A DNA stretch of 33,094 nt from positions 1 through 33,094 of the forward strand of contig WLNY01000014.1 of the NCBI GenBank assembly GCA_009699575.1, in the 5' to 3' direction. The position numbers and the translations under genes were made by a program. Positions 1 to 33,094 of the stretch are shown one piece after another; position 1 is the stretch's first letter, and the number at the start of each line of letters is the position of its first letter. This DNA is from Actinomycetota bacterium. Its GTDB lineage: Bacteria; Actinomycetota; Actinomycetes; Nanopelagicales; Nanopelagicaceae. A model generated the notes under the pieces. It saw only the letters and a list, made by a program, of their open reading frames with translations, searched no databases and was not told the origin of the DNA.

Positions 1-320
1 TAACAATGCTCTGCTCGCTCTTCGTTGATGATCACACATCATCAACTGGTGAGAAGAGATACATGATGGGCAATGAGCCAATTCTGACTCTGGATAAAGC
101 AGCCATTGTTGATTCACACGGTCGTCGCTCGTATGTAACAAGTGCTGGTTCTGCTCCATCGCTAGGAAAGCATGTTCTCATGTCATACATTCCAACAGAG
201 TTGGCAGTTGCTGGAAATAAATTCTTGGTCGAATATCTTGGCGAGCACTATCCATGTCATATCGCTGAGGTAGGCGCGACACCTGTCTTTGATTCTTCGA
301 ATGAACGGATTCTTGCGTAA
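1..320 (+). CDS. C-terminal fragment of a GcvT-type THF-dependent aminomethyltransferase domain, probably of dimethylglycine/sarcosine dehydrogenase (5' end outside window)
   Basis: The reading frame is open at the left edge (codon phase from base 3), so the gene is cut by the window and the first internal ATG at 6 is not its start. The visible ~105 residues match the C-terminal barrel of the GcvT family: a core around SYVTSAGSAPSLGK, then the strand with SYIPTEL, then an ending of the type F-D-S-S-N-E-R. This domain hands a methyl-derived C1 unit to tetrahydrofolate as methylene-THF. It occurs in glycine cleavage T protein and at the C-terminus of dimethylglycine and sarcosine dehydrogenases. 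ETF genes follow with a 1-base overlap (TAATG), and the neighbourhood handles choline and betaine. A flavin-linked dimethylglycine or sarcosine dehydrogenase is therefore the better guess than a stand-alone GcvT, but the catalytic flavin domain is not in view. Confidence 0.8.
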   Translation, partial: TMLCSLFVDDHTSSTGEKRYMMGNEPILTLDKAAIVDSHGRRSYVTSAGSAPSLGKHVLMSYIPTELAVAGNKFLVEYLGEHYPCHIAEVGATPVFDSSNERILA

Positions 321-1075
321 TGGATATCTTGGTCTGCCTTAAGCGCGTTCCACTGGCTGGTGGAACTCTCATACTTACACCTGATGCGAAAGACATCGAA
401 ACCAAGCACCTTGGCTTTGGTATCAGCCCTCATGAGGAAAATGCAGTGGAGGCAGGTGTTCAACTCGTTGAGCAAATGGGTGGAACGCTCACTTTGCTAA
501 CACTTGGACCAACTGATGCCGAAGAGCAACTACGTGCACAATTGGCAATTGGTGCCACGCGCGCAATTTTGCTCGAGACTCAAGGCGAAGAATGGGATCC
601 ACAAGCAACTGCCGCGGCTCTCGTTGATGCAATCAATGCCGAGGAAACAAAATTTGATCTCATTATTTTTGGTGCAGAATCAGCCGATAGTGCTGGATAT
701 CAAATTCACATCCGCATTGCACACGCACTCAATCGCCCCATTGTGACAAATGTTAAAGCGATGAAGATTGAAAACGGGATTGCTCATTGCGAAAGAGTCG
801 TAGCTGCGGGTCGCGAACATTATGAAGCACCACTACCTGCGATTATCACTGTGCGCGATGGACTTAATATTCCTCGATATCCATCAGTGCCTGGACGTAT
901 GCAGGCACGAAAGAAGCCCGTTGACATGATTAAAACATCTCCACGCGTTCCAAAGTTGGAGAAACTCAACCTCACGGTAGCGCCATCTAAATCAAAAGGC
1001 GCTGAAATATTAGGTAATGGTCCAGAAGCAGTTCCAGCACTTGTAGAAGTTCTTAAAAAGATTGGGGCTATCTAA
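320..1075 (+). CDS. etfB: Electron transfer flavoprotein beta subunit
   Basis: This 251-residue protein has the usual length and architecture of EtfB, a Rossmann-like AMP-binding subunit. It starts MDILVCLKRVP, has the N-terminal S-P-H-E-E-N-A-V-E-A helix at about residues 36-45, and has a conserved 'V..A.REHYE.PLPAIITV.DGLN.PRYPS' segment at about residues 155-190. It forms the heterodimeric flavin electron carrier with EtfA. The ATG overlaps the stop of the preceding GcvT-domain gene by one base and etfA follows after one base, so the three are translationally coupled. The likely electron donor is the dimethylglycine/sarcosine dehydrogenase whose end opens the window. An ETF:quinone oxidoreductase would be needed elsewhere. 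A role in electron flow from methyl-THF oxidation is conceivable but not shown. Confidence 0.95.
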   Translation: MDILVCLKRVPLAGGTLILTPDAKDIETKHLGFGISPHEENAVEAGVQLVEQMGGTLTLLTLGPTDAEEQLRAQLAIGATRAILLETQGEEWDPQATAAALVDAINAEETKFDLIIFGAESADSAGYQIHIRIAHALNRPIVTNVKAMKIENGIAHCERVVAAGREHYEAPLPAIITVRDGLNIPRYPSVPGRMQARKKPVDMIKTSPRVPKLEKLNLTVAPSKSKGAEILGNGPEAVPALVEVLKKIGAI

Positions 1076-1076
1076 A

Positions 1077-2048
1077 ATGATTCTTGTTCTAGTTGATCAC
1101 GACCGCGGAGAACTCGACCCGCTCTCACTTCGCGCTCTCACAGCTGCACGTAAATTGGGCCATGAGATCCAATCAGTCGTCATTGGAAGCGAAGGCGCAT
1201 CACTCGCCGGTGTCGTGGGCGAATATGGCGCGAAAGTCTTGCATGTTGCCACTCACGCAAGCATCACTGATTATGCACCGATGGCCTCAGGACGAGTGCT
1301 CAAAGAACTCGTCGAAAAACTTTCACCTGCTGCTGTTCTGGCCGCTGGTAGTCCTAGAGGAAATGAACAGCTTGCACATTTAGCAGCATTTCTTGATCTC
1401 CCGATGGCAGCTGAGTGTTCATCTATTACGCTGAGCACAACACCAGGTGCTCCACATCAAGTTTCTCGTGCACGGTGGGCTGCAAATCTCATTGAAGACG
1501 CCAATGTTCATTCGGATCTATTAATCGCTTCTATTCTTGCCTTCTCTGTCGAACCAGAGAGCGCCAATGGAGCCGCGGCAAGTGTTGTTGAGTTCCAACC
1601 AACACTTGAGGCGAGTGACACGCAAGTACGAGTACTGAGTCGCGATTCTGGTGAAACTAAAGGCGGAGTTACCCTCACTGATGCAAAGGTAATTGTTTCT
1701 GGAGGCCGTGGTGTCGGTGGTTCAGAAGGATTTGGAAATCTTGAAGAACTTGCAACTCTCATGGGCGGCACTGTCGGATGTTCTCGCGTTGTGACAAGTT
1801 CTGGATGGCGTCCACATGCAGAGCAGGTGGGTCAAACTGGCACCAAAGTAGCGCCAGATCTTTATATCGCTGCAGGAATTTCTGGGGCGATGCAACACAT
1901 CGCAGGTATGAAAAACAGTAAGACGATTGTTGTCATAAATACTGATCCAGAAGCACCTATTCTCAATTACGCAGATTACGCAATCATCGGTGATTTGCAC
2001 CAAGTACTTCCAGCACTCACCAAGGCAGTACGAGAGGCAAAGGGTTAA
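1077..2048 (+). CDS. etfA: Electron transfer flavoprotein alpha subunit
   Basis: This 323-residue protein has the two-domain layout of EtfA. Residues 1-190 form an N-terminal Rossmann-like domain. The C-terminal FAD domain is recognisable by [11 protein letters not shown] (residues 209-219), then [29 protein letters not shown], and the closing I-N-T-D-P-E-A-P-I segment. All are hallmarks of the FAD-binding half of ETF. The ATG at 1077 is chosen because it lies one base after the etfB stop; a start a few codons further upstream would overlap etfB. It works with EtfB as a soluble one-electron shuttle from flavin dehydrogenases to the quinone pool. Confidence 0.95.
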
Positions 2049-2049
2049 C

Positions 2050-3714
2050 ATGTCCGACATCGAAATCGCACAAGCAGCAACAATGAAGCCAGTACTAGAA
2101 ATAGGTAAGTCACTCGGCATTGGCGCAGAACACCTTGAGCCATACGGTCATTACAAAGCTAAGATTTCGTTGAAATATCTTGATGCGCTACCAAAGCGCG
2201 AAAACAGCAAACTTATTCTCGTCACTGCTATCAGCCCAACCCCAGCAGGTGAAGGAAAAACAACAACTACTGTGGGTCTTGGAGATGCACTTCGTTTCAT
2301 TGGTAAAGACGCACTCATTGCACTGCGCGAGCCTTCACTTGGCCCCGTTTTTGGAATGAAAGGCGGAGCGGCAGGTGGCGGCTACGCTCAAGTTGTTCCC
2401 ATGGAAGATATCAATCTTCACTTCACTGGAGATTTTAACGCTATTGCATTAGCTAATAATTTACTTGCAGCCTTAATTGATAATCACATTCATCATGGCA
2501 ACACTCTCAATATTGATGTGCGACGTATTGCATGGAAGCGTGTTGTGGATATGAATGATCGCGCGCTACGTGAAATTGTTGGATCCCTTGGGGGAGTTGG
2601 AAATGGAATGCCTCGCCAAGATGGCTTTGACATTGTTGTTGCATCTGAAATTATGGCAATCTTCTGCCTAGCCACATCAATTGAAGATCTCAAAACTCGG
2701 ATGGGCAAAATTGTTATTGGATACACGCGTGAGAAGAAGCCCGTACTTGCTAGTGATCTCAATGCTCACGGTGCGATGACGGTGATATTAAAAGATGCAT
2801 TCCAGCCAAATCTTGTGCAGACACTTGAAAACACTCCTGCATTTGTTCATGGCGGACCATTTGCAAATATTGCCCACGGATGCAACTCGGTGGTTGCAAC
2901 AACATCAGCTCTTAAGTTGGCTGATTATGTTGTAACAGAGGCGGGCTTTGGAGCAGATCTTGGCGCTGAAAAGTTCATCGACATCAAATGCCGCAAGGCG
3001 GGGATCGCTCCCTCTGCGTGTGTTTTGGTTGCAACTGTTCGCGCCTTGAAATACCACGGCGGAGCTGATCTAAAGACAATTACTAATGAAGATTTAGTAG
3101 CACTTGAAAAAGGCATCGTTAATCTTGAGCGCCATATTAAGAACATCACTACCGTGTATAACTTGCCGCTAGTTGTCTCTATTAATAATTTCACAAGTGA
3201 TACACCAGCTGAAATTGCGTTAATCCGAGCAAAGGTTGAAGCACTTGGCGTGAAGGTTGTGCTCGCAACACATTGGGCAGACGGCGGTAAAGGCGCTGCA
3301 GATCTTGCACACGCCGTTGTCGAACTCTGCGAATCCCCAAAGAAGATGACCTTCGTCTATCCTGATGAAGCAACGTTGTGGGAAAAAGTTACAGCAGTTG
3401 CGACAAAAGTATATGGAGCAGCAGATGTTACGGCCGATGCAAAGGTTCGCGCAAAGATTGCCGAACTCCAAGAGAGTGGATACGGTCATTTTCCAATCTG
3501 CATTGCTAAAACGCAGTACTCATTCTCCACAGATGCAGCCCTACGTGGAGCGCCTAGTGGTCATTCACTTAACATCCGTGAAGTGAAGCTTTCAGCTGGC
3601 GCTGAATTCATTGTGATGGTCTGCGGTGAAATCATGACAATGCCAGGTTTGCCAAAGATTCCGTCTGCCGAGCGCATTGATTACATTGATGGAAAAGTTG
3701 TGGGTCTTTTCTAA
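2050..3714 (+). CDS. fhs: Formate-tetrahydrofolate ligase (10-formyl-THF synthetase)
   Basis: This 554-residue protein is full length for the family. The nucleotide-binding P-loop TPAGEGKTT is at residues 64-72. The downstream blocks [20 protein letters not shown] and [11 protein letters not shown] are diagnostic of Fhs. The enzyme interconverts formate + ATP + THF with 10-formyl-THF + ADP + Pi. It sits one base after etfA and one base before the formate dehydrogenase subunits. That placement suggests it runs in the formate-releasing, ATP-forming direction during oxidation of betaine-derived methyl groups. The direction is inference, and biosynthetic formyl-THF supply is also possible. The ATG at 2050 directly follows the etfA stop; a GTG 60 bases upstream would overlap etfA and is less likely. 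FolD, needed between methylene- and formyl-THF, is not in the window. Confidence 0.96.
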
Positions 3715-3715
3715 A

Positions 3716-4168
3716 ATGACACATCACACATACCCACAGTGGAGTACGGAATCGGCGCATGCCATTCTCGAACCACTGAAATCTACTCCGGGACCTGTAT
3801 TGGTAGCACTTCAGGCACTTCAAAAGGAGTACGGGTATGTAGATCCCGAAGCAGTTGCGATTGTGGCCCAAGTATTTAACGTCTCTCGCGCAGATGTTCA
3901 TGGAGTTCTCACTTTTTACCATGACTTACGCACAACACCAGCGCCGGCAAAGATTATTAAAATCTGCGTGGCAGAGGCGTGCCAATCAGTAGGCTCGCGC
4001 AATTTAGTGGCAGGGATGCAAAAAGCTTTAGGTGTGAACATTGACGAGAGCCATGCAGATGTTGAAATCCAATCCGCCTACTGCTTTGGAAATTGTGCAT
4101 TGGGACCCGCAGCGATGGTTGATGGAACACTCATTGGGCGCGCAACTGTTGAAAAGTTGATGCCATGA
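3716..4168 (+). CDS. fdsG: NAD-dependent formate dehydrogenase gamma subunit (NuoE-like [2Fe-2S] protein)
   Basis: This 150-residue thioredoxin-like ferredoxin is of the NuoE/HoxE/FdsG type. The four cluster ligands are visible as C84-x4-C89 and C123-x3-C127 (CFGNC), the family pattern for the [2Fe-2S] cluster. The N-terminal helical part (about residues 10-75) contains the conserved L-x-A-L-Q-x-E-Y-G-Y-V and GV-L-T-F-Y-H-D motifs. The ATG lies one base after the fhs stop, and the gene overlaps fdsB by four bases (ATGA). The subunit relays electrons next to the FMN site in the NAD-reducing FDH complex. It is assigned to formate dehydrogenase rather than complex I because the partner catalytic subunit is a formate dehydrogenase and no other nuo genes are present. 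Confidence 0.93.
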   Translation: MTHHTYPQWSTESAHAILEPLKSTPGPVLVALQALQKEYGYVDPEAVAIVAQVFNVSRADVHGVLTFYHDLRTTPAPAKIIKICVAEACQSVGSRNLVAGMQKALGVNIDESHADVEIQSAYCFGNCALGPAAMVDGTLIGRATVEKLMP

Positions 4169-5700
4169 TCACCATTTTTATCCCCAATGACAGCGCAGCA
4201 GTCTCCATTGGCGCCAATGAAGTCACATCCCTCGTTGTAACTGAAGCGTCAAAGCGGGGAATAGAAATAGAGATAATTCGTAATGGAACGCGTGGCGCCC
4301 TCTGGCTTGAAACTCTTGTTGAAGTGCAAACACCCGAGGGACGCATTGCATACGGCCCCGTGTTTGCCGAAGATGTTGCATCTCTCTTTGAGTCAGACTT
4401 TCTTCACGGCGGATCTCACCGTCTTGCACTAGGTAAAACCGATGAAATCCCGTGGCTGAAAAATCAAGATCGCGTGACCTATGCACGAGTTGGAATTATC
4501 GATCCCTTGTCACTATCTGATTATGAGAAACATGGCGGTCTGAGCGGCCTTAAAAACGCACTTGGGAAAACTGGCGCAGAGATTATTCAAGAAGTAACTG
4601 AATCGGGGCTTCGAGGTCGTGGGGGAGCCGGTTTTCCTGCCGGAATTAAATGGCGCACAGTTTTGCAAACACAAGCTGTGCAGAAATATATTTGTTGCAA
4701 TGCAGATGAAGGCGATAGCGGAACTTTTGCGGATAGAATTTTAATGGAAGCTGATCCCTTCACTCTCATCGAGGGAATGGTAATCGCGGGTGTAGCAGTT
4801 GGAGCAACACAAGGATTTATTTACCTGCGTTCGGAATATCCGAGTGCAATTAATCAAATGAATCGCGCAATTGAAATTGCCCGAGCCAATGGAATATTGG
4901 GCACCTCAATTCTTGGCACTTCTCATTCATTTGATCTAGAAGTTCGAGAAGGCGCCGGATCATATGTTTGTGGCGAAGAGACCGCGATGCTTGAAAGTAT
5001 CGAAGGAAAACGCGGCGTGATTAGATCAAAGCCACCTCTGCCAGCTATCGAAGGTCTTTTTGGAAAACCAACTGTTATTAACAATGTTCTGACACTGGCT
5101 AGCATTCCTGCAATTTTGCACCACGGAGCAGCTGCATATGCAGCTCGTGGAGTAGGACGCTCGCTTGGAACGCAAATATTTCAGTTAGCTGGAAATATTA
5201 AACGTGGTGGAATCGTTGAGCTCGCCTTTGGTGTGACACTTGATCTTCTCATTAACGAATATGGCGCCGGAACTCTCTCGGGCCGCCCTATTCGAGCAGT
5301 GCAAATAGGGGGCCCCTTAGGTGCGTATTTTGATTCTAAGAAGTTTTCAACCTCCATGGATTATGAGTCACTCGTGCAAGCGGGTGGAATGCTTGGCCAT
5401 GGTGGAATAGTCCTCTTTGATGAGAGCGTGAACCTAGCGAGTCAGGCGAAATTTGCGATGGAATTTTGCGCTATTGAATCCTGCGGCAAGTGCACTCCGT
5501 GTCGCGTGGGCTCGACTCGTGGCGCTGAAACAATTGAAAAGATAATCTCAGGGGTGGATGTTCCTGCAAACACTCGACTGCTTTTAGATCTCTGTGATGT
5601 AATGACTGACGGTTCGCTCTGCGCTATGGGCGGCTTGACGCCACTACCTGTAAAGAGTGCGCTCACCAATTTCCCCGAAGATTTTCAAGGCAAGGCGTAA
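4165..5700 (+). CDS. fdsB: NAD-dependent formate dehydrogenase beta subunit (NuoF-like, FMN/NADH/[4Fe-4S])
   Basis: This 511-residue protein is homologous to NuoF. Residues 1-~90 form an N-terminal thioredoxin-like extension, typical of FdsB/HoxF and here without cysteine cluster ligands. The NADH-binding GRGGAGFP is at residues 151-158, followed by the FMN-contacting C-N-A-D-E-G-D-S-G-T-F segment and G-A-G-S-Y-V-C-G-E-E-T-A. The C-terminal [4Fe-4S] site has C440-x2-C443-x2-C446 (ESCGKCTPC) and C486. It is the NAD+-reducing unit of a soluble formate dehydrogenase. Its start overlaps the fdsG stop (ATGA), and fdsA follows after ten bases with a GGAGAA ribosome site. All key residues seem intact. 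Confidence 0.95.
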   Translation: MITIFIPNDSAAVSIGANEVTSLVVTEASKRGIEIEIIRNGTRGALWLETLVEVQTPEGRIAYGPVFAEDVASLFESDFLHGGSHRLALGKTDEIPWLKNQDRVTYARVGIIDPLSLSDYEKHGGLSGLKNALGKTGAEIIQEVTESGLRGRGGAGFPAGIKWRTVLQTQAVQKYICCNADEGDSGTFADRILMEADPFTLIEGMVIAGVAVGATQGFIYLRSEYPSAINQMNRAIEIARANGILGTSILGTSHSFDLEVREGAGSYVCGEETAMLESIEGKRGVIRSKPPLPAIEGLFGKPTVINNVLTLASIPAILHHGAAAYAARGVGRSLGTQIFQLAGNIKRGGIVELAFGVTLDLLINEYGAGTLSGRPIRAVQIGGPLGAYFDSKKFSTSMDYESLVQAGGMLGHGGIVLFDESVNLASQAKFAMEFCAIESCGKCTPCRVGSTRGAETIEKIISGVDVPANTRLLLDLCDVMTDGSLCAMGGLTPLPVKSALTNFPEDFQGKA

Positions 5701-5710
5701 GGAGAACGCT

Positions 5711-8698
5711 ATGACACTGATTATCGAACCTGATTTGGGAACTCCAGCGAGTGAGAAGACCGAAATTGTTACGGTGGAAATCGATGGTACTTCGATCCAA
5801 GTACCAGCTGATACTTCCATCATGCGCGCTGCCGCACTCTGTGGAATAGACATTCCAAAACTGTGTGCAACTGATTCTCTAAAGGCTTTTGGTTCATGCC
5901 GACTCTGCGTTGTTGAAATCGATGGCCGCAATGGCACACCCTCATCGTGCACCACTCCTGTGGCGGATGCAATGAAAGTTTCGACACAGACCCCTCGCGT
6001 GAAGAAGCTGCGCGAAGGAATCATGGAACTCTACATGTCAGATCACCCGGCAACCTGCGCCACAGGTGATGAGTGCGAAATGCATTCGATGGCCCAAAAA
6101 GTTGGACTCACTGAGGTTCGCTATGACGGTCGTACTCACTTAGATATTAAAAAAGATGAATCAAATCCTTATTTCACATTTGATTCCACTGAGTGCATCG
6201 TGTGCAATAGATGCGTTCGCGCGTGTGATGAAGTACAAGGTACATTTGCATTGACGATTGAAAACCGCGGTTTTGAGGCGCGCGTGTCATCATCGGGTAC
6301 CTCATTTCTAGAATCTGAATGCGTATCGTGCGGAGCGTGTGTTCAAGCATGCCCAACAGGCGCCCTGACGGAAAAAACTCTTCTAACAATCGGCGCACCG
6401 ACTCGATCAGTGATTACAACATGCGCGTATTGCGGAGTGGGTTGTTCGTTTAAAGCTGAGATGCGCGGAGATGAATTGGTTCGCATGGTGCCTTACAAAG
6501 AAGGTGGCGCTAATGAAGGCCACTCATGCGTGAAGGGTCGATTTGCCTGGGGATATGCAACGCATACAGACCGCCAACTCTCCCCAATGATTCGCGAGAA
6601 TATTTCTGATGCGTGGAAAAAAGTGTCATGGGAAGAAGCAATTTCCTTCGCTGCCTCGGGACTAAAAAAGATTCAAAATGAGTCAGGTGTTGATGCCATA
6701 GGTGGAATCACATCCTCTCGATGCACAAACGAAGAAGTTTTCGTAGTTCAGAAAATGATTCGAGCAGCGTTTGGAAATAACAATGTTGATACCTGCGCGC
6801 GCGTGTGCCACTCTCCAACGGGATACGGACTGAGTAAAACATTTGGCACATCTGCCGGAACCCAAGATTTCGAATCAGTGGAGTACGCCGATGTCATTAT
6901 GGTTATTGGTGCTAATCCAGCAGCGGCCCATCCAGTCTTTAACTCACGCATGAAACAAGCGATTCGCCGTGGGGCTAAGTTGATAGTTATTGATCCGCGT
7001 GTGACAGAAACGGTGAAGTCTGCGCATGTAGAAGCTGATTATCATCTACAACTCCTCCCCGGAACCAATGTTGCAGTCATCAACGCACTCGCTCACGTTA
7101 TTGCAATGGAAAATCTCATTGATAGAGAATTCGTGAACGCGCGATGTGACCTTGAATCATTTGCGCAATGGGAAGAATTTATCCGTTTGCCAGAAAATAG
7201 TCCTGAATTCCTCGAGGCGCAGACTCGTGTTCCAGCTGAGGAGATCCGCGCTGCAGCACGATTATTTGCTGCTGCCCCAAATGGCGCGATCTACTATGGA
7301 CTAGGTGTCACCGAACACAGCCAAGGTTCAACAATGGTGATGGGTATTGCAAACCTTGCGATGGCCACAGGAAATATTGGACGCAAAGGCGTTGGAGTTA
7401 ATCCATTGCGCGGGCAAAATAACGTTCAAGGCTCATGTGACATGGGATCATTCCCACACGAACTTCCTGGGTATAGGCACATCTCTCGCGATGATGTTCG
7501 AGATATCTTTAATAAAAAATGGGGAGTTACATTGCGCCCAGAGCCTGGCCTTCGGATACCGAACATGTTTGATAGCGCACTTGGTGGAAAATTTCGCGGA
7601 CTTTACGTGCAAGGTGAAGATATTGCGCAATCAGATCCAAACACCACGCACGTCCATGCTGCCTTGCGCGCGATGGATATGGTGATTGTGCAGGATCTTT
7701 TCCTTAATGAAACATCTAAGTTTGCGCATGTGTTCCTCCCAGGTACTTCATTTTTGGAAAAAGATGGAACATTTACTAACGCAGAAAGACGCATCAATCG
7801 TGTTCGTCCGCTGATGCCATCAAAGACTGGAAAGAGCGAATGGGAAGTCACCTGCGATCTAGCCCAGGCAATGGGTTATGAGATGGGTTATGAAAATTCT
7901 GCGCAGATCATGGATGAAATTGCCGCCACAACTCCTACATTCGCCGGCGTATCATTCGCTCGACTTGATGAGTTGGGAAGTATGCAGTGGCCAGTCAATA
8001 AAAAAGCGCCCAACGGCACACCAACAATGCACGTAAGTGAATTCGTGCGCGGTGAAGGTAAATTTATGCAAACCAAATACGTAGCTACTGATGAGAAATC
8101 TAATCGTAAGTTTCCACTACTTCTCACAACTGGTCGCATTTTGAGCCAGTACAACGTGGGCGCCCAGACACGTCGTACTGAGAATGTGAGATGGCACAGT
8201 GAAGATATTTTGGATATTCACGAGTCAGATGCTGCGATGCGCGGAATTGCAGATGGTTCGTGGGTCAAACTCTCCAGTCGAGTAGGCGAGACGATTATGC
8301 ACGCACGTATTACAGATAGCGTTCCTGCTGGAGTCGTCTATACAACTTTTCATTTCCCTGAATCTGGAGCGAACGTCATCACCACAGATCTCTCCGATTG
8401 GGCGACAAATTGTCCAGAGTACAAAGTGACAGCCGTGGAAATCTCTCCGAGTTCGAAAGGGCCAGGAACGATTGCCGAACATGACATTGCAGGAGATAGC
8501 CAACTTGATTCGATTATTCGAATGGCCAATCAAATTGCTGCAAATATTCCCGCATCTGGCGCTCCCGAATTAGAAATTGCGCACCACATTGTTCAATTCT
8601 GGACTCCAGAAATGCGTCATCGCTTACACACCGATGTAGATAAATCCTTGCTTAATCCCGTTGTTCTTAAGGCAATGGAGCTTGAATCAGTTCAGTAG
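5711..8698 (+). CDS. fdsA: Formate dehydrogenase catalytic alpha subunit (Mo/W-bis-MGD), with C-terminal FdsD-like module
   Basis: This 995-residue enzyme oxidises formate to CO2. Domains in order: a [2Fe-2S] ferredoxin with C52, C63, C66 and C80; a reduced His-Cys site with H112, C116 and C122; two [4Fe-4S] clusters at C162/C165/C168/C172 and C204/C207/C210/C214; the catalytic-domain [4Fe-4S] at C238/C241/C245/C273; and the bis-MGD molybdopterin domains. The metal ligand is cysteine, not selenocysteine, in CARVCHSP (C366, then H367). The last ~60 residues (from about 935) resemble the separate delta subunit FdsD (MANQIA..., FWTPEMR..., LNPVVLKAM), so the two appear fused. The His-Cys site lacks one of the three cysteines usual in NuoG-like H-x3-C-x2-C-x5-C. 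The start is the ATG after GGAGAA. The 3' end overlaps the convergent DUF1638 gene by 12 bases. Confidence 0.95.
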   Translation: MTLIIEPDLGTPASEKTEIVTVEIDGTSIQVPADTSIMRAAALCGIDIPKLCATDSLKAFGSCRLCVVEIDGRNGTPSSCTTPVADAMKVSTQTPRVKKLREGIMELYMSDHPATCATGDECEMHSMAQKVGLTEVRYDGRTHLDIKKDESNPYFTFDSTECIVCNRCVRACDEVQGTFALTIENRGFEARVSSSGTSFLESECVSCGACVQACPTGALTEKTLLTIGAPTRSVITTCAYCGVGCSFKAEMRGDELVRMVPYKEGGANEGHSCVKGRFAWGYATHTDRQLSPMIRENISDAWKKVSWEEAISFAASGLKKIQNESGVDAIGGITSSRCTNEEVFVVQKMIRAAFGNNNVDTCARVCHSPTGYGLSKTFGTSAGTQDFESVEYADVIMVIGANPAAAHPVFNSRMKQAIRRGAKLIVIDPRVTETVKSAHVEADYHLQLLPGTNVAVINALAHVIAMENLIDREFVNARCDLESFAQWEEFIRLPENSPEFLEAQTRVPAEEIRAAARLFAAAPNGAIYYGLGVTEHSQGSTMVMGIANLAMATGNIGRKGVGVNPLRGQNNVQGSCDMGSFPHELPGYRHISRDDVRDIFNKKWGVTLRPEPGLRIPNMFDSALGGKFRGLYVQGEDIAQSDPNTTHVHAALRAMDMVIVQDLFLNETSKFAHVFLPGTSFLEKDGTFTNAERRINRVRPLMPSKTGKSEWEVTCDLAQAMGYEMGYENSAQIMDEIAATTPTFAGVSFARLDELGSMQWPVNKKAPNGTPTMHVSEFVRGEGKFMQTKYVATDEKSNRKFPLLLTTGRILSQYNVGAQTRRTENVRWHSEDILDIHESDAAMRGIADGSWVKLSSRVGETIMHARITDSVPAGVVYTTFHFPESGANVITTDLSDWATNCPEYKVTAVEISPSSKGPGTIAEHDIAGDSQLDSIIRMANQIAANIPASGAPELEIAHHIVQFWTPEMRHRLHTDVDKSLLNPVVLKAMELESVQ

Positions 8699-9268
8699 TT
8701 CGAGAATTTGTTTCTCTAGAACCGATTCGCCAACGATTCGAATTTCAAGGGGTAGGGCTATCTGCTCAGCTGCGTGACGCGCAAGTATCTCAAGTTCGGC
8801 AGTTGGATTCTGAGCGAGCCAGATTATTCGGTTGTAGTGAGCGAAATAGTCATCACGTAATTCTGGGTAACGATCTAGTCCTAGTTCGACAATGACGCTT
8901 CGCTGAAAAGATTTCACTAAAAAATCTGTGAGAAAGTACGTTCCGGCATCGGATTCCATAATCGTAGCAATCTCTTTTTCGCCAGCAAAAATGTCGTAAC
9001 AGTGGTTACCGCCTAGTCGTTTAACGCCATGAGCAGACACGATTTCATCGAGCGCCCCATAGGTTCCACAATCTGCATAGGCAACTGCAAATTTCTCATG
9101 TTTGCCGGCAAGAGAAATCAAGAGTTGCTCAACCTCGCCAGCAATTTTTGTAGGTTGATTGTGAAGGAGCGGTGGTAGAGGATAAATAGTGATATCGAGA
9201 TTGTTTGCCTTTTGAACTGATGCGATATGTGTGGCTATGGCACCACAGGCAATAACACCAACAGACAT
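8687..9268 (-). CDS. DUF1638 family protein of unknown function, last gene of the corrinoid operon
   Basis: This 193-residue soluble protein has the DUF1638 pattern: an N-terminal GVIACGA, a central Y-A-D-C-G-T-Y-G-A-L-D and a G-G-N-H-C-Y-D-I-F-A-G block. Cys8, Cys67 and Cys90, with His14, His36 and His89, are candidate metal or cofactor ligands, but this is only a pattern reading. No signal peptide or membrane segment is seen. The ATG at 9268 lies four bases after the RACo stop; an upstream in-frame ATG at 9298 would overlap RACo by 26 bases. Family members are, as far as I recall, commonly found next to MttB-like methyltransferases and RACo. A role in corrinoid handling or methyltransfer is therefore likely but unproven. 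It ends inside fdsA on the opposite strand. Confidence 0.8.
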   Translation of the reverse strand: MSVGVIACGAIATHIASVQKANNLDITIYPLPPLLHNQPTKIAGEVEQLLISLAGKHEKFAVAYADCGTYGALDEIVSAHGVKRLGGNHCYDIFAGEKEIATIMESDAGTYFLTDFLVKSFQRSVIVELGLDRYPELRDDYFAHYNRIIWLAQNPTAELEILARHAAEQIALPLEIRIVGESVLEKQILELLN

Positions 9269-9272
9269 GTCT

Positions 9273-11177
9273 CTACACCGGGAAACTAAGGCGTTCAACG
9301 AATCGATCGTTAAAGTCTGATCGATCGGAGAGTTCTATGTAATCAATCTCGTCAAGAAGTGCGTTGGCACCATTTCGCTCTTGCGCTGAGAGTAAAACCA
9401 TTTTTGCACCTTCACCTGCGACATTTCCTGCAGAGACGATACGCATTACAGGAAGTTTAGGAACGAGCCCAATTTTCACTGCAGATGCGGGGGAGAGGTA
9501 AGAACCAAAGGATCCAGCCAACAGCACCTGTTGGATTTCACTTTCAGCGACGCCAAATTCCTCTAGTAGTAACGCCCATCCAGTTGCAATCGCAGCTTTA
9601 GCGAACTGTAATTCACGGACATCTCGCTGAGTGAGAAATACGCAGTCAGAAAGATCTCCCACTTCGCGACTCCACGTAAGCACAAAGACTCTCTCGCCTT
9701 CGCGTTCAACAAGTCGATTAGCCAACAGTGGAGAAATTTCTTTGGCTTTCTCTTCGCTGACAAATCGCCCCGAATGATCAAGGAGTCCTAATTGCACAAG
9801 ACACGCACACGCATCGACGAGTCCAGAGCCGCATATGCCAATGGCTTTTGTGTCATCAATGGTTCCAATGACCAAATCGCCATCTACGATTTTAATTGTT
9901 TCGATGGCTCCCGAAGCAGCGCGCACTCCACATTTAATAGAAGCTGCTTCAAAGGCCGGGCCGGCAGGCGCCGCTGTTGCTAATATTTTTTCACCATCAC
10001 CTAAAATGATTTCGCAATTTGTTCCCACATCAATAAAGAGGCGAAGGCGTTTATCTCGATCCATTCCCGAAGCAAGTGCTCCGGCAACGATGTCGCCCCC
10101 AACGTAAGCGCCAAGTGAAGGCATGATGACTGCCTTTGCACGTGGGTGTATCGCAAGACCGAGTTCGGATGCTTGAACATCTGGATAACTAGCACTTGCC
10201 ATAATAAATGGTGCAACACCTAGTGGTTCTGGATCAATACCAAGGAGCAGTTGAGTCATGGTTGCATTTCCAGCAAGTGCAACCTCATAGACATGCAGTG
10301 GATTAATTCCTGCTTCTTCACACACTTCAGCGGTGAGTTCACCCAGTGTTTGTTGTGCGAGTCCGCGTAGGCGATCCAAAGCGGTTACATCCATCATGGT
10401 TGCACTAATGCGGGTAATCACATCTGCGCCAAAGGGTTGTTGCTTATTGAGCATAGATTTCACAGCTACAGGTGTTCCAGAATTGAGGTCAAGGAGAGTG
10501 GCAACCACAGTGGTGGTCCCTAAGTCATAGGCAATTCCGTAACGAATTTCGGTTGTATCGCCGGGTTCAACATCAATGAGTTCCTGATCGACAAATACAG
10601 CGGTGACTTTGAAATACGAGGCTCTAAGAACTTTACCGATACTGCGCATCGCATCAAGTGAGACGGTTGCTTCGATATCGTCAATGGCATCGAGAAGGCG
10701 AACAACGTCTGTGCGCTGATCATGCAACGTTGGGTCTTCTAGTTCGACATAACGTTTTTGGACTGCAGGGCGCAAAATAACTTGGCGCCCAACCCCCACT
10801 GTTGCAGCTTTGGGACGAGTAGTCATTGGCGGTACGTCTATTGAAATATCTTTTGAGGTGCGAATCAAGCAGGCAAGTCTCCAACCCTCTTTGATTTCAC
10901 TCTCTGTAAATGCTCGGTAATCCAATTTGGAGGCTTCGACATCACCGCTTGAAATTTTCACTCGACATTTCTTGCACGTTCCATACCCGCCACATGTTGA
11001 ATCAATGGCAACGCCATTCCAGGAAGCAGCATCAAATGCACTGACACCTGTTGGAACGGCGACCGGCTTTTCTGATGCCAGGGTGCCATCCTTTTCAAGG
11101 ATGCGAAAAGTTAACTTAACTCGCCCTGTGCCATCATGGACAGGTACAAGCGAGGGATCGAGAGGTTTCTTACTAAT
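9273..11177 (-). CDS. Reductive activator of corrinoid protein (RACo-like, ferredoxin + ASKHA domains), predicted ATT start
   Basis: RACo uses ATP and a [2Fe-2S] cluster to return oxidised Co(II) corrinoid to the active Co(I) state. Residues 20-105 form a ferredoxin with C62-x5-C68-x2-C71 (CGGYGTCKKC) and C103 (GWRLAC). About residues 200-620 are the DUF4445/ASKHA ATPase-like domain, with YDLGTTTVVATL, DVGTNCEI, GICGSGLVDA and AGSFGSYL. No ATG, GTG or TTG occurs in frame between the preceding TAA at 11181-11183 and the ferredoxin. The first such codon is a GTG at 10959-10961, inside the [2Fe-2S] motif. An ATT at 11175-11177, six bases after AAGGA, is the best start and gives 634 residues, a normal length. 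ATC at 11178-11180 or a base error are alternatives. The gene is coupled to the upstream methyltransferase and downstream DUF1638 gene. Confidence 0.88.
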   Translation of the reverse strand: MSKKPLDPSLVPVHDGTGRVKLTFRILEKDGTLASEKPVAVPTGVSAFDAASWNGVAIDSTCGGYGTCKKCRVKISSGDVEASKLDYRAFTESEIKEGWRLACLIRTSKDISIDVPPMTTRPKAATVGVGRQVILRPAVQKRYVELEDPTLHDQRTDVVRLLDAIDDIEATVSLDAMRSIGKVLRASYFKVTAVFVDQELIDVEPGDTTEIRYGIAYDLGTTTVVATLLDLNSGTPVAVKSMLNKQQPFGADVITRISATMMDVTALDRLRGLAQQTLGELTAEVCEEAGINPLHVYEVALAGNATMTQLLLGIDPEPLGVAPFIMASASYPDVQASELGLAIHPRAKAVIMPSLGAYVGGDIVAGALASGMDRDKRLRLFIDVGTNCEIILGDGEKILATAAPAGPAFEAASIKCGVRAASGAIETIKIVDGDLVIGTIDDTKAIGICGSGLVDACACLVQLGLLDHSGRFVSEEKAKEISPLLANRLVEREGERVFVLTWSREVGDLSDCVFLTQRDVRELQFAKAAIATGWALLLEEFGVAESEIQQVLLAGSFGSYLSPASAVKIGLVPKLPVMRIVSAGNVAGEGAKMVLLSAQERNGANALLDEIDYIELSDRSDFNDRFVERLSFPV

Positions 11178-11189
11178 GATTTATCCTTC
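11175..11189 (-). promoter_or_regulatory. Shine-Dalgarno and rare ATT start for RACo
   Basis: On the minus strand GAAGGA (11184-11189) overlaps the last codons of the methyltransferase. It is followed by TAA, ATC and ATT. AAGGA to ATT leaves a six-base spacer, ideal for initiation, while ATC would leave three. The region up to the ferredoxin cysteines contains no standard start codon in this frame, which is why this site decides the start. A termination-reinitiation coupling at the adjacent TAA would fit. Non-AUG starts of this kind are known (infC uses AUU) but uncommon. Confidence 0.5.
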
Positions 11190-12044
11190 GTTCTTTGCAG
11201 CTTCTTGCGCACGGTAACGTGCAATCCAATTGCCACCCCATGGATCAAGGCCTAATAGTAGGTCTGCAGCTCGCACTGCCTCGTTAATTGCAGGTGTGCG
11301 CGCGTCCATGACGGCGCACGTTAATCCATGTGACATCGCAGATGGCAAGAATGCTGCGTTGAGAGCATGGCGATTAGGAAGACCAAAGGAGATGTTGGAT
11401 GCTCCGAGGGTCATGTTTAGTCCCCATTTTTCGCGGATTAAATGAATTGTCTCCAAGGTAATTTTTACCGCTTCTGGATCTGCGCCAACTGTCATAGCAA
11501 GTGGATCGATTACCAATTTATCCATAGAGATTCCATGCTTTTCAACAGTTCGAATAATTTTTTCAGTGATAACCATGCGCTCAGCAGCCGTTGCTGGGAT
11601 TCCAGTCTCATCGTTGGGAAGAGCAATAATCGCAGCGTTATGTTTTTTAATCAGCGGCAAAATAATTTCCATTCGATCATCTTCGCCAGTCATAGAATTG
11701 ACGAGAGCAACACCTTCATATGCCTCAAGTCCTGCCTGAAGCGCTTCAATGACTGAAGAATCAATACAAATAGGCAAGTCTGTAATTGTTTGAATCATCT
11801 TTATGGCTTTTGCAAGCAGTGCTGGCTCATCAGTAAGAGGAACACCCATATTGACATCGAGCATGTCTGCGCCACCTTTAACCTGCGCCTCAACATCTAT
11901 CGCGATTGTTGAGAGGTCACCTGCTCGCAAGAGCTCCTGAAATTTCTTTCGCCCTGTCGGGTTAATGCGCTCACCAATAATACAAAAGGGTTGATCGTGA
12001 CCAATAGTGACGCTCTTTGATGCTGATTGAACGACTGTATGCAT
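11181..12044 (-). CDS. Methyl-tetrahydrofolate:corrinoid protein methyltransferase (pterin-binding, MtgA/AcsE-like)
   Basis: This 287-residue protein has a DHPS/pterin-binding TIM barrel. Visible family blocks are IGERINPTGRKKF (about 24-36), the acidic D-V-N-M-G-V-P strand, P-I-C-I-D-S-S, N-S-M-T-G-E, and L-G-A-S-N-I-S-F-G-L-P-N-R near the C-terminus. These match MeTr enzymes of acetogens and MtgA of glycine betaine demethylation rather than folate-synthesis DHPS. It would move the methyl group from methyl-Co(III) corrinoid protein to THF. It lies between metF (27 bases upstream) and RACo, in the same operon as the corrinoid protein. The ATG at 12044 is the only good start; GGGAG lies somewhat far upstream (about 12 bases). 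Confidence 0.9.
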   Translation of the reverse strand: MHTVVQSASKSVTIGHDQPFCIIGERINPTGRKKFQELLRAGDLSTIAIDVEAQVKGGADMLDVNMGVPLTDEPALLAKAIKMIQTITDLPICIDSSVIEALQAGLEAYEGVALVNSMTGEDDRMEIILPLIKKHNAAIIALPNDETGIPATAAERMVITEKIIRTVEKHGISMDKLVIDPLAMTVGADPEAVKITLETIHLIREKWGLNMTLGASNISFGLPNRHALNAAFLPSAMSHGLTCAVMDARTPAINEAVRAADLLLGLDPWGGNWIARYRAQEAAKNEG

Positions 12045-12071
12045 TGCAGTGGTGCTCCCTAGTGATTGGTA

Positions 12072-12974
12072 TTACGCGTATTGGTTGGGTGTTCGGCCGA
12101 GATCATTCATTAAACGTTCGAGTGTGTCATCGTGGCGAAAATCTGTAATGTGAAGCCCACGCACTGCTGGTAAAGAGAGCGCATGCTTACATTGTTCAAG
12201 AGCCAATTGGTAGGCAGCTTCTGATTGATCCTCTGCTTTTTCAACGCTCTCAATCACATCACGAGGTACATCAATTCCAGGAACTTTATCGTTCATAAAA
12301 TTGAGTGGGCGCGCACTTTTTACCAAGACAATGCTGGGGATGAGGTGTAACCCTGGAGCGCTTTGAGCAACCCCACGGCAGAAATTTTCTAAACGATCAG
12401 GGTGATATCCAATTTGAAGTTGAAGCATACGAGCCCCAGCACGTTGTTTCTTGAGTGCTCGCTCGATGCGGTAGTTATGCGGAGGCGCGTAAGGATTTTC
12501 AACAGCGCTAATATAAAAATTTGGTGGTGGATTTAACTTACGTCCAGAAAGATATGTCCCTGCATTGAGCACGGATGCAACATTAATTGCCTGTGGCCCA
12601 TCTAAATCAAAGACTCTACGAGTTTCAGGTTCATCTCCAGCGGTGACATCATCGCCAGTAAGGAGGGCGATGTTGTGAATTCCATGAAGATTGGCGCCAG
12701 CCATATCGGCTTGCACAGCAAGTCGGTTCTTATCGCGACACACTATTTGCATAATGGGTTCAAGACCACGGTCATTCATCGCAATAGCAACAGAGAGATT
12801 TGATGCGTGAGCATGGGCGGCAGTGTTATCAGTTGAATTCACTGCTACAAACCATGGAGATAAGCGATCAACATATTTTTGCACCTGTGCCATACCGCCA
12901 CCATCGATAGCGGGAAATTCTGCTGTGTACACAAGCTCCGTTGTATTTTCTAATAAGTCTGAAAGTTTTGACAT
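12072..12974 (-). CDS. metF: Methylenetetrahydrofolate reductase (FAD TIM barrel)
   Basis: This 300-residue protein belongs to the MTHFR family. The conserved glutamate lies in YTAEFPA near residue 16-20, and the segments N-I-A-L-L-T-G-D-D and F-Y-I-S-A-V-E-N-P belong to the flavin/folate barrel. The later Q-L-Q-I-G-Y motif corresponds to the substrate-side F-x-T-Q. ATG at 12974 overlaps the stop of metV (TAATG), so the pair is translationally coupled, as MetV/MetF pairs are in acetogens. In this operon its likely job is to oxidise methyl-THF, produced by betaine demethylation, to methylene-THF, the reverse of its usual biosynthetic direction. The direction and electron acceptor are inference. 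Confidence 0.9.
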   Translation of the reverse strand: MSKLSDLLENTTELVYTAEFPAIDGGGMAQVQKYVDRLSPWFVAVNSTDNTAAHAHASNLSVAIAMNDRGLEPIMQIVCRDKNRLAVQADMAGANLHGIHNIALLTGDDVTAGDEPETRRVFDLDGPQAINVASVLNAGTYLSGRKLNPPPNFYISAVENPYAPPHNYRIERALKKQRAGARMLQLQIGYHPDRLENFCRGVAQSAPGLHLIPSIVLVKSARPLNFMNDKVPGIDVPRDVIESVEKAEDQSEAAYQLALEQCKHALSLPAVRGLHITDFRHDDTLERLMNDLGRTPNQYA

Positions 12975-13360
12975 TACTCGCCGCTTTGGTCTTCTTGGCG
13001 CTTTGCCCAACCGGCCGGAGTTTGCTGATCTCGCTTAGTAATGAGATTTATCCATGATGACGTATCTTTAAGTTGCATATCAACTGGCGGACGCAAATCG
13101 TTGTAATGCTCTTTCCATACCTTAGGCAAAGGCAAAGAAACCGTGCGGTCGTAGGCTTTTACCCACACACATTGCATTTCAGGTTTTACTTCACAATGGC
13201 CATCTTCGCGAACCCCTCCGCATGGACCATTACGCAGCGTTTTTGGACATGTCATCGGACATGTCATCCCTGTTGAATGCAGAACACATTGACCACACAT
13301 CTTGCAATCCCAAATGGGCTTCTTGATGCCGTGCTCAATGAGGTTAAGTAATTTAGGCAT
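12974..13360 (-). CDS. metV: MetV-type cysteine-rich partner of methylenetetrahydrofolate reductase
   Basis: This small 128-residue protein has eight cysteines in the arrangement C19-x2-C22-x2-C25-x8-C34-x3-C38, then C47 (NGPCGG), C56 and C64. This is the MTHFR C-terminal zinc/Fe-S-binding type domain found as MetV in acetogens and fused to MetF in other bacteria. The start at ATG 13360 (MPKLLNLIEHG) overlaps the corrinoid-protein gene by eight bases. Longer in-frame starts would lie far inside that gene. It presumably forms a complex with MetF and may provide an electron entry or exit point. Which cofactor the cysteines hold cannot be read from the sequence. Confidence 0.88.
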   Translation of the reverse strand: MPKLLNLIEHGIKKPIWDCKMCGQCVLHSTGMTCPMTCPKTLRNGPCGGVREDGHCEVKPEMQCVWVKAYDRTVSLPLPKVWKEHYNDLRPPVDMQLKDTSSWINLITKRDQQTPAGWAKRQEDQSGE

Positions 13361-14018
13361 TGATAAGTGCGCGCTTCTTCTGAATAAGATCTTTCGCAAT
13401 TCGAACAGCGGTAGACGCATCAGCTGCAAACCCATCTGCACCCACAGCGTCTGCATACTCCTGCGTAACAGGTGCGCCACCAACCATGATGATCACCTTG
13501 TCGCGAAGTCCAGCTTTAGTAATCTCGTGAATATTGACCTTGAACATTGGCATAGTTGTTGTGAGAAATGCTGACATTCCCAAGATATCTGGTTCATGTT
13601 CTTGAATAGCTGCAATAAATTTCTCAGGAGATACCTGTACTCCAATGTCGATAACTTTAAAGCCAGCGCCTTCGAGCATGATGTTGACAAGGTTTTTTCC
13701 AATGTCATGTACATCGCCTTTCACAGTTCCCATGAGGAATGTTCCAACTGTCTCTGCTCCAGTTTCAGCAAGGAGTGGACGCAAAATGTTGAGAGCTCCA
13801 GACATCGCTTTACCAGCGATGAGCATCTCGGGAACGAAGTAATCACCGCGCTCAAAACGAGCACCTACTTCTTCCAATGAAGGAATAAGAGCCTCAAACA
13901 AGATCATGTCTGGGCCCATGCCAGCGGCAAGTCCAGCATTGGTGAGTTCGAGAACTGCTGGTGCATTTCCAATCATCGTCTCATCAAAGAGAGCCTTAAT
14001 GATTTCATCATGTGTCAT
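13353..14018 (-). CDS. Corrinoid (B12-binding) methyl carrier protein, MtbC/MtgC-like
   Basis: This 221-residue protein has the two-domain layout of dimethylamine/trimethylamine corrinoid proteins. An N-terminal four-helix cap (about 1-90, including R-F-E-R-G-D-Y-F-V-P-E-M) precedes a Rossmann cobalamin domain. The cobalt-ligating motif D-x-H-x-x-G is D102-V-H104-D-I-G107 (KGDVHDIGKN). The supporting S-A-F-L-T-T-T and V-G-G-A-P-V segments follow. It would accept a methyl group from the MttB homologue encoded on the divergent strand and donate it to the pterin methyltransferase in the same operon. The start overlaps the IclR gene stop (ATGA) and the end overlaps metV by eight bases. Confidence 0.94.
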   Translation of the reverse strand: MTHDEIIKALFDETMIGNAPAVLELTNAGLAAGMGPDMILFEALIPSLEEVGARFERGDYFVPEMLIAGKAMSGALNILRPLLAETGAETVGTFLMGTVKGDVHDIGKNLVNIMLEGAGFKVIDIGVQVSPEKFIAAIQEHEPDILGMSAFLTTTMPMFKVNIHEITKAGLRDKVIIMVGGAPVTQEYADAVGADGFAADASTAVRIAKDLIQKKRALINA

Positions 14019-14815
14019 GCTGCGCCGACCTTTCCTAGTTCTTGCTTGTGCAGAGGGGATTTTTTCGTATAGGACATGCTTTGTACTGCCTCTATCTCAT
14101 CAATAATCTGCACACCGATGCGAGTGAGATCTTTGTGAGATAAACGTGGTGATGGACCGGAAATTGAAATCGCGCCGATGACACGACCATCTAGCTCGCG
14201 AATGGGTGCCGCAACGGCAACGAGACCTTCCTCGAGTTCATCGGTAATGAGAGCAAATCCATTTTTTCGAACATTTTCTAAATCCGCTAGCAAACGTGTG
14301 CGAGAAGTAATAGTTTTTTCAGTTAATTTTTCTAGTCGTCCTGCTGCAATAGGTACGGCAGAGTAAGCAAGCAAAATTTTTCCAAGTGCAGAGGCGTGAT
14401 ACGGAACGCGCTTGCCGATCCAATTTGTTGCACCGAGGAGATATTGACCATCAGCTTGGTCAAGCATGTTGACATATCCATTGCCCGGGATTGCAAGGTT
14501 GGAAGTCTCACCAGTTTTTTCGGCGAGTGATTCAAGAATCGGCCGCATACGCGCCACCAACATTGAATCCTGATTTTGCTCACGCGCAAATGAGGTGAGA
14601 ACATCACCTGCAAGAAATGCTCCTGTGCGATCTCGCTTAATGAGACCTTGTCGCTCTAACGCTGCCAATATTCGCGACGTTGTGCTTTTTGGAATGTCAT
14701 GTGCCCGAGAAAGTGCGCCGAGTAATGGGGGAGTAGGCGATTGCAAAATATTTATCAGGAGCGCACTGGCGCGATCAATAGCCTGAGTACCCGTAGTTAA
14801 TTCAGATTTAGCCAT
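14015..14815 (-). CDS. IclR-family transcriptional regulator, first gene of the corrinoid operon
   Basis: This 266-residue protein has an N-terminal winged helix-turn-helix (about 12-75; recognition segment PKSTTSRILAALERQGL) and a C-terminal IclR effector domain (about 90-245; HASALGKILLAY, G-F-A-L-I-T-D-E-L-E-E-G-L, A-I-S-I-S-G-P-S). ATG at 14815 is preferred, five bases after AAGGGGG. A GTG two codons upstream would overlap that ribosome site. It is transcribed divergently from the mttB homologue, and a clear palindromic operator lies in between. It therefore probably controls both its own operon and the methyltransferase/transporter operon in response to choline, betaine or a degradation product. 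The effector is not known. Confidence 0.93.
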   Translation of the reverse strand: MAKSELTTGTQAIDRASALLINILQSPTPPLLGALSRAHDIPKSTTSRILAALERQGLIKRDRTGAFLAGDVLTSFAREQNQDSMLVARMRPILESLAEKTGETSNLAIPGNGYVNMLDQADGQYLLGATNWIGKRVPYHASALGKILLAYSAVPIAAGRLEKLTEKTITSRTRLLADLENVRKNGFALITDELEEGLVAVAAPIRELDGRVIGAISISGPSPRLSHKDLTRIGVQIIDEIEAVQSMSYTKKSPLHKQELGKVGAA

Positions 14816-14830
14816 AGACACCCCCTTATG

Positions 14831-14867
14831 AAAGGTTCCACTATATGGAACCTTTGTTCCATGTTCC
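14831..14867. promoter_or_regulatory. Predicted IclR operator: alternating GTTCCA/TGGAAC half-sites
   Basis: AAAGGTTCCA (14831-14840), a CTATA spacer and TGGAACCTTT (14846-14855) form a perfect 10-bp inverted repeat. A further GTTCCA at 14856-14861 pairs with TGGAAC as a second palindrome with a four-base spacer (14846-14861), and GTTCC recurs at 14863-14867. The TGGAA-N-TTCCA style resembles sites of IclR-family regulators. On the minus strand TATAGT (14840-14845) could be the -10 of the iclR promoter, which would place the operator over its own promoter and suggest autoregulation. Confidence 0.7.
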
Positions 14868-14917
14868 TAGCGTATTCTCGTGGCGTGTCCATGGTCAATA
14901 GCCACGCGCCATGTAGT

Positions 14918-14940
14918 TTGATTGAAGGCAGTTCCATAAT
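14918..14940 (+). promoter_or_regulatory. Possible promoter -10 of the mttB operon with an overlapping operator half-site
   Basis: CATAAT at 14935-14940 resembles a -10 box. A lone GTTCCA half-site (14931-14936) overlaps it, matching the half-sites of the main operator. No convincing -35 is seen at normal spacing, though regulated promoters often lack one. This 160-base divergent intergenic region (14816-14975) contains no gene. Confidence 0.3.
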
Positions 14941-14975
14941 TGAGGGTTTTTCATCCACACCTGGAGGTACACACA

Positions 14976-16412
14976 GTGTTTCTTAACAAGATGCCGCGCT
15001 ATGAAATATTAAGCGAACAATCGATGGCAACCCTAAATGCTGGGTGGCGAAGAATCGTTTCAGAAATCGGCATCGAGTACATGTCACCATGGGCTCTAGA
15101 TATGTTGCGTGAAGCGGGACAAGAAGTCTCTGGCGATAACGTGAAATTTGATCCTGATTGGATCATGACTCAAGTTGCAAAAGCACCGCGCGAATTTGAT
15201 CTTCGTGCACGAAATCCAAAGAACAACGTACATATCGGTGGGGATGCAATGGTCTTCGGCGGCGTATATGGCCCACCCTTTGTTCGCGAAGGTGATGTAA
15301 GGCGCGATGGAACATTTAATGATTTTGAGAATTTTTGCAAGCTTTCACAATCCTTTGACGCACTTGACTCAGTAGGTGGCGTTGTCACAGAACCAAATGA
15401 TCTCTCACTTGATTCACGTCACCTTGATATGGCATTTGCTGCAGCAACTTTGACTGATAAGTTCTTTATGGGCAACGTCGTGACAGATGTCAATGCCCGC
15501 GATGTCATCCACATTGCAGAAATTTTGCACGGTGGCCGAGCAGCTATTGAAGAAGTACCAGCGCTCATTTCCCTTATTAACTGCAACTCACCTCTGCGCT
15601 GGGATGATCGCATGCTTGATTCCATGCGCGAATATGCACTCGCCGGACAACCAGTTGTCTTTACTCCATTCCTTCTTATGGGCGCTATGAGTCCAGTAAC
15701 AATTCCTGCCACATTGGCGCAACAAATGGCTGAAGCGCTTTCAGGAATCGCGCTCGCTCAATTAATTAGACCCGGAACACCTGTTGTTTTTGGTTCGTTC
15801 CTTTCTAATATTGATATGCAATCAGGGTCCCCACAATTTGGAACTCCTGAATCAGGCATTGGACTTCTCTGTACTGGCCAAATTGCCCGCAGTCTCAACC
15901 TTCCGTTTCGTGGAGGCGGCGGCTTAAATTCATCACAGACAGTTGATGCGCAATCGGCCTATCAAACAATGATGACCATGATGCCAACATTTCTTGCCGG
16001 CACTAACTGGGTAATGCATACAGCTGGATGGCTCGAAGGTGGACTTGTATCTTCCTACGATAAGTTCGTTGTTGATATTGAAATCCTGCAATCACTCATG
16101 GCTGAATTCACTCCACTTGAATTTAACGAAGATTCATTGGCCTTTGATGCTCATCTAGAAGTTGGTCATGGAGGCCACTTCCTTGGCGCAGCTCACACAA
16201 TGGAACGCTTTCGCGATTGTTTCTACCGACCATTTCTTACCAACAGCGATAACTACGAACGGTGGAATCGCCTAGGTGCAAAAGATACTCGCGCACGTGC
16301 GGAAGAAATTTGGAAAAAGAAGTTAGCTGAATACGAAAAGCCTGAGATGGATGCGGCAATTCTTGAAGAGTTGACCGATTTCGTAGCAAAACGTAAGAGC
16401 GAACTCGACTAA
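14976..16412 (+). CDS. MttB-family (non-pyrrolysine) methylamine/betaine:corrinoid methyltransferase, glycine betaine candidate
   Basis: This 478-residue protein is of the trimethylamine methyltransferase (MttB) superfamily. The N-terminus has the typical L-N-A-G-W-R-R-I-V-S-E-I-G-I-E-Y segment. The barrel core has F-R-G-G-G-G-L-N-S-S-Q-T-V-D-A-Q-S-A-Y-Q, and the C-terminus has EVGHGGHFLGAAHTMERFR. No in-frame amber codon occurs, so it is a Pyl-less homologue like MtgB, which demethylates glycine betaine. The start is GTG at 14976, eight bases after GGAGG (14963-14967); an ATG at 14991 is too far from this site. It heads an operon with betaine aldehyde dehydrogenase and a betaine-type transporter, and the partner corrinoid protein is encoded divergently. 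Glycine betaine is the best guess; proline betaine or carnitine cannot be excluded from sequence. Confidence 0.9.
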   Translation: MFLNKMPRYEILSEQSMATLNAGWRRIVSEIGIEYMSPWALDMLREAGQEVSGDNVKFDPDWIMTQVAKAPREFDLRARNPKNNVHIGGDAMVFGGVYGPPFVREGDVRRDGTFNDFENFCKLSQSFDALDSVGGVVTEPNDLSLDSRHLDMAFAAATLTDKFFMGNVVTDVNARDVIHIAEILHGGRAAIEEVPALISLINCNSPLRWDDRMLDSMREYALAGQPVVFTPFLLMGAMSPVTIPATLAQQMAEALSGIALAQLIRPGTPVVFGSFLSNIDMQSGSPQFGTPESGIGLLCTGQIARSLNLPFRGGGGLNSSQTVDAQSAYQTMMTMMPTFLAGTNWVMHTAGWLEGGLVSSYDKFVVDIEILQSLMAEFTPLEFNEDSLAFDAHLEVGHGGHFLGAAHTMERFRDCFYRPFLTNSDNYERWNRLGAKDTRARAEEIWKKKLAEYEKPEMDAAILEELTDFVAKRKSELD

Positions 16413-16420
16413 GAACTGCG

Positions 16421-17911
16421 ATGTCAGTCAATACGCTCTACATAAATGGTCAGTGGCGCCCAGCAAGTGATGGTGGCTTACGAGAAATTCGTAGCCCTCA
16501 CGATAATTCGGTTGTCGTGCGCGTCTCTGAAGCTACACAGAGCGATAGCCTCGATGCGATAAGTGCTTCTCGCGCCTCATTTGATTCAGGTGTGTTTTCA
16601 CGTTGGTCTCTTGCTGATCGGTGCGCACTTGTTGGACGAGTTGCCGATTTAATCGATAGGGATGCCGAAATTCTCGCGCAATTAGAAAGCGGTGATACTG
16701 CCAAGCGCTTGATTGAAGCAAGGTATGACATGGCAGATATCGCAAGTTGCTTTCGACATTTCGCAACCACTGGCTTAGCCCTCCATGATCGAATCGTTGA
16801 TGTGGGGGCCGCCAATATAAATAGCGTAATCACTCACGAACCAGTGGGAGTCTGTGCGCTAATTGGTCCGTGGAATTACCCGCTCCTACAAATTTCATGG
16901 AAAGTTGCACCCGCACTTGTTGCTGGGTGTTCATTTATTATCAAACCTTCTGAACTCACTCCATCCACTGCAATATATTTGATGAAATTAATGGAGGAGG
17001 CAGGGCTTCCTGCAGGTGTCGGTAATCTCATTCTTGGAGCAGGCGCAACAGCTGGCGCACCACTGACATCTGATCCTCGCGTAGATCTGGTTTCATTTAC
17101 AGGCGGATTGGTTACGGGCAAGCGCATCATGGCAACCGCGGCCCAGACTGTAAAAAAAGTTGCACTCGAACTCGGTGGAAAAAATCCAAATATTATTTTT
17201 GCCAATTCTAATCTTGATGCGGCAATTGATAACGCAGTGACTGCAGCATTTTTACACTCGGGCCAAGTGTGTTCAGCTGGCACCAGACTTATTGTCGAAC
17301 GAAGTGTGCACGATCAAGTGGTTAATGAAATTGTTAAGCGAGCATCAGAGATTTACCTCGGCGGACCAAATGATCCACTTGCTGAATCTGGCCCACTCAT
17401 TAGTGAAAACCATCTGGCAAAAATTGAGGAATATATGGATCGCGCGCGTCAAGATGGTGCGCAAATTCTTGCGGGTGGATCGCGCGATACTAGAGATGAT
17501 TTGAAAGACGGTTGGTATTACAGGCCGACCGTATTAGGTGGCTGCACAACGAAAATGTATTGCGTCCAAGAAGAGTCCTTTGGTCCCATCATGACAGTAG
17601 AAGTTTTTGATACTGCAGAGGAAGCCATTGCTTTAGGAAATGACACCATCTACGGATTATCAGGAGCGGTCTGGTGTAACGATTCTGAAATCGCCAGCCA
17701 TGTAGCCCGCGCGCTTCGACATGGAACCATCTGGGTTAACGATTACGGCCCTTACCGCCCACAAGCAGAGTGGGGTGGATACAAAGCATCAGGTGTTGGC
17801 CGCGAACTCGGCGAAAGTGGACTCGGTGAGTACCTTGAAATTAAGCACATTTGGACCAACAATGAGCCTGCACGTTCTGGTTGGTTTGCCGACCGGACTT
17901 TAGAGAAATAA
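16421..17911 (+). CDS. betB: Betaine aldehyde dehydrogenase-like NAD(P)-dependent aldehyde dehydrogenase
   Basis: This 496-residue aldehyde dehydrogenase has all catalytic residues: Asn152 in GPWNYP, general base Glu250 in ELGGKNP, and nucleophile Cys284 in GQVCSAGTR. The later E-E-S-F-G-P and the C-terminal [15 protein letters not shown]-x-E-Y-L pattern are typical of the BADH/ALDH9 group. It would oxidise betaine aldehyde to glycine betaine. It follows the mttB homologue by eight bases and precedes the betaine transporter ATPase. A choline-dehydrogenase-like gene downstream supports the substrate. Other aminoaldehydes (for example trimethylaminobutyraldehyde) remain possible. Confidence 0.87.
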
Positions 17912-17928
17912 ATTCAGGGGGAAGTCAT

Positions 17929-18957
17929 ATGAGCTCGAGCGAACCAATGATTTCAGTTCGACATCTCTGGAAGGTTTTCGGAAATAATGCCGACAAAATA
18001 ATCGGCTCACCTGACGCACTTCTCTCTCGATCAGAGCTTCGCGCAAAAACTGGTAACACAATTGCCGTGCGTGATGTTTCATTTGATGTCGCTCCCGGTG
18101 AAGTATTCGTCGTTATGGGACTTTCTGGATCTGGAAAGTCAACACTGGTTCGTTGCATGACTCGTTTGATCGAACCAACTGCTGGAGAACTTGAATTTGC
18201 TGGCGAAGACATTCTCAAATTTGATGATAAGCGTTTGCGCGAATTACGTAAGACGAAGTTTTCGATGGTCTTTCAACATTTTGGACTTTTGCCACATCGT
18301 AAAGTCATTGACAACATCGCATATTCATTAGAAATTAATGGTGTTGGAAAATCTGAAAGACATGCTCGCGCAAACGAAGTCATTGATTTAGTCGGATTGC
18401 AAGGCTATGGCCAGGCCTATCCAGAGCAACTCTCTGGCGGAATGCAACAACGCGTGGGCCTTGCCCGAGCATTGGCAGTTGATCCGCAGGTGATGTTCCT
18501 TGACGAGCCATTTAGCGCTCTGGATCCTTTAATTCGTCGCGATATGCAGCACGAGGTGATTCGCTTGCACCGAGAACTGGGCAAGACGATGGTATTTATT
18601 ACCCACGATCTCTCTGAAGCAGTCAAGGTGGGGGATCGCATTGCAATTATGCGAGATGGCGCTCTTGTGCAAACCGGCACACCAGAAGAACTCGTCGCCA
18701 ATCCAGTTGATGAGTATGTTGCAGATTTCGTTCGAGATATTGCAAAATCTCATGTTTTAACTCTTAAATATCTTGCTCGCCCAGCACAATCTGGCGAAGA
18801 TATAGATGGCCCAGAATTACCAGCTAACACAATCATTCGCGATGCGCTTCATCTTATTGTTGATCAGCCTAAACCTGTGCGTGTTTCTGATAACGGCAAA
18901 GCGTTGGGCATAGTGACTAGTGAAGATGTATTGCGATTGATTTCTGGAGTCGCATAA
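17929..18957 (+). CDS. Glycine betaine/choline ABC transporter ATPase (ProV/OpuAA-like)
   Basis: This 342-residue ATPase has Walker [10 protein letters not shown] (64-72), the signature [15 protein letters not shown], Walker [14 protein letters not shown], and the switch histidine in F-I-T-H-D-L-S-E-A. The long pre-Walker region ([10 protein letters not shown]) and a C-terminal CBS-like segment (about 295-340) are typical of the ProV/OpuAA family, where CBS domains sense ionic strength. Only one short CBS-like unit is evident. The ATG at 17929 follows an AGGGGGA ribosome site; a start 16 codons upstream lies inside betB. The permease gene begins immediately after the stop. Confidence 0.93.
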
Positions 18958-20907
18958 ATGCTTGATCGCCTGATTGTGCAGTTCCACCTCAAGAAGTCTT
19001 ACCTTCTACTTGGGCTCGTCTTTATTTGGATTGTGCTCTCTCGCTTATTTCAAGGAACACAAACGCTAGAACTTCCAGTCTCTGAAAATACTTCGGTAAC
19101 AACTGCCTTTGGTGATGCAGCAGCATCCATTCGTGGAAATCGAACAAAAAGTCCAGCATTTATTTATTTCTTTAATCCAATTCGCGTAGGCATCAATGGA
19201 TTCGTGCAGGTGATTCGCACGTTGATAGCAATTCCCGCTCCCGGATCAATTATTCCTGTCATTGGGTGGCTCGGATTTGCCGGACTGATCGCTTTCGCTG
19301 TTTATGCCACAAGTAATTGGCGTACGTCTCTATTGGCTACATCTTTGCTGCTTGGATGCGGCGCTCTTGGTATGTGGACATACACAATGGATACCTTTGC
19401 AATGACAATTGCTGCGGTTTTGCTTTCACTTGCAATCGGAATTCCCCTTGGAATATGGGCAGGACTATCTGATCGGGTGCTCAAACTTCTCACTCCGATT
19501 TTAGATTTAGCGCAAATTTTACCAACGCTGGTTTACCTTGCTCCGCTTGCGCTATTTTTCCTCATCGGTGCAGCCTCGGCCACTATTGCCACAATGGTGT
19601 ACAGCATTCCAATCTCTATCCGAATTACTTCGCACGCAATTCGCAATCTAAACTATTCACCTATTGAGGCATCCACATCCATGGGTGCTACCACTAAGCA
19701 AACACTTGCCAAGGTACAACTGCCTATGGCAAAACAGATGATTGTTCTAGGAATAAATCAGACCGTGATGGCAGCGCTTTCATTTGTCGTGATTGCTGCG
19801 CTCATTGGCGCACCTGGATTGGGTAAGCCAGTTGTGGACGCCCTCATAATCCGAAACGTTGGACAAGGTTTTGTTGCAGGATTGGCAGTCGTATTTGTTG
19901 CTATTTTGTTGGATCGAAGTACCAGCGCTGCTGCAAAGCATCAAGAAAGCTTTATTCCACCCACGCCTAAGCAAATTATTCGTAAGCGCATTAAATTGGG
20001 CATAGCCGCAACTGTCGCCATTGTGATGATCTTTTTATCTCGCGCTCAATTGTGGGCCGCAGTCTGGCCAGAAAAAATTGATTTCTCAGACGCGGTGGCG
20101 CGAGTGACAAACACTGCAACTAATTGGACAACCACAAATCTCTATATTTTTACTGTAGGTTTCAAAGATTTCATTTCCAACTGGGTTCTTAATCCATTAG
20201 AAGCTCTTTTAGGTGGCTCTCCCTGGTATGTCACCCTCTTATTAATAGTGTTTATTGCGCTTGTCATTGGGGGAGTGCGAGTCTCACTTCTTTCACTTGT
20301 ACTTTTGGGACTGATTGTTCTTTCGGGCCTGTGGCACGACGCAATGATCACCTTGACTCAAACTATCGTGGCAACACTGCTGACGATGACCGTTGGAATC
20401 CTTTTAGGAATTTTGATTGGCCGCAATAATCGGGCTGAAAAAATATTGCGGCCTTTTCTTGACGCGGGCCAAACACTTCCTGCATTTGTCTATTTGGTAC
20501 CGATGCTTGGCCTCTTTGGTCCGACTCGATTTACTGCAATTGCCACAGGTATCGTGTACGCGATTCCTGTTGTGGTGAAAATTGTCGGTGAAGGAATAAG
20601 GGCCGTACCTGCAACAATCATTGAAGCAGCAACAGCTGCAGGATCAAGTACACGCCAGATTATTACAAAGGTTCAATTACCCGCAGCGAAGAAAGCAATT
20701 TTGCTTGCAGCTAATCAAGGAATGATTTTTGTTTTGGCAGTCGTAGTTATTGGTGGATTTGTTGGTTCTGGAGGGCTTGGATATCTCGTGATTTTGGGTG
20801 GCTCCAAGCCCGATCTTCAGGGCAAAGGTCTTGTTGCAGGGCTGGTGATTCTCTTGCTTGGCGTGACTATTGATCGCATCGCTCAAGCGGGCGCTAAAAG
20901 AGCGTAA
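18958..20907 (+). CDS. Glycine betaine/choline ABC transporter permease, two ProW-like domains in tandem
   Basis: This 649-residue, highly hydrophobic protein carries two BPD-transport permease domains. The first is centred on residues 145-330, with the EAA loop E-A-S-T-S-M-G-A-T-T-K-Q-T-L-A-K-V-Q-L-P. The second, at about 455-640, has E-A-A-T-A-A-G-S-S-T-R-Q-I-I-T-K-V-Q-L-P. Each half keeps the proline-rich D-x-x-Q-x-L-P-x-x-V-Y-L motif of ProW. Each is preceded by extra membrane segments. One polypeptide would thus supply both halves of the membrane channel, whereas E. coli ProW is about half this length and dimerises. The ATG directly abuts the ATPase stop. It transports quaternary amines across the cytoplasmic membrane. 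Confidence 0.93.
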   Translation: MLDRLIVQFHLKKSYLLLGLVFIWIVLSRLFQGTQTLELPVSENTSVTTAFGDAAASIRGNRTKSPAFIYFFNPIRVGINGFVQVIRTLIAIPAPGSIIPVIGWLGFAGLIAFAVYATSNWRTSLLATSLLLGCGALGMWTYTMDTFAMTIAAVLLSLAIGIPLGIWAGLSDRVLKLLTPILDLAQILPTLVYLAPLALFFLIGAASATIATMVYSIPISIRITSHAIRNLNYSPIEASTSMGATTKQTLAKVQLPMAKQMIVLGINQTVMAALSFVVIAALIGAPGLGKPVVDALIIRNVGQGFVAGLAVVFVAILLDRSTSAAAKHQESFIPPTPKQIIRKRIKLGIAATVAIVMIFLSRAQLWAAVWPEKIDFSDAVARVTNTATNWTTTNLYIFTVGFKDFISNWVLNPLEALLGGSPWYVTLLLIVFIALVIGGVRVSLLSLVLLGLIVLSGLWHDAMITLTQTIVATLLTMTVGILLGILIGRNNRAEKILRPFLDAGQTLPAFVYLVPMLGLFGPTRFTAIATGIVYAIPVVVKIVGEGIRAVPATIIEAATAAGSSTRQIITKVQLPAAKKAILLAANQGMIFVLAVVVIGGFVGSGGLGYLVILGGSKPDLQGKGLVAGLVILLLGVTIDRIAQAGAKRA

Positions 20908-20981
20908 TACTCTCGCGTGGCTCTTCCTTTGATGTGAGGTGCGCCATAGAATTGCGCAGTTACCTTAATGAAGGAGGAGTA

Positions 20982-21944
20982 ATGAAATCGAACTTCGGTA
21001 AGCGCTCTGCCATTGCAGCAGTTGTCGCATCCTTAGCTCTTGTTCTATCTGCTTGCGGTTCTAGCGTTGATAAAGCAAGTGATGCACCTGCCGCCACTGA
21101 TTGTGGATCTTGGGGCATTGCCATGCACGCATGGAATGGTTACACAGCATCAGCACAAGTTGTAGCAGAGATTGCAAAGAAGGAACTTGGCTGCACAATT
21201 ACACAAACGACTCTTGAAGAAGCTGGCGTTACTTATGACGCTATGGAAGCCGGTTCTGTCGATCTAGTTATCGAAGATTGGGGCGGCGGCCGTTGGAAAG
21301 AGTGGGTTGATCGCGGAGCCATCGAAGAAGTTGGTCCAAACGGAAACATCGGCCTCATTGGTATGTACGTAGCACCATGGATGGTTGAGAAGTATCCAGA
21401 CATTACAGATTCTAAGAACCTCAACAAGTACGCATCATTGTTTAAGACTGCTGATTCAGGCAGCAAGGGTGCTTGGTATGAAGGTCCTCCGGGATACACA
21501 ACAATTGGCGAGAAGATGATTTCTGCCAACAAGTTGAACTTCAAAGCTATTTCAACTGGTTCAGAAGCGGCTCTCATTGACGTACTGACAAAAGCTGAAG
21601 CAAATAAGACTCCAGCTCTCGCATACTTCTATGCACCACAGACATTTTTTGTGAAGATGCCAGGACTCACAAAGTCCCGCGTTAACTTCCCAGCAAATGA
21701 CTGGACTGATGCTGCAAAGGCAAGTGGTCTCACAGATTATCCAGAGACCGTTCTTGTCAAGCTGGCAACTACAAAGTTGATGTCTTCAGGGTCAGCATTT
21801 GCAACTCTTGTTAAGAACTTTAACTGGACAAACGATGACCAAAATGCAGTCGCTGCAGATATCGAAGCTGGAACAGATCCAGCTGCTGCTGCACAAAAGT
21901 GGATCGATGCAAACCCTGACAAAGTCAAGGCATGGCTCGGTTAA
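20982..21944 (+). CDS. Glycine betaine/choline ABC transporter substrate-binding lipoprotein (OpuAC/ProX-like)
   Basis: This 320-residue lipoprotein has a basic N-terminus, a hydrophobic stretch and the lipobox LSAC with Cys25 as the lipid anchor. The mature part is an OpuAC fold, with W-G-I-A-M-H-A-W-N-G-Y-T-A-S-A-Q, then E-D-W-G-G-G-R-W-K-E-W. Aromatic residues of this kind form the quaternary-amine binding cage in the family. The ATG at 20982 follows GGAGGAG; the 74 bases after the permease gene hold nothing else evident. A strong terminator follows. The ligand could be glycine betaine, choline or another betaine, and sequence alone does not decide. Confidence 0.9.
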   Translation: MKSNFGKRSAIAAVVASLALVLSACGSSVDKASDAPAATDCGSWGIAMHAWNGYTASAQVVAEIAKKELGCTITQTTLEEAGVTYDAMEAGSVDLVIEDWGGGRWKEWVDRGAIEEVGPNGNIGLIGMYVAPWMVEKYPDITDSKNLNKYASLFKTADSGSKGAWYEGPPGYTTIGEKMISANKLNFKAISTGSEAALIDVLTKAEANKTPALAYFYAPQTFFVKMPGLTKSRVNFPANDWTDAAKASGLTDYPETVLVKLATTKLMSSGSAFATLVKNFNWTNDDQNAVAADIEAGTDPAAAAQKWIDANPDKVKAWLG

Positions 21945-21958
21945 TAGTTAAGTAAGAG

Positions 21959-22010
21959 GCAGCGCCCCTGTTAGGTGGGAATACTCACCAGACAGGGGCG
22001 CTGCTTTTTT
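21959..22010 (+). terminator. Rho-independent terminator after the transporter operon
   Basis: GCAGCGCCCCTGT (21959-21971) and its perfect complement ACAGGGGCGCTGC (21992-22004) form a 13-bp GC-rich stem followed by six T (22005-22010). The loop itself contains a near-palindrome GGTGGG/CTCACC (21974-21989). It separates the mttB-betB-transporter genes from betA. The rest of the 21945-22061 gap holds only a weak possible -10 (TATAGA, 22042-22047) for betA. Confidence 0.92.
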
Positions 22011-22061
22011 GTAGAATTAACCAGATTAATCCCACGCACGTTATAGAGAATGGAAATACTT

Positions 22062-23711
22062 ATGGCCGCCGAATACGACTACATCATCGTTGGTGGAGGC
22101 TCGGCCGGTAGCGCGCTAGGAAATAGATTAAGCGCCGATCCAAAAAATAAAGTATTAGTTCTTGAAGCAGGGCGCCCGGATTACAAGTGGGATGTATTTA
22201 TTCACATGCCAGCTGCGTTAGCTTTTCCCATTGGCAATAAGCACTATGACTGGCAGTACGAATCAGAGCCAGAACCATTTATGAACAACCGTCGCATCTA
22301 TCATGCGCGTGGAAAAGTTTTGGGTGGATCTTCATCTATTAATGGACAAATTTGGCAGCGTGGAAATCCATTGGATTACGAACGTTGGAGCCACGACCAA
22401 GGGATGTCTAATTGGGATTACGCCCACTGCCTGCCATATTTTAAAAAGATGGAAAATTGTTTAGCTGATCCCACGAGCGTATTTCGTGGCCACGATGGCC
22501 CTCTTAAGTTAGAGCGAGGGCCTGTCAAGGGCCCACTCTTTGCTGCATTTTTTAAAGCAACAGAGGAGGCTGGATATCCGCGCACCGATGATGTCAATGG
22601 ATATCGCCAAGAAGGTTTTGCAGCTTTTGATCGCAATGTTTACCGTGGACGGCGATTAAGTGCTGCGCGGGCATATCTCTATCCAGTGAAGTCGCGAAAA
22701 AATCTCACTGTTAAAACTCGCGCGCAAGTGACGAAAGTTCTTTTTGAAGGCAAGCGCGCAACAGGTGTTGATGTAGTGATTAAAGGAAAGACTCACACAA
22801 TTACTTCGCGTGAAGTTATTTTATGTGGCGGCGCAATAAATACTCCACAACTTCTGCAACTCTCCGGAATTGGCAACGAAAATGACTTGAAGAAATTAGG
22901 TATTCCCGTCATCAACCACCTTCCTGGTGTGGGCGCTAATTTGCAGGACCACTTAGAGGTGTATGTTCAGTACAAGTGCAAACTTCCTGTGACTCAACAA
23001 CCGATTACACAATTGTGGCGCCGGCCATTTATCGGCGCAGCCTGGCTATTCTTTCGCCGCGGACCGGGTGCCACTAACCAATTTGAAGCAGGTGGCTTTA
23101 CTCGTAGCAATGAAGATGTCGCTTATCCCAATTTGATGTTTCACTTCCTGCCACTTGCTATTAGATATGACGGCTCTGGCCCTAAGAGTGGGCACGGTTA
23201 TCAAGTCCACGTCGGGCCAATGTATTCAGATGCACGTGGATGGCTCAAGATTAGAAGTACTGATCCATTTGAAAAACCCGCCATACAATTTAACTATCTC
23301 TCCACGGATCAAGATCGGCGAGAATGGATAGAAGCAATTCATGTCGCACGCAAACTTCTGACTCAGCCCGCGATGGATCCTTATAACGCAGGGGAGAGTT
23401 CGCCGGGACCTTCGGTCTCAACGGATGAAGAGATTTTGGATTGGGTTCGTAAAGATGCCGAGACTGCCTTGCATCCATCATGTACAGCAAAAATGGGAAC
23501 CGATGCGATGAGTGTTGTACATCCAGAGACCATGAAGGTGCACGGAGTCGAAGGATTACGTATCGCTGACGCATCAGTGTTTCCCTACGTGACTAATGGA
23601 AATATTTATGCGCCCGTCATGATGGTTGCTGAAAAGGCAGCTGATTTAATTTTAGGTAACACTCCTTTGCCACCCGAGAACACAGAGTTCTATCGCCATG
23701 TACGAGCGTGA
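22062..23711 (+). CDS. betA: Choline dehydrogenase-like GMC-family FAD oxidoreductase
   Basis: This 549-residue GMC oxidoreductase has the N-terminal FAD motif GGGSAG (11-16), the L-G-G-S-S-S-I-N-G signature, and the second signature [16 protein letters not shown]. The catalytic pair is His471 (ALHPSC) and Asn514 (NGNIYAP). The length and the S-S-S-I-N-G-x-I-W-x-R-G-N segment fit the BetA group. It would oxidise choline to betaine aldehyde at the membrane or with a soluble acceptor. ATG 22062 is preferred because GGA lies seven bases upstream; ATG 22050 is possible and adds four residues. It overlaps fdhD by 14 bases. Other GMC alcohol dehydrogenases cannot be excluded, but the context with betB and a betaine transporter is strong. 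Confidence 0.88.
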
Positions 23712-24525
23712 CCAAGCGCCAACTTCCGTTGCAAAGGTAAAAGTCCACAAGAGCGATTCGGATTCCACCACTTCAGATACTGTCGTTGTGGAAGAACCGT
23801 TAGAAATCAGGCTTAAGCGCGGCGCACATGAAGAACAACTCGGAATCACTATGCGCACCCCTGGCGCGGATCTAGAACTGGCAGCGGGGTTCTTATGGGG
23901 TGAAGGATTCCTCACGCATCCATCCGAGCTATTGCAAGTAAAAGTGTGCGCAGATCAATCACTGACTCTTCGCCAGCGAGCAAATGTTGTCATCGCGCAG
24001 ATTTCCGAAAATACTCCCGAGCCGCCACGCACACTCGAGCGACGTTTCACTATGACATCTGCATGCGGAGTCTGCGGTTCATCAAATATCTCAGACCTTC
24101 ACGCGCGCGGAATAAAAAAAGTAGTACCAACTGCGCATTCATTATCCACTCTCGCGGCCATGACAGAGTTACTCAATAACCGCCAAGTAATTTTTGCCAA
24201 AACTGGCGGACTCCACGCAGCTCTTCTTGTTGACCCCCAAGGTCAGCCGGTTTATGTTCGCGAAGATGTTGGTCGCCACAATGCAGTCGATAAAGTTATT
24301 GGCGCGTCATTAATGGCAGGCCAAATCCCGCTATCGGGTTGGACAATCGTTGTGTCTGGCCGCGTGGGTTATGAAATAGTGCAGAAAGCGATTACTGCAG
24401 GTATTTCAGCCCTTGTCGGCGTGAGCGCACCAACATCACTTGCGATTGATCTCGCACATGAATTTGGATTAACTCTTTTGGCCTTTGCCCGTGAAGGTCG
24501 TGCCAAACAATTTTTGCCTCAGTAA
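23698..24525 (+). CDS. fdhD: Formate dehydrogenase accessory sulfurtransferase FdhD
   Basis: This 275-residue protein has the essential cysteine pair C123-G-V-C126 (SACGVCGSS). Other family blocks are E-E-P-L-E-I-R (about 32-38), [35 protein letters not shown] and [11 protein letters not shown]. FdhD transfers sulfur from the cysteine desulfurase to the Mo-bisMGD cofactor, which activates formate dehydrogenase. Its target is presumably the fdsA product encoded 15 kb away in this window. The start overlaps the betA end by 14 bases, so it is co-transcribed with choline oxidation. It ends three bases from a convergent hydrolase gene. Confidence 0.95.
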
Positions 24526-24528
24526 AAA

Positions 24529-25413
24529 TTACTTTACTGAATCCAGGAACTGCGTCACTATTCGCTTAAATCGCGCAGGTTCTTCCACATGTGGCATATG
24601 TGATGACTCAGGGAATAGTTCCCATATTGAACCTGGCATCAGTTGATGTATTTCAGTAACCATTGCTGGAGTTGCTTCGTCGTATTGACCAGAAACATGC
24701 AGAGTCGGTACAGAAATCTTATGAAGGTCAGGACGGATATCCCAATCTTTGAGTGTGCCAATGACATGGAATTCACTTGGCCCATTCATGGTGTGATACA
24801 CAGTTGGTTCAGCCGCCATCTGCTCAAAACTATCAATAACATTTTGTGGCATAGGAATTCGACACAAGTGGCTGGCATAGAAAACATCAACGGCAGCGAT
24901 ATATTCCGCAGAGTCAGTCGTGCCAGCCGCTTCATGCGCGAGAAGAGTTGCCTGCACTTCTGGCGCTAGATCGGCGCGCAACTTATTAGCCTCTGATACC
25001 CAGACTCGCATACTTGCTGGTGAATCTGCAACGACGAGTGATTTAAGTCCTGCAGGTTGCGTAATGGCAAACTGCATTCCAAGCATTCCTCCCCATGATT
25101 GACCAACGATTGCATAATCCTGGCCGATGCCAAGGTGCTGTGTGAGAAGTACAAGTTCTTCCATAAATAATTCAGGAGTCCAAAATTCGGCAGGCGCATC
25201 AACTAGGTGAGTGGAATTACCGCATCCAATTTGATCATAGAGAACAGCGGCGCGACCGGTCTGTGCAATCAGTTCTGCGATTGGAATGCAGTAGTTGTGA
25301 CCTGCACCAGGGCCGCCGTGTAGGACCATCACGGGAGTTTTTCCAGATTTCAAATCACCAATAACTCGGTACCAGGTTTCTCCGTGCTGCCATTTCATTG
25401 TTGATGTGCTCAT
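24529..25413 (-). CDS. Prolyl aminopeptidase-like alpha/beta hydrolase (peptidase family S33)
   Basis: This 294-residue alpha/beta hydrolase of the proline iminopeptidase type has oxyanion motif HGGPG (32-36), nucleophile Ser106 in GQSWGG, Asp245 in SGQYDEATP and His272 in SSHMPHVEEP, so the triad is complete. There is no signal peptide, so it is cytoplasmic. It would release N-terminal residues, classically proline, from short peptides, or hydrolyse related amides. ATG at 25413 follows AAGGAGAT. It lies downstream of an amidase gene on the same strand (25-base gap) and near a Dpp-type importer, which suggests use of imported peptides or amides. Substrate is uncertain, since this family is broad. 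Confidence 0.85.
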   Translation of the reverse strand: MSTSTMKWQHGETWYRVIGDLKSGKTPVMVLHGGPGAGHNYCIPIAELIAQTGRAAVLYDQIGCGNSTHLVDAPAEFWTPELFMEELVLLTQHLGIGQDYAIVGQSWGGMLGMQFAITQPAGLKSLVVADSPASMRVWVSEANKLRADLAPEVQATLLAHEAAGTTDSAEYIAAVDVFYASHLCRIPMPQNVIDSFEQMAAEPTVYHTMNGPSEFHVIGTLKDWDIRPDLHKISVPTLHVSGQYDEATPAMVTEIHQLMPGSIWELFPESSHMPHVEEPARFKRIVTQFLDSVK

Positions 25414-25438
25414 CTGATATCTCCTTATGTGTAGTGAG

Positions 25439-26371
25439 TTAAATATTAAATGGTGTTGGACAGGCGGAAATGCTTGGCACGCTCATCTTTGCAATGACCG
25501 TACCCGAACTTGGATGCACGGACTGTGCGATTCCAAGGTCTGCAGCCACAGAGAGAAATATAAAGGCATCTTCATAGGTAAAGCCCCATTGGTCAACGAG
25601 TAGACCAGCGGCTTCTTCACACGCAATCTTCATAGCAAGTGTTAAATCTTCAAATGCCACGCCATGTGTGATCCAGGAATCAGCAGTTTGCGTCACGGGA
25701 TAGCTGGTACCGACAGATTTAATGACCTCGACTTTAATGAGCACTTCACCATCGATTTCAATTCCGGTCCCACAAATTTCGCCATCGCCCATAGAAGCGT
25801 GCATATCACCGAGAGCAAGGAGCGCTCCTTCATGTTTGACCGGAAGATAGACAATAGATCCTGCCTTATTCATATTGTCATCAAGATTGCCGCCGTGCAT
25901 TCCTGCCGGCATGGTGCTTATGGATCCTGATTCAGGGGCAACTCCGATTACACCAATCATGGGACTTGCTGGAAAAGTTACCTTCTCATTCATTCGCACG
26001 ACACCATCGGCCACATCAAAGAAACGTCCATAGGGAGCCTTGACGAGATCATGTAACTGGCCTTCACCGGGATAGAGACGAGCAGCTCCACGTGGACCTG
26101 TTTCAATCGAAATAAGAGTTACGGCCAAAGTGTCTCCAGGCATCGCGCCTTCAATGAAAATGGGCCCCGTTGCTGGATTTACTTCAGAGCTAGGAATGGT
26201 CTTGATGAGGTCGGCTTCTGTTTGTATCGCATAGTTATAGCAATCGCGAGTTTGGACCAAGATCGTCTCACCCGATGACACTCGAAGGACGGGATCGTGC
26301 GAAGCACTGAAATCCCAAATAATAAATTCCCGTGAAAGAAAGTGATCTGCATTGTTAACTTTAGATTTCAT
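25439..26371 (-). CDS. Acetamidase/formamidase family amidohydrolase (copy 1)
   Basis: This 310-residue member of the FmdA/AmdA family has conserved blocks T-R-D-C-Y-N-Y-A-I-Q-T-E, N-P-A-T-G-P-I-F-I-E-G-A-x-P-G-D, H-G-G-N-L-D, L-A-L-G-D-M-H-A-S-M-G-D-G-E and A-F-I-F-L-S-V-A-A-D-L-G-I-A-Q. It would hydrolyse short amides (formamide, acetamide) to ammonia and the acid. ATG 26371 is chosen because GGAG lies ten bases upstream; an in-frame start 13 codons earlier would give an Arg/Lys-rich N-terminus not typical of the family. A paralogue ends the window at 32164-33084, and a Dpp-type transporter lies between them, transcribed divergently from this gene. Confidence 0.9.
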   Translation of the reverse strand: MKSKVNNADHFLSREFIIWDFSASHDPVLRVSSGETILVQTRDCYNYAIQTEADLIKTIPSSEVNPATGPIFIEGAMPGDTLAVTLISIETGPRGAARLYPGEGQLHDLVKAPYGRFFDVADGVVRMNEKVTFPASPMIGVIGVAPESGSISTMPAGMHGGNLDDNMNKAGSIVYLPVKHEGALLALGDMHASMGDGEICGTGIEIDGEVLIKVEVIKSVGTSYPVTQTADSWITHGVAFEDLTLAMKIACEEAAGLLVDQWGFTYEDAFIFLSVAADLGIAQSVHPSSGTVIAKMSVPSISACPTPFNI

Positions 26372-26449
26372 TGGGGATTTGCTCCTTTTCCTAGTGCGTA
26401 ATCTAGCCACAAGTGAGAGGATTCGGCCATCCCATCTAGGAGGTAGAAA
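26372..26449. promoter_or_regulatory. Divergent intergenic region between amidase 1 and the Dpp-type operon
   Basis: This 78-base region must hold promoters for both directions. The plus-strand ribosome site AGGAGGT (26438-26444) is five bases from a TTG start. A weak TAATCT resembles a -10 box. No clear palindromic operator was seen. Confidence 0.35.
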
Positions 26450-28183
26450 TTGCGTAAACGTTCCATCATTCTCGTCTCCATGCTCGCAACTGCAACGTTG
26501 CTCCTGTCAGCATGTGGCGGATCATCTGATTCAAATAGTTCGGCAGGTAGTGATACAACTACAAAAGGCTCCTTTGCAGCATATGACGAAACAAAAGCGG
26601 GTGGCATTCTTAAGTTTGTTGCCGCTGGAGCAGGTGGAACGCTTGATCCAAAAGTAAACTACACAGCTCAATACTGGCAGCTATACCAGGCTTCATACGA
26701 TGGCCTCCTCGCATTTAAATATGCTGATGACGAAGGTTCATTTGAAGTTGTTCCAGATTTAGCGGAGGCACTTCCGGAAATCACAAATGATGGCAAGACT
26801 CTGACATTTACACTTCGTAAGGGAATTAAATTCTCTGATGGAACAGATGTAACTGTTGCAGATGTCAAAGCATCATTTGAGCGTATCTTCACAGTTTCCT
26901 CACCTACTGCTGGTGGTTTCTACAATGGAATCGTCGGCGCAGATGCATGCTTGAAGAAGCCAGCTGGTTGCAAGCTTGATGCAGGCGTTGTTGTAGATCC
27001 TGCAACAAATTCAGTTGTCATCAACCTCATCGCACCTGATGAAACAATTATTTCAAAGTTGGCTGTACCTCACGCTGTAATCAACCCAGCTGGTTCACCA
27101 ACAACTGATGCAGGAACAACAATTATTCCTACAACAGGTCCTTATATGTACAAGTCATATGACCCAAATAAATCTCTCATAATGGTACGTAATCCGTACT
27201 TCAAGGAGTGGTCACATGATGCACAGCCACAGGGCTACCCAGATGAAATTCATTACACATTTGGACTCACTGCAACAGCGCAGGTCACTGCCGTTGAAAA
27301 CGATCAAGCCAACTGGGGATATGACCCGATTCCATCTGATCGCCTCAATGAAATTGGCACAAAGTACGCAGACCAGGTTCACGTTAATCCATTGACAGCA
27401 ATGTGGTATTTGCCAATGAACGTTAATCTCGCACCATTTAATAACCTCAAGGCTCGCCAGGCAGTTAACTACGCACTGGATCGCGCTGCGATGGTAAAGA
27501 TCTTCGGCGGAGACAAATTGGCAGCGCCAGTATGTTCATTCTTGCCACCAGGATTTCCTGGTCACGAAGATTATTGCCAATACACAGTCGGTGGCACCCC
27601 TGAAGCACCTGCAACTGCATGGACTGCTCCAGATCTAGCCAAGGCAAAGGCACTTGTTGAAGAGTCCGGAACAAAGGGCCAAGCAGTTGGCATCGTTGTC
27701 TCTGATGATGAAGTCAATAAGCAAATGGGTGAATACATTCAGAGCGTTCTCAATCAAATTGGTTACAAGGCAACCTTGAAGCCAATTTCTGGAAATATTC
27801 AATTCACATACATTCAAAATACAAAGAACAAAGTCCAGATCTCACTATCTCAGTGGTACCAGGACTACCCAGCGGCATCAGACTTCTTGTACATCCTGCT
27901 TTCATGCGGATCATTTACACCAGGTTCTGATTCCTCAATTAACATGGCTGGCTATTGCAACAAGGCACTCGATGTCAAGATGCAAAAGGCAATGGATCTA
28001 GGACTTACTGATCCAGCTGCTGCTAACAAGCTATGGGCTTCGATTGACAAGGAAGTTATGGCAGATGCACCTGTTGCAGTTGCCTTTACTCCAAAGCAAC
28101 TCGACTTCATCTCTAAGAGCACCAAGAATTACCATTTCTCAAAGCAGTACAAAATGTTCGTTAGCCAGATTCAGCTAAAGTAA
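26450..28183 (+). CDS. Dipeptide/oligopeptide-type ABC transporter substrate-binding lipoprotein
   Basis: This 577-residue extracytoplasmic binding protein of SBP family 5 (DppA/OppA type) has a signal peptide with lipobox LLSAC (Cys22 anchor) followed by a Ser/Asn/Gly-rich linker. Typical family segments are L-A-E-A-L-P-E-x-x-x-D-G-K-T-L-T-F-T-L-R-K-G-I-K-F-S-D-G-T, and later L-K-A-R-Q-A-V-N-Y-A-L-D-R. The start is TTG at 26450, directed by AGGAGGT five bases upstream; no ATG/GTG gives a complete signal peptide. The ligand may be peptides, but SBP5 proteins also bind nickel, sugars or opines. The flanking amidases suggest an amide-bearing substrate. Confidence 0.9.
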   Translation: MRKRSIILVSMLATATLLLSACGGSSDSNSSAGSDTTTKGSFAAYDETKAGGILKFVAAGAGGTLDPKVNYTAQYWQLYQASYDGLLAFKYADDEGSFEVVPDLAEALPEITNDGKTLTFTLRKGIKFSDGTDVTVADVKASFERIFTVSSPTAGGFYNGIVGADACLKKPAGCKLDAGVVVDPATNSVVINLIAPDETIISKLAVPHAVINPAGSPTTDAGTTIIPTTGPYMYKSYDPNKSLIMVRNPYFKEWSHDAQPQGYPDEIHYTFGLTATAQVTAVENDQANWGYDPIPSDRLNEIGTKYADQVHVNPLTAMWYLPMNVNLAPFNNLKARQAVNYALDRAAMVKIFGGDKLAAPVCSFLPPGFPGHEDYCQYTVGGTPEAPATAWTAPDLAKAKALVEESGTKGQAVGIVVSDDEVNKQMGEYIQSVLNQIGYKATLKPISGNIQFTYIQNTKNKVQISLSQWYQDYPAASDFLYILLSCGSFTPGSDSSINMAGYCNKALDVKMQKAMDLGLTDPAAANKLWASIDKEVMADAPVAVAFTPKQLDFISKSTKNYHFSKQYKMFVSQIQLK

Positions 28184-28213
28184 TCGAACGTTACTGAAGA
28201 AATAAGTAATTAA

Positions 28214-29230
28214 TTGTCACTTAACGAGTCAGCATCCGCAGTGTTCTCCGAATCTCCGGGGAAAATCGCACTGCGGATGCTTTCTCGCGACAAAAGAAGT
28301 TGGATCTCACTTGGAATCCTTTTCACAGTTTTATTCCTATCTTTAATCGCTCCCTTGTATGCAAGCTCAATTGCTCATACAGATCCCTTTGTCTCAACCC
28401 TGAATGCAACAATTAATATCAACGGAGAAACCAAGCAAGTACTCGAAGCATCTACTGAGGGTCTTGGCCTAGGTGTTACACCGATTGGCCCCACCTGGAA
28501 TCCCAGCGCATATTTCCTAGGCGCAGATAATCAGGGCCGAGATGTAGCCGCGCGCCTTCTCTATGGCGGCCAGAACACACTCTTTATCGGATCGTGCGCA
28601 GCGCTTCTGACAATTTCACTTTCATTGCTCATTGGTCTTATTGCTGGTTATCGCCGCGGAATTGTTGACTCAATACTGAGCCGCATGCTCGATGTTATTT
28701 GGGCATTTCCGGTCTACTTGCTCTCTATCTCTCTTTCAGTGGTACTTCTGACATCGGGACTCTCACTTGGTTTTATTCATATCGGAGCGGGTTCCATTGC
28801 TCTACCTATTTTCATTATTGGAATCGTGTATATCCCATATGTTGCGCGCCCGATTCGTGGACAGGTTCTCGCACTTCGCGAAAGAGAGTTCGTTCGCGCA
28901 GCAGTTGGAAGCGGTGCCAAACATTCCACAATAATTTTCCGTGAAATTTTGCCAAATGTCATGCCAAGTGTTCTTGTCTTTATCCCGATCATGGTCGCAC
29001 TTGCAATGTTAACTGAGTCTGCGCTCTCTTTCTTATCCATCGGAGTACAGCCACCATCTGCTTCGTGGGGCACCATCATCAACGACGGATTAGCACTTCT
29101 CTATACCCGCCCGATCGTTGCGCTGGCACCTGGTCTCATGATTGTGCTCACTGCTGCCTCACTTAATCTTTATGGAGACGCAGTACGTGATGCCCTTGAT
29201 CCAAAGACTCGTGGACGAGGTGATTCATGA
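28214..29230 (+). CDS. Dpp-type ABC transporter permease (DppC-like)
   Basis: This 338-residue membrane protein has the DppC layout. A short cytoplasmic head (S-P-G-K-I-A-L-R-M-L-S-R-D-K-R) precedes the first helix (about 33-55), an extracytoplasmic stretch to about 110 follows, then five helices with the permease EAA loop R-A-A-V-G-S-G-A-K-H-S-T-I-I-F-R-E-I-L-P. The closing region includes S-F-L-S-I-G-V-Q-P-P-x-x-S-W-G. The start is TTG at 28214, poorly supported by a ribosome site; GTG 28241 or ATG 28277 would cut into the conserved head. The stop overlaps the next permease by four bases. The gene precedes the DppB-like one, the reverse of the usual order. Confidence 0.9.
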   Translation: MSLNESASAVFSESPGKIALRMLSRDKRSWISLGILFTVLFLSLIAPLYASSIAHTDPFVSTLNATININGETKQVLEASTEGLGLGVTPIGPTWNPSAYFLGADNQGRDVAARLLYGGQNTLFIGSCAALLTISLSLLIGLIAGYRRGIVDSILSRMLDVIWAFPVYLLSISLSVVLLTSGLSLGFIHIGAGSIALPIFIIGIVYIPYVARPIRGQVLALREREFVRAAVGSGAKHSTIIFREILPNVMPSVLVFIPIMVALAMLTESALSFLSIGVQPPSASWGTIINDGLALLYTRPIVALAPGLMIVLTAASLNLYGDAVRDALDPKTRGRGDS

Positions 29231-30195
29231 GTAAATTTATTCTCAAGCGAATTGCAGCAATGATTTTTGTTCTCTTCTCCATCTCCGTCCTTGTATTCTT
29301 AATTTTCTTTGCAACTCCAGGTGTTGATCCAGCTGCGCGCATTGCAGGTCGAAACGCCGATCAGCTGACGCTACAACAGGTGCGAGTTTCATTTGAACTC
29401 GATAAGCCTTTGCCACTTCGTTATCTCTCCATGATGCGCCACCTCTTTATTTCGCAAGATCTCACCTCATATGTCAATCGCGGCGCCAAAGTTCTCCCTC
29501 AACTTTTCCAAGCCATTCCTGCCACTCTCTCACTTGTCTTTGGAGCCGCCCTTATCTGGCTCTGTGTGGGAATTTTCCTTGGTATTGCTGCGGCAAGTTC
29601 GAAACGTAAGTGGATGGACCCGACAATTAGTTTTCTAGGAATCGTTGGCATCTCACTTCCTGTGTACTGGTTGGGTGAGGTAGTAAACCTGATCACCCAA
29701 TCTAAATTGCACAACTCTGTCTTTAGCTGGCTGCCACCTTTGGGCTACGTACCATTGACGCAAGATCCGCTGGGTTGGTTTTTGCGAATGATTTTCCCGT
29801 GGATGACACTGGCACTTCTCTATGCCGGTATCTACATCCGCGTCCTACGCTCTGAAATTTTGAGTGTAATGAAAGAGGATTACATAAAGACCGAACGTGC
29901 AAAAGGTGCCAGCGAGAAGCGAATTCTTTACAAGCATGCAACCCGAATGTCCTTGATCACCATCGTCTCACTCTTTGGTTTGGATTTCGGAGCACTTGTT
30001 GGCGGCTCCGCACTTCTTACTGAAGTCGTCTTTGGTATCCAAGGTGTTGGAAGACTTACTTTTAGCGCGCTACAAAACTTTGACCTTCCCGTAATCATGG
30101 CAACAGTTATGTATGCCTCATTCTTTGTTGTCCTTGCCAACGCCATCGTTGATGTTGTCTACGCCTTATTAGATCCACGGGTGCGACGTGTCTGA
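29227..30195 (+). CDS. Dpp-type ABC transporter permease (DppB-like)
   Basis: This 322-residue protein begins with a first helix (K-F-I-L-K-R-I-A-A-M-I-F-V-L-F-S-I-S-V-L-V-F) and the periplasmic P-G-x-D-P-A. Conserved segments are G-I-S-L-P-V-Y-W-L, the R-V-L-R-S-E-I-L-S-V-M-K-E-D-Y-I-K-T-E-R-A-K-G-A-S EAA loop, and a C-terminal L-T-E-V-V-F-G-I-Q-G-V-G-R-L. All are standard for DppB. ATG overlaps the preceding stop (ATGA), and the end overlaps the next gene by eight bases. It forms the second half of the import channel. Confidence 0.92.
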   Translation: MSKFILKRIAAMIFVLFSISVLVFLIFFATPGVDPAARIAGRNADQLTLQQVRVSFELDKPLPLRYLSMMRHLFISQDLTSYVNRGAKVLPQLFQAIPATLSLVFGAALIWLCVGIFLGIAAASSKRKWMDPTISFLGIVGISLPVYWLGEVVNLITQSKLHNSVFSWLPPLGYVPLTQDPLGWFLRMIFPWMTLALLYAGIYIRVLRSEILSVMKEDYIKTERAKGASEKRILYKHATRMSLITIVSLFGLDFGALVGGSALLTEVVFGIQGVGRLTFSALQNFDLPVIMATVMYASFFVVLANAIVDVVYALLDPRVRRV

Positions 30196-31159
30196 TCAAT
30201 TACTCAAAGTCGAAGATCTCAACGTCACATTTAAAACTCGACGCGGTGATGTGCGCGCGGTCAATCACCTCTCTTTCTCCCTAGAAAAAGGCAAGACCCT
30301 TGGCATTGTCGGAGAATCAGGTAGCGGTAAATCCGTCTCCATGAATGCCGTCATGGGGTTGGTTCGAGATTCAAATGTTTCGATCTCTGGAAAAGTTAAT
30401 TTCAATGGCACAGATCTTCTGACTCAAAGTGATGAGCAGATGCGCGCTATCCGCGGTAAAGAAATTGCGATGGTTTTTCAAGATCCGATGACTGCCCTTA
30501 CACCCGTCTACACCGTGGGCTGGCACATCATCGAACAAATCCGTTTGCACACGCAGCTCAGTAAAGAAGAGGCTAAGAAGCGCGCGATTGAAATTTTAGA
30601 TGAAGTAGGTATCCCTGATGCAAAGCGTCGGGTAAATCAATACCCACACGAGTTCTCAGGCGGTATGCGCCAGCGCGCAATTATCGCGATGGCCTTGGCC
30701 CTAAATCCTGCGCTCTTAATTGCCGATGAACCAACGACTGCACTGGATGTAACGATTCAAGCCCAGATTCTTGATCTTCTTAAGCAATTACAAAAAACAC
30801 ATAATTCATCCATCATCATTATTACTCACGATATGGGTGTGGTTTCTGAAATCGCAGATGAAGTCCTTGTTATGTACGCCGGTCGCATGGTCGAGCGCGC
30901 ATCAAAAGCTGTGCTTTTTGCAGACCCACAACATCCATACACACGAGGACTCATGAACTCGGTTCCGCGTCTTGATCGCCCGCGCACTGAAAGACTTGAA
31001 GCAATTCCTGGATTGCCAGCATCTCTTTTGAATTTACCTAAGGGATGCGCATTCTCAACCAGATGCTCACAAGTGCACGCAGCATGTATCGAAGTCCCAG
31101 AATTTGTCGCAGATGCCAACGGTCACGGAAAAGCCTGCTTTCTTGGAGGTGGAAAATGA
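30188..31159 (+). CDS. Dpp-type ABC transporter ATPase (DppD-like)
   Basis: This 323-residue ATPase has Walker [10 protein letters not shown]-loop [10 protein letters not shown], signature [15 protein letters not shown] and Walker [15 protein letters not shown]. The C-terminal oligopeptide-transporter extension contains L-P-x-G-C-A-F-S-T-R-C and further cysteines, as found in DppD where an Fe-S cluster is known in some members. GTG at 30188 lies within the end of the preceding permease gene; no better start is seen downstream before the conserved core. It pairs with the DppF-like ATPase encoded next (4-base overlap). Confidence 0.93.
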
Positions 31160-32118
31160 GCCGCGATGTAATTCTCTCCATTAAAAATCTTTCTAAAAAT
31201 TACGAACTCAGTGGCGCATTTACGCGCGGTAAAGATGTTGTACATGCCGTTGAAAATATCTCACTAGAGATTCACGAAGGTGAAACACTGGGCATCGTTG
31301 GTGAATCAGGCTGCGGCAAGTCAACTCTTGGTCGCATGATTGTTCGCCTAGAAGATCCAACCGATGGTTCGATTTTCTTTGAAGGTCGAGACCTTGCTAA
31401 AGAATCTAGCCGCGCCCTTCGCTTGATTCGCAAACGCCTACAAATGATTTTCCAAGATCCATACGCATCTCTTAATCCTCGCCGCCAAATCGGCAAGATA
31501 GTCGAAGAACCTCTGCGCATTCACGGAATGGGCAAGCAGGAGCGTCGTGCGATTGCAATTGATCTCCTGAAAAAAGTTGGACTCGATGAGAATTCTTACG
31601 AGAAATATCCTCATGAATTCTCCGGTGGACAGCGCCAACGTGTTGTTATTGCTCGCGCCCTATCGCTCAATCCAAAACTCGTCGTTGCAGATGAACCCGT
31701 CAGCGCATTAGATGTTTCCATTCAGGCCCAAGTACTTAACCTCTTTAAAGATATTCAACGCGAACTCGGCCTGACATATGTTTTCATCGCACACGATCTC
31801 GGCGTAGTCAGACATGTATCGGATCGCATAGCCGTGATGTACCTCGGCAAGATTGTTGAATTAGCACCTGCTGATGATCTCTATGAAAAGCCCGCACATC
31901 CATATACGCAGGCACTGCTCTCAGCGAACCCGCGCATGGATGAGAGTGATTCACGCGTTCGCATTATTCTCACCGGAGATATTCCCAATCCAATTAACCG
32001 CCCTGACGGATGTGTATTTAATCCACGTTGTCCAAAGGCTGCCGACATCTGCCGCACAACCGCGCCAGCTCTACTGCAAATTGGAACCAGGCAAGTCGCC
32101 TGCCACTTCCCAGATTAA
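31156..32118 (+). CDS. Dpp-type ABC transporter ATPase (DppF-like)
   Basis: This 320-residue ATPase has Walker A GESGCGKST, signature FSGGQRQRVVIARAL and Walker B L-V-V-A-D-E-P-V-S-A-L-D-V-S. Its C-terminal extension, with P-D-G-C-V-F-N-P-R-C-P-x-A and two more cysteines, is typical of the DppF/OppF group. The ATG overlaps the previous stop (ATGA) and is preceded by GGAGGT in that gene; in-frame upstream ATGs lie deep inside dppD and are rejected. The gap of 45 bases to the next amidase gene holds its ribosome site AAGGGAT and no terminator. Confidence 0.94.
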   Translation: MSRDVILSIKNLSKNYELSGAFTRGKDVVHAVENISLEIHEGETLGIVGESGCGKSTLGRMIVRLEDPTDGSIFFEGRDLAKESSRALRLIRKRLQMIFQDPYASLNPRRQIGKIVEEPLRIHGMGKQERRAIAIDLLKKVGLDENSYEKYPHEFSGGQRQRVVIARALSLNPKLVVADEPVSALDVSIQAQVLNLFKDIQRELGLTYVFIAHDLGVVRHVSDRIAVMYLGKIVELAPADDLYEKPAHPYTQALLSANPRMDESDSRVRIILTGDIPNPINRPDGCVFNPRCPKAADICRTTAPALLQIGTRQVACHFPD

Positions 32119-32163
32119 TTTTGTTCACACCACAGTCATAAGAAAAAGAAAAGGGATATCACC

Positions 32164-33084
32164 ATGTCAACACCAACAGTGAAGATCAGCAAAGACCAAC
32201 ACATCTGGGCGTTTTCTGCCGATATGCAACCAGTTGTCACTGTCGATCCTGGCACCGTCATTGAAATCGAAACATGGGATTGCTTTACAGGCCAAGTACA
32301 AACCGAGGCCGACACAATTGCAGCCCTTGATCTCTCTCGCGTGAATAGCGCGACAGGCCCTATTGAGGTCCGTGGCGCCGAGCCAGGGGATTCTCTCTCC
32401 GTTACTTTTATTGATATTCGCCCCGGCGAGCAAGGTGCTGGAATGGTTATCCCTGAATGGGGACAGATCGTTGAAAAATGTGAAGCACCAGCGACGCGTA
32501 TTTTTAAAGTTAAAGATGGCATCATCACCATGAATGAAAAAGTTTCATTTCCAACCCGTCCAATGTTTGGCGTAGTTGGCGTCGCACCTGCCAGCGGGGA
32601 AGTTCCTACATTTCTTGCCGATCGCCATGGTGGAAATATGGATGATCGCCAAAATGGAATTGGCGCAACGCTTCACATGCCAGTTTTCCAACCCGGTGGA
32701 ATGCTAGCTATTGGCGATATGCACGCATCGATGGGCGATGGCGAAATTTCTGGAACCGGTGTTGAAATCGGTGGCACAGCAATTATCAAAGTAGATCTCA
32801 TTAAGGGCAAAACGGGCACATGGCCCATTACCGAAACAGCTGATTCATGGTTCACCCACGGAACGCACGCAACAAGCCTTGATGACGCACTCAAATTTGC
32901 AGTCGAAGAAGCAGCAAAATTACTCGTTGACGAATGGGGATTCACCATGGAAGATGCTTTCATCTTCCTATCAGTTGCCGGTGATCTTGGTATCGCGCAG
33001 TACTGCCATCCTTCACCGGGTAGCGTAATAGCGCGAATGAGAGTTCCTAAAATTTCAGCATGCCCAGCACCGTTTAAAAAATAG
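32164..33084 (+). CDS. Acetamidase/formamidase family amidohydrolase (copy 2)
   Basis: This 306-residue paralogue of the amidase encoded at 25439-26371 shares E-T-W-D-C-F-T-G-Q-V-Q-T-E, S-A-T-G-P-I-E-V-R-G-A-E-P-G-D, H-G-G-N-M-D-D, A-I-G-D-M-H-A-S-M-G-D-G-E and A-F-I-F-L-S-V-A-G-D-L-G-I-A-Q. It belongs to the same operon as the Dpp-type transporter, which suggests that it processes the imported compound or its breakdown product. Formamidase activity would feed formate to the FDH encoded earlier in the window, but acetamidase activity is equally compatible. The two copies have diverged clearly, so they likely differ in substrate. Confidence 0.9.
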   Translation: MSTPTVKISKDQHIWAFSADMQPVVTVDPGTVIEIETWDCFTGQVQTEADTIAALDLSRVNSATGPIEVRGAEPGDSLSVTFIDIRPGEQGAGMVIPEWGQIVEKCEAPATRIFKVKDGIITMNEKVSFPTRPMFGVVGVAPASGEVPTFLADRHGGNMDDRQNGIGATLHMPVFQPGGMLAIGDMHASMGDGEISGTGVEIGGTAIIKVDLIKGKTGTWPITETADSWFTHGTHATSLDDALKFAVEEAAKLLVDEWGFTMEDAFIFLSVAGDLGIAQYCHPSPGSVIARMRVPKISACPAPFKK

Positions 33085-33094
33085 AGGCACATTA

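Follow-up and report, generated by a model that had tools for sequence, protein, structure and literature searches.

Conservation of an AUU/AUC start codon predicted for the redox activator RACo in Nanopelagicaceae, with a probable role in low expression

The RACo locus

The window, that is, the whole stretch of DNA that was analysed, comprises 33,094 nt from a genome of the Nanopelagicaceae, a family of common freshwater bacteria, and carries on its minus strand a gene for RACo (reductive activator of corrinoid proteins), a repair protein of a vitamin-B12 enzyme (Table 1). The gene was assigned by its domains, a [2Fe-2S] ferredoxin domain, a linker, and middle and C-terminal ASKHA domains being found in this order, with Pfam matches above cut-off (PF00111, PF17650, PF17651 and PF14574; Fer2, RACo_linker, RACo_middle and RACo_C_ter). 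PDB entry 3zyy (IRON-SULFUR CLUSTER BINDING PROTEIN), which we take to be Carboxydothermus RACo, matched residues 36–630 (E 1.1e-95) and, compared at the protein level, has the same domain order and cluster cysteines; the best NCBIfam match was AcsV (NF040756) with 427 bits, below its cut-off of 800. Genes for a corrinoid protein and a methyltransferase (mtgA in the following) lie with RACo in a cluster that also holds MetF-like genes, and the MtgC-like corrinoid protein is, as predicted from the cluster, likely to be the client of RACo, whose expected activity would be the ATP-dependent reduction of a Co(II) corrinoid protein.

The DUF1638 gene, to which no function was assigned, adjoins RACo in 37 loci, and its ATG starts have almost no Shine-Dalgarno (SD) sequence (mean SD energy −0.16, n=37). 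An MttB-family gene at window positions 14940–16412 (TIGR02369 match below cut-off) is followed by transporter-like genes; it is an open frame with no in-frame TAG and is thus apparently without pyrrolysine.

Table 1. Features of the RACo region, in window coordinates.
Feature	Position	Strand	Remarks
ATT, predicted initiation codon of RACo	11175..11177	-	sole well placed candidate after GAAGGA; relatives; onset of coding conservation
RACo coding sequence	9273..11177	-	634 codons from ATT; stop TAG 9275-9273
GAAGGA, SD-like	11184..11189	-	6 nt before ATT; within 3' end of upstream gene
TAA of upstream methyltransferase gene	11181..11183	-	3 nt before ATT; closes RACo frame too
GTG, first in-frame canonical codon	10959..10961	-	rejected as start; after three cluster cysteines
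Pterin-binding corrinoid methyltransferase gene (MtgA-type, label given here)	11181..12044	-	ATG start; PF00809; NF005719 above its cut-off
DUF1638 gene downstream of RACo	8687..9268	-	ATG start; PF07796; control gene
Corrinoid protein, MtgC-like	13353..14018	-	PF02310/PF02607; best NCBIfam match MtgC NF047996, below its cut-off

In the RACo frame the TAA (11183-11181) is followed by ATC (11180-11178), ATT (11177-11175) and then AGT AAG AAA CCT, and the first in-frame ATG, GTG or TTG after it is GTG 10961-10959. A preliminary description of this DNA had claimed that no ATG, GTG or TTG lies between the TAA and the [2Fe-2S] motif, that ATT is the well placed codon after GAAGGA and that a start at the GTG would remove three cluster cysteines; all of this was borne out on reading the frame and its translation, the spacing from GAAGGA to ATT being 6 nt and the GTG lying downstream of three of the cysteines, which sit in CGGYGTCKKC. 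The in-frame ATC also follows the TAA; in relatives its place varies freely (ATC, ACC, GTC, CTC, CGC or AAA), and the codon after it is ATT, ATC or ATG.

The start codon across relatives

RACo was present in 47 of 135 genomes of the genus and, at E 1e-30, in 68 of 296 genomes of the order, with a readable 5' end in 64 of these 68 (the window's own genome included throughout). The codon at the start place was ATT in 42, ATC in 14 and ATG in two of the 58 aligned loci, the window among them; ATT/ATC was thus found in 56 of the 58, which are also 56 of the 64 genomes with a readable 5' end, a recurrence beyond chance. In the remaining six of the 64, TTG is apparently used (L045, L050, which lack the segment) or ATG stands elsewhere (four genus g40 loci with a shorter N-terminus), both as judged by eye. 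Outside the 58 were these shifted loci (L045 and L050 with TTG, L069–L072 with ATG) and G009 (L003), G113 (L067), G044 and G104 (5' end off contig); a second fragment, L030 (ATT there too), and a RACo paralog, L074, were not counted. The paralog (G167:C6) is a second, 38%-identical RACo in one genome.

Starts were picked by an Ile/Met/Val-then-small-residue rule against an [HN]DG anchor, by which the invariance of HDG is partly built in. When the codon 13 before HDG was read with no motif rule, it was ATT in 40, ATC in 14 and ATG in one of 62 loci, the other seven being one cut locus, L035/L037 and L068 (different spacing), and L045, L050 and L069.

No ATG, GTG or TTG was present from the in-frame stop to HDG in 33 of the 58 loci (25 ATT, 8 ATC), namely the window and 32 others, and none from eight codons upstream to HDG in 39 of 58. 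The 25 loci with some canonical codon in the stop-to-HDG stretch comprise, with overlaps, five ATT loci with such a codon within nine codons upstream (ATG at −2 in L015 and L036, TTG at −2 in L053, GTG at −3 in L008, ATG at −9 in L039), six AUU/AUC loci with one 15–27 codons upstream (L010, L017, L046, L051, L064, L065), 16 loci with one at codons 9–12 (GTG 13, ATG 3) and the two ATG loci. Since a canonical codon is present in those loci, a canonical start is possible there. The ATG two codons above ATT in L015 and L036 overlaps the mtgA stop as ATGA, a possible return to a canonical start. AUU/AUC is not indispensable, because L057 and L068 have ATG instead and TTG serves in L045 and L050. 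Among distant RACo loci (L136–L194), a canonical codon lies 36–95 codons above the first cluster cysteine in 55 of 55 tested, and judged by sequence a canonical start is possible in them.

Conservation and Shine-Dalgarno support at the codon

In the 55 loci with standard HDG spacing, coding conservation begins at the predicted start codon: its bases 1 and 2 are invariant, codon −1 varies, and the residues after the start are mostly S-K-K-E-L-D-P with freer third positions. Residue 2 is Ser, Ala or Thr in 54 of the 55, and TGR after HDG is kept in 54–55. A small second residue fits removal of the initiator Met. The stop-to-start gap between mtgA and RACo was 1–4 nt in 54 of 58 loci (full range −8 to 39 nt).

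The anti-SD duplex energy averaged −5.6 kcal/mol at the 58 starts and −1.7 at control codons within RACo, some 10% of the controls reaching the median of the starts; the value in the window was −4.8. Among the 58, SD pairing is weakest in the two loci with ATG (n=2). The 16S tail GGATCACCTCCTT was found in G014, G015 and G308 and was not found in the draft window genome (G000).

Evolution of the codon

A tree of 64 rows was built on portions of RACo and mtgA, and changes were counted by parsimony. It required ten start-state changes: seven switches of ATT to ATC or back, single changes to ATG and to TTG, and a further one at the root versus g40; well-supported branches forced 4–5 for each of ATT and ATC. 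The change to ATG groups L057 with L068, which sits on a long branch. Where the third base of the start codon changed from T or C, it stayed T/C in 7 of 8 changes; for 26 fourfold sites of RACo the figure was 90 of 251 (binomial P 0.004, approximate because the counts are parsimony counts). Two invariant internal Ile columns behaved similarly to the start codon (T-to-C 12, T-to-A 4, A-to-C 1), so the test shows constraint but cannot alone distinguish a start codon from a decoded Ile codon; the two are told apart by the ATG at the same place together with the junction geometry. As internal Ile codons of RACo are ATA in 6.5% of cases (113/1739), the absence of ATA at the start is in itself weak evidence.

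Control genes, infC and a wider screen

A canonical codon stood at or near the expected mtgA start in 35 of 35 readable loci (26 cut or partial), and DUF1638 had ATG in all 37 loci in which the gene was found (62 searched). The start of infC, placed by alignment, was ATC in 10 of the 11 family genomes, G053 having GTC, and Streptomyces infC is likewise stated to start at ATC (PMC5472188); in some genomes in-frame canonical codons lie further upstream, for example an ATG nine codons above in G214. Of the infC loci (L098–L105, L095–L097), that of G053 (L101) may be, like sigR, an actinobacterial gene that starts at GTC.

Two complete genomes were screened for coding conservation upstream of the first canonical start; 400 kb (about 30%) of each was covered, in stretches chosen to contain RACo and then infC. 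The 301 frame pairs include spurious frames and are therefore not 301 genes; in 53 of them the alignment extended by at least 8 residues beyond the first canonical start in one frame or both, and the top-ranked of the 53 clustered near an rRNA region or were without third-position excess. At least 8 third-position differences, exceeding those at positions 1–2, were found for infC, RACo and one edge-cut frame (42% identity, 12 codons), and at 70% identity only infC and RACo passed among the 301 pairs. RACo also ranked first in an earlier 200-kb pass (77 pairs).

Proposed mechanism

AUU is almost certainly the true start of RACo in the window. We propose that translation of RACo would begin at AUU, or at AUC in relatives, with the ordinary initiator fMet-tRNA; ribosomes finishing the methyltransferase gene 1–4 nt upstream would be held by the SD sequence inside its 3' end and would re-initiate inefficiently at the near-cognate codon, so that little activator would be present compared with the methyltransferases and corrinoid protein that the cluster also encodes. 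RACo output would probably also depend on IF3, because IF3 discriminates against such codons and infC itself starts with AUC.

Coupled re-initiation is described as requiring overlaps or very short gaps (PMC10666635), and raised IF3 is reported to lower re-initiation in E. coli, the effect being weaker with an SD sequence (PMC2268962). According to PMC5472188, IF3 represses non-canonical starts and Streptomyces sigR with a canonical codon is overproduced; AUU and AUA starts are reported to reduce output in S. aureus (PMC13009471), and corrinoid activation is considered unlikely to be required in each reaction cycle (PMC9768040). From these precedents on re-initiation, IF3, S. aureus and the need for activator we infer a throttle that would keep RACo scarce and would probably be sensitive to IF3. 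The reading in which AUU/AUC is the true start and coupled re-initiation holds RACo low, probably under IF3 discrimination, is given a probability of roughly 0.7. Within it, initiation at AUU in vivo, low output and IF3 dependence are predictions; by analogy it is plausible that the start codon lowers RACo expression, and low or IF3-dependent expression is the likely role of the AUU start. That AUU/AUC has been kept across dozens of species suggests that the cell deliberately makes little RACo.

The family genomes also contain infC with an ATC/GTC start, and RACo and infC may, as a tentative and somewhat doubtful extension, form a small IF3-governed set in Nanopelagicaceae, with AUU/AUC tying B12-dependent one-carbon repair to the balance of IF3 and ribosomes. 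If this were true, initiation stringency would be a regulator of central metabolism in bacteria that rank among the most abundant in fresh water.

Alternative explanations

The AUU/AUC start might be real and merely tolerated, coupled re-initiation having no need of AUG and the codon drifting with no regulatory role. The short gap in nearly all loci and the changes to ATG and TTG that did occur agree with this, whereas the third-base changes are biased against A/G relative to fourfold sites, the DUF1638 and mtgA genes retain canonical starts in every readable case, and L066 has ATC with a 39-nt gap and an AAGGAG site of −7.4 kcal/mol; mere tolerance was judged rather unlikely, and a start held at AUU/AUC to keep RACo low was preferred.

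A shorter protein started internally, at GTG 10961 or at another near-cognate codon, was judged very improbable. That GTG would presumably be chosen by a gene finder limited to ATG, GTG and TTG, and GTG or ATG occurs at codons 9–12 in 16 of 58 loci; however, a start there drops three cluster cysteines, the place holds GTG in just 6 of 62 loci (Ile in 50 of 62), and codons 0–20 appear constrained as protein, with freer third positions. On these three grounds the internal start was set aside. The segment SKKPLDPSLVPVHDGTGR of the predicted protein is the part that separates the AUU start from an internal start.

If readthrough of the stop or a frameshift fused RACo to the upstream methyltransferase, ATT would be an internal Ile codon. 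Such a fusion would suit the shared frame and single TAA of the window genes and a codon that behaves much like Ile, with T or C only. Against it, the upstream stop is spread over the three frames relative to RACo (32, 15 and 11 of 58 loci), the gap varies from −8 to 39 nt, conservation is low across the mtgA–RACo junction, and L057 and L068 have ATG in place of ATT. As stop frame and gap vary, a conserved fusion was set aside as scarcely credible.

A dedicated initiator tRNA with anticodon GAU, which would account for a third base of only U or C at AUU/AUC loci, was regarded as similarly remote and was set aside after a pattern search (GGGCTNATAACCC) of seven genomes, in each of which a CAU initiator tRNA was found, and no GAU form, although the pattern would miss an initiator variant with a different anticodon stem. 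Exactly one site per genome was found in six genus g1/g47 genomes, all CAU; G208 gave two further matches.

A sequencing or assembly error at ATT, for which the draft state of the window genome (49 contigs, 85% completeness) might speak and for which the preliminary description had set the comparison of 5' ends as the test, is refuted to near certainty by the relatives, since ATG occurs in two of the 58 aligned loci and ATT/ATC in all the others, and three single-contig genomes (G014, G015, G106) all carry ATT.

Comparison with known systems

A non-canonical start of RACo, or one in Planktophila, was not found in the titles and abstracts that searches of the open-licence PMC literature listed, and very few non-canonical start codons are said to have been characterised so far (PMC5472188). 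On its predicted start, RACo joins the known genes in which a near-cognate start codon is conserved. As a metabolic redox activator that kept such a start through several AUU/AUC switches, it would offer a natural experiment on how start codons are selected and on control by IF3; in practical terms, a gene finder limited to ATG, GTG and TTG would be expected to truncate the window RACo, with loss of three iron-sulfur cysteines.

The near-cognate AUN start predicted for RACo resembles that of infC in E. coli (AUU) and Streptomyces (AUC), as given in PMC5472188, and in S. aureus (AUA), as given in PMC13009471; infC, however, encodes an autoregulated translation factor, whereas RACo acts as a redox activator in metabolism and follows a closely coupled gene. 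Streptomyces sigR, as described in PMC5472188, is like RACo an actinobacterial gene with a lineage-wide non-canonical start, a good ribosome-binding site and an argument from stoichiometry; unlike RACo it starts at GTC and is the first gene of its pair, RACo being the follower, and the effect of IF3 was measured for sigR and is inferred for RACo. In S. aureus, cvfC1 (AUU) and ccpN (AUA) are reported to combine conserved non-canonical starts with a strong SD sequence and lower output (PMC13009471); they were established by ribosome profiling and reporters and belong to unrelated genes and another phylum, whereas the start of RACo is predicted from sequence.
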